The notes beneath the pieces were generated by a model, which was not told the DNA's origin, searched no databases, and worked only from the letters and a program-made list of their open reading frames with translations. The position numbers and the translations under genes were made by a program. From NCBI GenBank assembly GCA_025963715.1, contig JAOQAG010000039.1:1-64000 (forward strand): a DNA stretch of 64,000 nt. Reading direction: 5' to 3'. Positions within the stretch are counted from its first letter, which is position 1; every line of letters begins with the position of its first letter. Origin of the DNA: Bacteroidota bacterium. GTDB lineage: Bacteria; Bacteroidota; Bacteroidia; 2-12-FULL-35-15. This document shows, piece by piece, positions 1 through 64,000 of this stretch.

Positions 1-94
1 AATGACTATCGGGAAGTTTATACCAAATGCTTTTATTTTGTATGGTTATGTTGCAGAACATTATTGTTTATGGAAACAGAAATACTTTCTTAAG

Positions 95-188
95 CTGTCA
101 TCCCGGGCTTGACCCGAGATCTGTCAATTAAGAACTGTGTAGGCGCTGCAAGTATTTAACAGATCCCGGGTCAGGCCCGGGATGACAG
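95..188. repeat. Dispersed inverted repeat, family A (ctgtcatcccgggc...gcccgggatgacag)
   Basis: Terminal inverted repeat read directly; related copies near 21188, 32048, 36314 and 61352. Confidence 0.85.
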
Positions 189-367
189 TTCTTTATTGTG
201 ATTAGTATTAAAATAATCTTCACATATAGTATCCATGCAGGTTAGTACATTAGTACAAATTGGTATTTAGTAGATCACTTCACAAGTATCCGCGCTGCCA
301 AATGTTTTTCAATTTATTGCCTTCTTGTCTATTGCAATTTGTCGACTGCATTTTTATTGCCTATTGC

Positions 368-964
368 CTACTGCCCTTCCGTTTCTTTCCAGGTCTTGTA
401 AACATCCTGTTGTTTCGGGCGATTTGGCTCTATCTCCCGCAAAGGCTCGCAGGGTTTTAATGTAGCTTTGCAATCAGCAGGCAATTGCTGGTATAATTTT
501 GTTCCCTGTGTTTTCCATTCGATCATTTCATCGCTTACATCCTTTACAATTTTTGCAGGATTTCCCACCACCACTTTTCGCTCCGGGATCACCATTTTTG
601 CTGGCACAAAACACAAAGCGCCCACAATGCAATTATCACCGATCACCGCATCGTCCATCACTACCGCATTCATTCCCACCAGTACATTTTTACCGATCGT
701 GCCACCGTGAATAATAGCGCCATGACCAATGTGTGCTGCTTCTTTCAACAAAACCGTAGTTCCCGGAAACATGTGCACCGTGCAATTTTCCTGCACATTA
801 CAACCGTCCTCAATAATGATTTGTCCCCAGTCGCCACGCAATGCAGCACCAGGGCCAATGTACACATCCTTACCAATGATCACATTTCCTGTAACCGTTG
901 CATTCGGGTGAATAAATGCACTTTCGTGAATAACCGGTTTGTAACCGTTGAATTCGTAAACCAT
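368..964 (-). CDS. paaY: Hexapeptide-repeat (gamma-carbonic anhydrase-like) protein, PaaY-type
   Basis: Left-handed beta-helix hexapeptide pattern (HPNATVTGNVIIGKDVYIGPGAALRGD); located in paa cluster. Confidence 0.85.
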   Translation of the reverse strand: MVYEFNGYKPVIHESAFIHPNATVTGNVIIGKDVYIGPGAALRGDWGQIIIEDGCNVQENCTVHMFPGTTVLLKEAAHIGHGAIIHGGTIGKNVLVGMNAVVMDDAVIGDNCIVGALCFVPAKMVIPERKVVVGNPAKIVKDVSDEMIEWKTQGTKLYQQLPADCKATLKPCEPLREIEPNRPKQQDVYKTWKETEGQ

Positions 965-1091
965 GATTTAGGATTTGGAGATTAAGGATTAAGGATTTTG
1001 GTTCTTATCGAAATTTGAGTTTAGCCGATGATTGTAATTTTGTTTTATGACGTTATTATTATGCAGGGTTTATTTATTCCCGGCTTTATCT

Positions 1092-1457
1092 TTAGCTATT
1101 GGGAGTTCTTGCTTTTATTGTTCTAATGCCAGCAGAAAAAATGGCTGTCAATTCATTGGCTTCTTTCATCAAAAATGCTAATTCAGCAGGATCACATTTT
1201 ATTTCCAGGTCTTTTATAAATTCCAACCAGAATAAAGTTTCATCAGCTTCCTCATCTACTACTTTTAATTTATTCAGGAAATCAGCATTCGATTTGCCCC
1301 TGCATACCGCGCGGTAGTTAGCAGCAACGGAAGAAGATGATTTCATGATCTGATAGGTCACCACATCTGTAGATTTACTCTTGGGCAATGTATTAATAAA
1401 TTTAAAAGTTCTTATTGCAAATATTTTTGTCCTTCTCTTCAACTCTTCCTTCGTCAT
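1092..1457 (-). CDS. Four-helix bundle protein (S23/IVP-like family)
   Basis: Motifs FAIRTFKFINTLPKS..YQIMKSSSSVAANYRAVCRGKS typical of the four-helix bundle (23S rRNA IVS protein) family. Confidence 0.85.
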   Translation of the reverse strand: MTKEELKRRTKIFAIRTFKFINTLPKSKSTDVVTYQIMKSSSSVAANYRAVCRGKSNADFLNKLKVVDEEADETLFWLEFIKDLEIKCDPAELAFLMKEANELTAIFSAGIRTIKARTPNS

Positions 1458-1613
1458 AAAAAATTCTGCTATTTAGTTTTAAAGTCTGTATTGTACATTC
1501 TGCGCAAAACTAATCCAAAATCCCGAACAATTAAATCTCAAATAAAAAAATTCAATTTCCAATTTACCCACTAACAAAAAATCCTAAATCCTGAATAAGA
1601 AAATCCTAAATAT

Positions 1614-2822
1614 TTAACACTTCTCAATAATAACCGCATATCCCTGCCCTACACCAATACACATTGTTACCAATGCATAACGCTTGTTTTGTTCCTGCAA
1701 TTCAATGGCAGCAGTATTTAAAATACGGGCACCGCTCATTCCCAGGGGATGGCCTAATGCAATTGCACCGCCATTCGGGTTGATGCGCGGATCATTATCT
1801 GCCAATCCCCAGGCGCGTGTTACCGCCAATGCCTGTGCGGCGAATGCTTCATTCAATTCAATAATGTCCATGTCTTTCATGGTTAATCCGGCACGTTTTA
1901 ATGCCATGTTACCCGCTTCTACCGGGCCAATTCCCATGATGCGCGGTTCCACTCCGGCAACACCGCTTGCGATGATCTTTGCTTTCGGTTTTAAATTGTA
2001 TTTTTTCACCGCTTCATCCGAAGCCAGCAAGATCGCGGCAGCGCCATCATTCAAGCCTGCTGCATTTCCTGCAGTAACCGTTCCGCCTTCTTTTTTAAAC
2101 GCGCCTTTTAATTTTGCCAGGCCTTCCAGCGTACTCTCCGGACGCATAAATTCATCTTTATCAAAAATTTTCGGATCGCCTTTTTTCTGTGGAATCTTTA
2201 CCGCCACGATCTCTTTTGCAAACCGTCCTTTTGCCTGCGCAGCAGCCGCTTTTTGCTGACTCCACAATGCAAATTTATCCTGGTCCTCCCTGCTCACTTT
2301 ATCCCTCTCGGCAAGATTTTCCGCGGTATCACCCATAGCATCCACGCCGTACATTTCTTTCATTTTCGGATTAATAAACCGCCATCCGAAAGAGGAATCA
2401 AACAGTTGCTGGTCGCGGCCAAACGGTGCGGCCGCTTTCGACATCACCCAGGGCCCACGCGTCATGTTTTCCACGCCACCTGCAATCATCAGGTCGCCTT
2501 CACCCACCATAATGCTCCTGGCAGCAGCCATGGAAGCCGATAATCCGGATGCGCACAAACGGTTTACTGTTTCGCCCGGAACCTGGTAAGGCAAACCGGC
2601 AAGCAGCAGCGCCATACGCGCCACGTTACGGTTATCTTCACCCGATTGATTGGCACAACCCATCAATACATCCGAAATTTCTTTCGGATCGATCGAAGGA
2701 TTGCGTTTCATCAGTTCTTTTAAAACAATTGCCGCCAGATCATCCGTGCGGATCGTTGATAATGTTCCTCCAAAATTTCCGATCGGAGTACGGATGCCGT
2801 CAATGATATATGCGTTTTTCAT
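1614..2822 (-). CDS. paaJ: Acetyl-CoA acyltransferase / 3-oxoadipyl-CoA thiolase-like
   Basis: Thiolase signatures (NRLCASGLSA, NVENMTRGP-like, NEAFAAQAL, NPNGGAIALGHPLGMSGAR). Confidence 0.85.
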   Translation of the reverse strand: MKNAYIIDGIRTPIGNFGGTLSTIRTDDLAAIVLKELMKRNPSIDPKEISDVLMGCANQSGEDNRNVARMALLLAGLPYQVPGETVNRLCASGLSASMAAARSIMVGEGDLMIAGGVENMTRGPWVMSKAAAPFGRDQQLFDSSFGWRFINPKMKEMYGVDAMGDTAENLAERDKVSREDQDKFALWSQQKAAAAQAKGRFAKEIVAVKIPQKKGDPKIFDKDEFMRPESTLEGLAKLKGAFKKEGGTVTAGNAAGLNDGAAAILLASDEAVKKYNLKPKAKIIASGVAGVEPRIMGIGPVEAGNMALKRAGLTMKDMDIIELNEAFAAQALAVTRAWGLADNDPRINPNGGAIALGHPLGMSGARILNTAAIELQEQNKRYALVTMCIGVGQGYAVIIEKC

Positions 2823-3042
2823 ATTTTTTAGTTCAAAGTTTAAAGTTCAAAAGTTTAAAGTTTTGCTGCATGTATACTTAACTTATTTATTGGTTAACAG
2901 CGTTACTTGTTTATTGTTTACTTGTTTATTGTCTACTGTTTATTTATTTTTTATTGTCTACTTATTTATTTTTTATTGCCTACTGTTTACTTGTTTATTG
3001 TCTACTGTTTACTGTTTACTACCTATTGTCTCCTGTTTTCCT

Positions 3043-3552
3043 TCATTCAAATTTTTCGCCTACTACATTAATAATAACCGGATTTAGCATAACCGTATCA
3101 CTGTTCATGCCAACGGCTTTAATATTTTCAAAACAGAATTTAGCACTGGAATCAAACTCTCCGAAAATCTTAATAATCTCTTTATTAAAAGCCGCTCCTA
3201 TGTTTCTGATCCGGCCATTTTTCTTAAAACTATCCGTTAGCATTACATTCGAACATTCAAACGATAAAATAATATATCCTTCTTCATTGTTTTTCAGCAT
3301 CATTCCACTGCAATGCAACAAAGCGCCGCGATCACAATCGCCGCTGTACAAACCTGCCACACAGGCATACGGCAGACTGTAATTTACAGTATCGTGTTTG
3401 TAAACAACCGCCGTATCCTGTTTTACCTTATCGGGAATGGTATGTGTTGCATTTCCACATGCACTAAACAAAAAAGCAATTGAAATGATTATAATTAGAT
3501 ATTTCATTGTACGCAATTCCTTATTTCTTATTTTATTTTTTTCAGCCAGCAC
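3043..3552 (-). CDS. Hypothetical lipoprotein
   Basis: Lipobox-like IAFLFSACGN after hydrophobic stretch; likely start at internal MKYLIIII. Confidence 0.6.
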   Translation of the reverse strand: MLAEKNKIRNKELRTMKYLIIIISIAFLFSACGNATHTIPDKVKQDTAVVYKHDTVNYSLPYACVAGLYSGDCDRGALLHCSGMMLKNNEEGYIILSFECSNVMLTDSFKKNGRIRNIGAAFNKEIIKIFGEFDSSAKFCFENIKAVGMNSDTVMLNPVIINVVGEKFE

Positions 3553-3593
3553 ACATTTCTCAAACGCAGCAAACCAATGAACTATTGAACCAA

Positions 3594-4040
3594 TTACCAG
3601 TTCTTACTTGTTCTATAGACCGTTCCTTTAAAAAAAGCTACTTTTTCTTTCTTCTGATTGCTGATCTCTATGTGATACGTTCCGGTTTTATTGGTAAGGC
3701 TTAATTGGGTAGCTTCACAGGTAAGCTCATCATGTACATTCACTGCAATGGCAAATGAAATGGAACATTCCAGCGCCACACTCAGGCGGCCGTATGCATT
3801 CGATGCAAATGCAAGCGCACTATCCGCAAACGAAAAAGCAATTCCGCCGTGAGCGATCCCAAAACCATTTACCATTTCTTCCCGGATCTTCATTTTCAGC
3901 ATACAGTGGCCTTCTTCCGCCAACAATACTTCGATACCCAGCCATTGACTGAATCGATCTTCCGCCATCATTTTATCAACGATCTTTTTAGCAGCCAGAT
4001 TTTTTTCCATAGGAGTAGTTTTGCTACACAAAGTTACCAA
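3594..4040 (-). CDS. paaI: Hotdog-fold thioesterase PaaI
   Basis: EEMVNGFGIAHGGIAFSFADSALAFASNAYG motif; in paa cluster. Confidence 0.85.
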   Translation of the reverse strand: MVTLCSKTTPMEKNLAAKKIVDKMMAEDRFSQWLGIEVLLAEEGHCMLKMKIREEMVNGFGIAHGGIAFSFADSALAFASNAYGRLSVALECSISFAIAVNVHDELTCEATQLSLTNKTGTYHIEISNQKKEKVAFFKGTVYRTSKNW

Positions 4041-4052
4041 AAGAAACGGCTT

Positions 4053-4805
4053 TTAAAATACTATTTTTGCTTCTTTTTCCAGCACTGTTTGCAGGCAGCT
4101 TTCTATCTCCGGCAGGCACTTCCAGAGCTGTTCGAAGGAATTGATAATGAAATATTTTTCCTGCAGAATGTCCGTTCTGAAATCCGTATGAAAAATGGCC
4201 GGAATATCAAAATCCAGGTGCACAACATCCGCACTCAAACACTGTTTTGTTTCTCCCATCGACGAGATGATCCCCGCACCGTAAATTTTCAGTTCATCCT
4301 GTTCGCGGATCAGTCCAAACTCTATCGTAAACCAGTAAATGCGGCCCAGCAATTCAATGGCGCGTGGGTTATCAATGTGCTTCAACGCGATGTCGCTGAT
4401 CCCTTTAAAAAAATCCACGTAATGTTGATTTCCCAGCAGGGGAACATGTGCAAACACATCGTGGAACATGTCGGGTTCTTCCAGGTAATCCAATTGTTCC
4501 ATGCTGCGCAGCCAGCAGGTCGCGGTGAATTTTTTCATGGATAAAAATTCAAAAAATTCTTTCTGCGGGCTGATGTTCGGTACCACTTCCAAACTCCATC
4601 CGGTAAGGGAATTTAACAATTTGTTCAGCTCCCTGAAATCCGGAATTTTTTCTGAATTAAACTTTACTTTTTCAAGCGCCGTTAAATATTCAGCGGAAAC
4701 AATTGGTTTTAAAATTTCCATTTGCCGCTTGAACAATGTTTTCCATACCAAAAAATCGGATGTTGTGTAATTACTGTAGATCTGTGTTGTTGGTTTTGTT
4801 TTCAT
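4053..4805 (-). CDS. phhA: Phenylalanine 4-monooxygenase (aromatic amino acid hydroxylase)
   Basis: EPDMFHDVFAHVPLL and YWFTIEFGLIRE metal-binding motifs of aromatic amino acid hydroxylases. Confidence 0.93.
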   Translation of the reverse strand: MKTKPTTQIYSNYTTSDFLVWKTLFKRQMEILKPIVSAEYLTALEKVKFNSEKIPDFRELNKLLNSLTGWSLEVVPNISPQKEFFEFLSMKKFTATCWLRSMEQLDYLEEPDMFHDVFAHVPLLGNQHYVDFFKGISDIALKHIDNPRAIELLGRIYWFTIEFGLIREQDELKIYGAGIISSMGETKQCLSADVVHLDFDIPAIFHTDFRTDILQEKYFIINSFEQLWKCLPEIESCLQTVLEKEAKIVF

Positions 4806-4838
4806 TTTTATAAAATTTAAAGATTAAAAATCGGGAAT

Positions 4839-4869
4839 AAAAAAAGCCCGGTCGTTTCGGACCGGGCTT
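4839..4869 (-). terminator. Intrinsic terminator/attenuator hairpin upstream of phhA
   Basis: Minus strand AAGCCCGGTC-CGAAAC-GACCGGGCTT followed by T tract; perfect 10-bp stem. Confidence 0.88.
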
Positions 4870-4894
4870 GTATGTTGTGGTATAGAGTTATCTC

Positions 4895-4972
4895 TTAAAA
4901 CGAACAATACATTATCCTTCCGGGCTGGGTGCTCGGATAATAATAATAAAATGTATTGTTTGTTTTTTGCAT
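4895..4972 (-). CDS. Candidate leader peptide MQKTNNTFYYYYPSTQPGRIMYCSF (2 Phe, 5 Tyr)
   Basis: 25-codon ORF with consecutive Phe-Tyr-Tyr-Tyr-Tyr codons, ending 25 nt before the attenuator hairpin. Confidence 0.75.
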   Translation of the reverse strand: MQKTNNTFYYYYPSTQPGRIMYCSF

Positions 4973-4976
4973 GCTA

Positions 4977-4984
4977 CAAATGTA
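4977..4984 (-). promoter_or_regulatory. Candidate Bacteroidota -7 element TACATTTG (TAnnTTTG)
   Basis: Matches TAnnTTTG; TTTC lies 20 bp upstream (one mismatch to the -33 TTTG). Confidence 0.5.
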
Positions 4985-5228
4985 AATAATTTTAAACGAA
5001 ATCGGAAAGTTTAGGCCATTTTGAAAAAAAATAATCAAGCTGATAAATAAAGCAGGGACTCAAAAACAATGCTGTGTATAGGAACGCAGATCAAAAATGA
5101 TTTTTATGATGTACAAAAAGATCGCCTGTGGCGCTTATGATTAAAAATTATGATTTGATTGGTTGCAAATCTATCAAACGGGTATTTAATAATGATATAG
5201 AACTTTATACTAAGCTATTTTATTTAAA

Positions 5229-5318
5229 ACCACATAAGGCATAAAGAAAACATAAGCTCTGCGTGCTAAACCTTCGTTTTTATGCTTCGCCTTATATTTT
5301 CTTTATGCCTTATGTGGT
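5229..5318. repeat. Inverted repeat (accacataaggcataaagaaaa / ttttctttatgccttatgtggt)
   Basis: 22-bp perfect arms at 5229-5250 and 5297-5318. Confidence 0.85.
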
Positions 5319-5357
5319 AGAAATAAGTGGTCCGATTAAAAATTTGGTTCTGATAAT

Positions 5358-6524
5358 TTAATAAAATTTCTTCCCGTCTTTCACCATCAGCTTCATCAGC
5401 AACGACGGCCGATAGCGCTCTTCCTCATATAAATTATGCAGCACGCCCAATGTATCCAGCACATTTGCCAGCCCAACATCATCCGCCCATTTCAACAATC
5501 CTTTCGGATAATTCACACCTTTGGTCATTGCTAAATCAAGATCTTCCTTCGTTGCCAGCTTTAAATAAAACGAATCCACCGCTTCATTGATCAGCATGGA
5601 GATCACACGGTTAAAAATATAATTTCCGATGTCTGCGTTCTTTTTTGGTTCCGGCATTACCGCACCTTCTGCATAATTGTAATAACCTCTTCCGGATTTA
5701 CGCCCGAATAATTTTGCTTCGTACAAGCGTTTTTGAGTCAGTGAAGGCTTAAAGCGCGATTCATAAAAAAACTGTGTCCATACACTTTCCGTTACTTTGT
5801 AATTAATATCGTTCCCGATAAAATCCATCAGCTCAAACGGGCCCATTTTAAAACCGCCGTACGTTTTTAACGCCCAATCGATCGTCGCAAAATCAGCAAT
5901 GCCTTCTTCGTAAATGCGGATCGATTCGCCATAAAACGAGCGTGCTACACGGTTCACAATAAAGCCCGGCGTGTCTTTCGTCAGTACCGTTACTTTCCCC
6001 CAGGCATCGATCAGCGTTCTCGAATTTTTTACCACCTCTGCATCTGTTAATATCCCCGGAATGATCTCTACCAAAGGCATTACCGGTGCAGGGTTAAAAA
6101 AGTGGATCCCGATCACGCGCTCTGCTGCTCTGCAGGCAGATGCAATTGATGCGATCGATAAGGAGGATGTATTGCTTGCCAGGATACAATCACTGGAAAC
6201 GATCGATTCCAGGTCTGCAAATAATTTTTGTTTCACATCAATATTCTCAACGATCGCTTCAATGATCAGCCCGCAATTTTTAAAGGCATTCAAATCATTT
6301 ACAAATTGAGTCCGGTCATGGATTTCAGTAGCGTTCACATCTGTGATCTTTTGTTTCTCTACTAACTTTTTTAAGGTGCTGTCTAAATTACTTTTTGCTT
6401 TATCCAAAGCCGCCTGACTATTGTCATACACAATTACAGTATGTCCTGCAGTTGCTGCTACCTGCGCAATTCCTGCTCCCATGGCTCCCGAACCGATGAT
6501 TCCAATTGTTGTTGATGTATCCAT
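5358..6524 (-). CDS. paaH: 3-hydroxyacyl-CoA dehydrogenase, PaaH-like
   Basis: GIIGSGAMGAGIAQVAATAGH Rossmann motif; HFFNPAPVMPLVEII. Confidence 0.9.
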   Translation of the reverse strand: MDTSTTIGIIGSGAMGAGIAQVAATAGHTVIVYDNSQAALDKAKSNLDSTLKKLVEKQKITDVNATEIHDRTQFVNDLNAFKNCGLIIEAIVENIDVKQKLFADLESIVSSDCILASNTSSLSIASIASACRAAERVIGIHFFNPAPVMPLVEIIPGILTDAEVVKNSRTLIDAWGKVTVLTKDTPGFIVNRVARSFYGESIRIYEEGIADFATIDWALKTYGGFKMGPFELMDFIGNDINYKVTESVWTQFFYESRFKPSLTQKRLYEAKLFGRKSGRGYYNYAEGAVMPEPKKNADIGNYIFNRVISMLINEAVDSFYLKLATKEDLDLAMTKGVNYPKGLLKWADDVGLANVLDTLGVLHNLYEEERYRPSLLMKLMVKDGKKFY

Positions 6525-6543
6525 GATTTTTTTATAACAAGCG

Positions 6544-7917
6544 TTAAAATATTTCTTCGTTTAAAAGTTCTCCGTTTTCATAATGCCAGATACGTGCTAA
6601 TTTTCCATCATCTTCATACGAATACAATGTACCTGTTCCGTCTTTTAATGTACCTTTTTCCTGCGCTTCCGATTTATCATTATAATTAAAAGCAACATTC
6701 CAATGCACATTGTTTTTATATTCCCATTCCGCCCACAACACACCGTTCTTATGATAAAATGTAGTAATGCCATCATATTTTCCGTTGCTGATCTCAGAAA
6801 CCTGGCTTAAATGACCGTTTTCATAATAGATTTCTATTTTTGTCTGCATACCATTTTCATAATGATACACCTTGGTCAACGTTCCGCTTTCCTTATAAGA
6901 GTACAATGTACCGTTCCCTTCTTTCAGAGTTCCTTTTTCTAATTCTTTTCCTTTGCTATCGTGGTTATAATGTACTGTCCATGGAACATCATCCTTATAT
7001 TCCCAACAAGCCCAGGGTTTTACATTCTTATGATAAAAAGTAGTGATTCCGTGCTTTTTTCCGTTCTTCATTTCAGAAACGGAAGACAAGATCCTGTTGT
7101 TGTCCACGTAATTCTTTTTTACAAATGTATAATCCGGTGGTGTTTCCGAACTATTTTCTGCAATTCCATTTTTATAAGCCTTGTAATAATCGGCATTTGC
7201 ATGGATGTATTTCGCAGCGCGTTCAAAATAAGCTTTCACATCACGGCAAAGCTCCGCAGCCCATTTGGGATTTTTTTCATTCTTTATAAAAGCAGCAAGC
7301 GCCAGGACATACCCGTACATTTGCTGCGTTAAAAAACCTTGCCGGCCAATACTCCAACCCTGGTGGCTCGTCCCGGTCCATTGATTATAGCTGATCACCG
7401 AATTTGCCTGGAATACACCAAAACCAAATAAAGTAGCGCCCAGTGTGTTCACATAACCGTTTATTTCAACCAGATTTTTTTCTTCTTTTAATTTATAAAA
7501 AGCAAGATTATAGGCAATGCCGGAAACAATCGCGAACGGATCGCTCAGATACTTCTCATTCAATTCAAAAACAAATGTATTTCCCCGCATATAGCCGTAA
7601 TAATTTGCCTTTTGCCCGCTCACTGATTTTGTACTCAAACCTTCCGAAAAACGAAGATCGTCCTCTGCAAATAATTTTATTTCGCAGCTCAGCTCTTCCG
7701 GAAAATGCATTTGTTTTTTTACCCGCTCAAAAACCTGCTCCACGTGATTTTTGGTAAGCGTGATCGTTGACACAGTAAAATAATCGGTAATGGGAATAAA
7801 ACGGAATGCTGAATAATCAATTGTTCTTGCAGGCGCAAAAAACCAGGAAAGCGACCCTTCGATCCACTTTTTATCATCTTCATTTACCGGGCATTCCGCT
7901 TTAAAAAAATTAAACAT
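6544..7917 (-). CDS. Uncharacterised protein with duplicated MORN-variant/YwqK-like repeats
   Basis: Internal duplication (NGKKHGITTFYHKNVKPWACWEYK / NGKYDGITTFYHKNGVLWAEWEYK). Confidence 0.6.
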   Translation of the reverse strand: MFNFFKAECPVNEDDKKWIEGSLSWFFAPARTIDYSAFRFIPITDYFTVSTITLTKNHVEQVFERVKKQMHFPEELSCEIKLFAEDDLRFSEGLSTKSVSGQKANYYGYMRGNTFVFELNEKYLSDPFAIVSGIAYNLAFYKLKEEKNLVEINGYVNTLGATLFGFGVFQANSVISYNQWTGTSHQGWSIGRQGFLTQQMYGYVLALAAFIKNEKNPKWAAELCRDVKAYFERAAKYIHANADYYKAYKNGIAENSSETPPDYTFVKKNYVDNNRILSSVSEMKNGKKHGITTFYHKNVKPWACWEYKDDVPWTVHYNHDSKGKELEKGTLKEGNGTLYSYKESGTLTKVYHYENGMQTKIEIYYENGHLSQVSEISNGKYDGITTFYHKNGVLWAEWEYKNNVHWNVAFNYNDKSEAQEKGTLKDGTGTLYSYEDDGKLARIWHYENGELLNEEIF

Positions 7918-7937
7918 GCTATTGATTTTAATAAAAC

Positions 7938-8741
7938 TTATTCTCCTTTAAATACCGGTTTTCTTTTCTCTAAAAATGCGCTTACGCCTTCGTTGTAATC
8001 ATGCGTTGCTGCAGCATGGATCTGCATGTCAGCTTCATATTCCAACTGTTGTATCAGCGAATTATTGATCGACTGGTTCAGTAATTTTTTGGTCATGCCG
8101 ATGGCTTTTGTCGGCAGATCGCTCACCGTTTTTGCAATTGCCAGCGCCTCTGTTTGCAGGTTGGCATCTTCCGTTACTTTATAAATCATTCCCATTTTTT
8201 CCGCATCAGCCGCCATAACCTTGTCGCCCAGCATCATCAATGCCGATGCTTTCCCATAGCCGATCAACCGCGGTAAAAAGAATGTTCCGCCGCTGTCCGG
8301 GATCAGTCCGATCTTGCTGAATGCCTGTATGAATGCAACGGAGCTTCCCGCGATCACAATGTCACACGCCAGTGCGATATTCGCGCCAGCACCAGCAGCA
8401 ACACCATTTACGGCACAGATCACCGGCTTTTCAATGGCGCGGATCTTTAAAATAATGGGATTATAATGTTCGCGAACAATGCGCTCAATGCCCGGCCCGC
8501 TCTTATCAATCGCTTCCGAAAGATCCTGCCCTGCACAAAACGCTTTTCCTTCGCCTGTTAAATAAACAGCACGTATGGCTTTATCATCGTGTGCTTTATC
8601 CAATGCATCCTGCAACTGCAAAGCCATCTCACGGTTAAAGCTGTTGAATTTATCCGGACGGTTCAGCGTGATCTTTAATACACTGCCGTCGATTTCCGTT
8701 TTAATAAATGTCATTTGATTTCGTTTTTTTAGAGGAATCAA
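7938..8741 (-). CDS. paaG: Enoyl-CoA hydratase/isomerase, PaaG-like
   Basis: Crotonase signatures (GKAFCAGQDLSE, AVNGVAAGAGANIALACDIVIA, FSKIGLIPDSGGTFFLPRLIG). Confidence 0.88.
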   Translation of the reverse strand: MIPLKKRNQMTFIKTEIDGSVLKITLNRPDKFNSFNREMALQLQDALDKAHDDKAIRAVYLTGEGKAFCAGQDLSEAIDKSGPGIERIVREHYNPIILKIRAIEKPVICAVNGVAAGAGANIALACDIVIAGSSVAFIQAFSKIGLIPDSGGTFFLPRLIGYGKASALMMLGDKVMAADAEKMGMIYKVTEDANLQTEALAIAKTVSDLPTKAIGMTKKLLNQSINNSLIQQLEYEADMQIHAAATHDYNEGVSAFLEKRKPVFKGE

Positions 8742-8823
8742 ATATAAGAAATTGATTTGAAGATAAATGGGTTTGGAGCGATAGAAAGGAAGTGAAATGC
8801 CTGTATTATAAGATTAGCTTTTT

Positions 8824-8938
8824 GCCACAGATTCACAGATTAAAAAATCACAAAAAGATTGCACGGATTCGTAAAAATCGCTTTGCGATTTTGTCTGTGA
8901 AATTAATTTTTTAAGCTAAAAATCTGTGAATCTGTGGC
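8824..8938. repeat. Dispersed inverted repeat, family B (gccacagattcacagatt...aatctgtgaatctgtggc)
   Basis: 18-bp perfect TIRs plus inner aaaatcgctttgcgatttt hairpin. Confidence 0.88.
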
Positions 8939-8943
8939 TTGTG

Positions 8944-10461
8944 TTATTTTTTCACAAAGCTGATCTCGTAATTCGACCCATTTTTATTGGAATAATTCAT
9001 TTTAGCATCAATCTGCTCGATCAATGCATCCAGAATATCCAATCCTACAGAAGATTTAACGATCGCCGCCGGATCAAAGCCCGGCCCATTATCCCTGATC
9101 TTTAAAAATACCGTTTTGTTATTTTCGATTAGCGACAGCTCAATGACCCCGCTTTTTTGATTTTTAAACGCATGCTTGTAAGCATTCGTCACCAGCTCAT
9201 TCACGATCAGTGCAAGCGGAATGGCCGTGGAAACATCCAGCGAAATATCATTGATCGCTTTTACAATTTTGATCTCTTTTTCCGGATCATCAAATGACTT
9301 GAATAAATTATTTAAAATTTCCTCGATGTAAAATTTGAAATTTATATCCGAATACGATTTTGACTGGTAGAGCAGCTGATGTACCACAGCAATGGAATCC
9401 AGCCGGTTCCGGCCTTCCTGGAACAAGCTCCGGTGATACTCGTCTTTTGCTTTTTCCGACTGCAAATTCATCAGGCTGGAAATGATCGTCAGGTTATTTT
9501 TTACACGGTGATGCACTTCCTGCAGCAATACCTTTTGTTCGGCAAGCGCCTGTTCCAGCTCCGTACGTGCTTTCAGCTTCTCATTCGTTTCTATCGCCAG
9601 TGAAATGATCTGCGCGATCACCAATCCGAATTTTTGCTCCTGCAAATTCCATTCACGCGGTGTTTCCGTATGTTCGAAACACACCACCCCGATCATTTCT
9701 CCTTCAATGCGGATGGGAATATCCATCAATGAACGAATGTGAAAGGGCTCCAGGTAAAATTCCAGCAGCTCATCCGTTTTGTGATCGTTGTACACATCCG
9801 ATGTGATGATAATTTTTTCGGATTCAAATAATTTGAAATAATTCGGCATGGCAATGCGCGGCAAATTGGCCTGCGATAAAAATTTGTTCTGAACCGAATC
9901 AAAATTACCGATACAATGGATTTCAGAATGATCCTCATTGAACACCCATGCATTTACACGCTGCGTATCTACCGCACGGGAAGCCATTTCCAGGATCTCA
10001 TGCACCGCATCATCCAGCTTTCCGTCCCTGATCTTCCGCGATTTTGAAAGCGCTTCCACCGTTAATGTCTTGCGTAAAATATCTTTCCGGATGCGTTGAT
10101 AAGGCGTATTATCCTTGATGTACAGCAAAAAGCGTGCATCTGTATGCGCATCTTCATTTTTCAACAAACGCACCCGCGCTGTAAAACACGAGCCGTCTTT
10201 TCTTGTTAATTCAGTATGAAAAACAATAGATTCAGCATGTTCAGCCGCTTCAATTATTTTTTGCAATTCATTTTTCTTCTCCGGGAATAATTCCTCCAGC
10301 GAACGGCTCATTAATTCTGCTTTTGAAAAACCAATGAGGTCAATAAAATAATTACTCGTAAAGATCAGTTGATGTTCCTTATTCAAAGCAATCACGCCTT
10401 CGGTAAAATGATCAAGAATATTGGAAGTGGAAGAGATGATGTCGTTTTCGGAGAAAGGCAT
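8944..10461 (-). CDS. Sensor histidine kinase (PAS, GAF, HisKA_2, HATPase_c)
   Basis: EVHHRVKNNLTIISSLMNLQ HisKA_2 motif; LIVNELVTNAYKHAF N box. Confidence 0.9.
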   Translation of the reverse strand: MPFSENDIISSTSNILDHFTEGVIALNKEHQLIFTSNYFIDLIGFSKAELMSRSLEELFPEKKNELQKIIEAAEHAESIVFHTELTRKDGSCFTARVRLLKNEDAHTDARFLLYIKDNTPYQRIRKDILRKTLTVEALSKSRKIRDGKLDDAVHEILEMASRAVDTQRVNAWVFNEDHSEIHCIGNFDSVQNKFLSQANLPRIAMPNYFKLFESEKIIITSDVYNDHKTDELLEFYLEPFHIRSLMDIPIRIEGEMIGVVCFEHTETPREWNLQEQKFGLVIAQIISLAIETNEKLKARTELEQALAEQKVLLQEVHHRVKNNLTIISSLMNLQSEKAKDEYHRSLFQEGRNRLDSIAVVHQLLYQSKSYSDINFKFYIEEILNNLFKSFDDPEKEIKIVKAINDISLDVSTAIPLALIVNELVTNAYKHAFKNQKSGVIELSLIENNKTVFLKIRDNGPGFDPAAIVKSSVGLDILDALIEQIDAKMNYSNKNGSNYEISFVKK

Positions 10462-10528
10462 TTAGTAGGCTATTTTTCGGTTTTCATAGTAAATTTATGA
10501 TTATTTATCGAAAAACAAAAAAATAAAA

Positions 10529-11023
10529 TCAGATGCATTTAAAATAATCGAAGGGTTCCTTACAATCGTTGCAACGGTATAATGCTTTGCAGGCGGTGGA
10601 ACCAAACTGGGAGATCATACTCACATTTTCGGAGCCGCATTGCGGACATTTTAAATGCCGCTCTTTTCCCATCAATACACCTTTGTCAATGCTGGTACGT
10701 TCCGGCGGCGCAATGCCGTAAGCACGCAATTTTTCTTTGGCAACATCACTGATCCAGTCAGTGGTCCAGGCCGGAGAATACACCAGCTCCACCTTCACAT
10801 TTTCAATTCCTATTTCTTTCAGCCTGATGCGGATATCGTCCTCGATCACTTTCATCGCCGGGCAGCCGGAATACGTGGGCGTGATCACTACCGTACACAG
10901 TCCGTCTTCCATTTTCACATCGCGTAAAATCCCCAGCTCGATGATGTTGATCACAGGAATTTCAGGATCCGGAATTTCCGAAAGGAGCTTGAAAATTTGG
11001 TCGGTATTAATAATTGAATTCAT
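10529..11023 (-). CDS. paaD: 1,2-phenylacetyl-CoA epoxidase subunit PaaD
   Basis: DUF59-like N-terminus (IPDPEIPVINIIELGILRDV), C-terminal CPQCGSENV..CNDC; start chosen at MNSIINTD. Confidence 0.93.
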   Translation of the reverse strand: MNSIINTDQIFKLLSEIPDPEIPVINIIELGILRDVKMEDGLCTVVITPTYSGCPAMKVIEDDIRIRLKEIGIENVKVELVYSPAWTTDWISDVAKEKLRAYGIAPPERTSIDKGVLMGKERHLKCPQCGSENVSMISQFGSTACKALYRCNDCKEPFDYFKCI

Positions 11024-11122
11024 TATGTAATTTTTTAACACAGAGAAACAGGGTTTACAGAGCTTCACAGAGTTTTTTTCTCCCTGAAACTCTTTTTTAC
11101 TCAGTGGCCTCTGTGTTAAGAG

Positions 11123-11881
11123 CTACCATTGAGCGCCCGGGAACGAGCGGTGTACGCTCTGCATTTCGGCCAGTAAAAAACCTAAATGCTCAGAATGTTT
11201 GCCTTCCCTGCTGCCTTTTTGTTTAAAATTTGTGGTTGGGATCTGTAATGTGGCTTCCGCGATCACTTCTTTTACGCGGGTTTCCCACTGTGTTCTTATT
11301 TTTTCGAGGTCGGCTGCAACACCTTCTTTGATCAGCAGTGCATCCACCTCATCCATATCAAAAAACTCGTTGGTAAACATCCACAGATCGTTCAATGCGG
11401 TTTGCATACGCTCGTGGCTTTCTTCCGTTCCATTACCCAAACGGTACATCCATTCGGTGGTATGGCGCAGGTGATAGGTGATCTCTTTATGCGACTTAAC
11501 AGCAAGCGCTGCAATCGTTTCGTCTTTACTGGATTTTAATGCTTCGTATAAATAAAAAGTGTACACATCGTACAAAAACTGACGCGCGATCGTTGCTGCG
11601 TAATCTCCGTTCGGTTGCTCCGTCATCAGTAAATTCCGGAATTCGCGCTCACCGCGTAAAAATGCAAGATCATCTTCCGTTCTGCCTTTTCCTTCTACTT
11701 CAGCCGCATACGTTAGCAAGGCCGTTGCATTTCCTACAAAATCAAGCGCAATGTTGATCAGTGCAATGTCTTCTTCCAGGATCGGGCCTGCACCACACCA
11801 TTCGGATAAACGATGGCCGATGATCAGGTTACTGTCGCCCAGGCGTAATAAATATTGAAATTTTGCTTCTTGTAAATTCAT
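11123..11881 (-). CDS. paaC: 1,2-phenylacetyl-CoA epoxidase subunit PaaC
   Basis: LLRLGDSNLIIGHRLSEWCGAGPILEEDIALINIALD; start chosen at MNLQEAKF. Confidence 0.93.
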   Translation of the reverse strand: MNLQEAKFQYLLRLGDSNLIIGHRLSEWCGAGPILEEDIALINIALDFVGNATALLTYAAEVEGKGRTEDDLAFLRGEREFRNLLMTEQPNGDYAATIARQFLYDVYTFYLYEALKSSKDETIAALAVKSHKEITYHLRHTTEWMYRLGNGTEESHERMQTALNDLWMFTNEFFDMDEVDALLIKEGVAADLEKIRTQWETRVKEVIAEATLQIPTTNFKQKGSREGKHSEHLGFLLAEMQSVHRSFPGAQW

Positions 11882-12104
11882 GTTTAGTTTAAAGTTCAAA
11901 GTTTGCAAGTTCAAAGTTTGCTGTGTGTGCTCCTTCGGAGCCTTTTTTACCACGAAGGCACTAAGGCGCAAAAGGAAATAAAAAAGCGGCTCTGAATAAA
12001 ATCTGGTCACACAAATTTATATATCTATATCAAAGACGGCTTTACACAGATTCGTAATTTCGTTCCTGTTCCTGCCCGAATCGTTCAGGCGGGCGTTATC
12101 TGTA

Positions 12105-12395
12105 CTATAGATATTTTACGCCTTCCGGGATTTTGTAAAAAGTCGGGTGACGGTACGGTTTATCATTTGAAGGTTCAAAAAATGAACCCTGGTCTTCCGG
12201 ACTGGAAGCCGAAATTGCATTTGCAGGAACCACCCAAATGCTGATCCCTTCACTTCTGCGTGTATATACATCACGTGCATTCTGGATCGCCATTTCAGCA
12301 TCCGTTGCATGCACATTTCCTACATGTTTGTGTGGTATTCCCGGGTTTGCCTGCACAAATACTTCCCATACCGGCCATTGTGAATCTTGACTCAT
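12105..12395 (-). CDS. paaB: 1,2-phenylacetyl-CoA epoxidase subunit PaaB
   Basis: WPVWEVFVQANPGIPHKHVGNVHATDAEMAIQNARDVYTRR. Confidence 0.95.
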   Translation of the reverse strand: MSQDSQWPVWEVFVQANPGIPHKHVGNVHATDAEMAIQNARDVYTRRSEGISIWVVPANAISASSPEDQGSFFEPSNDKPYRHPTFYKIPEGVKYL

Positions 12396-12536
12396 AATTT
12401 TATTTAGTACTTAGTGATTAGTCGTTAGTAATTAGCTGCTATGTGTTGCTTGCCGGAAATTGAATATTTTAACTTCTTGCCTGCTATTGCTTTTTTATTT
12501 TTTGTCTATTGTCGGCTTGCCTGTTTGTCGACTTTT

Positions 12537-13472
12537 TTAAGCTGCTTTCAGTTTTTTCTTCTCTGCATATGCCAATGCTGCATCGCGCACCCAGCGGCCT
12601 TTTTTATCGGCATCCGAACGGGCTTTCAAACGTTTTGCATTGCAAGGACCATTTCCTTTGATCACCTCAAAAAATTCGTCCCAGTTAATCGGGCCATGGG
12701 TATAATGACCGGTTGTTTCGTCAAATTTCAGGTCTTTATCCGGAAGCGACAAACCAATAAAATCAGCTTGCGGCACGGTTCTGTCAATAAAACGCTGACG
12801 AATGGCATCATTGCTTTCCATTTTCACTTTCCAGCGCATCAATTGGTCGCTGTTCGGCGATTGATCATCACTTGGTCCCAGCATCATGATCGCAGGCCAC
12901 CACCAGCGGTTAAGCGCATCCTGTGCCATTGCTTTTTGTTCCGGCGTGCCTTGTGCCAAATGCATCATGATCTCGTATCCCTGGCGGTTGTGAAAACTTT
13001 CCTCCTTGCAGATCCGCACCATTGCACGGCTGTATGGCCCGTAAGAACCACGTGCCAATGCCGTCTGGTTCATGATCGCAGCGCCATCCACTAACCAGCC
13101 GATAGCCCCGATATCCGCCCAGGTAAGCGTAGGGTAATTAAAAATACTTGAATATTTTGCTTTGCCGGTGTGCAGTTGCTCCAGCAATTCCGTACGGTCG
13201 ATTCCCAATGTTTCAGTAGCGCTGTACAGATACAAGCCATGTCCGGCCTCATCCTGTACTTTTGCCAGTAAAATGGCTTTGCGGCGCAGACTTGGTGCAC
13301 GGGTGATCCAGTTTCCTTCCGGCAGCATCCCTACAATTTCGGAATGCGCATGCTGGCTCATCATCCGGATCAGCTGCTTGCGGTATGCTTCCGGCATCCA
13401 GTCTTTCGGCTCTATTTTAACGCCCGAAGCAATTTTTGCTTCAAAAGCTTCTATTTGTTTTTGATCTTCCAT
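12537..13472 (-). CDS. paaA: 1,2-phenylacetyl-CoA epoxidase subunit PaaA
   Basis: [49 protein letters not shown]; start chosen at MEDQKQ. Confidence 0.95.
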
Positions 13473-13697
13473 AATTCCAGGTAGTTGAGGATACAATTAT
13501 ACTAAAACTAAGCTATAAAAAAAATGATTTTATATCCTGTCACAAAGATCGTCATTATTTTACAATTATTGAAACAGTTTTAAGGCCGATTTGTTGAGGG
13601 AAATAAGGCAAAAGAAAGGCTCAATTCGAAAGTTCCAATGCGGAAGTAAAATAAGAAAGATGATCGTAGTGTGGCTTTGCCGGAAGAGTTTAAAAAG

Positions 13698-13890
13698 AAG
13701 GCGGAATGCGGAAGTTCCATTTCGGAAGTAAAAAAGAAAGAAAAATGAAATGCAGAAGTAAAAAATAACGCAAAAAAAATCCCCGGAAACTATCCGGGGA
13801 AATTTAGTTATTCTTTAACACTTTTACCTTCTGCCTTATTTTTTCACACAATACGTCAACTTCCGAAATGGAACTTCCGCATTCCGCCTT
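13698..13890. repeat. Inverted repeat with perfect 32-bp arms flanking the terminator between paaE and paaA
   Basis: AAGGCGGAATGCGGAAGTTCCATTTCGGAAGT at 13698-13729; reverse complement at 13859-13890. Confidence 0.9.
13772..13800 (-). terminator. Intrinsic terminator downstream of paaE
   Basis: Minus strand TCCCCGGA-TAGTT-TCCGGGGA-TTTTTTTT. Confidence 0.85.
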
Positions 13891-13892
13891 TT

Positions 13893-14963
13893 CTACAACC
13901 CTTTATCGTAATTTACCACTACTGTATCTGTTGTAGGACGGCTTTGGCAGGTAAGGATAAATCCTTGTTTTACTTCGGAAGCGGATAGTGCATAATTCAC
14001 AGCCATATCCACTTTACCTTCCTGCAGCAAAGCGCGGCAGGTACAGCAGGAACCACCCTGGCAGGCATACGGTGCATCCAGTCCAATACGGATGGCTGCT
14101 TCCAGGATCGTTTCATTTTCTTCCAATACCACTTCACGCTCATCGCCATCCAGGATAATGGTTGCTTTTGCTCCGGCAGCTGTTTCAATCGCCGGTTTTA
14201 GATCTTCGGCATTTACAGGCGCGGTAAAATATTCGATGTGAATTTGCGTTTCCGGCACATTCAATTCCTTTAAAGATGCCATCACATTGTCCATCATCGG
14301 CCCCGGACCGCATACAAAATACTCATTGTGAGCGCCCAACTCTATATAATTTTTGATCAGGGCCAGGTTCTTTTCCTTTGTCATCATTCCCTGCAACAAC
14401 TCGGGATGACCAGCAGGTGCGGCATTCAATACATGGATCACATTCAGGCGATCTGCATTTTGTACGGCCAGCAATTCTATTTGTTTTTTGAAGATCACGG
14501 ATGCTTCATCGTTGTTCCCATAAAATAAGGTAATGCGACTGTTTGGTTCCGCTTTCAAAACGGTTTTTAAAATGGATAACATCGGCGTGATCCCGCTTCC
14601 GCCACCAAAAAGGATATAATTTTTTTTGTTGGCAGCATTCATCTCCGAGTAAAAATTTCCCATCGGCGTCATCACATCGATCATATCGCCGGGTTTTGTT
14701 TTATCGTTGATCCAACCGGAAACCTTCCCCAAATGCACTTTTTTTATAGCTACGCGTAATTCGTTTTCATCAAGCGGGCTGCTGCAAATAGAATAAGATC
14801 TTCTTACTTCTTCTCCGTTGATCATCAATTTGAGCGTTAAATACTGGCCTTGTTTATAGCTGTATTCCTGTTTTAAGGACGCTGGCACTTCAAATGCAAC
14901 AGAAACAGCATCAGCGGTTTCACGTACTACGTCAATTACTTTTAATGAATGGAATTTCGACAT
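13893..14963 (-). CDS. paaE: 1,2-phenylacetyl-CoA epoxidase reductase subunit PaaE
   Basis: FAD/NAD ferredoxin reductase (RRSYSICSSP, FGGGSGITPMLSILK) plus 2Fe-2S domain (APYACQGGSCCTCRALLQEG). Confidence 0.93.
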   Translation of the reverse strand: MSKFHSLKVIDVVRETADAVSVAFEVPASLKQEYSYKQGQYLTLKLMINGEEVRRSYSICSSPLDENELRVAIKKVHLGKVSGWINDKTKPGDMIDVMTPMGNFYSEMNAANKKNYILFGGGSGITPMLSILKTVLKAEPNSRITLFYGNNDEASVIFKKQIELLAVQNADRLNVIHVLNAAPAGHPELLQGMMTKEKNLALIKNYIELGAHNEYFVCGPGPMMDNVMASLKELNVPETQIHIEYFTAPVNAEDLKPAIETAAGAKATIILDGDEREVVLEENETILEAAIRIGLDAPYACQGGSCCTCRALLQEGKVDMAVNYALSASEVKQGFILTCQSRPTTDTVVVNYDKGL

Positions 14964-15433
14964 TTTTATATTTCTTGTTTTAAGCCCGCGAATTTACAAT
15001 TTATATGAAAGAGTTCAAAGTTCAAAGTTCAAAAGTTTAAAGTTTGCTGTGGGTACTGATAACGCCCGCCTGAACGATTCGGGCAGGAACAGGAACGAAT
15101 TTTACGAATCCAGGTGAAAAAATAGTTTAAAGTTTGCCGGGTGTGCTGCTTCGCAGCTGCTTTTTACCACGAAGCGCAAATAAGGAAATAAAAATTAGTT
15201 GTTTCGGTGGGCTTTGGCCACACTGAATTTATATTCACTGCATTTATAAACACAGTTCGGGTATAGCCCCCTCTCTTCCGGAGAGGGGATGAAGGGGAGA
15301 GGTCCACACACAGATTAGTATATTAGTACAAATTGGTATTTAGTAGATCCACAGATTCGTTGTCATCCTGAGCTTGTCGAAGGACGTTCCTGTTCGTTAT
15401 CCGTATATGTACAAATTAGTATCTTGCGCCTTC

Positions 15434-16597
15434 ATGCCACTACAACAAACAAAGATCTTTTTTCCTCACCTGGATGGTTTGCGCTTCATCGCCTTTTTTG
15501 CTGTATTTATCAATCATGCCTTCGGTTGCCTCGATTACATCAATTACAATGGCACCTACAATTTCATTCGAAGCCGTTATTTATTGAGCGGCGATTTAGG
15601 TGTCAGTCTTTTTTTTGTACTCAGCGGATTCCTGATCACCTATCTTTTATTAAAAGAAAAAGAACTGAATGGAAAAATAAACATCCCGCACTTTTATTTG
15701 CGCAGGATCTTACGCATCTGGCCGGTATATTTTTTTGTGGTGGGATTGTGCCTTTTTATGTTCCCGCTTTTCGCGAACAGTATCCCGGCAAACTTTCCCA
15801 TCGGTGTTTCCACCAAACAATTAAATCCCTGGTTTTACGCCACTTTCACAGGAAATTTTGATTACCTCTATAATGGAATTACCAATGTGCTGATCGGAAT
15901 TTTATGGTCGGTTTCGGTGGAAGAACAATTTTATTTATTCTGGCCATTGCTCGTTGCATTTATTCCACGTAAGTATTTATTGCCGGTATTCATCAGCGTT
16001 ATTTTAGGTTCCATTGCCTTCCGCTTTTGGGGATCGCAGGGCGGCAGTGCCTTGATCCTGAAATACCATTCTCTTTCATCCATGTCGGACCTGGCAACCG
16101 GCGCCGTGCTTGCTTTTTTATGCACCAGCGAGCGTTTCACCGCTAAAATAAAAAACACACCGCGCTGGCTCATCATTTTAATGTATGTATTGTTTATCAT
16201 TATTGTTCCCTATCGCGGCCTCACCTGGAAGTTGGGCGTACATTATGTGCTGGCGGCTTCCATCCTGCCGGTGATCATTTCTTCTTTTTTTGCATTTTTT
16301 ATCATGGAACAAAATTATGCAGAGCGGTCGTTTTACAAGCTGGGTAATTTTAAATTTATTTCTTCCCTCGGAAAATATACTTACGGCATGTATTGTTACC
16401 ACATGATGATCTTCTTCCTCGTACTTTATACTTTTTATACATTCGGAGCAGATGTATCGCATCCGCACAAATTCCAGTTTATTTTAGAAATAGTGATTTC
16501 GTTTGTCTGCACAATTTTATTTTCAAAATTCAGTTACAGGTATATCGAAAGCAATTTCTTAAAGCTCAAAAACCGCTTTGCTACCATTGTTAAATAA
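15434..16597 (+). CDS. Acyltransferase family 3 membrane protein
   Basis: HLDGLRFIAFFAVFINHAF, SGDLGVSLFFVLSGFLITYLL, GILWSVSVEEQFYLFWPLL; start at MPLQQTK. Confidence 0.88.
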   Translation: MPLQQTKIFFPHLDGLRFIAFFAVFINHAFGCLDYINYNGTYNFIRSRYLLSGDLGVSLFFVLSGFLITYLLLKEKELNGKINIPHFYLRRILRIWPVYFFVVGLCLFMFPLFANSIPANFPIGVSTKQLNPWFYATFTGNFDYLYNGITNVLIGILWSVSVEEQFYLFWPLLVAFIPRKYLLPVFISVILGSIAFRFWGSQGGSALILKYHSLSSMSDLATGAVLAFLCTSERFTAKIKNTPRWLIILMYVLFIIIVPYRGLTWKLGVHYVLAASILPVIISSFFAFFIMEQNYAERSFYKLGNFKFISSLGKYTYGMYCYHMMIFFLVLYTFYTFGADVSHPHKFQFILEIVISFVCTILFSKFSYRYIESNFLKLKNRFATIVK

Positions 16598-16693
16598 TGC
16601 ATCTGAATTTTTAGAAAATACAGGCATATTTTATTGATTTCCATTTGCCCTGTAATTATTATCTTTGAAACCGATAAAACTTATAACCCAAAC

Positions 16694-17680
16694 ATGAAAA
16701 CAAAACACATTTTCGCAATCGCCGTATGCGCTGTTGCAGGTTCTTTTATTTTAAGTTCCTGCAAAAAGGACAAGGATCCAGATCCTACTCCGGTAACAAC
16801 CACACCGGCAGCAACCTGTGCACCCAACACATCATTTGTTCCGGATGGAACAGCAGGCCCGCGTTTGATCTTTAAATTCAAATTCGACAGTACACAGGTG
16901 CGCCTGGATAATTTCGGAAATCCATCTACTGTTGCTTCCGGAAATGCAGCACAATCACCACATTTTAATTTCATGAGCCAGCATTACATTGAGCTTGCCA
17001 ATGACCTCGATGCATTGGGTGCCGGAAAAATTTTATATACCGGAATTACATCTACTGCAGGCGGTTCCAGCGCCATTGATTATTGCTCTTCCACACAAAC
17101 CGCAGAAGGAGATATCTTTTTCTCAAAAGCCCTGAGCCAGATCACACCGGGAAGCTACAAATGGCTGCGCGTATCACTGGCCTGCCAGAATTACAACATC
17201 ACCTATAAATCCAGCGTAGTTCCGGGCGGCGTTGGTACAGGAACACTTGCTTCCTTCATAGGTTTTAAAACCTATGTGAGCAGTTATAAAATAAACGGGC
17301 ACGATCACACACCCAGCAGCTCTACAGGCGGAGCGGGCAACCACGCGCAAGGCTACTGGGGTTTTGAGACCAGCGTACTGGGCACTAATTATTTTATCGA
17401 CGGGCAGGCACCTGCAACCACAGTTCCTAATCCGTTCACTTCTTCTCCCATCCCTGCAGGAAGCTGCGTTGTAACCGGGCAATTTGTAGATAATTCCATG
17501 GCAAATGCGCCATTGGTGATCACCGGAACAGAAACCAGCGATATTGTGATCACGGTTTCGTTATCTACCAACAAAAGCTTTGAATGGCATGAAGTTACAA
17601 CCGATGGATACTACCAGCCCGAAGTTGGCGAATATGTTACCGATATGGGTGTTCGCGGGATGATCCCGATCAAAAATTAA
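16694..17680 (+). CDS. Hypothetical secreted lipoprotein
   Basis: Signal peptide with lipobox ILSSCKKDKDPDP. Confidence 0.65.
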   Translation: MKTKHIFAIAVCAVAGSFILSSCKKDKDPDPTPVTTTPAATCAPNTSFVPDGTAGPRLIFKFKFDSTQVRLDNFGNPSTVASGNAAQSPHFNFMSQHYIELANDLDALGAGKILYTGITSTAGGSSAIDYCSSTQTAEGDIFFSKALSQITPGSYKWLRVSLACQNYNITYKSSVVPGGVGTGTLASFIGFKTYVSSYKINGHDHTPSSSTGGAGNHAQGYWGFETSVLGTNYFIDGQAPATTVPNPFTSSPIPAGSCVVTGQFVDNSMANAPLVITGTETSDIVITVSLSTNKSFEWHEVTTDGYYQPEVGEYVTDMGVRGMIPIKN

Positions 17681-17701
17681 TTATAAAATTCCTTTCTTTT
17701 T

Positions 17702-17734
17702 AAAAACCTTCCAATTTGATTTGGAAGGTTTTTT
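17702..17734 (+). terminator. Intrinsic terminator
   Basis: AAAACCTTCCAA-TTTGAT-TTGGAAGGTTTTTT. Confidence 0.85.
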
Positions 17735-17862
17735 ATTTCCCGGGATCGCAATAAAATCATTATTTTTACGTTTACAAAAAATGTGCTTTTACGTTGATAG
17801 AAAACGCAAAGAAATACATTTTACCTGCTGAAATATTAATTATAGCACTACATAGAATAGCA

Positions 17863-18537
17863 ATGAAACAACATTTACTGATTGCATTTATACTGTCCTC
17901 CTTTTTTTCTTTTAAAATGCAGGCACAGCTTACACCGGCTCAACCCGATCCGAAAAAACAAAACGCCCTGATCCAGTTTTCAGGTGTGGTGCTGGAAGGC
18001 GACAGCTTACGCCCGATCCCCTACACCAGCATAATGATCAAAAACAGTTACCGCGGAACAGTGAGTGATTACTATGGTTATTATTCTTTTGTGGCGCAAA
18101 AAAATGATACGGTGGAGTTTTCTGCCATCGGCTTCCGCGATTCGTATTTTGTGATCCCGGATACACTCAGCACCAACAAATATTCGCTGATCCAGGTATT
18201 GGCAACAGATACCATTTACCTGAAAGAGGCAGTGGTATATCCATGGCCAACCAAAGAACAATTCAAGCAGGCGTTTTTACAGCTCAACATTCCGGATGAT
18301 GACCTGGCGCGTGCACAAAAGAACCTTGCGCGTTCAGAAAGCAGGGAACAATCGGATGCGCTGGCTTCCGATGCAGGATTAAGCTACAAATACACCATGC
18401 AGCAGTATCAAAGCAAATTGTATTATGCAGGGCAGCTTCCTCCGAACAATTTACTAAACCCGATCGCATGGTCGAAATTTATTAAAGCCTGGAAAAACGG
18501 TGATTTTAAAAACAAAAGTAAAAAGAAAAAAAACTGA
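17863..18537 (+). CDS. Carboxypeptidase-like regulatory domain protein
   Basis: FSGVVLEGDSLRPIPYTSIMIKNSYRGTVSDYYGYYSF pattern; start at MKQHLL. Confidence 0.7.
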   Translation: MKQHLLIAFILSSFFSFKMQAQLTPAQPDPKKQNALIQFSGVVLEGDSLRPIPYTSIMIKNSYRGTVSDYYGYYSFVAQKNDTVEFSAIGFRDSYFVIPDTLSTNKYSLIQVLATDTIYLKEAVVYPWPTKEQFKQAFLQLNIPDDDLARAQKNLARSESREQSDALASDAGLSYKYTMQQYQSKLYYAGQLPPNNLLNPIAWSKFIKAWKNGDFKNKSKKKKN

Positions 18538-18576
18538 TCGCCGTCAGCCGAAAACTAAATCCTGAAAACATCGTTT

Positions 18577-21096
18577 GTGAAATTAACAGCCCGCTACATA
18601 CTCCTTTCTTTTTTTATTCTTGCAGCTAATTTTGTGATTGCACAAAATACAGCTACGGTTTACGGTAAAATTACAGATGCGGATGATGAACCATTGCCAG
18701 GTATCAGCGTTTCCATTTTCGGTGGTTCGCAGGCTGCGGTTTTAACAAATAAAAAAGGAGAATATTCGTACACCATTCCGGCCGGACAAAATGTAACCAT
18801 TGTATTTTATAACATTGGTTTTACAACTGAACAGCGTACCGTTAACCTGCAAGCGAATGAAAAACTGGAGCTGAATAAATCTCTGAAACCAAATTCATTA
18901 ACACAGGTAGAGATTATAGACGAGAGCCGCAACCAGGAAATTACCCGCATCGACCCGATCAACATCACGCATCTTCCTTCTTCCAGCGGCGATTTTAACG
19001 CCATTTTATTTACACTTCCCGGAGTCTCCAACCGTAATGAATTAAGCTCGACTTACTCGGTGCGCGGCGGAAATTTCGATGAAAATTTAGTGTATGTCAA
19101 CGGTGTTGAAATATACCGTCCGTTCCTCGTCAGGTCCGGGCAACAAGAAGGATTGAGCTTTATCAATCCCGATATGGTTTCGTCTGTATTGTTCTCTGCA
19201 GGCGGGTTTGAAGCAAAGTACGGCGATAAAATGTCGTCGGTGCTGGATGTACAATACCGCAAACCGGTAAAATTTGCGGGTACCGTTTCCGGAAGCTTGC
19301 TCGGTGGAAACGTCGAACTGGAAGGTGTTTCCAAAGATCATCGTTTTTCATGGATGATAGGATCGCGCTACAAAAGCACCAAATATTTATTGGGATCGCT
19401 CAATACAAAAGGACAATACAAGCCTTCGTTTGTGGATGTACAGGCGTATACAACCTATGCTTTAAGCACCAATTGGGAGCTGGATTTCCTCGGGAATTAT
19501 GCCAGTAACAAATACCAAATCATCCCAGAAAGCAGGGAAACCGATTTTGGTACATTGAACCAGGCGCTGCGTTTAAAGATCTTTTTCGACGGACAGGAAG
19601 TCGATCAGTTTATAACGATGACAGGCGCATTATCTGCGGTATACCGCTCGGACAACAGCAAAACAAATTTAAAATTCATTGGCTCCGCATTCAAAAGCAG
19701 GGAAAGTGAAGCGTTCGATATTCAAGGACAATATTATATTGCCGACCTGGAAACCGATTTCGGGAAACCGAACTTTGGCGAAGAAGTAGGGCAACGCGGC
19801 GTAGGAACATTTTTACAGCATGCACGCACCAACCTCGATGCGTATGTATACAGCTTCGAGCACAAAGGAACGTACAACATCACTACAAAAAAACAAATCC
19901 TGTGGGGCGCAAAATATTCGTTCGAAGATATTTCCGATAAATTAAGCGAATGGAAATATGTGGACAGTGCTGGCTATTCCGTTCCAACCACTGTACCGTA
20001 CAATCCGCAGCAGGAAATTATTTTACAGGATGTGATCAAACAAAAGATCCACATCATGTCCAACCGTCTTTCGGGATACGTGGAAGGCATCCTGAGCAAG
20101 GAGCTGAAAGATACTTCCCTGATCTCGTTTACAGCGGGATTACGTGCCAATTACTGGGATCTTAACAAACAGGCATTGGTGGGGCCGCGTGCCACGTTTG
20201 GGCTAAAGCCGCACTGGAAGCGGGATTTCCTTTTTAAATTTTCGAGCGGTTATTATTATCAGCCGCCGTTTTACAGGGAGCTGCGCGATTACGAAGGCAA
20301 TATCAATTACAACATCAAAGCGCAAACCTCTATTCACTTTGTGCTTTCCAGCGATTATAATTTCAAGGCATGGAAGCGCCCGTTTAAATTTACAGCGGAA
20401 GCATATTACAAATACCTGGATAATATTATTCCGTATGAGATCGACAATGTGCGCATCCGTTATTCGGCGAAAAACGATGCCCGTGGTTATGCTACCGGGA
20501 TCGATATGAAAATAAACGGTGATTTTGTAAAAGGACTGGAATCATGGGCTTCCCTTTCTATCATGCAAACACAGGAGGATTTGAAAGACGATTATTATTA
20601 TGAATATTATAACAGCGACGGTCAAAAAATTGTTCCCGGTTACACGCTGAACAGCAAAGCAACCGACAGTGTAAAATTTACACCGGGCTACATTCCTCGC
20701 CCAACAGACCAACGCGTAAGCTTCGGATTATTTTTCCAGGACAAAATGCCGCATTTACCGGATTTGAAAATGCATTTGAATTTATTATTCGGAAGTGGTG
20801 TGCCATTCGGGCCACCGGGATCCCAGCGCTACCAGCAGGTGTTACGCATGCCGCCATACCGCCGTGTGGACATAGGTTTCTCCTACCAGGTGCTGCGCGA
20901 GAACCGGAAAGTAAAAGCAAAAAGCCCGGGCCGTTTCTTAAAATCGGTATGGGTAAGTTTGGAAGTGTTTAACTTACTGGGCACCAACAATACGGTTTCT
21001 TACATTTGGGTGGAAGATGTGACCAGCAGGCAATACGCTGTTCCGAATTATTTAACGCAGCGGCAATTGAATTTGAAAATGATCGTTAAATTTTAA
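18577..21096 (+). CDS. TonB-dependent receptor with N-terminal carboxypeptidase regulatory-like domain
   Basis: YGKITDADDEPLPGISVSIFG; plug domain NELSSTYSVRGGNFDENLVYVNGVEIYRP; GTG start. Confidence 0.9.
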   Translation: MKLTARYILLSFFILAANFVIAQNTATVYGKITDADDEPLPGISVSIFGGSQAAVLTNKKGEYSYTIPAGQNVTIVFYNIGFTTEQRTVNLQANEKLELNKSLKPNSLTQVEIIDESRNQEITRIDPINITHLPSSSGDFNAILFTLPGVSNRNELSSTYSVRGGNFDENLVYVNGVEIYRPFLVRSGQQEGLSFINPDMVSSVLFSAGGFEAKYGDKMSSVLDVQYRKPVKFAGTVSGSLLGGNVELEGVSKDHRFSWMIGSRYKSTKYLLGSLNTKGQYKPSFVDVQAYTTYALSTNWELDFLGNYASNKYQIIPESRETDFGTLNQALRLKIFFDGQEVDQFITMTGALSAVYRSDNSKTNLKFIGSAFKSRESEAFDIQGQYYIADLETDFGKPNFGEEVGQRGVGTFLQHARTNLDAYVYSFEHKGTYNITTKKQILWGAKYSFEDISDKLSEWKYVDSAGYSVPTTVPYNPQQEIILQDVIKQKIHIMSNRLSGYVEGILSKELKDTSLISFTAGLRANYWDLNKQALVGPRATFGLKPHWKRDFLFKFSSGYYYQPPFYRELRDYEGNINYNIKAQTSIHFVLSSDYNFKAWKRPFKFTAEAYYKYLDNIIPYEIDNVRIRYSAKNDARGYATGIDMKINGDFVKGLESWASLSIMQTQEDLKDDYYYEYYNSDGQKIVPGYTLNSKATDSVKFTPGYIPRPTDQRVSFGLFFQDKMPHLPDLKMHLNLLFGSGVPFGPPGSQRYQQVLRMPPYRRVDIGFSYQVLRENRKVKAKSPGRFLKSVWVSLEVFNLLGTNNTVSYIWVEDVTSRQYAVPNYLTQRQLNLKMIVKF

Positions 21097-21187
21097 TCTA
21101 CTAAATACCAATTATTACTAATATACTGATCTGTGTTTGCTCTGTGTTTGTTTCAGTGTTAATTTTGGAACGGATTCCTCTTCTTTT

Positions 21188-21278
21188 CTGTCATCCCGGG
21201 CCTGACCCGGGATCTGTTAATTAAGAAGAAGAGTTGACGCTGCAAACATTTACGAGATCCCGCAACATTGCGAATGAC
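21188..21278. repeat. Family A dispersed inverted repeat (diverged right arm)
   Basis: ctgtcatcccgggcctgacccgggatctgttaattaag...gagatcccgc..aatgaca. Confidence 0.8.
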
Positions 21279-21372
21279 AACTTCGAAAGAAGAAATCACA
21301 CACAGGCAATGCATAACATTCCACATAGATTCGTAAAATTCGTTTTTGTTCGTTATCCGTACCTTTATCCGT

Positions 21373-21744
21373 ATGAAAAAAATAATCCCATTCAGTTTCG
21401 TTTTAGACAATCTCTTTTCCCTCGATCCAATCGTAAGGCCAATGTTTGGAAGTCATGCTATTTACGTTGAAGGAAAAATTGTAATGTGCCTGCGCGATAA
21501 AGATGATGAAGACAGCGGCGTGTGGATCGGTACTTCCAAAGAACATCACGAAAGCCTGCAAAAAGAATTACCGAACATGCGCTCCATCCGCATCTTTGGT
21601 CCGGGAGTGAGCAGCTGGCAGGTGCTGGCGAAAAACAATGATGATTTTGAAGAAAGCGTGAACCGTGCCTGTGAGCTGATCCTGAAAAGGGATGTGAGGA
21701 TTGGTAAGATCCCGAAACCGAAGAAGAAAAAAAAGAGTAGTTAG
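21373..21744 (+). CDS. Conserved hypothetical protein, TfoX N-terminal/YjbR-like
   Basis: RPMFGSHAIYVEGKIVMCLRD resembles the TfoX-N region. Confidence 0.45.
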   Translation: MKKIIPFSFVLDNLFSLDPIVRPMFGSHAIYVEGKIVMCLRDKDDEDSGVWIGTSKEHHESLQKELPNMRSIRIFGPGVSSWQVLAKNNDDFEESVNRACELILKRDVRIGKIPKPKKKKKSS

Positions 21745-21878
21745 TTTTTAAATGTTGATTGTTAGTTCGTAGTTGGTTGTTTGGAGTTCGGAGACGGTTA
21801 TTCTAAGAGTGCATTTCCCTTTTGCTGTCATTCCACGCCTGTTGCGGGATCGGTTAAATAATTGCAGTATAAAATAAA

Positions 21879-21994
21879 GCCACAGATTCACAGATTTTTA
21901 ATTTAAAATTTAATTTTCACAGATAAAACCGCAAAGCGATTTTCTGAGAATCAGCGCAATTTTTTATCATTTTTTCAATCCGTGAACCTGTGGC
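21879..21994. repeat. Family B dispersed inverted repeat
   Basis: gccacagattcacagatt...aatccgtgaacctgtggc with internal cgcaaagcg. Confidence 0.85.
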
Positions 21995-22029
21995 AAAGCG
22001 TTACTTCGTCTTGATACTTTTTCGTAAAT

Positions 22030-22455
22030 TTGCGTATGCTTTACTCAAAAGAAGTCATACAACATTTTAACGCCTGGATCGAAGGAAGCAACAATGCGAA
22101 GCACTGGCTGCAGGAGCATAATTTTGAAGAATTGGTACAGCTAAAAGACGCAGTAAGCAGGCATTCCAAACCTTTTGAATATTTACTGACACACAAGCAT
22201 GTAGTACTTGCTGCGTTTGTAAATGCGGTGTGGGACGACAAAGAGGCATTTAAATTATTAATGGATCAGAAAGCGTTTCATTGGGCTGCAGCGGCCAATT
22301 TTATTAACGGCGATGACAATGCCCTGATCTTTTTGAAAAGAAGTAAGCTCGATCATTATGCAGTAATGGCGCAATTGATCCAGGCGAAGATCCGCAAGGA
22401 AGGCGACGAAGGAACTAATTTTTTCAGCAGCGGCCCATTTAAAATAGAAAAATAA
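22030..22455 (+). CDS. Hypothetical protein
   Basis: 141-aa ORF. Confidence 0.6.
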   Translation: MRMLYSKEVIQHFNAWIEGSNNAKHWLQEHNFEELVQLKDAVSRHSKPFEYLLTHKHVVLAAFVNAVWDDKEAFKLLMDQKAFHWAAAANFINGDDNALIFLKRSKLDHYAVMAQLIQAKIRKEGDEGTNFFSSGPFKIEK

Positions 22456-22465
22456 AAAAACATTT

Positions 22466-22708
22466 ATGCGTGTAATTGCCACCATTCCTCATCCGAAAAT
22501 TTCGATCAGTATTTTTTCTATGAATGATAAATACCAGATCCAGTTCATTGCCGGGCCGATGGAACAAACATTTAAAATCACACACACGGAAATTGACGGT
22601 GTGGAAGGCATCAAAAAAATGCTGGATGAAGAGTTTATGCAAAAGATCATGGAACGCTTCAACGAAATGTACCTTTCGTACAAAGCGGCGCTCGACCGCA
22701 TGAAATAA
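22466..22708 (+). CDS. Hypothetical protein
   Basis: 80-aa ORF 10 nt downstream of the previous ORF. Confidence 0.6.
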   Translation: MRVIATIPHPKISISIFSMNDKYQIQFIAGPMEQTFKITHTEIDGVEGIKKMLDEEFMQKIMERFNEMYLSYKAALDRMK

Positions 22709-22786
22709 AACAACAATAATCGGTAAACTGTTTCCTATTCAACATTGATTTTGTAAATTCGTAGTACAATTCGATTACGATTTGTA

Positions 22787-23476
22787 ATGACGCACATGCT
22801 AAAAAAAATAGTTTTTTTTCTACTGATCTTTATTACCGTTACAGCCTTTACCCCTGCTCCAACGTATAAAATTGCACTGCTTAAATACAACGGGGGTGGT
22901 GATTGGTATGCCAACCTGGAAACATCCTTACCGAACCTGATCAAATTTGCGAATGATAATTTAAAAACAAACATTAATCCCGAACAGGGAACGGTGGATG
23001 TGGGTAGTCCGGATATTTTTAATTATCCGTTTGTACACATGACCGGGCATGGCAATGTGGTGTTCAGCTCGCAGGAAGCAGACAATCTGCGCAATTACCT
23101 GATCGGCGGCGGTTTCCTCGAAATTTCAGATAATTACGGACTGGATAAATTCATTCGTCCGCAAATGAAAAAAGTATTTCCGGAGCTTGATTTTATCGAG
23201 CTGCCGTTCTCTCATCCGATCTACCATCAGAAATATGATTTCCCGAACGGCTTGCCAAAAATTCACGAGCACGATGGTACACCCGCACAGGGATTCGGCT
23301 TGATCTACCAGGGACGTTTGGTTTGTTTTTATGATTACGAATGCGATCTGGGCGATGGCTGGGAAAGTTTTGAGATCCATAAAGATTCGCCGGAGATCCA
23401 TCAAAAAGCCCTGAAAATGGGCGCTAACATTCTTCAATATGTATTGATGGGTGGCGAGAATGTGACAAAAAAATAA
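22787..23476 (+). CDS. DUF4159-like secreted protein
   Basis: LLKYNGGGDWYANLETSLPNLIKFAN and FVHMTGHGNVVFSSQEADNLRNYLIGGGFLEISDNYG. Confidence 0.75.
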   Translation: MTHMLKKIVFFLLIFITVTAFTPAPTYKIALLKYNGGGDWYANLETSLPNLIKFANDNLKTNINPEQGTVDVGSPDIFNYPFVHMTGHGNVVFSSQEADNLRNYLIGGGFLEISDNYGLDKFIRPQMKKVFPELDFIELPFSHPIYHQKYDFPNGLPKIHEHDGTPAQGFGLIYQGRLVCFYDYECDLGDGWESFEIHKDSPEIHQKALKMGANILQYVLMGGENVTKK

Positions 23477-23478
23477 AC

Positions 23479-23985
23479 ATGAAAAAGAAAATCTTCTATT
23501 TCATTCTCGGTTTAGTGCTCATTGGTTTTATTATTCCAAATAACATGCAGATCCCTGTTGCAGGCGCAACAAAAAACAGCTGGAACCCGGCTTCGTTCTG
23601 GTATTATCCATGGGGAAAATCGGGTACGCACAAAGGCATTGATATTTTTGCAAAAGAAGGAACGGATGTATTGGCCGCTACTTCCGGCATTGTATTGTAC
23701 AAAGGCGAGATCTCGATGGGAGGAAATGTGATTGTTGTTTTAGGCCCGAAATGGCGCATCCATTATTACGCACATCTCAAAAATTTTAATACCTCCACCT
23801 TTTCATTTGTATCGCGTGGCGAAAAAATCGCAGAAGTTGGCACTACCGGAAATGCACAAGGGAAACCGCCACACCTGCATTATTCCTATGTTACACTCAT
23901 CCCCTATTTGTGGCGTATTGATTTTGATCACCAGGGCTGGAAAAAAATGTTTTATTTGAATCCGCAGGATTATTTTAATCAGTAA
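23479..23985 (+). CDS. M23 family metallopeptidase
   Basis: HKGIDIFAKEGTDVLAATSGIVLYKG...IHYYAHL...GNAQGKPPHLHYSY LytM motifs. Confidence 0.88.
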   Translation: MKKKIFYFILGLVLIGFIIPNNMQIPVAGATKNSWNPASFWYYPWGKSGTHKGIDIFAKEGTDVLAATSGIVLYKGEISMGGNVIVVLGPKWRIHYYAHLKNFNTSTFSFVSRGEKIAEVGTTGNAQGKPPHLHYSYVTLIPYLWRIDFDHQGWKKMFYLNPQDYFNQ

Positions 23986-24000
23986 AAATTTAACATAGTA

Positions 24001-24084
24001 CGTCATTGCGAGGGCTTTTCGCCCGAAGCAATCTCACACCAGTAAATAATCTAGAATGAGATTGCTTCGTTCCTCCCAATGACG
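24001..24084. repeat. Inverted repeat (cgtcattgcgag..gaagcaatctca / tgagattgcttc..caatgacg)
   Basis: Imperfect nested palindrome in intergenic gap. Confidence 0.8.
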
Positions 24085-24103
24085 TTCTTAAATAAATCAT
24101 TTT

Positions 24104-24760
24104 TCATAAATATAATTCCAGCTCTTTGTCCATGATCGCATTAAGCTCCGGCGCACGGTTGACGATCATAAAATGTGTACCGCGTTCAATTATATAGTTG
24201 GCGTTTTTTATTTTCCGGACCGGCAATACATGATCGGATGTACCGTGGATTTGTATAACAGACGAAGGAACAATCTCATTTTTCCAATTCATGATGCAAT
24301 GCACTGCACCGCTGAAATAGTTTTTGGGAGCAGCATTCAGCATTTCTTTAAATCGCTCTGCCTGTTCTCCGGACGATACCCCAAATGCTTTTTTCACAAG
24401 CAAGGCGCCTTTAATATATAAGCTGTCGCTGAGATTTTTGTACAGCGAAAACGATCGCCAGAAAGTTAGTTTCAGCGGAAGCTGGTCGCTTGTTTTGCAA
24501 CTGGAGATGACAAATGTTTTTACGGGATGTAAGTGCTTGGCAATTTCAACGGCACACATACCGCCGAAGGAAACACCCATTAATGCATAGGATTGGGAAG
24601 TATCTATCTGTTTCGACAAACGAATGGCATAACTTGCCAGCGATTCGTTTTTATCCGGTGTGAGCCATTTTATGTGACGGATCTCCGCTTTATTCAGTTT
24701 TATATTTTTGAACAAGCGTGCATCCACGCCCATTCCGGGAATACAATACACGGTAAGCAT
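24104..24760 (-). CDS. Alpha/beta hydrolase
   Basis: YALMGVSFGGMCAVEIAKHL nucleophile elbow; start at MLTVYCIPGMG. Confidence 0.78.
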   Translation of the reverse strand: MLTVYCIPGMGVDARLFKNIKLNKAEIRHIKWLTPDKNESLASYAIRLSKQIDTSQSYALMGVSFGGMCAVEIAKHLHPVKTFVISSCKTSDQLPLKLTFWRSFSLYKNLSDSLYIKGALLVKKAFGVSSGEQAERFKEMLNAAPKNYFSGAVHCIMNWKNEIVPSSVIQIHGTSDHVLPVRKIKNANYIIERGTHFMIVNRAPELNAIMDKELELYL

Positions 24761-24761
24761 G

Positions 24762-25376
24762 TTATAAAAATTTATTTTTATAATCTTGCCTGCTGCGCTC
24801 AATTACTTCGTACGCTTCTTCTCTGCCATAAACATTGGTAATTTCGCAGGTAGGATGTTCTGCGCCGGGCAGGTTTTTGTATGTTAAAAAATAATGTTTC
24901 AAGCGGTTGACCATTGCTTCGGGCACATCTTTGATGTCGTGCCAGATGTTGTAAATTTCATCCGATTTCATCACGGCAATGATCTTGTCATCCGCTTCTC
25001 CTTTGTCGATCAACCGCAAACCACCGATCGGGATCGCCTGCAGCATAATATCTCCGTGTGTGATCGCATGTTCTGTAAGCACACAAATATCCAAAGGATC
25101 ACCGTCGCCTTTTTCCACTTTTTTGCCGGATTTTTCGGATGCAAATTCTGCAATTTTTACATCGCAATACGTTTGCGGTACAAAGCCATACAAACAGGGA
25201 ACTACATTGGAAAATTTCTGCGGACGGTCAATTTTCAAATAACCGCTTTCTTTATCAATTTCATATTTAACAGTATCTGTCGGTACAATCTCGATAAAAG
25301 CAGTAAGCACCTGCGGTGCGTTTTCACCGATCGCAATGCCGTGCCATGGATGTGATTTATATTTATGTGTCATCAT
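24762..25376 (-). CDS. ppa: Inorganic pyrophosphatase
   Basis: EIVPTDTVKYEIDKESGYLKIDRP, KGDGDPLDICVLTE, GGLRLIDKGEADDKI. Confidence 0.92.
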   Translation of the reverse strand: MMTHKYKSHPWHGIAIGENAPQVLTAFIEIVPTDTVKYEIDKESGYLKIDRPQKFSNVVPCLYGFVPQTYCDVKIAEFASEKSGKKVEKGDGDPLDICVLTEHAITHGDIMLQAIPIGGLRLIDKGEADDKIIAVMKSDEIYNIWHDIKDVPEAMVNRLKHYFLTYKNLPGAEHPTCEITNVYGREEAYEVIERSRQDYKNKFL

Positions 25377-25969
25377 TTTTTAAAATATTTTCTGGAAAGG
25401 ATGTAAACAATGATCATCGCGCCAAGCGAAACAAGCAAAAGCCACAATTTACCCATTGCGCTGGGCTGTTCGTTGCGCGGTCCCATGTCTTTTTGGGTAT
25501 CATTCAAATGATTGTGTACAGCATAGGGCTGAATGCCGAATGTGGTTTTCAGGAATTCATTTTCCTGTTCAAATGTACGTTGCGATGCTACCTGGTAATA
25601 ATCGGCGGTGCCGTCTGTGATCTTTTTGCGGGAATGGCTGCACAGATCCACCGTTACCAGGTCGAAATGCTGGAATACTGCGTAAATGATCCATTCTTCG
25701 TTTTTGGAGAAACTCATTAAACAAGCGGATGTACAATCATAATCTACCGAAATATGCTGCTCCGCGCTGCCTTTGTATAAATTGGTAATGGTAAAATAAA
25801 CGGTGCCAATGCCTTCGGTGCGGCAGGGAATAATGGAATCGACGGTGCCGTAAAAAATTACGTCGTATTTTTTGCTGATGTCTTTGGAAATGGGTTCTAA
25901 AGGCGGACAATCACAAGCCAGTAAAATGTTTGAAAAGAGAATAAAGGAAAAAAAGATGAGTTTTTTCAT
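25373..25969 (-). CDS. Hypothetical secreted protein with C-terminal TM segment
   Basis: Signal peptide LLACDCPP; C-terminal hydrophobic segment. Confidence 0.65.
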   Translation of the reverse strand: MKKLIFFSFILFSNILLACDCPPLEPISKDISKKYDVIFYGTVDSIIPCRTEGIGTVYFTITNLYKGSAEQHISVDYDCTSACLMSFSKNEEWIIYAVFQHFDLVTVDLCSHSRKKITDGTADYYQVASQRTFEQENEFLKTTFGIQPYAVHNHLNDTQKDMGPRNEQPSAMGKLWLLLVSLGAMIIVYILSRKYFKK

Positions 25970-26151
25970 GGAAAATGAATAGTACTCAAAGATACGAAAT
26001 TAGGTACAGATAACGAACAGGAACTATGTTCATTGGTTCAGCAGTTTATTAGTTCATTGGTTTGCTCTGTAATACTATGTGAACTGTGTGTGATGGAACA
26101 CGGATTTTACGGATGAAGCGGATAAGGACGGATGATTTGAATTCATATAAA

Positions 26152-26267
26152 GCCACAAATTCACAGATTTTAAAATGAAAGATTTAGTTCACAGATAAAA
26201 TCGCAAAAGCGATTTTGTGAGAATCAGTGCAATTATTAATTACTTTCTTAATCTGTGAATCTGTGGC
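26152..26267. repeat. Family B dispersed inverted repeat
   Basis: gccacaaattcacagatt...aatctgtgaatctgtggc with internal hairpin aaatcgcaaaagcgatttt. Confidence 0.85.
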
Positions 26268-26437
26268 AAAAAACAATCCGAAAAGCTCCTGCAAACATTT
26301 ATGAGATCCCGGGTCGGCGCCCTGGATGACAGCTCCGAAAAGAGGAAGTTTAATCCAATCACATCCTGATACCTATTACTTGCGACCTACTACTTTTCAC
26401 ACACCGTCTAACATCCAACATCTACTATCCAACCCAT

Positions 26438-27124
26438 CTAATTCGTGATATTCCGTACTTCCGTCCGCCTGTTTTTTTTCCGTCCTTCATCTGTAGTATT
26501 ATCCGCAATCGGTTGTGTATCGCCGTAGCCTTTTGCAACTACCTGTTTGGCTCCCACGCCTTTTTTGATCAGGAAATCACGAACGGCATTGGCACGATCT
26601 TCGGAAAGTTTTTGATTGGCTGTGGCATTCCCAACATTATCGGTATGACCGGCAATTTCGATGATAGTTGTTTTTTTCAGTAGCATGTATTCCGCCAGCT
26701 CGTTCAATTGCTTGGCTGATGCAGCCTGCAGCGTGGCTTTGCCGCTATCAAAAAACACGTTATCAAGCGTGTACATTTTCGGCGGATTGATGATCAGATC
26801 GTATTCGTAATTTACAACTCCATCCACCGATGGCATATCCAGCACATTGTAATTTTCATTTTCCGTAAAGGCTTTGTATTGCACGGTATAAGTATCGCCT
26901 TCAGGCACCAGGATCTGAAACTGCCCGTTTTCTTTGGTGATCCCGGTATATACTTTTTTGTCTTTTTTTGCCACAAACGAAACGGTTTCTCCCTCCAGCG
27001 GCTTCTTCGTATTGTCCTTTACAAAAACGGTCAACAACGCTTCTGTTTCCGTCGCCTCAAGCGTTTGCGCATTTACATACAGTGTACCGAATAAAAATAC
27101 AGGAAGCAGGTAGATCGTTTTCAT
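26438..27124 (-). CDS. OmpA family protein
   Basis: IIEIAGHTDNVGNATANQKLSEDRANAVRDFLIKKGV...RRTEVRN. Confidence 0.88.
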   Translation of the reverse strand: MKTIYLLPVFLFGTLYVNAQTLEATETEALLTVFVKDNTKKPLEGETVSFVAKKDKKVYTGITKENGQFQILVPEGDTYTVQYKAFTENENYNVLDMPSVDGVVNYEYDLIINPPKMYTLDNVFFDSGKATLQAASAKQLNELAEYMLLKKTTIIEIAGHTDNVGNATANQKLSEDRANAVRDFLIKKGVGAKQVVAKGYGDTQPIADNTTDEGRKKNRRTEVRNITN

Positions 27125-27131
27125 AAGGCAT

Positions 27132-27383
27132 TTATTTAGGTTGAACGGTTGGTGCAGGATCGGTTTCCGGTTTTTCTTTTTCGATCACTTCCACAATTAC
27201 AAATGTGATGAGCAAAATGATGAGAATGACCAGGAATACTCTTTTATTTTTATACAACGGAGTTTTGTACAAAGGTTTTGTAGCCGATTGATAATTGTAC
27301 ATCAGCTTCTTAAAATCCTTGTGCTTGTTGATTTGCTCGTCGGGCAAACCGGGTGGATCTATATTGAATTTAGTGTTCGGCAT
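27132..27383 (-). CDS. Small single-TM protein
   Basis: Hydrophobic VFLVILIILLITFVIVEVI. Confidence 0.6.
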   Translation of the reverse strand: MPNTKFNIDPPGLPDEQINKHKDFKKLMYNYQSATKPLYKTPLYKNKRVFLVILIILLITFVIVEVIEKEKPETDPAPTVQPK

Positions 27384-27410
27384 TTTTTTAAAATTCAGAA
27401 TTCCCTTGTA

Positions 27411-27983
27411 TTATTTTTTAGAGGAAGAACCTCCCATTAGTTTTTTAATTTTATCGAGTGTGCGGTACAGCTTTACTTTTGCATTGTTTTCGGTGATCCC
27501 GATGATGTTGCCGACTTCGGCAAATGAGCGCTTTTCAAAAAAACGTAATTCGATCAGCTGCAAATCCTCTTCTCCCATTTGTTTTAAAGCAGCCATCATA
27601 CGGCTTTGCTGTTCGGAGTTATCTTCTTCCTGTACTTCCGCAATTAATGCGCCAACATTGCTCCGTTCGAGGCTTACCACACGGTCTGCATTATTTTTTC
27701 TAAAATACATATTTATTTCGTTAAAGGCAATGCGAAACAGCCATGCGGAAAACGGCACGCCTTTGTATTCGTATTTCCGGATGTTGATGAGCGCTTTTAA
27801 GAACACCTGCGAAGTAATATCGGCAGTAAGATCCTCGTTGCCGGTACGGCGGTATACAAAAACAAATATGGATTTATAATACCGGTCATACAGCACATCA
27901 AAACGCGCAGGATTGCTTTTTGCAGCCTGGACCTGCTGCAATTCAAGCTTTAGCTCGTTCTCATTTTTGTGATGCGCGTTCAA
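27411..27983 (-). CDS. RNA polymerase sigma-70 family (ECF) factor
   Basis: RRTGNEDLTADITSQVFLKAL, FSAWLFRIAFNEINMYFRK, region 4 ELRFFEKRSFAEVGNIIGITENNAKVKLYRTLDKIKK. Confidence 0.88.
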   Translation of the reverse strand: MNAHHKNENELKLELQQVQAAKSNPARFDVLYDRYYKSIFVFVYRRTGNEDLTADITSQVFLKALINIRKYEYKGVPFSAWLFRIAFNEINMYFRKNNADRVVSLERSNVGALIAEVQEEDNSEQQSRMMAALKQMGEEDLQLIELRFFEKRSFAEVGNIIGITENNAKVKLYRTLDKIKKLMGGSSSKK

Positions 27984-28238
27984 ATGTTGCCGGTGTTTGG
28001 GATCATAATGCAGGAAATGGAAAAAAGATACAAGGAATTACAAATTTTAACGAATTACGAATCTGTGTGGTTCACTTGTTCATTGGTTCATTGGTTCATT
28101 AGTGTGCTATGTGTAAACTGTGTATTGGTTTGTGACCCAAGCTTATTAAAAACTCATTACTTTTTGCTTTTCTTTACGCCTTCGTGGTAAAAAATGCTGC
28201 GAAGCAGCCACACAGCAAACTTTAAACTAAGTACTTGC

Positions 28239-28297
28239 AGGCGCTAGGCTCTGCCTAGTGACAAATTGTAAGTGTCACTAGGCAGAGCCTAGCGCCT
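28239..28297. repeat. Long perfect hairpin/cruciform (25-bp arms, 9-nt loop)
   Basis: AGGCGCTAGGCTCTGCCTAGTGACA-aattgtaag-TGTCACTAGGCAGAGCCTAGCGCCT. Confidence 0.93.
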
Positions 28298-28347
28298 ACG
28301 CTATACACAGCTAACTTTAAACTTTTGAACTTTAAACTTTGAACTCC

Positions 28348-31221
28348 CTACCTATTACAAATCCCCCTAAAACTACAATACTCACAATTTGCAATTTCGG
28401 TAGTTTGTAAAAACTGCGTTCCCGGATCCATAATTTCGGATAATAATTGCTGCAGCTGTGCTTCAAACTCTTTTAAAACGGTTTCATCCAGCGCTATATT
28501 GCCGTTTACTTTTACCATTTTTAAACCGGCGCTCAATTCGCGGAAAGTAATGATCCCGGACTGAATATTTTCTTTGATAGCCGGATTCATTTTCTGATAC
28601 AAATACGCATACATCAAAAGCTGGAAACTTTTGGAAAGTGTAGCTTCCGTGCGGATGTCGTTCCAATCCTCAAACTGCAATTCGTTGTTGGCAGCCAAAC
28701 CGGTTTTATAATCCACAATGCGGGTAATTTTTCCAACACCATCAATCCTGTCGGCATTTCCTTTTATTTTTACCGTTTCGCCGTTTACCTGCAGTTCGCT
28801 TTCCAGCGTTTGCTCGAGCGCTTTGATGATAAGCGGTTCGTTTGTTTTTTCGAGCTGGCCCAGCAATTTAATTTCTGCATCCAAAAAGTTAGCAATAAAT
28901 TTCAAGGCAACTTTTAAGGTCAGTAAATTTTTTCCGTAGCTGATCTCCGAACGGTTGTAATATTCTTCAAATGCCGTCAACGTAAGTTCTTCCACCTTGC
29001 CTTTCATTTGTTTTACATCATCAGGCTTCAATTTATTCCCGATAAAGGGCTGGTATAATTTTTCAAGCACGCGGTGAATTACATTTCCCAGCACATCGGC
29101 ACCAATGGTTTCTTCCACTTCCTCCGCTTCTTTTAATCCGGCTACACCGTGAAAATAAAACTGCAAAGAACAATTCCTGTATTTATTCAGCAACGAAGGC
29201 GAAAAGCCATACTCTGCTTTTGCTTTGAGCTTTGCCATGATCTCCGCATCTTTATCGATGATGATCACATTGCTTGCATTTTCGGGCTTTACCGGGATCA
29301 CTACCAATTGCTCGGTAATGGTTACATTGGGATTTACCTTTGGCAATTCATAAATTAATTGCGTTAAAAAACGGCTTTTTTCGCCGCTTCCCAAGGCATC
29401 ACTTTCGGTATTGTACAGTAAATAAATATTGGTAGCACGCTGCAGCAACCGGTAAAAGTGATACGCGAAAATGGCATCCTTATCACTGTAAGTAGGCAAT
29501 CCGAAATGATGCTTTAATTCAAAGGGAATAAATGAATTGACTGCTTTTCCGGACGGGAGAATATCTTCATTGCAGGAAAGCAGGATCACATTTTCGAAAT
29601 CCAGTGTACGCGTTTCCAGCATTCCCATTACCTGTAAACCCATCAGCGGTTCGCCGTAAAAAGGCAGGCTGCTGCTTTTCACGATCTGGTTGAGGATGCT
29701 GCGCAATGTTTTTACATCGCCAACGGAGTGCGGGTAATCTTCCATCAACACCTGAATGCGCTTTACAATTTTTGTAAACGCAAATAAATATTCGAGCTCC
29801 AGGCTGGCTTTATTTTCAGCGTTTACATCCTGCTGCGCAATGATCCCGTCCTTTAACAGATCGATCAGGTAGGTGATGCAGGCAATCGCATCTGCTGCGG
29901 ATGTCCAGTGATTAAAAACAGGAGCTAATAATTCGTATTCTTTTTCACGGCCGTCTGCAAATAGTTTTTCGAGTGTGCTTTTTGCTGCAAATACAATATT
30001 GAATTTCTGTATTTTTTGCACCACCGGTTTTGCCGTAAGCTTATTTTCTTTATTAGCAAGTGCAATGGCGGTATACGGATGACTTAATAATTTGACAAGA
30101 TCGGTGTGGTAATAACTATAGTTTGCCCTGCCGCCTGCTATCTTTTGTGCATTTTCATGCAGACTGAACACAAGGTCGAAATAACCGGCAACAGGCGTAT
30201 TCTTCAATGGATATCCCATTGTTACATTAATATCTTCCAGATTTTCCGGAAGGGAATGCAGTACCGGGAACAGCAAATTTTCATCTGCCAGCACCAACGC
30301 AGTATGTTGTAATGTTGCTTCTTTATTTTTTATTTCAGTGATCAAACTGCCTGCAACCTTTGCCTGCGCTACGTTTTTAGCAGCGCCAATGATCGTGATG
30401 TTTTTTTTACCGCTGCTCAATCCTGTTTCTTCAAATACGGTATTGCGTTCGCGGATCTTTTTAAAACGCCCGTATTCGTTGTAACGGCGGATAAATCGCC
30501 CGGCTTCCTGGTTTACGTTGTTCACATAATAACTGTCGGTGTCCCAGATGATCTCTGCTTTATCGAGATCAACCAATTTTTCAATGATAATTTCTTCCGC
30601 AAGATTAAGCGCATTAAAGCCTGCAAAAATTATTTTTTTCCAGGAATGTTTGTTTACTTTTTCTTCAACGTTATTCGCTACTACCCGGTACGCCAATCCC
30701 TGGTATGCATGTTTTTTAGCAAGCGTCCGCTCAATAAAATCTTCGTAATAGGTACCGAGTAATTTCCAGAAATCCAGGTATTGTTTTTGAAAATCGGTAA
30801 GTCCTTCATCACTGTTGAGGCTCCATGATTCCAGCTCTTTGATATTTTTTAAATTCCCGAACAATTGTTTGGCATCTACCAGATAACGATCGATCTCGTT
30901 AAAATCGCTCAATAAGATCTGTCCCCATTTGCTAAATTCATCAAACGTTTCGGTATTATTGGGATTGCATTTTTTTACCGTTTCATATAATTCAAATAAA
31001 AGCGTGATCGGTTCCGCAGGTTGCAACTCGGAAAGCAAGGCCACAAAATCCTCAGTCGCCAGTATTTCCGGACTCCAGAATGTTTTTTTGAGATTGTTGG
31101 ATAAATGTGTTTTTAAGAACAAACCCGCCCTGCGATTGGGTAATACAATACACAGTTCCGAAATATCGTCGCCATATTTTTTATATAAATAGTCTACGGT
31201 TTTTTCTAAAAAGGATTGCAT
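28348..31221 (-). CDS. PD-(D/E)XK nuclease family protein (AddB-like)
   Basis: GNADRIDGVGKITRIVDYKTG nuclease motif; C-terminal CEYCSFRGICNR Fe-S cysteines. Confidence 0.82.
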   Translation of the reverse strand: MQSFLEKTVDYLYKKYGDDISELCIVLPNRRAGLFLKTHLSNNLKKTFWSPEILATEDFVALLSELQPAEPITLLFELYETVKKCNPNNTETFDEFSKWGQILLSDFNEIDRYLVDAKQLFGNLKNIKELESWSLNSDEGLTDFQKQYLDFWKLLGTYYEDFIERTLAKKHAYQGLAYRVVANNVEEKVNKHSWKKIIFAGFNALNLAEEIIIEKLVDLDKAEIIWDTDSYYVNNVNQEAGRFIRRYNEYGRFKKIRERNTVFEETGLSSGKKNITIIGAAKNVAQAKVAGSLITEIKNKEATLQHTALVLADENLLFPVLHSLPENLEDINVTMGYPLKNTPVAGYFDLVFSLHENAQKIAGGRANYSYYHTDLVKLLSHPYTAIALANKENKLTAKPVVQKIQKFNIVFAAKSTLEKLFADGREKEYELLAPVFNHWTSAADAIACITYLIDLLKDGIIAQQDVNAENKASLELEYLFAFTKIVKRIQVLMEDYPHSVGDVKTLRSILNQIVKSSSLPFYGEPLMGLQVMGMLETRTLDFENVILLSCNEDILPSGKAVNSFIPFELKHHFGLPTYSDKDAIFAYHFYRLLQRATNIYLLYNTESDALGSGEKSRFLTQLIYELPKVNPNVTITEQLVVIPVKPENASNVIIIDKDAEIMAKLKAKAEYGFSPSLLNKYRNCSLQFYFHGVAGLKEAEEVEETIGADVLGNVIHRVLEKLYQPFIGNKLKPDDVKQMKGKVEELTLTAFEEYYNRSEISYGKNLLTLKVALKFIANFLDAEIKLLGQLEKTNEPLIIKALEQTLESELQVNGETVKIKGNADRIDGVGKITRIVDYKTGLAANNELQFEDWNDIRTEATLSKSFQLLMYAYLYQKMNPAIKENIQSGIITFRELSAGLKMVKVNGNIALDETVLKEFEAQLQQLLSEIMDPGTQFLQTTEIANCEYCSFRGICNR

Positions 31222-31304
31222 GCTCTTTCTTGTTTATCTTTGAGATCAAATGTAAATATACTATTTATAAAAACCGGGCGTTATTATATAAAAAAACAAT
31301 CCCC

Positions 31305-31958
31305 ATGAAACGTGCTGCATCGATCTTACTATTGGGATTAACTGTATCGGTTAACCTCATTACCGCGCAAAATACGGCCAACACAACGGAAGTAAAACCA
31401 TCTACGGATGCTTGTCCGAACTGGAATAAAAAACAGCCGGAAAGCAAAGCCAATTATTTTGCTTATTTGAGGAAAAGTCCGGCTGCACGCAAACAAAACG
31501 GAACTACCAATCAATACGCGGGCAACACATATTATCATCCCGTTTCTATGAACACCAATCCGGAACGCGCGGTGCCATCCAATAATTTTTCGGAACCGCG
31601 TTACCGGAAAACGGCGCAAACCAATTCGCGGACAAACCCCGCACCTGCAACCGAACCGCCAAAAGTGAAAGATGAAGTAAAAGAAGAAGCAAAAACACCC
31701 GCTCCTGCTCCACCTGAAACAAAAAAAACGGAGGAAAAAGTAACGGTACCGGAACAAAAAACGATCACAGAGAAAAAAACAACTGATGCAGCGCCTGAAA
31801 AAACAGAAACTGCTGTAAATGCAAGCAAACCAACGAATGTTACAAAAGAAAATACAGTATTAAAAAGTAAACGCCCGAACGTAAAGAAAGATAAAAGCGT
31901 GCGGGTAAAGAAAACGAAATTTAAAAAGAACAGGGCGGCGAAATGTCCTAGCTTCTGA
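31305..31958 (+). CDS. Hypothetical secreted Lys/Pro/Thr-rich protein
   Basis: Signal peptide MKRAASILLLGLTVSVNLITAQ; low-complexity K/E/P/T C-terminus. Confidence 0.6.
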   Translation: MKRAASILLLGLTVSVNLITAQNTANTTEVKPSTDACPNWNKKQPESKANYFAYLRKSPAARKQNGTTNQYAGNTYYHPVSMNTNPERAVPSNNFSEPRYRKTAQTNSRTNPAPATEPPKVKDEVKEEAKTPAPAPPETKKTEEKVTVPEQKTITEKKTTDAAPEKTETAVNASKPTNVTKENTVLKSKRPNVKKDKSVRVKKTKFKKNRAAKCPSF

Positions 31959-32047
31959 TACAGATAACGAACAGGAACGAATATTACGAATCCAGGTGTT
32001 TCCTGCGTGTAATTTAATCTGTAAAATAAGACAACTCTACACTTTGA

Positions 32048-32144
32048 CTGTCATCCCGGGCTTGATCCGGGATCTGTTAATTAAGAAATATAACCAACGT
32101 GCTGCAAACATTCGTGAGATCCCGGATCAAGCCCGGGATGACAG
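32048..32144. repeat. Family A dispersed inverted repeat
   Basis: ctgtcatcccgggcttgatccgggatc...gatcccggatcaagcccgggatgacag. Confidence 0.9.
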
Positions 32145-32241
32145 TTCCAAAAGAAGAGTGGAGAATCAGCGAAATTCCTTTATCCTTTTTAATCTGTGAA
32201 TCTGTGGCAAATTCTAACTTTGCATTTCAAAATCACAAAAA

Positions 32242-32475
32242 ATGGACTACCCGCAATACCGCAAATATTTAAACGACAAAGCTTACTTCAAAATAACTTC
32301 TGCAGCAGCATGGGAAGAGATCCAGGTTTTGGGAAATAAATATATATTACATGAGTTCACAGTGAATATTTTCCCGGACCGCAATTTTATTTACGACATG
32401 ACCTTTGATTATGAACGGAACTGGAAGAAGATCACGGAAGCTGAATACGAAGAGATCAAAAAGAAAATAAAATAA
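32242..32475 (+). CDS. Hypothetical protein
   Basis: 77-aa ORF between a repeat and a terminator. Confidence 0.6.
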   Translation: MDYPQYRKYLNDKAYFKITSAAAWEEIQVLGNKYILHEFTVNIFPDRNFIYDMTFDYERNWKKITEAEYEEIKKKIK

Positions 32476-32485
32476 ATTCTTAAAT

Positions 32486-32523
32486 AAAAAAACACCCCGC
32501 TCAATCGAACGGGGTGTTTTTTT
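32486..32523. terminator. Bidirectional intrinsic terminator between convergent genes
   Basis: AAAAAAACACCCCG-ctcaatcgaa-CGGGGTGTTTTTTT. Confidence 0.9.
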
Positions 32524-32544
32524 ACTAATCACAATCAAAAATCA

Positions 32545-34611
32545 TTACCAGATCTCAGCTCTTTCTGCTTTCGGACGGTACATTTTATCGCCTGGTTTTA
32601 CACCAAATGCATCGTAAAATTCCTGCATGTTGGTTAACGGTCCGTTTCCACGGAAGTTACCCGGTGCATGTGGGTTTGTTTGCAATTGATTTTTTAATGC
32701 TGCATCACGCATATTACCTCTCCAGCCTTGCGCCCAAGCCAGGAAGAAACGTTGTTCTGCTGTATATCCATCAATTTTTGCCGGTGCAGGTTTTCCTGCC
32801 AGCGATTTTTTAAATGCATAATAAGAAATGGTCAAACCACCTAAATCGGCAATGTTTTCGCCCAATGTCAATTCGCCGTTTACGTGCATGTTATCCACCG
32901 CAACGTAATCATTGAATTGTTTTACCAGCATGTCTGTTTTTGCTTTAAAGTTTGCTTTGTCAGTATCTGTCCACCAGTTTTTCAGGTTTCCATCTGCATC
33001 AAACTGGCAGCCTTCATCATCAAAACCATGTGTTAATTCATGCCCGATGATCGCACCCATAATTCCGTAATTCACGGCATCATCAGCATCAGGATTAAAG
33101 AAGATCGGTTGCATGATCCCGGCAGGGAAAACGATCTCGTTCAGGGAAGGATTGTAATACGCATTGATTGTTGGTGTAGTCATTCCCCACTCTGTACGGT
33201 CAACCGGTTTACCCAATTTGTTTACCATAAATTTGAATTCAAATTCATTAGCACGCATAAAATTTTGCACGTATGAATCGTGTTTGATCTCCAGTGAAGT
33301 GTAATCTTTCCATTTATCAGGATACCCTAATTTACGCATTACTTTATCCAACTTCACGTTTGCTTCTTTTTTTGTTTCAGCGCTCATCCAGTCACGGCTG
33401 TCAATGCGTACACGGTAAGCCGCGATCAGGTTGGTCACCATTTGATCAACGCGTTTTTTGCTGTCTTCTGTAAAATATTTCTCAACAAATACTTGTCCGA
33501 GTGCATCGCCTAAAGAACCGTCTGTTGCTTCCAGTGCACGTTTCCAGCGTGGTTTTAATGCAGGGATCCCTAATAATTTTTTTCCGTAAAATGCAAAATG
33601 CTCATTTACGATATCGTCGCTTAATTTGCTTGCAGTTGCATCAATTAAGTTCCAGCGCAAATAAGTTTTCCAGTCAGCTATAGAAACCGCTTTGAAATCG
33701 CTGTTAAATTCAGTGAAGAACAATGGCTGGCCAACAATTACATTGCTGATGTTTTTAATTCCCAATTCATTAAAATAAATTTCCCATTTAAAGTTTGGCG
33801 TTAGATCCGCCAGTTCTTTCAATGTTTTTTTATTGTATTGTTTTTCAGGATCGCGCAATTCCACTTTTGTCATGGAAGATTTTGCAAGATTTGTTTCAAT
33901 ATCGAAGATCACTTTTGCTTCTTTCGCTGCATCTTCTGCTTTATCGCCCATCAATACAAACATTTTTGTAATGTGTGAAATGTATGCTTTTTGAATATCC
34001 AGCGTACGGTCGTCGGTATTGGTATAATAATCACGGTCAGGCAGGCTTAATCCACCCTGGAACAATTGCGTGATGTATTCGGTGCTGATCTTTGGATCCT
34101 GTCCAACGTATCCGCCGAACATCGGACCAACGCCCATCATGTGCAAATGCGCCACTTCTTTTGCCAGGTCATCCGATGTTTTCACATTGTTGATCTTGTC
34201 AAATTCCGCTTTCAAAGGCGAGAAACCGTCTTTGTTCAGCTTTGTGGAATCCATTGCCAGTGAATAAAAATCACCGATCTTTTGTGTATTGCTTCCCGGT
34301 TTTGCTGTTTTATCAGCAGCAGCACCTTCTAAAATGGTTTTTAGCTTTGCTTTGTTGGTTTTTTCCAGCTCGTTAAAGCTTCCCCAACGGCTTTCCGTTT
34401 CCGGGATCGGGTTGTTTTTTAGCCATTTTCCGTTTACATACTGATAAAAATCATCAGTCGGTTTTATCGTACTGTCGATGTTAGCAATATCGATCCCGCT
34501 ATTTTTTGTTTTAGGGGTACCGGATGCGGAGTTGTGAATAGCTTTAAAAGATGCCAGTGCAACTACGGCAGCCGAAGCTATTACTGTAATTTTTAAGACG
34601 TTTGAGTTCAT
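32545..34611 (-). CDS. M13 family metallopeptidase (neprilysin-like)
   Basis: GAIIGHELTHGFDDEGCQFDADGNLKNWW and ELTLGENIADLGGL. Confidence 0.93.
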   Translation of the reverse strand: MNSNVLKITVIASAAVVALASFKAIHNSASGTPKTKNSGIDIANIDSTIKPTDDFYQYVNGKWLKNNPIPETESRWGSFNELEKTNKAKLKTILEGAAADKTAKPGSNTQKIGDFYSLAMDSTKLNKDGFSPLKAEFDKINNVKTSDDLAKEVAHLHMMGVGPMFGGYVGQDPKISTEYITQLFQGGLSLPDRDYYTNTDDRTLDIQKAYISHITKMFVLMGDKAEDAAKEAKVIFDIETNLAKSSMTKVELRDPEKQYNKKTLKELADLTPNFKWEIYFNELGIKNISNVIVGQPLFFTEFNSDFKAVSIADWKTYLRWNLIDATASKLSDDIVNEHFAFYGKKLLGIPALKPRWKRALEATDGSLGDALGQVFVEKYFTEDSKKRVDQMVTNLIAAYRVRIDSRDWMSAETKKEANVKLDKVMRKLGYPDKWKDYTSLEIKHDSYVQNFMRANEFEFKFMVNKLGKPVDRTEWGMTTPTINAYYNPSLNEIVFPAGIMQPIFFNPDADDAVNYGIMGAIIGHELTHGFDDEGCQFDADGNLKNWWTDTDKANFKAKTDMLVKQFNDYVAVDNMHVNGELTLGENIADLGGLTISYYAFKKSLAGKPAPAKIDGYTAEQRFFLAWAQGWRGNMRDAALKNQLQTNPHAPGNFRGNGPLTNMQEFYDAFGVKPGDKMYRPKAERAEIW

Positions 34612-34911
34612 GTTTTTTTGTGATTTAAGTGTCGAATTTACCTTAAATACCTAATATGACAAAATCATTTTGTTAAATGGCGGATTTCAGGGATGGAAGG
34701 AAGATAATTATGAATTATAAATGCTGAATTATGAATTTCCCCGGCTTATTTAGTTATTCTATTTCTCATTTATAATTCCTTTCAGGAGAAATCTATGATT
34801 TACAATTCAGCATTTATAATCCCTTTCCGGTTTGGAGATTTATAATTTATAATTCATAATTTATAATCCTTTTTAGGTATTTTTGCTCCTTATAAAAATC
34901 TCCCCTTAAAA

Positions 34912-36183
34912 ATGATCAAAGCAAACGACCCTTCTTTAACATCCTGGGTAGAAGTTGACCCTAAAAGTGATTTTCCGATCCAGAATTTACCTTTCGGGAT
35001 CTTTAAAACGCAAAGTTCCAGTCCGCGCATTGGTGTTGCCATTGGCGACCAGGTGCTGGATCTTGCTATTTTAAACAAGCTTGGATTTTTGGATAATTTA
35101 AAGATCGACAATTCGGTTTTTACCAATCAATACCTGAATGATTTTATAGCGCTGGGCAAACAAACCACCATGGCGGTGCGGGAACGCATTTCCAACCTGC
35201 TGAATGCTAATAATGCTGAATTGCGCGATAACAAAGAAGCACAGGCCAAGGTATTGCAATACATCAGCAATGTACAAATGCAAATGCCGGTGCGCATTGG
35301 CGATTATACCGATTTTTATTCGAGCATCGACCATGCTACCAATGTAGGCACCATGTTCCGCGATCCAACCAATGCATTACTCCCCAACTGGAAACACTTG
35401 CCGGTAGGCTATCACGGAAGAGCATCCTCGATCGTGGTTTCGGGAACGGATTTTCATCGCCCGAAAGGGCAAACCAAACCGGCAGATTCGGAATTGCCTG
35501 TTTTCGGGCCAACCAAACTACTGGATTTTGAACTGGAAACCGCTTTTATCATTGGCAAATCCACCAACATGGGCGAAAGCGTTACAACAGCAAATGCAGG
35601 CGATTATATTTTCGGGATGACACTGTTCAACGATTGGAGCGCACGCGATGTACAAACCTGGGAATATGTGCCATTGGGGCCATTCCTGGCGAAAAATTTC
35701 GCATCTACCATCTCCCCCTGGATTGTAACCATGGAAGCGCTGGAACCCTTCCGCACTGCCGGATATACGCAGGAACCAAAAGTATTGCCTTACCTGGAAT
35801 ACAGCGGCGATAAAAATATTGATATACAATTGGATGTGATCATTCAGCCTGAAAACGGCGAGGAAACGTTGGTATCGCATTCCAATTACAAATTCATGTA
35901 CTGGACGATGGAACAACAGCTGGCGCATCACACGGTGAACGGCTGCAACATCAACATTGGTGATGTAATGGCATCGGGAACGATCAGCGGACCAACGCCG
36001 GAATCATTCGGGTCGATGCTGGAAATAACCTGGCGCGGCACCAAACCGGTGAAAATGAAAGACGGCAGCGAACGCAAATTCATCAATGATAATGATACGG
36101 TGATCATGCGCGGTTATGCCGAGAAAGATGGCGTACGCATTGGTTTTGGAGAAGCAAAAGGGAAAGTCTTGCCAACGTTATAG
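34912..36183 (+). CDS. fahA: Fumarylacetoacetase
   Basis: SSIDHATNVGTMFRDPTNALLPNWKHLPVGYHGRASSIVVSGT; GMTLFNDWSARDVQTWEYVPLGPFLAKNF. Confidence 0.95.
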   Translation: MIKANDPSLTSWVEVDPKSDFPIQNLPFGIFKTQSSSPRIGVAIGDQVLDLAILNKLGFLDNLKIDNSVFTNQYLNDFIALGKQTTMAVRERISNLLNANNAELRDNKEAQAKVLQYISNVQMQMPVRIGDYTDFYSSIDHATNVGTMFRDPTNALLPNWKHLPVGYHGRASSIVVSGTDFHRPKGQTKPADSELPVFGPTKLLDFELETAFIIGKSTNMGESVTTANAGDYIFGMTLFNDWSARDVQTWEYVPLGPFLAKNFASTISPWIVTMEALEPFRTAGYTQEPKVLPYLEYSGDKNIDIQLDVIIQPENGEETLVSHSNYKFMYWTMEQQLAHHTVNGCNINIGDVMASGTISGPTPESFGSMLEITWRGTKPVKMKDGSERKFINDNDTVIMRGYAEKDGVRIGFGEAKGKVLPTL

Positions 36184-36313
36184 AAGATGTTCAAAGTTTA
36201 AAGTTCAAAGTTTGCTGTGTTTGCTAAAAAGCAGTTACAGATAACGAACAGAAACGAATTTTACGAATCGGTGCGTGAGCTATGTTAAATTCGGAGTACA
36301 ATTTTATTTTATT

Positions 36314-36396
36314 CTGTCATCCCGTACTCGTTGCGGGATCGGTTAAATAAATACTGCTAACATTTATGAGATCCCGCAACAGGTGCGGGATGACAC
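36314..36396. repeat. Family A variant inverted repeat
   Basis: ctgtcatcccgtactcgttgcgggatc...gagatcccgcaacaggtgcgggatgacac. Confidence 0.82.
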
Positions 36397-36488
36397 CTCC
36401 AAAGGAAGAGATTAGTAAAATAAACATATTGCAATAACACAGCAAAACTTTAAACTTTCCAACTTTGAACCTTGAACCAATATGAATT

Positions 36489-36995
36489 ATGAAAAAACTC
36501 CTAATCATAAACTCACTCGCATTTTTATCTGTGCTCCTGTTCAGCTGCGCTTCCCGAAAAGACAGTAATACAAGCGATGTAGGAACTCCTGCAACAACTG
36601 CTCAAAATCCGGTAACCGATGTTGCCAGCATTCAAAAAATAACATTCAACAGCGCTACACGCGGTTATTCAAAAACAGTTGTATTTACACCAGACAGTGT
36701 TTTGATCCTGGTTCACAGCATGCGCGGGAATGAAGATGTAAAAAAAACAATGAATGTAAAAGAATGGTCGCAGTTAACTACCAGCTTATTTGAAGTGCGT
36801 TTGGAAGAAATTCCAAAGCTGGCCCGCCCCAGCTCAGAAAGTGCTACCGATGCAGCCCTGGGATCGAGCATCACTATTTTTACCAGCGATAAAAAACAAT
36901 ACGCGCATTATTTTGATAATACAAACCCGAACGAAAAGTTAAAAAAACTGATGGATGCTATTTTAGCGCTTGAAAAAATTAAGTTTTTGCAGTAA
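36489..36995 (+). CDS. Hypothetical lipoprotein
   Basis: Lipobox SVLLFSCASRK. Confidence 0.65.
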   Translation: MKKLLIINSLAFLSVLLFSCASRKDSNTSDVGTPATTAQNPVTDVASIQKITFNSATRGYSKTVVFTPDSVLILVHSMRGNEDVKKTMNVKEWSQLTTSLFEVRLEEIPKLARPSSESATDAALGSSITIFTSDKKQYAHYFDNTNPNEKLKKLMDAILALEKIKFLQ

Positions 36996-37076
36996 TTCCG
37001 GACCGTACATTTACCTCATACTATTTCTTTTTTTCCCTTCTTTTGCTATCTTTACTACTCTGATCCGATAGCAAAA

Positions 37077-40000
37077 ATGATGAAAAAAATTCTACCCGTA
37101 CTCCTCTTCTTCTTTCTTGCAAAAGCAACAATTGCAGGAATTGTTATTCCCAATAATTACAGCAGCATTTTTAATAAAGCATACACGCTTTATCCCGAAA
37201 TTCCACGTGGAATGCTGGAAGCTGTTGCGTTTTGCAATACACATTTTCAAAACATCCAGCACGCATCCACAGCGCCGGAAAGCTGCATGGGTATTCCCAA
37301 TGCGTATGGCGTAATGGGTTTAACACTGAACGGGCAGCATTATTTCGAAAATAATTTAGTAACGGTTTCCGATCTTTCAGGCTACAGTGTAAAAGAAGTG
37401 ATGACCGATCCGGAGAAAAATATTTTAGCGTATGCAGCAGCATTTGCCAAGCTAAAAAAAGTATTGCACATCAGCGCAAGCGACCTCGAATCCAATATCA
37501 CCATCTGGACAATTTTAAGTGAATTACCAAAAGAAAAAGAAACGCAATTATTTGCATTAAGTACGCAGATCTGGGGTTATGTGCAATTCCTGCGCAACGC
37601 GGATTATCAGCAGCAGTACGGTTTCCCGAATTACAAACCGGATCTGGATAAGATCTTCGGTGCTGAAAATATCCCGGTATTGAGCGCGGCTTCCATTACC
37701 ATCACGGACGAAAGCGCATTTGATAACAGCGGCCATCAGTATAAATCCGCAGGAATTGCTGCGGGTGTTGCTTCCGCAGATTATTCAGCTGCGATCTGGA
37801 ATCCTGCTGCTACCTGCAATTACAGCACTTCCCGCGGAATGGCTATTTCTGCAGTTACCATTCACGATGTGGAAGGAACGTATGCCGGTTGTATCTCCTG
37901 GTTTCAAAACTGCGCGGCAAGTGTATCGGCGCATTATGTATTGCGCTCCAGCGATGGACAAATAACACAAATGGTGCTGGAAGCAAACAAGGCCTGGCAC
38001 GTTGGTTCCGAAAATGGCTACACCATTGGATTAGAGCATGAAGGATACAACAATACCGCATCGTGGTATACGGATGCGATGTACATCAGTTCCGCTAATT
38101 TAGTACGCGATATTTGCAGCAGCGGCTACGGCATTAATCCCTTACGGACGTATTACGGACCCGGCTGCTCGGGCACCACCGCAGAATGCGGACTGGGAAG
38201 CTGTACCAAGATCAAAGGACACCAGATGTTCCCGAACCAAACACACAACGATCCGGGACCATACTGGAACTGGGCAAAATATTATTTACTGATCAACAAT
38301 GCGCCGGTTATCAATACGGTTACTACTGCAAGCGGAACGTTTACTGATAATGGCGGAAGCGTAGCCAATTACACCGATGATCAGCGCACACTTACATTGA
38401 TCCAGCCTCCGGGCGCTACTTCCGTTACACTTGATTTTACAGCCTTTAACACCGAAGCAGGCTGGGATTATTTATTCATTTATGACGGCGCCACTACTTC
38501 TGCGCCGCTGATCGGGCAATACGACGGAACCACAAGTCCCGGCGCGATTACTTCCAGCAGCGGCTCCCTGCTGATTGAGTTCCGCTCCGATTGCGCGACT
38601 ACCGCTCCGGGCTGGGTTGCCAGCTGGACGAGCAATATAGCTGTAGCTACATCGGTTGACAGCATTGCACCTACAACAATTGTAAACACACCCGCTACCT
38701 GGGAAACAGCCAATTTTACAGCTACTTTTAATGATGCCGACAATACAGGCGGCAGCGGTTTAGAAAAAAGTTATTACCAGGTGATCGATTACAACGGAAC
38801 GGAATGGCGCGCGAATGCGAACAACGGATTTTTTGCAGATAATTTTGATGTGGCCATTCATCCCGACTGGACAAGTGCTGCGGGCACATGGAGCATCAAT
38901 ACCGGCGCGTTATATCAAAGTGATGAAAGTTCAACTGCAGCCGGAAATACCAATATTTATGCATCATTGAATCAAACATTATCAAACAGGTATTTGTATA
39001 ATTTTTATGGAAAGATCGATGGCAGCGGTACACAACGCCGCGCTGGCTTTCATTTTTTCTGTGATAATGCGGCGCTTACCAACAGGGGAAATTCTTATTT
39101 TGTATGGTTCAGGGTGGATGATCAATTGTTGCAGATCTACAAAGTGGTGAGCGATAATTTCGGGTCGCCGGTAGTAAACATTCCGTTTACCACCGTGCCC
39201 GGACAATGGTACGATTACAAAGTGATCTACGACCGGATCACGGGTAAGATCAGCATTTACAGGGACAATGCATTTATTACCAGCTGGACGGATTCATCGC
39301 CGTACGCAACCGGAAATGCGATCTCGTTCCGCAGCGGTAATGCTAATTTTGCGATCAATGAATTAAAAGTGTACCGCTCACGATTACCATCAACCGCAGC
39401 AATTACGGTTGGGCCTGCTGCAACAAATGATATCCGTTATCAAAATCCCAATCCAATCACTGCTGCTGCAAAAATAAAATCCATTTGTGCGGATTCGGCA
39501 GGAAATTTATCCGCTATTTTTTACCAGGATATTAACATCGACTGGACGCCACCGGATGCCGTTTACAGTATCAACGACGGTTTGGATACCGATCTTGTTT
39601 ATACGAATTCTACCACTACATTATCCGCCAACTGGAACGAATCGGTGGATACCAATTCCGCGATCTCGCGCTATTATTATGCGATCGGTACCACATCCGG
39701 CGCGACCGATGTACTGGGCTGGACGGATAACTGGTTCCATGATACAGCAACCGCAACGGGTTTAACGCTGGTTGACGGACAAACGTATTATTACAGTATT
39801 AAATCGGAAGACGGAGCGGGATTACAATCAAGTGTATTTACGAGCAATGGTCAAACAGTGCAACTGGCAACCGGTATAAACGAACTGGAAAATAATACGC
39901 AACTGGCGATCTATCCAAATCCGGTGACGAACAATGCGACACTGATTTATTATTTAGATGCAACAACAACCGTTGAAATAAAACTGGTGGATGTATTCGG

Positions 40001-40154
40001 AAAAGAAATGGTATTGTGTAATGCCAATCAACCGGCTGGAAAACACGAATTGACGATCAATGCACAGAGTTTGAATTTAGCGGCGGGTGTTTATTTTGTG
40101 CGGATGAGAACGGAAAAGGAAATGAGAACGCTGAAGATAGTAGTCAGCGAATAG
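37077..40154 (+). CDS. Secreted N-acetylmuramoyl-L-alanine amidase (Amidase_2) with CUB domain and T9SS type A C-terminal domain
   Basis: ISAVTIHDVEGTYAGCISWFQ...AHYVLRSSDGQITQMV; CUB-like region; C-terminal LAIYPNPVTNNATL..KIVVSE. Confidence 0.85.
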   Translation: MMKKILPVLLFFFLAKATIAGIVIPNNYSSIFNKAYTLYPEIPRGMLEAVAFCNTHFQNIQHASTAPESCMGIPNAYGVMGLTLNGQHYFENNLVTVSDLSGYSVKEVMTDPEKNILAYAAAFAKLKKVLHISASDLESNITIWTILSELPKEKETQLFALSTQIWGYVQFLRNADYQQQYGFPNYKPDLDKIFGAENIPVLSAASITITDESAFDNSGHQYKSAGIAAGVASADYSAAIWNPAATCNYSTSRGMAISAVTIHDVEGTYAGCISWFQNCAASVSAHYVLRSSDGQITQMVLEANKAWHVGSENGYTIGLEHEGYNNTASWYTDAMYISSANLVRDICSSGYGINPLRTYYGPGCSGTTAECGLGSCTKIKGHQMFPNQTHNDPGPYWNWAKYYLLINNAPVINTVTTASGTFTDNGGSVANYTDDQRTLTLIQPPGATSVTLDFTAFNTEAGWDYLFIYDGATTSAPLIGQYDGTTSPGAITSSSGSLLIEFRSDCATTAPGWVASWTSNIAVATSVDSIAPTTIVNTPATWETANFTATFNDADNTGGSGLEKSYYQVIDYNGTEWRANANNGFFADNFDVAIHPDWTSAAGTWSINTGALYQSDESSTAAGNTNIYASLNQTLSNRYLYNFYGKIDGSGTQRRAGFHFFCDNAALTNRGNSYFVWFRVDDQLLQIYKVVSDNFGSPVVNIPFTTVPGQWYDYKVIYDRITGKISIYRDNAFITSWTDSSPYATGNAISFRSGNANFAINELKVYRSRLPSTAAITVGPAATNDIRYQNPNPITAAAKIKSICADSAGNLSAIFYQDINIDWTPPDAVYSINDGLDTDLVYTNSTTTLSANWNESVDTNSAISRYYYAIGTTSGATDVLGWTDNWFHDTATATGLTLVDGQTYYYSIKSEDGAGLQSSVFTSNGQTVQLATGINELENNTQLAIYPNPVTNNATLIYYLDATTTVEIKLVDVFGKEMVLCNANQPAGKHELTINAQSLNLAAGVYFVRMRTEKEMRTLKIVVSE

Positions 40155-40268
40155 CGAATTTTACGAATAGCGAATCTGTATTTAGTTATAATTATTGTGA
40201 AGAAAGTCAATCATACAATATACTGTCAATTAATAATTGATATTTCAATTAAAACATATTTATAAAAA

Positions 40269-43200
40269 ATGAAAAAACAGTTTATATTATTTTTTATCGC
40301 CTTCATCACACAAAGTGTATTTGCGCAGAGGGATAGCATTGTTTCTATACAAGCTTTTTATATTGATTCAAGTGAAATTGGTGGTGATCCTAGAGAATAC
40401 ATTCCGCAGGATGACACGATTCCCGCCACTCTCCATAGAAAAGTTATTCGTGGTGGTGGACTGGGATTTCATGGGCTTGACTATTATTTGCTACAACAGG
40501 AAAACGATACTGTTCACAAATCTATTCACCAGGAAGAAGCAGAAAAATATATAGATTATGATTTAACAACGGATGAACAATGGGACAGTGTACGTTTTGC
40601 GGAAACCGGCCAACCAAAATCGATCACACACGGAAGCGTGCGTTCGTGTGCTTTGAACAAACGCGTATACGGCTGGCATCCATACTGGAGCAATGGTTTG
40701 CAAAGTAATTATGATTGGAACGGATTGACAGATCTGTGTTATTTTTCATACGATGTTAATTCCGCCGACGGAAATGCCACGAGCACGCATGGCTGGTCGA
40801 CCGCTACAGTAGTGACGGATGCGCAGGCCGCAGGTGTGAATGTTACCTTATGTGCAACATTATTCAGCGGCCACACTGCATTTTTTGCAAGCAGTACTGC
40901 ACAACAAACATTAATTACAAATCTGATCAATCTTTTGCAGGCACGCAATGCGCACGGTGTGAACATTGATTTTGAAGGCATGAGCTCGTCCAACGCAGCA
41001 GGATTTACAACGTTCATGATCAATTTATGCAACCAGATGCACACGGCGATCCCTGGCTCGGAAGTGAGCATTGCGCTGTATTCCGTGGATTGGGGAAATG
41101 TATTTAACATGACGGCATTGAATCCGTACGTTGATTTATTTATCATCATGGGGTACGATTATTATTATAGTGGAAGCGGTACTGCAGGCCCGGAAGATCC
41201 TTTGTATAATTTCCAGACCTCGTATAATTACACGCTTACAAAATCAATTACGTACTATTTGAACAAAGGCGCTTCCAAATCAAAATTATTATTGGGCTTG
41301 CCTTATTACGGCCGTGAATGGGCTACTTCAGCCGCAACTGCGCCGAGCACCACCACCGGTGGCGGAAGCAATACGGTTATTTACAATACCTTCCGCGCCA
41401 ATACCAGCGGCTATTACAGCAGCAGGCAATGGGAAACCAATAGTTTTTCGAGCTGGTTCCCGTCGGTGCGTAGCGGCGTAAACTGGCAGGCATTTGTGGA
41501 TGATGCAGCAAGCATGAGCAAACGTTTTGATGTGGTAAATCAATACGGAATCGGTGGGATTGGGATTTGGGCGCTGGGTTACGACGACGGCTACAATGAT
41601 TTCTGGAACCTGATCCAGAATAAATTTACCAATTGTGCAGTTGTTCCGTGTACGGATACGATCTACGACATGGGCGGCCCGAACCGCAATTATTACGACA
41701 ATGAAAATTTCACCTACACCATCGCGCCAAGCGGCGCAACGGGTGTAACACTTAATTTTACATCGTTTGCAACGGAACTCAATTACGATACGTTGTGGAT
41801 CTATAATGGCGCAAACACTGCCGCTCCGCTGATCGGTGTGTACAGCGGAAGTGTAAGTCCGGGTACGATCACTTCTTCCGGCGGTGCGCTGACGATCCGT
41901 TTTAAATCCGACAATGCCACGGAAGCGGCAGGCTGGCAGGCGATCTGGAATTGCAGCGTGGACAATGTGGCACCGACAACTTTGGTAAGTGCTCCAGCGC
42001 CATGGGAAACCGCAAATTTTAGCACCAGCTTTACAGATGCTGATAATACTGGCGGTTCGGGCATTGCAAAAAGCTATTACATGGTGCAGGATTATAACGG
42101 AACGGAATGGCGCGCGAACAATGGCAATGGTTTTTTTAATGATAATTTTGATACGGCCATTAATCCTGAATGGACCAACGGATCAGGCAACTGGAGTATT
42201 AGCGGTGGCTACCTCGATCAAACGGATGAAACAAATAGTAATACCAATTTGTATGCATCGCTGACGCAGAATTTATCGAATCAGTATTTGTATAGTTTCC
42301 AGGGAAAGATAGACGGGACGGGGACAAACAGGCGTGCAGGTTTTCATTTTTTCTGCGACTATGCCACGCAAACCAACAGGGGAAATTCGTATTTTGTGTG
42401 GTTCAGGGTGGATCAGAGTGTGTGTGAATTTTACAAGGTTACGGCAAATGTATTTACATTGGAAAACTCGGTACCGATGACGGTAAACGCTGGCCAGTGG
42501 TACGATTACAAAGTTATTTACGATCGCATTACGGGAAAAATGGATGTATACCAGGATGATATTTTTGTGGGAAGCTGGACGGATCCTGTACCGCTTGCGA
42601 ACGGTAATGCCATCTCTTTCCGCAGCGGCAATTGCAATTACATGGTGAATGACCTGAAAGTATACCGCTCCCGTTTACCTGCTGTGACGGTGACGGTGAC
42701 TGTGACTGTGGGTGCTGCAGGTACAAATGATGTGCGTTATCAAAATCCAAATCCTTCCACTTCCTCCTGCAAAATTAATTCGATCACAAAAGATGTTGCA
42801 GGAAATTTATCGGCTGTGGCATCGCAAAATGTAAACATTGATTGGACGGATCCTTCGGCGCCAATGGTAAATGACGGTGTTGCACCGGATATTGATACAA
42901 GCTATTCGCTGACGCAATTATCGGCTAACTGGAGCATGTGTACAGATACCAATTCGGCAATTGCAAAATACATGTATGCGATCGGAACAATGCCCGGTGC
43001 AGTTGATATAGTAGGTTGGACAGATAACGGCATGAGCACTTCCGTGACAAAAACGGGATTAACGCTGACAAATAACCAATTGTATTATTTTAGCGTACAA
43101 TCGTATGATGGCGCGGGATTATCGAGCGCTACGACGAACAGCAACGGACAATTGGTGTTAATGCCAACAGGAATAAATGAAACAAACAATGGTATAAATG

Positions 43201-43451
43201 TGGCGGTATATCCGAATCCTTTCAGTGAAAACGCAAAAGTTGAATACCAGCTTGCCGCTCCTGCGATGATCGGGATTACTTTGTCGGATGTGCTGGGAAA
43301 ACAACTGACCTTGCTTGAAAAGCAAAATCAGTCGAGCGGAACGCATACACTTACGATCAATAAAAGCGAATTGAATCTTGCCAAAGGAATGTATTTGTTG
43401 AGTATAAAAATGAACGAAACAGTAAAAAATTATAAATTAATTGTAAATTAG
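40269..43451 (+). CDS. Secreted glycoside hydrolase family 18 protein with CUB domain and T9SS type A C-terminal domain
   Basis: RVYGWHPYWSNG, HGVNIDFEGM catalytic motif, MGYDYYY; C-terminal VAVYPNPFSENAKV..KLIVN. Confidence 0.88.
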   Translation: MKKQFILFFIAFITQSVFAQRDSIVSIQAFYIDSSEIGGDPREYIPQDDTIPATLHRKVIRGGGLGFHGLDYYLLQQENDTVHKSIHQEEAEKYIDYDLTTDEQWDSVRFAETGQPKSITHGSVRSCALNKRVYGWHPYWSNGLQSNYDWNGLTDLCYFSYDVNSADGNATSTHGWSTATVVTDAQAAGVNVTLCATLFSGHTAFFASSTAQQTLITNLINLLQARNAHGVNIDFEGMSSSNAAGFTTFMINLCNQMHTAIPGSEVSIALYSVDWGNVFNMTALNPYVDLFIIMGYDYYYSGSGTAGPEDPLYNFQTSYNYTLTKSITYYLNKGASKSKLLLGLPYYGREWATSAATAPSTTTGGGSNTVIYNTFRANTSGYYSSRQWETNSFSSWFPSVRSGVNWQAFVDDAASMSKRFDVVNQYGIGGIGIWALGYDDGYNDFWNLIQNKFTNCAVVPCTDTIYDMGGPNRNYYDNENFTYTIAPSGATGVTLNFTSFATELNYDTLWIYNGANTAAPLIGVYSGSVSPGTITSSGGALTIRFKSDNATEAAGWQAIWNCSVDNVAPTTLVSAPAPWETANFSTSFTDADNTGGSGIAKSYYMVQDYNGTEWRANNGNGFFNDNFDTAINPEWTNGSGNWSISGGYLDQTDETNSNTNLYASLTQNLSNQYLYSFQGKIDGTGTNRRAGFHFFCDYATQTNRGNSYFVWFRVDQSVCEFYKVTANVFTLENSVPMTVNAGQWYDYKVIYDRITGKMDVYQDDIFVGSWTDPVPLANGNAISFRSGNCNYMVNDLKVYRSRLPAVTVTVTVTVGAAGTNDVRYQNPNPSTSSCKINSITKDVAGNLSAVASQNVNIDWTDPSAPMVNDGVAPDIDTSYSLTQLSANWSMCTDTNSAIAKYMYAIGTMPGAVDIVGWTDNGMSTSVTKTGLTLTNNQLYYFSVQSYDGAGLSSATTNSNGQLVLMPTGINETNNGINVAVYPNPFSENAKVEYQLAAPAMIGITLSDVLGKQLTLLEKQNQSSGTHTLTINKSELNLAKGMYLLSIKMNETVKNYKLIVN

Positions 43452-43473
43452 AATTTCATTTTTAGTTACGTGT

Positions 43474-44343
43474 ATGCAAAAAAAACTCCTGCTCCTGCTG
43501 CTTTTATTTATTAATTCATTTTTACTTCCCGCCCAGGAAGAGCTGGAACCGTTTGATAAATACGGACCTCCCGGGGTAACGTATACGGATATGAAGTCGG
43601 CGCTGAAAGAAGCAAAGATCGTATACAAATTAAAGCTGGAGTATGCGCCGATAGATCCGAAATTAGTTTCGAAGCTGAATAAATTAACGGAGCTGCAATG
43701 TTTACAGCTTACCGGGAACTCGCTTACGGAATTGCCCCCGGGATTTACAGATCTGAAAAACCTGGTTTATTTTTCCTGTAAAGCAAATAATATTACCGCG
43801 TTACCAAAAGGTTTTGGTTCGCTGGAACAGCTTACAGAGCTGCAGCTCATCAATACAAAGTTGGATTCATTACCGTTCGAGATCGCTTATTTGGGAAAAT
43901 TAAGAAGGATCGAAATTCAGAACAACCAGGCGGATACGCTTGACCTGCCTAATTCATTCGGGTATTTAGGGAATTTAAATGAGCTGCTGATCTTTAATTC
44001 GAAGTTGGATACACTACCGGCTTCTTTCCCGGAATTAAAACATTTAAAAAGCTTAACGATTGCCATGTGCGGCTTAAAAAAAATGCCGAAAGCAATTGGT
44101 AAAATGACCACGCTGGAAACACTGATCCTGGATAACAACAACCTGAACGAATTGCCAAAAAGTATTTACAGCTTAAAAAATTTGAAATATCTTTCCGTAA
44201 AAAGCAATCACCTAACGGCTATTTCGGATTTTGTATCCAAGCTGCAAAACCTGGAAGTGCTGGATTTGCGTGGAAATACATTCCAGGAATATGATATTGC
44301 TATTTTGAAAATTTTGCTGCCGAGATGCAGGGTTTTGTATTGA
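43474..44343 (+). CDS. Leucine-rich repeat protein
   Basis: Repeated LxxLxxLxLxxNxLxxLPxxF units. Confidence 0.9.
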   Translation: MQKKLLLLLLLFINSFLLPAQEELEPFDKYGPPGVTYTDMKSALKEAKIVYKLKLEYAPIDPKLVSKLNKLTELQCLQLTGNSLTELPPGFTDLKNLVYFSCKANNITALPKGFGSLEQLTELQLINTKLDSLPFEIAYLGKLRRIEIQNNQADTLDLPNSFGYLGNLNELLIFNSKLDTLPASFPELKHLKSLTIAMCGLKKMPKAIGKMTTLETLILDNNNLNELPKSIYSLKNLKYLSVKSNHLTAISDFVSKLQNLEVLDLRGNTFQEYDIAILKILLPRCRVLY

Positions 44344-44967
44344 TTATTTTCTTGTGCGGCTAACCTTTTTCGGGCTTATTTTTTTCCGGTTTATCTTTTT
44401 CTTTTTAGGAATTTTAAATCCGATCCATTCCCGCGCTTCAAGTTCTTTATTTCCTTTTTCCTTACTTTCCTTAGGCTCTTTTTTTTCACTTAATTCGTCC
44501 AGGTACTGAAATACAACCTCAATATTTTTTGTATTGTTGTTTGTTTTCTTTTCCAGCTGTTCTATTGCCAAACGTAATTCTGTATTTTCTGTCAGCATCT
44601 TTCGGACCTTTGTAAATACACGCATAATAAGAATGTTTACCTGGATTGCTTTTTTGCTGTTCAACACACTTGATAACATCAGTACACCATGTTCTGTAAA
44701 TACATTTGGAAGGGTTCTTCTTCCTCCCCAACTTGACATCACATTTTGTGATATCAAGTTTTGCCATTCTTTTTCACTTAGCTGGAACATAAAATCAGGT
44801 GGAAATCTATCCAAATTCCTGTTCACAGCCTGGTTCATTATTCTTGTTTCTACTTTGTAGAGCTCCGCAAGATCATTATCCAGCATTACTTTTTGTCCTC
44901 TGATAAAATAAATCTTATTCATTACTGCCTCATCAGGAATCACTAATCTCGTTTCTCTCTTAGCCAT
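44344..44967 (-). CDS. ORF6N domain-containing protein
   Basis: IYFIRGQKVMLDNDLAELYKVETRIMNQAVNRNLDRFPPDFMFQLSEKEWQNLISQNVMSSWGGRRTLPNVFTEHGVLMLSSVLNS. Confidence 0.93.
   Translation of the reverse strand: MAKRETRLVIPDEAVMNKIYFIRGQKVMLDNDLAELYKVETRIMNQAVNRNLDRFPPDFMFQLSEKEWQNLISQNVMSSWGGRRTLPNVFTEHGVLMLSSVLNSKKAIQVNILIMRVFTKVRKMLTENTELRLAIEQLEKKTNNNTKNIEVVFQYLDELSEKKEPKESKEKGNKELEAREWIGFKIPKKKKINRKKISPKKVSRTRK
44730..44760. repeat. In-gene copy of the 31-bp ORF6N palindrome (29/31)
   Basis: Minus strand aacttgatatcacaaaatgtgatgtcaagtt, coding NLISQNVMSS. Confidence 0.88.
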
Positions 44968-44986
44968 TTGTTTTTATTATTTTGAT

Positions 44987-45017
44987 AACTTGATATCACA
45001 AATTGTGATATCAAGTT
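44987..45017. repeat. 31-bp palindrome, copy 1
   Basis: aacttgatatcacaa-a-ttgtgatatcaagtt, perfect 15-bp arms. Confidence 0.95.
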
Positions 45018-45154
45018 TGTTTTGGATTGCAAACCTAAACTATTTATTTAAAAAGCCTATAGAAGTAAAGAAAATCAATACACATTTTTTATAAAAAATA
45101 ATATTAAAAAAAATCGACAATGATTGCCAGTAAAGGATTTTAAGAGCTATTTTA

Positions 45155-45185
45155 ATCTTGATATCACAAATTGTGATATCAAGAT
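45155..45185. repeat. 31-bp palindrome, copy 2
   Basis: atcttgatatcacaa-a-ttgtgatatcaagat, perfect 15-bp arms. Confidence 0.95.
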
Positions 45186-45272
45186 GGTTTTTATATTATA
45201 AAATAAAAATTGATATGATAAGAAAAAGCAATGATTTTATCCCTGCAAAGACCAATAAAGAAAGGTTTTTTA

Positions 45273-45303
45273 ATCTTGATATCACAATTTGTGATATCAA
45301 GAT
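45273..45303. repeat. 31-bp palindrome, copy 3
   Basis: atcttgatatcacaa-t-ttgtgatatcaagat, perfect 15-bp arms. Confidence 0.95.
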
Positions 45304-45402
45304 GGGGGTATATTATAAAAATGCGAATTGATTTTACAATATAAATAACAAGAAAAAAAAACGGTTTATTCCTGTGCAGATCAATAAAGAAAGGGAGTTT
45401 AA

Positions 45403-45433
45403 ATCTTGAGATCACAAATTGTGATATCAAGTT
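45403..45433. repeat. 31-bp palindrome, copy 4 (imperfect)
   Basis: atcttgagatcacaaattgtgatatcaagtt. Confidence 0.9.
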
Positions 45434-45506
45434 TGGATTAAAAATCAGGGATGATTTTTTATTTGATCAGAAGAATCTGCACATCAGTAATCCGCACATC
45501 TGCACA

Positions 45507-46226
45507 TTATTTTTTTTTCTTCTCTTCCTTTTCCTCGTAATTAAGCACACCGCCCCAAAGGCTCATCTGGTTCATGATCCAGATCTTTCTACCGGAAACA
45601 TATCCGCTGGGAGCACCTGCATTAAACTTGCGCGGATTGGGTAATACAGCGGCAATGGTGGCTGCTTCTGCGCGACTTAAATTGATCGCATCTTTTTTGA
45701 AAAATGCGGTGGATGCAGCTTGTGCGCCATATACGCCATCGCCCATTTCGATCACGTTAAGGTATACTTCCATGATGCGTTGTTTGCTCCAGAATGTTTC
45801 GATCAAAAAAGTAAAATACACTTCAAAACCTTTCCTGATCCAGCTATGACCGGGCCATAAAAAAACATTTTTTGCGGTTTGCTGACTGATGGTACTGGCG
45901 CCGCGCTGTTTCTTATGATTCTCATTATACTCCATTGCTTTATCGATGGCCTGAAAATCAAAGCCACTGTGTTTGATAAAATTCTGATCTTCGGAACACA
46001 CGACTGCGAGCTGTAAATTCGGAGAAATTTTTTCGAACGATACCCAATTTTTTTTCAGCTTCAGATCCTTGCCATCCACTTTTTGCTCCACGCAACGGAT
46101 CAGCATCAACGGTGTAACCGGCACCGGCACCCAACGGAATAAAATAACGGAAGCGATGCTGATGATAAAAAACCACATCGTAGCTTTCCATGTAAATCTC
46201 CAGAGTTTTAATAAAAATTCTTTCAC
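45507..46226 (-). CDS. mtgA: Monofunctional biosynthetic peptidoglycan transglycosylase
   Basis: [49 protein letters not shown]; probable GTG start at 46226 just past the PorP stop. Confidence 0.92.
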
Positions 46227-46230
46227 GTTC

Positions 46231-47184
46231 TTATAGTTCAAATGTAGGACAATTGGCTGCACCGGCCGGACGATCATAGTTTTCGGTACTCATTACCGGC
46301 GAAAATCCCATCATAAATTCGGTTGAATTTGCATGCGCCGAACGGAATTTTGAAATGGTGTAATCATACGCAAAGCCAACCACCAGGTTGGAAAAGATCC
46401 TCACCTGCAGCATCGCGGATACAGCATCGTGCATACGATAGGAAACACCCAATCCCACTCTTTTACGATAATACACCATGCAGTTAAAGCTTGTTACCGG
46501 GATGCCGATGAACGTGGTTTGCACCTGCACAGCGGGCACAATAATAAAATCATACCCGGCTGAAACAAATTTCCGCCCCAGGGTGATGTACGCATTCGGA
46601 TATAATTTACTACCGGTGCCGATCTCTTTATTTCCCTGCGTTAATGTATTTTTAAAAACATTCCGTACGGCAACGCCTGCCACCAGTTTTTTTGAATACA
46701 AATAAACACCCGGAATAAAATCAGGGATCACCACATTGGGAGTGCGGTTCATCAAGGCTGCATCGTTTGCATCAAACAAACCGTTGGAAATAGCAACCGA
46801 TTTTACACCCGCAGCAATCCCAAAGCTCAGATAATATTTTGGTGATAATTTAAAATGGATCGCATACGATGCATACGCCGCTTTACTTGTAAAAAGTCCG
46901 GACTTATCCTGCTCGAAGTAAGCTCCCACACCATGCCAGTAGCGCTTGTAGCCTTTTTTTCCAAACGCTTTGGTAATGCTTGCAAAATTAGTTTCGGGTG
47001 CGGTTTCAAATCCCTGCCATTGCACACGGCGGCCTATCATAAACATCCATCCTTTAGAACTGCCTGCCACAGCCGGATTCAGTCCATATTCATTGAGCAT
47101 AAATTGTGTGTACTGTGTATTCTGCTGCGCAAAATTGCTCAACGAAATAAAAAGAATAATGAATGTGGCTAATTGTTTTTCCAT
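46231..47184 (-). CDS. PorP/SprF family type IX secretion membrane protein
   Basis: [52 protein letters not shown]. Confidence 0.92.
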
Positions 47185-47757
47185 TTATCTGATGATGGAA
47201 ACGCACCCTTTTACAATGGTATTTTCCTTTTTGTTATCTTCATAAATAATATAGAAATACGAATTATCGGGTACCGGAACTCCCAGTAAATCCTTGCCAT
47301 CCCAGGGTTCATACGCACCGCGGTGCTCGTACACTTTTTGTCCCCAGCGGTTGTATACCAAAATTAAATTATCCGGAAAATATTCAATATTAACGATCGC
47401 CCAGCTGTCGTTGTGTGCATCTCCATTGGGTGTAAATACCTGCTCTGGGCTTACATGGCAAAGCGCTTCATTGATCCGTACCGTTATCAGCGTATCGTTT
47501 CCGGCAACATCTGTCACCGTAACAGAATAATCGCCGGGAACAAGATCTGTAATTTCATGATCCGTGCTTCCGGTATTCCAGAGATACACATACGGCGGAT
47601 GTGTATTATTTACAATAACACTGGCAGTACCGGCTATAATACCGTTGCAGCTTACATCAGTAACGTGCAGCGTGTATTCAATATCCTGCGCACTCATTGT
47701 GTTTACAATGAAAAATAATAACATGCTGCAGTATCGGGTCATTGATTTCACTTGCAC
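47185..47757 (-). CDS. Short SprB-repeat protein with gliding motility-associated (T9SS type B) C-terminal domain
   Basis: DVSCNGIIAGTASVIVNN..YLWNTGSTDHEITDLVPGDYSVTVTD; VFTPNGDAHNDSWAI..VYNRWGQKVYE. Confidence 0.88.
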   Translation of the reverse strand: MQVKSMTRYCSMLLFFIVNTMSAQDIEYTLHVTDVSCNGIIAGTASVIVNNTHPPYVYLWNTGSTDHEITDLVPGDYSVTVTDVAGNDTLITVRINEALCHVSPEQVFTPNGDAHNDSWAIVNIEYFPDNLILVYNRWGQKVYEHRGAYEPWDGKDLLGVPVPDNSYFYIIYEDNKKENTIVKGCVSIIR

Positions 47758-48458
47758 AATTTTTCAATTAATTCTTCCGCCATTACGCTTCCTTTTTCGG
47801 ATGCAATGTTGAGCGTTTCACAGGCGCCTGTTTTATCATTGTGCTGGTACATCGCGGTAGCCATGCCAATGTATGCCTCTCGGTAAGAGGGGTCCAGCTC
47901 AATTACTTTTTTATAATCAGTAAGTGCACCGTTGTAATCACCCGACATGTCTTTCCAGTAAGCGCGGCTGTAATATGCATTGATATAGCGCTTGTCCAGC
48001 TCAATGGCTTTGTCCAGGTCGGTGATCGCACCTGCAAAATCATCGAGGTGCGCTTTTGCCTGCGCCCTGTTGTAATACGCTTTGGTGTTGAACGGAGCCA
48101 GCGCGATCATTTTATTAAAATCTTTGATAGCGGAAATATAATCTTTCAGCTGCGCCTTTACAATGCCTCTTCCATTGAACGCATCCGTATAATTGGGATT
48201 GATCTTAATGGCTTTATCAAATTGTTTTATAGCGAGTTTGTATTCGCCTTGTTTGTAGCTGATAAAACCCTGCAGGCAATAGGCGCTGTCGAAATCCGGA
48301 CGCTGGTTGATGGCATTATCCAGGTCCTGCAACGCAGCTGTGTAATCTTTTTGCGAATCATTGATGATCGCACTTTGATAATATTCCGTTGCACTGTTTT
48401 GTGCAAATGAAAAAGCAGCAAACAAAAGGAATGAACTGATGATCGCTGCTTTTTTCAT
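47748..48458 (-). CDS. Tetratricopeptide repeat protein
   Basis: Multiple TPR units (YTDAFNGRGIVKAQLKDYISAIKDFNKMIALAPFN). Confidence 0.9.
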   Translation of the reverse strand: MKKAAIISSFLLFAAFSFAQNSATEYYQSAIINDSQKDYTAALQDLDNAINQRPDFDSAYCLQGFISYKQGEYKLAIKQFDKAIKINPNYTDAFNGRGIVKAQLKDYISAIKDFNKMIALAPFNTKAYYNRAQAKAHLDDFAGAITDLDKAIELDKRYINAYYSRAYWKDMSGDYNGALTDYKKVIELDPSYREAYIGMATAMYQHNDKTGACETLNIASEKGSVMAEELIEKLCK

Positions 48459-48545
48459 GTAAGAAAAATGATATTGGATAAGTTGGATATTAGATGTTGG
48501 AATTTTTAGAATTTAAAATTTAGATATTCGAATTTCATTTATTTT

Positions 48546-50771
48546 TTATTTCAACAGATCGCCCAATGCATTGTCAAATTTCGCTTTTGCATCTGCAATC
48601 GTTCCGAATGATTCTTCATCGATCACCATTTCGTTTCCGGTCACGTCGCCCAGGTAAGCAAACTCGGCATTGCTTTCCATCATGATGTCGATGAATTTAT
48701 CTTCATCCGCTTTTTTAACGGAAACAATCACGCGGCTTTGTGATTCGCCAAACAGGAATGCATCTTTACGCACATTTTCATCGCAGCTGATGTCGAAACC
48801 CAAACCATTGGTCATGGAGCTTTCCAGCAGCGTAATAAATAATCCGCCATCAGCGCAATCGTGTGCCGACTGAATGATCTTTGAAGTGATCAGCTCTTTT
48901 ACGGCTTGTTGCACATAAAATTCTTCATCCAGGTCGAACATCGGCGCCGGAGAATTTTTCACTTTGTGATACGAGTATAAATATTCCGAAGAAGCAATGT
49001 CATTTTTTGCAGAACCGATCATGTAAATGGAATCGCCTTCATTTTTAAAATTCAGCGTCATGCGGTTATTTTTATCTTTTAAAATTCCGAGCATCCCAAT
49101 TGTTGGCGTTGGAAATACAGGACCTTCGTAGGAAGATTGATTGTAAAAACTAACATTACCGCCGGTTACAGGCGTAGAAAAACGGATACACGCTTTTGAC
49201 ATTCCTTTGATGGAACCCACAAACTGCCAGTATACTTCGGGATTGTAAGGATTCCCGAAATTTAAACAATTGGTAATAGCGCTTGGCTCGCCGCCGCTGC
49301 ACACAATGTTACGTGCTGCTTCCGAAACCGCAATGGCACAGCCCGTTTCCGGATCGGCATTTACGTAACGCGAGTTACAATCCACTTTTAAAGCGATGGC
49401 TTTGTTTGTTCCCTTGATGTTCACGATAGCGGCATCGGATGGCGCATTGGTGCTCATATTCACTGTTCCTACCATAGAATCGTACTGATTGTACACCCAT
49501 TGTTTGGAAGCAATGTTCGGATGCGAGATCAGAAAATCAGCAACTGCTTTCAAATCTTTTGGCTCTGTTACATCATCAATATTGAATTTTTTATTTTCTG
49601 CAAAATAAGCAGGCTCTTTGTATTCGCGTTTGTAGATCGGGGCACCGCCGCCCAGCACCAGCGACTCCGCAGGCACATCCGCAACCAGTTCTCCCTTTAC
49701 AAAATATTTCAAACGTTTGTTATCGGTTACTTCCCCGATGATCTCGCAATTAAGATCCCATTTTTCAAAGACTTTTTCCACCTCTTTTTCACGTCCTTTT
49801 TTCACCACGATCAGCATGCGTTCCTGTGATTCGGAAAGTAAAATTTCCCATGGCAGCATATTGTCCTGGCGGGTTGGCACTTTGTCCAGCCAGATGTTCA
49901 TTCCATGTTCGCCTTTTGCGCTCATTTCGGAAGTAGAGCAGGTAATTCCCGCTGCACCCATATCCTGCATTCCAATTACAGCGCCGGTTTTGATCACTTC
50001 CAGCGAAGCTTCCAGCAATAATTTTTCCTGGAACGGATCGCCCACCTGCACTGCAGGCAAGTCTTTCGCCGAATCTTCGGTAATGTCTTTCGATGCAAAT
50101 GCAGCACCGTGGATTCCGTCTTTTCCGGTAGCAGACCCAACAATGTAAACTGGGTTTCCAACGCCGTAGGAAGTGGCAGAAACGGTTTCTCCCGCTTTTA
50201 CAATCCCCGCGCTCATGGCATTTACCAATGGATTAACGTTGTAACACTCATCAAAGAATACTTCGCCGCCCACAGTTGGGATTCCGAACGCATTGCCGTA
50301 ATCGCCAATGCCTTTTACCACTCCTTTGAGCAGCCATTTTGTTTTATCGAGTTTGATATCGCCGAAGCGCAATGAATTTAATTGTGCGATGGGACGTGCA
50401 CCCATGGTAAAAATATCGCGGTTAATGCCGCCCACACCTGTTGCCGCGCCTTGGTACGGTTCCAATGCAGAAGGGTGATTATGCGATTCGATCTTGAAAG
50501 CGCAGCCTAAATTATCGCCGATATCCACCAAACCTGCATTTTCCTCGCCTGCTTTTGCCAGCATGTGCGGGCCTTCTTTCGGTAAGGTTTTCAGCCAGGT
50601 AATCGAGTTTTTATACGAGCAGTGTTCGCTCCACATTACGGAATAGATGCTCAATTCCACAAAATTGGGTGTGCGCCCTAATACTTCTTTGATCTTTTCA
50701 AACTCCTCGGGTAATAAACCTAATTGTGTTGCGGTTTCAACGGTTGTTAATTGCTCTGTGGTGGTCGACAT
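48546..50771 (-). CDS. purL: Phosphoribosylformylglycinamidine synthase subunit PurL
   Basis: SVMWSEHCSYKNSITWLKTLP, FKIESHNHPSALEPYQGAATGVGGINRDIFTMGARPIA. Confidence 0.96.
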   Translation of the reverse strand: MSTTTEQLTTVETATQLGLLPEEFEKIKEVLGRTPNFVELSIYSVMWSEHCSYKNSITWLKTLPKEGPHMLAKAGEENAGLVDIGDNLGCAFKIESHNHPSALEPYQGAATGVGGINRDIFTMGARPIAQLNSLRFGDIKLDKTKWLLKGVVKGIGDYGNAFGIPTVGGEVFFDECYNVNPLVNAMSAGIVKAGETVSATSYGVGNPVYIVGSATGKDGIHGAAFASKDITEDSAKDLPAVQVGDPFQEKLLLEASLEVIKTGAVIGMQDMGAAGITCSTSEMSAKGEHGMNIWLDKVPTRQDNMLPWEILLSESQERMLIVVKKGREKEVEKVFEKWDLNCEIIGEVTDNKRLKYFVKGELVADVPAESLVLGGGAPIYKREYKEPAYFAENKKFNIDDVTEPKDLKAVADFLISHPNIASKQWVYNQYDSMVGTVNMSTNAPSDAAIVNIKGTNKAIALKVDCNSRYVNADPETGCAIAVSEAARNIVCSGGEPSAITNCLNFGNPYNPEVYWQFVGSIKGMSKACIRFSTPVTGGNVSFYNQSSYEGPVFPTPTIGMLGILKDKNNRMTLNFKNEGDSIYMIGSAKNDIASSEYLYSYHKVKNSPAPMFDLDEEFYVQQAVKELITSKIIQSAHDCADGGLFITLLESSMTNGLGFDISCDENVRKDAFLFGESQSRVIVSVKKADEDKFIDIMMESNAEFAYLGDVTGNEMVIDEESFGTIADAKAKFDNALGDLLK

Positions 50772-50920
50772 ACGTATAATTTATAGAATTTTTGATTTGT
50801 TGAATTTCTGAATTACCAAAATCGCGTTTCTGCGAATATTTTCCTTAAAATTGAGTGTCAAATTTACGTAAAACAGCCCGATTGCGCCTTTTTTTTTATT
50901 TTGAGTTTTCAACAATTAAA

Positions 50921-51090
50921 TGGAACGCGAATGGAACGCCGATGACGCGGATAAGGCTGATAAAAACGCCCGCCTGAACGATCCGGGCAGGGATAAAACT
51001 GTTATATTTGAAGAATATTGGAACGTTAATAGCGTTCGCAGGAAAAAATCTGCGAAAATCAGTTCAAATCCGCCTTATCCGCGTTCCATA
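50921..51090. repeat. Dispersed inverted repeat, family D
   Basis: tggaacgc..gatgacgcggataaggc...cgccttatccgcgttcca. Confidence 0.75.
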
Positions 51091-51160
51091 AATACGCAGC
51101 ACATTGGAAATTCTACTCACTATAACGTACACCTTTTTTTTCATTTTTATCATCCACAAA

Positions 51161-52438
51161 ATGAAATTTTTCGAAGTGGACGGTATTTCGAAAAAAGTAC
51201 TTTCCGCGATTTTTATTTTAAAGATCATGGCCGGGCTCGCGCTCTGGGCGATCTATACGTTTTATTACACGGACCGCAGCACTGCCGATATTTATAAATA
51301 TTTTGATGACAGCCAGGTGCTTTTTAATGCGCTAAAAACCAACCCGGCAGATTATTTAAAAATGCTGACCGGGATCGGGAACAACACGCCTGCATTCGAT
51401 CGTTATTATTCCGAAATGCATTACTGGGCGCGGAAAGTGGACAGCAGCATTTACAACGACAGTCATACCATTATCCGGTTTAACGCACTGGTACGCCTGT
51501 TCTCTTTCGGTTATTACAATGTACACACGGTGGTGATCTGCTTCCTTTCATTAACGGGGCTTACTGCCATCTACAAAACATTTGTAACGCAGCTGCCTGA
51601 TAAAAAAAGGGAATTGCTTTTTGCCGTGTTCCTATTGCCGTCTGTGCTTTTCTGGGGTTCCGGCGTGTTAAAAGAAGGATTGATATTTTTTGCACTGGGC
51701 CTGCTTATTTATTATTCCAACCGTTTGTTCAGTATAAAATCCATCGTGATTTGCATTGCGATGGCGCTGTTGCTGGCATTTTCAAAATTTTACGTGTGGC
51801 TGGCCATTTTTCCGGGAATTGTGTTCCTGTTCTGGATCAATAAAACAAGCACCAAAAACACGGGATTAAAATTTGCGGCGGTAATGATCATTATTGTTGC
51901 CATTGGCCTCAACATTGATTCGTTTACTCCCATTCAAAATCCGCTCGTAACACTTTCGCAGAAACAATTTGAATTCAATCAATTAGCGTACGGCAATTTA
52001 ACGGATGCCAATCACAATCCCATTCCGGTAGCGGGCAGCATTATCAAAATTGATACGCTGCAACCGACTATTACATCGTTCTTAAAAAACGCACCGCGGG
52101 CGCTCCTCAATACCACTTTCCGACCTTACCTGAGCGAATCCCGATCGCCTACCATGCTGCTTGCAGCGCTGGAAACTTTTGTGATCATCATGGTCATGAT
52201 CATCTGTTTTTCTTTTATCAGGCCGTTCAAAAAGATCAAATGGGAATATGTTTTGTTTTGCCTGTCGTTCGTGATCATCCAGTTCCTGATCATTGGCGAA
52301 ACCACACCGGTATTAGGTGCTGCTGCGCGTTACAAAACCATTGCGCTGCCTTTTTTAGTGATCGCGTTTTTATTCATCCTCGATAAAGGTAAATTGCTCA
52401 ATTACGTTCCTTTTTTGAAAAAAGTATTTCCCCAATAA
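51161..52438 (+). CDS. Hypothetical polytopic membrane protein
   Basis: Many hydrophobic segments; ATG at 51161 preferred over the TTG used in the ORF track. Confidence 0.7.
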   Translation: MKFFEVDGISKKVLSAIFILKIMAGLALWAIYTFYYTDRSTADIYKYFDDSQVLFNALKTNPADYLKMLTGIGNNTPAFDRYYSEMHYWARKVDSSIYNDSHTIIRFNALVRLFSFGYYNVHTVVICFLSLTGLTAIYKTFVTQLPDKKRELLFAVFLLPSVLFWGSGVLKEGLIFFALGLLIYYSNRLFSIKSIVICIAMALLLAFSKFYVWLAIFPGIVFLFWINKTSTKNTGLKFAAVMIIIVAIGLNIDSFTPIQNPLVTLSQKQFEFNQLAYGNLTDANHNPIPVAGSIIKIDTLQPTITSFLKNAPRALLNTTFRPYLSESRSPTMLLAALETFVIIMVMIICFSFIRPFKKIKWEYVLFCLSFVIIQFLIIGETTPVLGAAARYKTIALPFLVIAFLFILDKGKLLNYVPFLKKVFPQ

Positions 52439-52474
52439 ATTTTATAAATTTGCCTACATACAAAATACTATCCT

Positions 52475-54403
52475 ATGAAATTTAATGATCTGTTTCGTAA
52501 AAAATCAGTTGTCGATATTTTAAAACAAGTAGAAAAAGACGGAGCAGAAGGTGCGCACGGAGCGCTTGGAAAACATTTAACAGCGCGCGATCTTACCGCA
52601 TTCGGGATTGCCGCCATTATCGGTGCCGGAATTTTCAGTACCATCGGAAAAGCCAGCTACGACGGCGGCCCGGCGGTAATTTTTCTTTTTCTTTTTACAG
52701 CTGTTGCCTGTAGTTTTGCTGCTTTCGCTTACGCAGAATTTGCTTCGATGGTGCCCGTTTCCGGAAGCGCTTATACTTATTCCTATGTTGCATTCGGGGA
52801 GCTTATCGCCTGGATCATTGGCTGGGCGCTGATCATGGAGTATGCGATCGGGAACATTACGGTTGCTATTTCCTGGAGCGATTATTTTACCGGCCTGCTC
52901 GATAGCGGCGGAATCCACTTGCCGCAATGGATCCAGATGGATTATTTAACGGCTTCAAAAGGATTTCACGCTGCAACGGCATCCATGCTCAGCGGAAAAA
53001 CATTTGCTAACCTGGATGCTGCAACACAAGCTGCTTACACGGCCTGGACCACTTCACCAACGCTCGGTCCGCTGCACATCATTGCCGATCTTCCTGCATT
53101 GATGATCATTGTATTGATCACCTGGCTGGTGTACCGCGGTATGAAAGAATCACGCAATGCCAGCAATTTAATGGTGGTGATCAAATTGTGCATTATTCTT
53201 TTAGTAATTGCCGTTGGTATTTTTTATGTAGATACCAGCAACTGGCACCCCTTTGCACCCAACGGTATTTCCGGAATTTTAAAAGGCGTTTCCGCCGTAT
53301 TCTTTGCCTACATTGGTTTTGATGCTATTTCCACTACCGCGGAAGAATGCAAGGATCCGCAGCGCGATCTTCCACGCGGCATGATGTGGGCTATTATTAT
53401 CTGTACGGTCCTATACGTGATCATTGCGCTGGTACTCACCGGTATGGTGCATTACAGCGATTTGAATGTGGGCGATCCGCTGGCATTTGTATTCAATAAA
53501 TTAAATTTAAAATGGATGTCGGGCATCATCGCGGTAAGCGCAGTGATTGCCATGGCAAGCGTGCTACTGGTGTTCCAGATGGGGCAACCGCGTATTTGGA
53601 TGAGCATGAGCCGCGATGGTTTGTTGCCAAAAAAATTCTCAAAGATCCATCCGAAATACAAAACACCTTCCTTCGCTACCATTGTGGTTGGTTTTGTAGT
53701 GGCCGTTCCTGCTTTATTTTTGAACCTCACCACCGTTACCGATCTGTGTAGTATCGGAACGTTATTTGCGTTTGTATTGGTATGCGCCGGTGTGCTGGTG
53801 CTGCAAAACAAACCGAATATTCCAAGAGGAAAATTCAAGACACCATACATCAATTCAAAATACATTATGCCGGTGCTGCTGATTGCTGCTGTTGTACTTT
53901 CATTCACTTACAACAAACAGGCGACAATGGATTTTTTGACCAACGAGAAAAAACTGAACGATGCCGGTAGCATTGTTACGTCGTTAAAACCGGAGCAGAT
54001 CAGTACTGTAAAACAATATGTGGTTGCACACGACAGTGCAGCGCTGCAGGCAAACAATAACGACCTGGAAGCGTACATGAGCAGCTTTGATGAAACAAAA
54101 TACGAAGCGCTGATCCAAACGCTTCCTTTACCGGAAAATTTGAAATACGACTCCGGCTTTAGTTTATTTAAACACAAAATCCCGATGTGGATCTTTATTT
54201 TTATTTCACTGGGACTGATCGTTTGGGCGTTCAAAGAAAATCTGTCGCTGATCCCAATGCTGGGACTTGTAAGCTGCCTGTATATGATGGCGGAACTAGG
54301 GATCTCCAACTGGGTTGGTTTCGGTGTGTGGCTGCTGGTGGGCTTGCTGATCTATTTCGGCTATAGCCAGAAGAATAGTAAGCTTAATATAAAAACACAA
54401 TAG
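52475..54403 (+). CDS. APC family amino acid permease
   Basis: LTAFGIAAIIGAGIFSTIGKASYDGGPAV...AFFAYIGFDAISTTAEECKDPQRDLPRGM. Confidence 0.92.
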   Translation: MKFNDLFRKKSVVDILKQVEKDGAEGAHGALGKHLTARDLTAFGIAAIIGAGIFSTIGKASYDGGPAVIFLFLFTAVACSFAAFAYAEFASMVPVSGSAYTYSYVAFGELIAWIIGWALIMEYAIGNITVAISWSDYFTGLLDSGGIHLPQWIQMDYLTASKGFHAATASMLSGKTFANLDAATQAAYTAWTTSPTLGPLHIIADLPALMIIVLITWLVYRGMKESRNASNLMVVIKLCIILLVIAVGIFYVDTSNWHPFAPNGISGILKGVSAVFFAYIGFDAISTTAEECKDPQRDLPRGMMWAIIICTVLYVIIALVLTGMVHYSDLNVGDPLAFVFNKLNLKWMSGIIAVSAVIAMASVLLVFQMGQPRIWMSMSRDGLLPKKFSKIHPKYKTPSFATIVVGFVVAVPALFLNLTTVTDLCSIGTLFAFVLVCAGVLVLQNKPNIPRGKFKTPYINSKYIMPVLLIAAVVLSFTYNKQATMDFLTNEKKLNDAGSIVTSLKPEQISTVKQYVVAHDSAALQANNNDLEAYMSSFDETKYEALIQTLPLPENLKYDSGFSLFKHKIPMWIFIFISLGLIVWAFKENLSLIPMLGLVSCLYMMAELGISNWVGFGVWLLVGLLIYFGYSQKNSKLNIKTQ

Positions 54404-54488
54404 AACACTGATGACGCAGATCAGGCGGATAAAAAACGGATAAAAAAATCTGCGAATATCCGTTTAATCAGTGTCATCCGTGTTCCAT
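54401..54488. repeat. Family D dispersed inverted repeat
   Basis: tagaacactgatgacgcagatcaggcggat...atccgtttaatcagtgtcatccgtgttcca. Confidence 0.75.
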
Positions 54489-54502
54489 ATAAAAACAACC
54501 TC

Positions 54503-55255
54503 ATGATCGCATTTATTACAGGAGCAACAGCAGGAATAGGACAGGCAACGGCTGAGCTGTTTGCAAAAAACGGGTATAACATCATCATCACCGGAAGGAG
54601 AAAAGAACGCCTGGAAGAATTTTCGGCGCAGTTAAAATCCACCTATAAAATTGATGTATTGAGCTTACATTTTGATGTGCGCAGCTTAGCGGAAGTGGAA
54701 AAAGCAATTGCTTCCATTCCGGCCGAATGGCGCAACATTAATGTATTGGTGAACAATGCCGGATTGGCTGTCGGATTAAATTCCATACAGGAAGGTGTGG
54801 TGGATGATTGGGAACGCATGATCGATACCAACGTAAAAGGCTTGCTCTACATGACGCGCACCCTTGCCCCGATCATGATCGCGAACGGGCACGGGCACAT
54901 TGTGAACATTGGCTCCATTGCCGGAAAAGAAGTGTATGCCAACGGAAATGTATACTGCGCCACCAAACACGCTGTGGATGCATTGAGCAAAGCCATGCGC
55001 ATTGATCTGCTTCCACACAATATCAAAGTTACGGCGGTAAATCCCGGCATGGTGGAAACGGAATTTTCAATCGTACGCTTTAAAGGCGATGATGAGCGCG
55101 CACAAAATGTATACAAAGGATTGCAGCCCTTAAAAGCGGAAGATATTGCGGAAACGATCTACTGGGTGGCTTCACGACCGGCGCATGTAAACATTAATGA
55201 TATTGTGATCATGCCCGCTGTTCAGGCAAATGCAACGACGACCATCCGCAAATAA
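54503..55255 (+). CDS. SDR family NAD(P)-dependent oxidoreductase
   Basis: ITGATAGIGQATAELFAKNGYNIIITGRR; NVYCATKHAV. Confidence 0.93.
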   Translation: MIAFITGATAGIGQATAELFAKNGYNIIITGRRKERLEEFSAQLKSTYKIDVLSLHFDVRSLAEVEKAIASIPAEWRNINVLVNNAGLAVGLNSIQEGVVDDWERMIDTNVKGLLYMTRTLAPIMIANGHGHIVNIGSIAGKEVYANGNVYCATKHAVDALSKAMRIDLLPHNIKVTAVNPGMVETEFSIVRFKGDDERAQNVYKGLQPLKAEDIAETIYWVASRPAHVNINDIVIMPAVQANATTTIRK

Positions 55256-55298
55256 ATTTTACCACTAAGGATACTAAGAAATAGCAAATAAAATTAAA

Positions 55299-57101
55299 AT
55301 GCTAAAGCTTCGCAATCACATTTACATGTTTTTTGTTTTTACATTTTTGTGTTCCTGTTCGCACAAAGTGCAGGTAGACCTCATCGTGCATAATGCGGTT
55401 GTGTATACCGTTGATTCTTCTTTTTCAAATGCACAAAGCTTTGCCGTAAAAAATGGAAATTTTGTTGCAGTTGGCACCAACGACGAGATCTTAAACCGCT
55501 ATGATGCGAAACAGATCATTGATGCAAAAGGCAAAGCGGTATATCCGGGCTTTATTGATTCGCATTGTCATTTTTACGGCTACGGCCAGGGCTTGCAGGA
55601 ACTGGACCTTACCGGCACCAGATCATTTGAGGAAGTAATTGAGAAAGTAAAAGTGTATTCAAAAATAAATAAAAGCGCCTGGATCATTGGCCGCGGCTGG
55701 GATCAGAACGACTGGGCTGTAAAAGAATTTCCGGATCGTTATGCATTGGATAAATTATTTCCAAGCACACCAATTTTTTTAGAACGTGTGGATGGTCACG
55801 CTGTACTTGCCAATGCAGAAGCATTAAGAAGGGCCAGGATCAATTCCGAAACAAAAATAAAAGGCGGCGTGATTGAAATCGACATGTTGACGGAAGCACA
55901 AGGCGGTGAATTTGAATGGGTGAATGATGATGCAAAAAAAGAATTAAAACACAGCGGCTACCCGATCCCAACACCCAGCGGGATCCTGGTTGACAATGCT
56001 GTTGACCTTGTAAAAAAAACAATTCCGGCACCTACTCCCCAAGAAATCAAAATTGCATTACTGGCCGCACAAAAAAATTGTTTCGCAGTTGGGCTTACCA
56101 CTGTTGATGATGCGGGATTGGAAAAAAAGATCATTGATGCGATGGACGCGCTGCAAAAAAGCAATGAATTAAAAATGCGCATTTATGCCATGCTTACTGA
56201 TAATAAGGAAAACATGGATTATTACCTGCAACACGGCATTTATAAAACAGAACGGCTGGACGTGCGTTCCTTTAAATTTTATGCAGACGGTGCATTGGGA
56301 TCACGCGGTGCATGCTTGTTGCAGCCGTATTCCGACAAGCCCGATCAGCAAGGATTTCTGTTAAGCAAACCGGAACATTTTGACAGTGCAGCATTCAGGA
56401 TCATTAATTCTAAATTCCAAATGAACACACATTGTATTGGTGACTCGGCTGTAAAACTGATCTCCAGCCTTTATCGAAAATATTTGTATTTCTATTGTTT
56501 AAATAATTCGGATGTGGAATCAGCAAAACAAAACTATAAAAAAAACAGGAGATGGCGGGTCGAACATTTCCAGGTTAATTTCCCCGGTAATAATGATGCA
56601 TTGGGATGTTATGATTTAAAAGGAGACACTATCAATCCTTCCGATTGCAATATTTTTCCATCGGTACAACCTACACACGCTACCAGTGACATGTACTGGG
56701 CGAAAGACCGTCTCGGCCCCGACCGAATTAAATACGCTTATGCCTATAATGATTTATTAAAAGCAGCAGGAATGTTAGCTTTGGGAACCGATTTTCCGGT
56801 AGAAAATATTAACCCGATGTATACGTTTTACGCAGCAGTGGCACGCAAGGATCTGAAAGGATTCCCCGCAGGCGGCTTTCAGCCGGAAAATGCTTTATCA
56901 CGTGAAAATACATTGCGCGGAATGACCATTTGGGGCGCTTTTGCTAACTTTGAGGAAAATGAAAAAGGAAGCATCACGCCGGGAAAATTTGCGGATTTTG
57001 TTATCTTAGATACCGATATTATGAAATGTGAGATTGATAAAGTACCAACCGCAAAAGTGTTGTATACTTTTGTGAACGGGGAAAATGTTTTTCAGCAATA
57101 A
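55299..57101 (+). CDS. Amidohydrolase family protein (YtcJ-like)
   Basis: VYPGFIDSHCHFYGYGQGLQELDLTGTRS; FYADGALGSRGACLLQPY; LALGTDFPVENINPMYTFYAAVARKD. Confidence 0.92.
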   Translation: MLKLRNHIYMFFVFTFLCSCSHKVQVDLIVHNAVVYTVDSSFSNAQSFAVKNGNFVAVGTNDEILNRYDAKQIIDAKGKAVYPGFIDSHCHFYGYGQGLQELDLTGTRSFEEVIEKVKVYSKINKSAWIIGRGWDQNDWAVKEFPDRYALDKLFPSTPIFLERVDGHAVLANAEALRRARINSETKIKGGVIEIDMLTEAQGGEFEWVNDDAKKELKHSGYPIPTPSGILVDNAVDLVKKTIPAPTPQEIKIALLAAQKNCFAVGLTTVDDAGLEKKIIDAMDALQKSNELKMRIYAMLTDNKENMDYYLQHGIYKTERLDVRSFKFYADGALGSRGACLLQPYSDKPDQQGFLLSKPEHFDSAAFRIINSKFQMNTHCIGDSAVKLISSLYRKYLYFYCLNNSDVESAKQNYKKNRRWRVEHFQVNFPGNNDALGCYDLKGDTINPSDCNIFPSVQPTHATSDMYWAKDRLGPDRIKYAYAYNDLLKAAGMLALGTDFPVENINPMYTFYAAVARKDLKGFPAGGFQPENALSRENTLRGMTIWGAFANFEENEKGSITPGKFADFVILDTDIMKCEIDKVPTAKVLYTFVNGENVFQQ

Positions 57102-57130
57102 GCGTTTAGTATAAAAAGAATAAATAATAA

Positions 57131-57895
57131 ATGATCACACAACAGCAACACTTCAAAAAACACCCCACTCACTTGAGTGCCGGTTTGCTGTTGCTTTGTA
57201 TCCTATTTTCCGGTTTCGCGCAGGCACAATACGATCAGCCGTACCGCAAAGGACGCGTAAAGCACCGCATCGGCGGCGGCGTTGTGATCTCGCTTTATAA
57301 AAACGATCCACATTTTGCAGTAAATACAAAAGCAAAAGCGGGATATGCTGTTTCCTACAAATCAGAAATTATTTTAGGACACAAAACAAATTTACTGATC
57401 GGGCTCGAATACATGAGCCAGGGCCTGACATTCAACGGATATTATGCCGATACCGGTTACACCTATTTATATGATAAAACATTTTCCTACACACACGAGA
57501 TCCGTTACAACGAGCTGCAAATGCCTATCGGCTTTAAGCTGGCGCTGAACAAGGAAGCTGACCGGCCGGTGACGTTCTATCTTTTCGGCGGCATTGGTTT
57601 CCGTTATATTTTAAATTCATATACTGTGATCTCTTCCGATTCAACACAAACTTCTCCGTACGACGGAAAAGGATCTGTCGGTTTTGAGCATCACATCATC
57701 TCGCCTTATTTTAATGCGTTTTACCAGGGCGGACTGGGCTTGCAAAAAAATTTCCGTGCTTCCGCGAAAGCCGTATTTTTTGAAGTGACTTATAAATACG
57801 GGCTTTCCAGGATCCATTATACCGGTTTTGAAAATTCAAACAACATCAATATCAAAGAAAGTAACATTACCATATTGATTGGCCTCCGGCTCTGA
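57131..57895 (+). CDS. Outer membrane beta-barrel protein (PorT-like)
   Basis: Signal peptide; alternating beta-barrel strands. Confidence 0.7.
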   Translation: MITQQQHFKKHPTHLSAGLLLLCILFSGFAQAQYDQPYRKGRVKHRIGGGVVISLYKNDPHFAVNTKAKAGYAVSYKSEIILGHKTNLLIGLEYMSQGLTFNGYYADTGYTYLYDKTFSYTHEIRYNELQMPIGFKLALNKEADRPVTFYLFGGIGFRYILNSYTVISSDSTQTSPYDGKGSVGFEHHIISPYFNAFYQGGLGLQKNFRASAKAVFFEVTYKYGLSRIHYTGFENSNNINIKESNITILIGLRL

Positions 57896-57930
57896 CGGAG
57901 CTGCGCTTAGACTTTCCAATTCCAAAAAAC

Positions 57931-58557
57931 ATGCAACGCACGCAATTCAATTATTCACTGCTCCTGCTTTTTATCTTTTGCGTTTCCGCGAACAGTTTTG
58001 CGCAGAAAAATAAAAAAAACTGGGATCCTGCAATTCTCGCAAAAGCCAATACGGCGAAGGATGATGCGACACTCACTGTTGAAGAAAAAAAAGTGATCCT
58101 CTACATGAACCTTGTTCGCCTTGATCCCGCTGCATTTGTGGAAATTGAATTGAAGCATTACATGGATTCCACGAAGCTGAATGACGGTTATACAAAATCC
58201 CTGATAAAAACACTGGCCGCTACTAAGCCCATGGACGCGGTCGCTCCATCAAAAGCACTGAATGATTTTGCGAAAGAGCATGCAATAAAATTTGGGAAGG
58301 AAAATAAGATCGGGCATGGCAATTACAAAGACCGGATCAAAAATATCATCGGGAATTACAACAATGCCATGGCAGAAAATTGCGATTACGGCAACGACAA
58401 CGCATTTAATATTGTGATGAGCTTACTGATCGATGAAGACATCAAAGACCTGGCGCACCGCAAGAATATTTTGAATCCTATCTATAAATTTGTGGGTGTT
58501 TCCATCAAGCCGCACAAAGGATATGAATGGAATTGCGTGACGGATTTTGGGGGATAG
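57931..58557 (+). CDS. CAP domain-containing secreted protein
   Basis: LYMNLVRLDPAAFVE; ALNDFAKEHAIKFGKENKIGHGNYKDR; AHRKNILNPIYKFVGVSIKPHKGYEW. Confidence 0.85.
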   Translation: MQRTQFNYSLLLLFIFCVSANSFAQKNKKNWDPAILAKANTAKDDATLTVEEKKVILYMNLVRLDPAAFVEIELKHYMDSTKLNDGYTKSLIKTLAATKPMDAVAPSKALNDFAKEHAIKFGKENKIGHGNYKDRIKNIIGNYNNAMAENCDYGNDNAFNIVMSLLIDEDIKDLAHRKNILNPIYKFVGVSIKPHKGYEWNCVTDFGG

Positions 58558-58692
58558 TTTTGCGCAGAGCCGGGTGTATTTTCTCGCAAAGGCGCAAAGT
58601 TCGCAAAGCCGGGTAAAGTTTCTCGCAGAGACGCAGAGATCACAGAGCTGGGTGTATTTATTGGGGGGAATTAAAAATCTGCACATCAGTAA

Positions 58693-59223
58693 TCATTTCC
58701 CAATCGTTTCAATAAAAATTCTCATTATTTCTTTTATTTTTCCGAGTGTTTCTGCATCTGTTATTTTTGTATCAGTGCTGATCTTTGTTTTTGCATACGG
58801 GATCAGCAAATTTGTTTCAGCCACATTTGCCTCTATGATCTTAAGCGTTCCCAGCAAGGATTCATGCGCTTTTTCGCCCATCGATGCAGCCGTGATCAAC
58901 ATTACCGGCTTGTGTGAAAATTCACAGGAAGAAACCGTCCAATCGATTGCATTTTTTAACGTACCCGGAACGCCCATTGCATATTCCGGCGTGCAAATTA
59001 ACACGCCATCCGCAGCTCTTAGCTGTTTTCGAAGATCAGCAACCGCTTCCGGCGCAGGTTCAATATCGTGATCCGGATTAAAATGTGGCAAGCCGGATAA
59101 ATCTTTGTAAACAAAAATTTCCAACCGGTCAGCATACAATTCGCTGAGGGCTTTTATATACGCTGAATTGATGGAATTTATGCGTGTGCTGCCAGAGATG
59201 GCAAGGATCTTTTTTCTGTTCAT
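58693..59223 (-). CDS. NADPH-dependent FMN reductase family protein
   Basis: ILAISGSTRINSINSAYIKAL; GVLICTPEYAMGVPGTLKNAIDW. Confidence 0.9.
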   Translation of the reverse strand: MNRKKILAISGSTRINSINSAYIKALSELYADRLEIFVYKDLSGLPHFNPDHDIEPAPEAVADLRKQLRAADGVLICTPEYAMGVPGTLKNAIDWTVSSCEFSHKPVMLITAASMGEKAHESLLGTLKIIEANVAETNLLIPYAKTKISTDTKITDAETLGKIKEIMRIFIETIGK

Positions 59224-59227
59224 TTAA

Positions 59228-59617
59228 TTATTTTTTCCGTTCGATCATGTCCCACATATTTCCATACAGATCTTTAAATACCGCTACTTTGCCCCATGTT
59301 TCTTCTGCCGGTTCGCGCACAAAAACAATTCCTTTCGCTTTCATATTTTCATAATCGCGGTTGAGATCATCCGTATCTAAAAACAAAAACACACGCCCGC
59401 CGGTTTGATTTCCGATCCTGCTTTTTTGTTCGTCATTTGCTGCTTTTGCCAGCAATAAGGAGCAGGCCGAACCTTTCGGAGTGATCAGCACCCAACGCTT
59501 TTCAGGCGTTAAAACAGTATCTTCCGTAAGATCAAAATTTAATTGCTGCGTATAAAAATGGATCGCTTCATCATAATCATCCACCACCAATGCAATGTGC
59601 GAAATGTGTTGTTTCAT
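59228..59617 (-). CDS. VOC family protein
   Basis: ISHIALVVDDYDEAIHFYTQQLNFDLTEDTV. Confidence 0.88.
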   Translation of the reverse strand: MKQHISHIALVVDDYDEAIHFYTQQLNFDLTEDTVLTPEKRWVLITPKGSACSLLLAKAANDEQKSRIGNQTGGRVFLFLDTDDLNRDYENMKAKGIVFVREPAEETWGKVAVFKDLYGNMWDMIERKK

Positions 59618-60003
59618 AATTCGTAGAGTTCAATTGGCAGGTCATCCGGATCAGAAAAAAAAGTGAATTTTTTTCCTGTTAATTCATCGGTACGGATAGG
59701 CTCTGTTGTGATATTTTTTTTTGTTAATTCTTCAATCGCAGCATTTATATTTTCCACGGCAAATGCCAAATGCCTTAACCCGGTGGCTTCCGGACGGGAT
59801 GTTCTTTTTGGCGGATCAGGAAAAGAAAAAAGTTCCAGCACATATTCGCCATTAAGCCCAAGATCCAGCTTATAAGATTTGCGTTCTTCGCGATACGTTT
59901 CAGCAATAATTTCCAAACCTAACACTTCTGTGTAAAATTGTTTGGAACGCCGGTAATCCGAGCAAATAACGGCGATGTGGTGAATGCGTTTTAATCCGAT
60001 CAT
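59614..60003 (-). CDS. VOC family protein (SMU1112c/YaeR-like)
   Basis: IHHIAVICSDYRRSKQFYTEVLGLEIIAETYREERKSYKLDLGLNGEYVLELFSFPDPP. Confidence 0.88.
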   Translation of the reverse strand: MIGLKRIHHIAVICSDYRRSKQFYTEVLGLEIIAETYREERKSYKLDLGLNGEYVLELFSFPDPPKRTSRPEATGLRHLAFAVENINAAIEELTKKNITTEPIRTDELTGKKFTFFSDPDDLPIELYEL

Positions 60004-60004
60004 T

Positions 60005-60514
60005 TTATTTTCTTCTTACAGCGTAAACTAATTCATCTACATATTCTCCGTTCTTGAAAAATGTTTTATCGAAACGCGCTTCCAATACAAATCCAGCTTT
60101 CTCCAATACTCTTTGTGATCCGGGATTATTTCCGAATGCCCTTCCAAAAATGCGCGTAATGTCCAGCGTTTTAAAGCTGTAACCAATCATTTGTGTTACT
60201 GCTTTTGATACAATTCCTTTTCCCCAATACGGTTCCCCGATCCAGTATCCCATCTCTGCATTCTTGCATTGAATATCCGTTTGCGGATGGATCCCGATCG
60301 AGCCTATCGCTTGTCCGTTTATATCAATTGCAAAAATGGTGAGCGGATTTCCGTTTGCCGCCGCGGTTATAAATTCTTTTGCTTTTTCAACCGTATACGG
60401 ATGCGGAAAACGGTCCATCATTGTTTTTGCCACCTGCGGGTTACCGCCGAATTTTATAAGATTTTCGAGGTCGTCCATATTCCAGGCACGCAATGTAAAT
60501 TCGGGATTACTCAT
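60005..60514 (-). CDS. GNAT family N-acetyltransferase (RimJ/RimL-like)
   Basis: MGYWIGEPYWGKGIVSKAVTQMIGYSF; NNPGSQRVLEKAGFVLEA. Confidence 0.92.
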   Translation of the reverse strand: MSNPEFTLRAWNMDDLENLIKFGGNPQVAKTMMDRFPHPYTVEKAKEFITAAANGNPLTIFAIDINGQAIGSIGIHPQTDIQCKNAEMGYWIGEPYWGKGIVSKAVTQMIGYSFKTLDITRIFGRAFGNNPGSQRVLEKAGFVLEARFDKTFFKNGEYVDELVYAVRRK

Positions 60515-60668
60515 TAGGATATTGGATGTTAGATGTTGGATATTAGACTGTGTGCAAGATATTAGATGTTAGTTTTTAAATGTTAGGCTTTGTGCAAACT
60601 CCTTGAAAATTATTACAAGATTTTTAGCAAATCCAGTCTAAAATCCAACATCTAATATCAAACATCCC

Positions 60669-61250
60669 TTACACTTCTTCTTTCGTGATCCATTTTGGAA
60701 CCGACGGGGCAATATAGTTTTCCATTTGCTGTAATAAATCATCAATGGAATCACTTTTCAAAAGCATGCTGTAATTGATTTCTTTTAAAAACCCTTTTTT
60801 CACCATCGTTTGAAGCAATTCGTTTAATGCATCGTAAAAACCGTTTACATTCAGGATCCCGATCGGTTTTTGGTGCAATCCCAGTTGTGCCCAGGTCAGC
60901 ATTTCAAACACTTCTTCCAGTGTTCCAAAACCACCCGGCAACGCAATGATACCATCGCACAATTCATTCATTTTTGTTTTGCGTTCGTGCATCGTTTCCA
61001 CCAAAATCAATTCCGTGAGCGCATCGTGTGCAATTTCTTTACTGCTTAAAAAATGCGGCAATACACCAATTGCTTTTCCGCCGTTCATCAGCACACCGTT
61101 TGCTACAGCACCCATCAATCCTACTTTTGCACCGCCGTATACCAGTTCAATATTCCTGACGGCCAGCGCTTTTCCAAGTGCAGTGGCTTGTGTTTCAAAA
61201 ATTACATCCGTCCCCAAACTCGAGCCGCAAAAAACACTGATCCTTTTCAT
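60669..61250 (-). CDS. TIGR00730 (LOG) family Rossmann-fold protein
   Basis: ISVFCGSSLGTD, PGGFGTLEEVFEMLTWAQLGLHQKPIGILN. Confidence 0.93.
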   Translation of the reverse strand: MKRISVFCGSSLGTDVIFETQATALGKALAVRNIELVYGGAKVGLMGAVANGVLMNGGKAIGVLPHFLSSKEIAHDALTELILVETMHERKTKMNELCDGIIALPGGFGTLEEVFEMLTWAQLGLHQKPIGILNVNGFYDALNELLQTMVKKGFLKEINYSMLLKSDSIDDLLQQMENYIAPSVPKWITKEEV

Positions 61251-61351
61251 TATTTATTATTTAGTATCTTATTTGAAGGGCTTTTCGCCCGAAACAATCT
61301 TGAACTGATATTAGATGTTGGATGTTGGATATTAGACTGTGTGTAATTGTT

Positions 61352-61458
61352 ACCGTCATTACGATCCGCCCAGGCGCAATGGACAGGATTTCTTAATTAA
61401 GAACTATCAACAGGCGCTGCAAACATTTATGAGATCCCGGGTCAGGCCCGGGATGACA
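61352..61458. repeat. Family A dispersed repeat (diverged left arm)
   Basis: ..ttaattaagaac..gcgctgcaaacatttatgagatcccgggtcaggcccgggatgaca. Confidence 0.75.
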
Positions 61459-61546
61459 AACCTATTTGAGATCGCACACCGTCTAACATCTAACATACGG
61501 TTCACACACAGTCTAATATCTAACATCTATTTATCCAACATCCTTT

Positions 61547-63991
61547 TTACCCGCCAATCTTAAATCCAAGACTCGCGCCCGACGTTCTTTTTTGTGTTCC
61601 GCTGATCTCAAATTCTTTTACATCATTCAATGTAAGCGTTTGCAGTTGCTCCTGCGTGCGAGCCGTAGAAGGCATTTCTGCCAATCGTAAATTCTGATTT
61701 TTGATCGCTTCTGCAACAACCTGCCGCACCGTACGCGCATTTCCAAAATGTTTATCACGGTTGGTGTAGATCTGTGCAAAATACGCTTTCAAATGCGCTT
61801 CCGCCTCTGTATCCGGCGTGATCCGCTCTTTCCCCAGGATCGACAGTGCGATCAGGTACATATCATCCGGCGTATAATCTTCAAAATTAAATGTACGGTC
61901 GAAACGCGATTTTAATCCCGGGTTTGATTCCACAAACTCATGCATATTATCGGTATAACCGGCCACGATCACACCAAACTGACCACGCAGATCTTCCATG
62001 CGTTTCAGGATCACCTGGATCGCTTCCTGTCCAAAACCATCGTTCTGATTTTTTCCTGCCAGTGCATACGCTTCATCAATAAATAAAATTCCACCTTGCG
62101 CCTCTTCTATTTTTGCAGCTGTTTTTATTGCAGTTTGTCCGCTAAACCCGGCCACCAAACTTTCACGATCCACTTCCACAATGTGTCCGCGCTCCAGCAA
62201 TCCCAATCCTTTGTAAATTTTTGCGACAATCCTTGCTACCGTTGTTTTTCCCGTGCCCGGGTTTCCCGTAAAAATACTATGCAGCGAAAATTTGTTGAGC
62301 ACATCCCTTCCGGTTTCTTTGTAAAAACGCACCAGTTTCACCAGCTCGTTGATCTCCTCTTTCACATTGTTCATTCCCGTCAATGCATTCAATTCGCCCA
62401 AACCTTCCTTCAATAGTTTTTCATTTACTTCCAGGCTTAATTTCTTTTTGCCCTGACCGGCAAATACTTTTTGCATGTCCTGCAGCTCAATCGTAGAAAG
62501 CTGGTCGTTTGTAAGGTTGTTTACATCCGGATGATCCATCAGGCGCAAACCCAAATTCATTTTTGCTTCATCCACCAGCGAATATACATACCGCGCATTT
62601 CCAAACGAATCGTCGCGCGTACGGTATACTTCCACCAGCATTTCTTCCATAAAGTTTTTTGCATCCGGCAAAATCGTTACCCCTTTTTTAGATGCCGCCA
62701 ACTCTGCGATCGCAAACATTTCTTCCGGCATGTAATCATCAAAATTAAAGTAGTTGCTGAAACGCGATTTTAATCCCGGGTTCGACTCGATGAATCCTTT
62801 CATTTCCTTCGGGTAACCGGCGCACATAATGGCGATATCGCCGGTACCGTCGCTCATTTCCTTTATTAAGATCTCGATTACCTCGTGGCCAAAATCGTTC
62901 GAATCCTCTTTTGAATGGGTAAGCGAATAGGCTTCATCAATAAATAAAATGCCGCCTCTTGCTTCTTCAATTATTTTTTTCACTTTCGGCGCGGTTTGCC
63001 CGATATACTGCGCCACCAGGTCGGACCGATCCACTTCGATCACGTGCCCTTTGCTCAGCAATCCCATTTTTTTATACAGCTTACCCAGCATGTTCACAAT
63101 GGTCGTTTTGCCCGTTCCCGGATTTCCGGTAAATACGCTGTGCAGCTGGATTTTTCCGGAATCGTCAAATCCTTTTTCCTTGCGCAATTTAGTAAAGTTG
63201 ATGTAATTGATATGGTCTTTGATATTTTTTTTCACGTTTTCCATCCCGATCAGCTCATCTACTTTTGAAAGTAATTCTTCGATGGTCTCTTCCGGTTTTA
63301 CCGACTCGGTTACAGAAATGGATGTTGCAGAAAGCGCCTGCTCTGCAGATACAAGTGGTACCATCACTCCTTCTTCGCTTTCTTCTCCCATTGCAAAAGG
63401 GATCAGCGCAACCAGCGTATCCATAAATACAATTTCCACGGTGTATTTATCGTCTTTCCAGGAACCGGCGGATTCGCTTCCCCAACCGGCATCAAACGTA
63501 TAGATCAGGTCGTTCTTTCCTTTTTCGATCAATCCGTTGCGCAGGGTTTGTCCTTTCGGCTGACCGGCATCATCGTAAAAATTGAAGAAAAATTCGTAGT
63601 TCCAGTCCGCTGCCGTTTTGGTTTTTATTTTAAACTCTACCCATAAATATGGAGTTTGACTACGGCTGAGTTTTTTGTAATACGTGCGTTCCGTCATGTT
63701 CCAGCCATCGAACGGGCCTGCGTATAATTTCACCGATTCTACCGTAAAATAAGGATTGTAGACAGCGGTCACTTTCCCTGCTTCTTCCACATAAAATTTT
63801 TTCTCGCCTACCAGTTCATCATCAATGTAACCTTCCCAAACATAATCTCCACGGAACCAATACGCGCCTTCCGTTGCATTTCCCCAGCCATCACGCACAT
63901 ACACAATGTTGTCGTTCATCGAGATCGTTTGATTATAATCCAGCGAACACAACTCTTTCCGGCCGCTGGCATTCAGCTCAAAACACTTCAA
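61547..63991 (-). CDS. Double AAA+ (CbbX-like) ATPase, probably continuing past the window edge
   Basis: Two Walker A/B sets (TGNPGTGKTTIVNML..GGILFIDEAYSL and TGNPGTGKTTVARIV..GGILFIDEAYAL); ORF-track start is TTG and the frame is open to the edge. Confidence 0.9.
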   Translation of the reverse strand: MKCFELNASGRKELCSLDYNQTISMNDNIVYVRDGWGNATEGAYWFRGDYVWEGYIDDELVGEKKFYVEEAGKVTAVYNPYFTVESVKLYAGPFDGWNMTERTYYKKLSRSQTPYLWVEFKIKTKTAADWNYEFFFNFYDDAGQPKGQTLRNGLIEKGKNDLIYTFDAGWGSESAGSWKDDKYTVEIVFMDTLVALIPFAMGEESEEGVMVPLVSAEQALSATSISVTESVKPEETIEELLSKVDELIGMENVKKNIKDHINYINFTKLRKEKGFDDSGKIQLHSVFTGNPGTGKTTIVNMLGKLYKKMGLLSKGHVIEVDRSDLVAQYIGQTAPKVKKIIEEARGGILFIDEAYSLTHSKEDSNDFGHEVIEILIKEMSDGTGDIAIMCAGYPKEMKGFIESNPGLKSRFSNYFNFDDYMPEEMFAIAELAASKKGVTILPDAKNFMEEMLVEVYRTRDDSFGNARYVYSLVDEAKMNLGLRLMDHPDVNNLTNDQLSTIELQDMQKVFAGQGKKKLSLEVNEKLLKEGLGELNALTGMNNVKEEINELVKLVRFYKETGRDVLNKFSLHSIFTGNPGTGKTTVARIVAKIYKGLGLLERGHIVEVDRESLVAGFSGQTAIKTAAKIEEAQGGILFIDEAYALAGKNQNDGFGQEAIQVILKRMEDLRGQFGVIVAGYTDNMHEFVESNPGLKSRFDRTFNFEDYTPDDMYLIALSILGKERITPDTEAEAHLKAYFAQIYTNRDKHFGNARTVRQVVAEAIKNQNLRLAEMPSTARTQEQLQTLTLNDVKEFEISGTQKRTSGASLGFKIGG

Positions 63992-64000
63992 TGTAATTTT

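Follow-up and report, generated by a model that had tools for sequence, protein, structure and literature searches.

The phhA locus and its leader region

The window, by which we mean the whole 64-kb stretch of DNA that was analysed, carries on its minus strand phhA, a gene for phenylalanine 4-monooxygenase. The protein scores 252 bits against NCBIfam NF008877, above the cut-off of 247, and matches solved phenylalanine hydroxylases in the PDB. A gene for a PaaI-like thioesterase begins 45 nt past the end of phhA and is probably co-transcribed with it. The minus-strand features discussed first are the following.

3594..4007, minus strand: PaaI-like hotdog thioesterase (TIGR02286, 114.4 bits, just below the cut-off of 118.9)
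4053..4805, minus strand: phhA, phenylalanine 4-monooxygenase, 250 aa, the putative controlled gene (Pfam PF00351; NF008877; PDB phenylalanine-4-hydroxylases)
4839..4869, minus strand: intrinsic terminator AAGCCCGGTC-CGAAAC-GACCGGGCTT plus T-tract (regions 3:4), present in 45 leader loci
4895..4972, minus strand: leader ORF MQKTNNTFYYYYPSTQPGRIMYCSF, read from the sequence, with counterparts in loci L010, L012 and L017 and about 40 further loci
4937..4951, minus strand: candidate regulatory codons TTT-TAT-TAT-TAT-TAT (codons 8-12), read from the sequence
4977..4984, minus strand: putative sigma-A -7 box TACATTTG (TAnnTTTG), ending 4 nt before the leader ATG

Phenylacetate degradation genes surround phhA on the same strand (window 368-12010; paaY-, paaJ/pcaF-, paaI-, paaH-, paaG-, paaD- and paaC-like ORFs), and a 23S rRNA intervening-sequence protein gene (PF05635) lies within this paa region (1092-1457, minus strand). 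In addition, an interspersed repeat of about 217 bp (4992-5208), about 90% identical to at least seven other sites in the genome (around ten in a wider search), comes to an end shortly before the phhA promoter, whose -33 region it seems to include. Between paaH and phhA there is also a 28-nt inverted repeat (96%, 34-nt loop; 5229-5318), where a weak sub-threshold Rfam miRNA match is presumably due to chance.

Read along the minus strand, the -7 box is followed by the leader ORF, 25 nt, the hairpin, a T-tract that runs to 4839, and phhA from 4805. The ORF has TTT at codon 8, TAT at codons 9-12, Tyr at codon 22 and Phe at codon 25, and its stop lies 25 nt before a hairpin (4869..4844) of 10 perfect pairs, 7 of them GC, with the T-tract directly after it. 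An intrinsic terminator thus precedes phhA, downstream of the leader stop. The original prediction had described this 25-codon ORF with its codon run and later Tyr and Phe codons, as well as the 25-nt gap, the perfect 10-bp GC-rich hairpin and the U-tract before phhA, and all of these are borne out by the sequence. Beyond it, we find a 17-nt inverted repeat inside the ORF, a Bacteroidota -7 box and an antiterminator pairing. The leader region as a whole folds 5.4 SD better than its dinucleotide shuffles.

Bacteroidota make little use of Shine-Dalgarno sequences. In Flavobacterium psychrophilum, the sigma-A box TAnnTTTG lies at -12 to -5 (PMC9723704). In the window, TAGC separates this box from the ATG, which would put +1 on the A of that ATG (4972). 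Moreover, 18 of the 42 loci, the window included, have a TAnnTTnn that ends exactly 4 nt ahead of the ATG of the leader, against 0.84 per position in shuffled sequence. This spacing suggests that the leader mRNA is probably leaderless, with transcription starting from the AUG or next to it.

Recurrence, codon content and tyrosine supply

We collected 121 distinct phhA upstream regions by scanning GTDB contigs with a PhhA alignment and by a class-wide genome search, and applied to them a fixed test, which asked for a small ORF containing a Tyr cluster and for a terminator after it. The layout was found upstream of short-form phhA in 45 of these 121 Bacteroidota regions; removal of three near-identical copies left the 42 loci used in the statistics. 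Within the window's genus, the leader peptides MQKMNNTYYYYYLSAPFGMVIYCS (L010) and MHKMNNTNYYQIRSSRSGMVIYCS (L012) are each followed by a terminator before phhA, as is MKLSLKKRYDYYFRNTVPEMGVY (L017) in another family. Taibaiella soli and three species of Marivirga also bear the leader. In the upstream regions examined, no Tyr leader was seen before the phhA genes of Algoriphagus and Belliella, and no such leader before three same-genus phhA genes (L011, L013, L014). Leader peptides and RNA sequence diverge between loci, the Tyr codon run being the conserved element. The original prediction had proposed a search of related phhA 5' regions for a Phe/Tyr-rich mini-ORF and had staked itself on the Tyr run being kept in relatives; the ORF, the run and the terminator do recur across Bacteroidota. 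Judged by this comparison, the leader layout before phhA is not a product of chance.

The composition of the runs points to tyrosine. When small ORFs in the 121 regions were scored for all 20 amino acids, runs of at least four identical residues were formed by Tyr in 24 regions (shuffle expectation 0.57), by Leu in three and by Arg in one, and runs of at least five were formed by Tyr only, in 12 regions. The short ORF with clustered Tyr-specific codons is thus found in the window and at 45 loci. In the phhA leaders the longest runs hold 157 Tyr and 3 Phe, and 39 of 42 leaders have Tyr-only runs. Since 30 of the 42 runs mix TAT and TAC, it is the amino acid that appears to be conserved and not a DNA repeat; the run in the window consists of TAT throughout. 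Codon 8 is Phe in the window copy and Tyr in its same-genus counterpart (L010). The locus had originally been read as a Tyr/Phe attenuator: tyrosine sensing is supported, but we reject a combined Tyr/Phe sensor on the composition of the runs. Among 419 upstream regions that bore no phhA flag there were seven Tyr hits, all at phhA-carrying loci, which are probably the same phhA leaders seen from a shifted start. In the window's own genome the leader pattern matched 28 times against 24 in the control, and by eye the phhA leader was the only convincing one.

The leaders of another aromatic gene provide a comparison. At Bacteroidota pheA loci, 22 of 31 have an aromatic-rich small ORF upstream, and in the 20 clearest leaders, picked by eye, the longest run mixes Phe and Tyr in every case (65 Phe, 53 Tyr). 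Such mixed runs are seen at L169-L194, for example MNTFATYFFFFFYYFYF.... In several genomes, G069 and G123 among them, tyrA follows pheA at a distance of about 2 kb, so that the operon would make both products. The leader codons thus appear to track the product of the operon, with Phe and Tyr before pheA and Tyr before phhA, a match that would be hard to explain except by sensing of charged tRNA.

In bacteria, phenylalanine hydroxylase is usually presented as a catabolic enzyme. In the window's genome, which is 98.5% complete, TyrA (prephenate dehydrogenase) was not detected, a single weak PF02153 match being rejected because its sequence is that of ProC, and prephenate dehydratase (PF00800) was not found. 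PhhA therefore appears to be this genome's only tyrosine route, from imported phenylalanine, and the controlled gene would make the amino acid that is sensed. The physiological rationale is accordingly stronger than it had originally been put. Varied combinations of TyrA, prephenate dehydratase and phhA are missing from many genomes of the same genus, which suggests patchy aromatic amino acid auxotrophy in the genus.

Across 47 genomes of the class with short-form phhA, the leader is present in 20 of 30 without TyrA versus 1 of 17 that have TyrA (Fisher P 4.8e-5, inflated by related genomes); ten of the 30 TyrA-lacking genomes showed no such leader. Hand scoring of another set, made up of 49 loci, gave 20 of 30 versus 4 of 19 (P 0.003, inflated by kinship). 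The association is strong in raw counts, the independent pairs of a tree-aware test being too few to decide it, and TyrA absence was called from genome assemblies that include many MAGs. In family f15, the genus without TyrA bears the leader and the TyrA-bearing genera do not. In other bacteria, phenylalanine hydroxylase has been described as a tyrosine-synthesis enzyme, in Dyella japonica, Legionella pneumophila and Echinicola vietnamensis, with mutant fitness data in support for Dyella and for the Bacteroidota species E. vietnamensis (PMC7311316).

One could instead propose that this is a genuine attenuator that senses Phe and Tyr together, or that serves catabolic induction of phenylalanine degradation and not tyrosine synthesis. 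The paa genes that adjoin phhA, the Phe codons 8 and 25 of the window leader, and an HmgA-like ORF in 49 of 50 phhA genomes, all below the family cut-off, would fit such a role; as a marker of catabolism, however, HmgA presence did not separate the groups. Phe is nearly missing from the runs, and stalling at Tyr codons would turn the gene on in tyrosine shortage, the opposite of what catabolism needs. Moreover, the genomes in which only a few kb separate phhA from an hmgA-like gene (G088, G220, G241, G277 and G357) are TyrA-bearing and have no Tyr leader before that phhA. We consider this alternative improbable.

Switching helices and the proposed attenuation

In addition to the terminator, the leader of the window contains the strands expected of a switch between alternative helices.

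4950..4966, minus strand: region 1, predicted 5' arm of the pause (anti-antiterminator) hairpin (inverted repeat I4, 17 nt, 94%)
4897..4913, minus strand: predicted 3' arm of the pause hairpin, overlapping the strand freed for the antiterminator (inverted repeat I4)
4891..4922, minus strand: region 2, putative upstream antiterminator strand, CGGA-GG ... TGTATTGTT ..., in duplex with the spacer and the terminator 5' arm
4858..4889, minus strand: spacer and terminator 5' arm, putative downstream antiterminator strand (across-loci pairing test)

Region 1 (4966-4950) corresponds to codons 3-8, reaching from just ahead of the run into it, where it would lie under a stalled ribosome. The antiterminator would join the 3' half of the ORF to the spacer and the terminator 5' arm. 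The attenuator had originally been proposed with no antiterminator named, and the claim was to that extent incomplete.

Coevolution was assessed by comparing the pairing energy of each region with its own partner and with the partners of other loci, in 5000 permutations. The pause helix 1:2 averaged -13.1 kcal/mol with its own partner versus -10.3 permuted, the antiterminator core (region 2 with the terminator 5' arm) -13.3 versus -9.9, and the antiterminator with the spacer -16.7 versus -12.1, with 0/5000 permutations as good in each case. By this measure, both the 1:2 and the 2:3 helices coevolve. When the RNA downstream of a Tyr-stalled ribosome was folded, at least five antiterminator pairs formed in 42 of 42 loci, and with the ribosome at the stop the terminator formed. 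For the family, these results point to an antiterminator that uses the terminator 5' arm and excludes the terminator. The window's own copy is only moderately supported: its core, at -8.4 kcal/mol (z +0.3), is among the weakest of the loci and we rejected it as a strong helix, the spacer helix rescuing it in part (-15.6 kcal/mol, z -1.55), and its stall-state fold reaches -14.3 kcal/mol versus -12.6 +/- 2.8 for shuffled sequence.

We propose that phhA is very probably controlled by ribosome-mediated transcription attenuation, with charged tRNA-Tyr as what is sensed. Transcription would begin at or beside the AUG of the leader ORF, so the ribosome would probably load on a leaderless 5' end. With charged Tyr-tRNA at hand, the ribosome would pass the Tyr codons, reach the stop and occlude region 2; the terminator would then form and phhA would be left untranscribed. 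When Tyr-tRNA is uncharged, the ribosome would stall at codons 9-12 and cover region 1, the 3' half of the ORF would pair with the spacer and the terminator 5' arm to form the antiterminator, and the polymerase would read into phhA, leading to the conversion of Phe to Tyr. If the leader were not translated at all, the 1:2 hairpin would form, making termination the default. Sequence and comparison supply the ORF, the Tyr run, the terminator, the 1:2 and 2:3 coevolution, the promoter spacing and the undetected TyrA, and from these we infer leader translation, stalling, read-through and the response to tyrosine. The attenuation originally suggested is thereby strengthened, as the ORF, the run and the terminator are met again across Bacteroidota, together with an antiterminator whose strands coevolve.

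A different sensor, such as a riboswitch or a protein-binding RNA for Tyr, Phe or pterin to which the ORF is incidental, would agree with the strongly structured leader region. Yet no Rfam leader or riboswitch family matched at its gathering score in the window or in 19 leader loci (sub-threshold matches to Thr_leader, Phe_leader and PyrR were dismissed as chance-level), and it is the Tyr codon run that is conserved and not an RNA core, the peptide and the RNA otherwise diverging; we hold this reading to be very improbable. A plain intrinsic terminator that ends, for example, a short RNA or a transcript from upstream, with the Tyr-rich ORF arising as a chance (TAT)n microsatellite, has in its favour the pure TAT run of the window and the commonness of intergenic terminators, but is just as hard to credit, and we reject the microsatellite, given Tyr runs of mixed TAT and TAC in divergent peptides, runs of at least five for no residue but Tyr, and the coevolution of regions 2 and 3.

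Relation to known attenuators

If phhA is under tyrosine attenuation, the Tyr leader could serve as a sequence mark that predicts which phenylalanine hydroxylases make tyrosine. On balance, we lean towards a broader reading in which a phylum-wide Tyr-only attenuator with a leaderless ORF marks phhA genes rewired from catabolism to tyrosine synthesis after the loss of TyrA, the leader codons tracking the product of the operon (Phe and Tyr before pheA...tyrA, Tyr only before phhA). This would suggest that control of aromatic amino acids in Bacteroidota runs via leader peptides with product-matching codons. In addition, the phhA leader offers a test of ribosome loading on leaderless leader ORFs in this phylum. 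A search of open-access papers turned up no description of an attenuator that acts on an aromatic amino acid hydroxylase.

In the E. coli trp, his and pheA attenuators, a leader rich in the regulated amino acid is coupled to a 1:2 pause hairpin, a 2:3 antiterminator and a 3:4 terminator. The leader of E. coli pheA, pheL, is covered in PMC11802643. The phhA leader resembles these systems in its codon-rich ORF, its three helices and the intrinsic terminator before the first gene. In contrast to them, it would sense Tyr, its target is an aromatic amino acid hydroxylase and not an enzyme of the chorismate branch, and, in Bacteroidota, it is probably leaderless and has no Shine-Dalgarno sequence. 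In Corynebacterium glutamicum, the aroR leader before aroF contains Phe-Tyr-Phe and is reported to respond to Phe, not Tyr (PMC11802643). There too, ribosome stalling at aromatic codons lifts termination, as we propose for phhA, whose leader run is unlike that of the Phe-responsive aroR in being Tyr only.

Further parallels come from the same phylum. An attenuator has been predicted for pheA...tyrA of Bacteroides thetaiotaomicron (Table 7 of PMC1173090), and the Bacteroidota pheA...tyrA leaders share with ours an aromatic leader ORF before an aromatic gene; they differ in their mixed Phe and Tyr codons and in serving a two-product operon, whereas the phhA leaders are Tyr only. Similarly, leader-peptide attenuation has been proposed for amino acid operons of F. 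psychrophilum, another member of Bacteroidota, although, unlike the case of the window, the available text names no phenylalanine hydroxylase or tyrosine leader (PMC9723704). The hydroxylases of Dyella, Legionella and Echinicola share with PhhA the role of a tyrosine route, their regulatory mechanism going unmentioned in the accessible part of that report (PMC7311316). Thus, at the level of sequence the phhA leader has the features of trp-type attenuation, and what appears to be new is its Tyr-only sensor, its unusual target and its probably leaderless leader.
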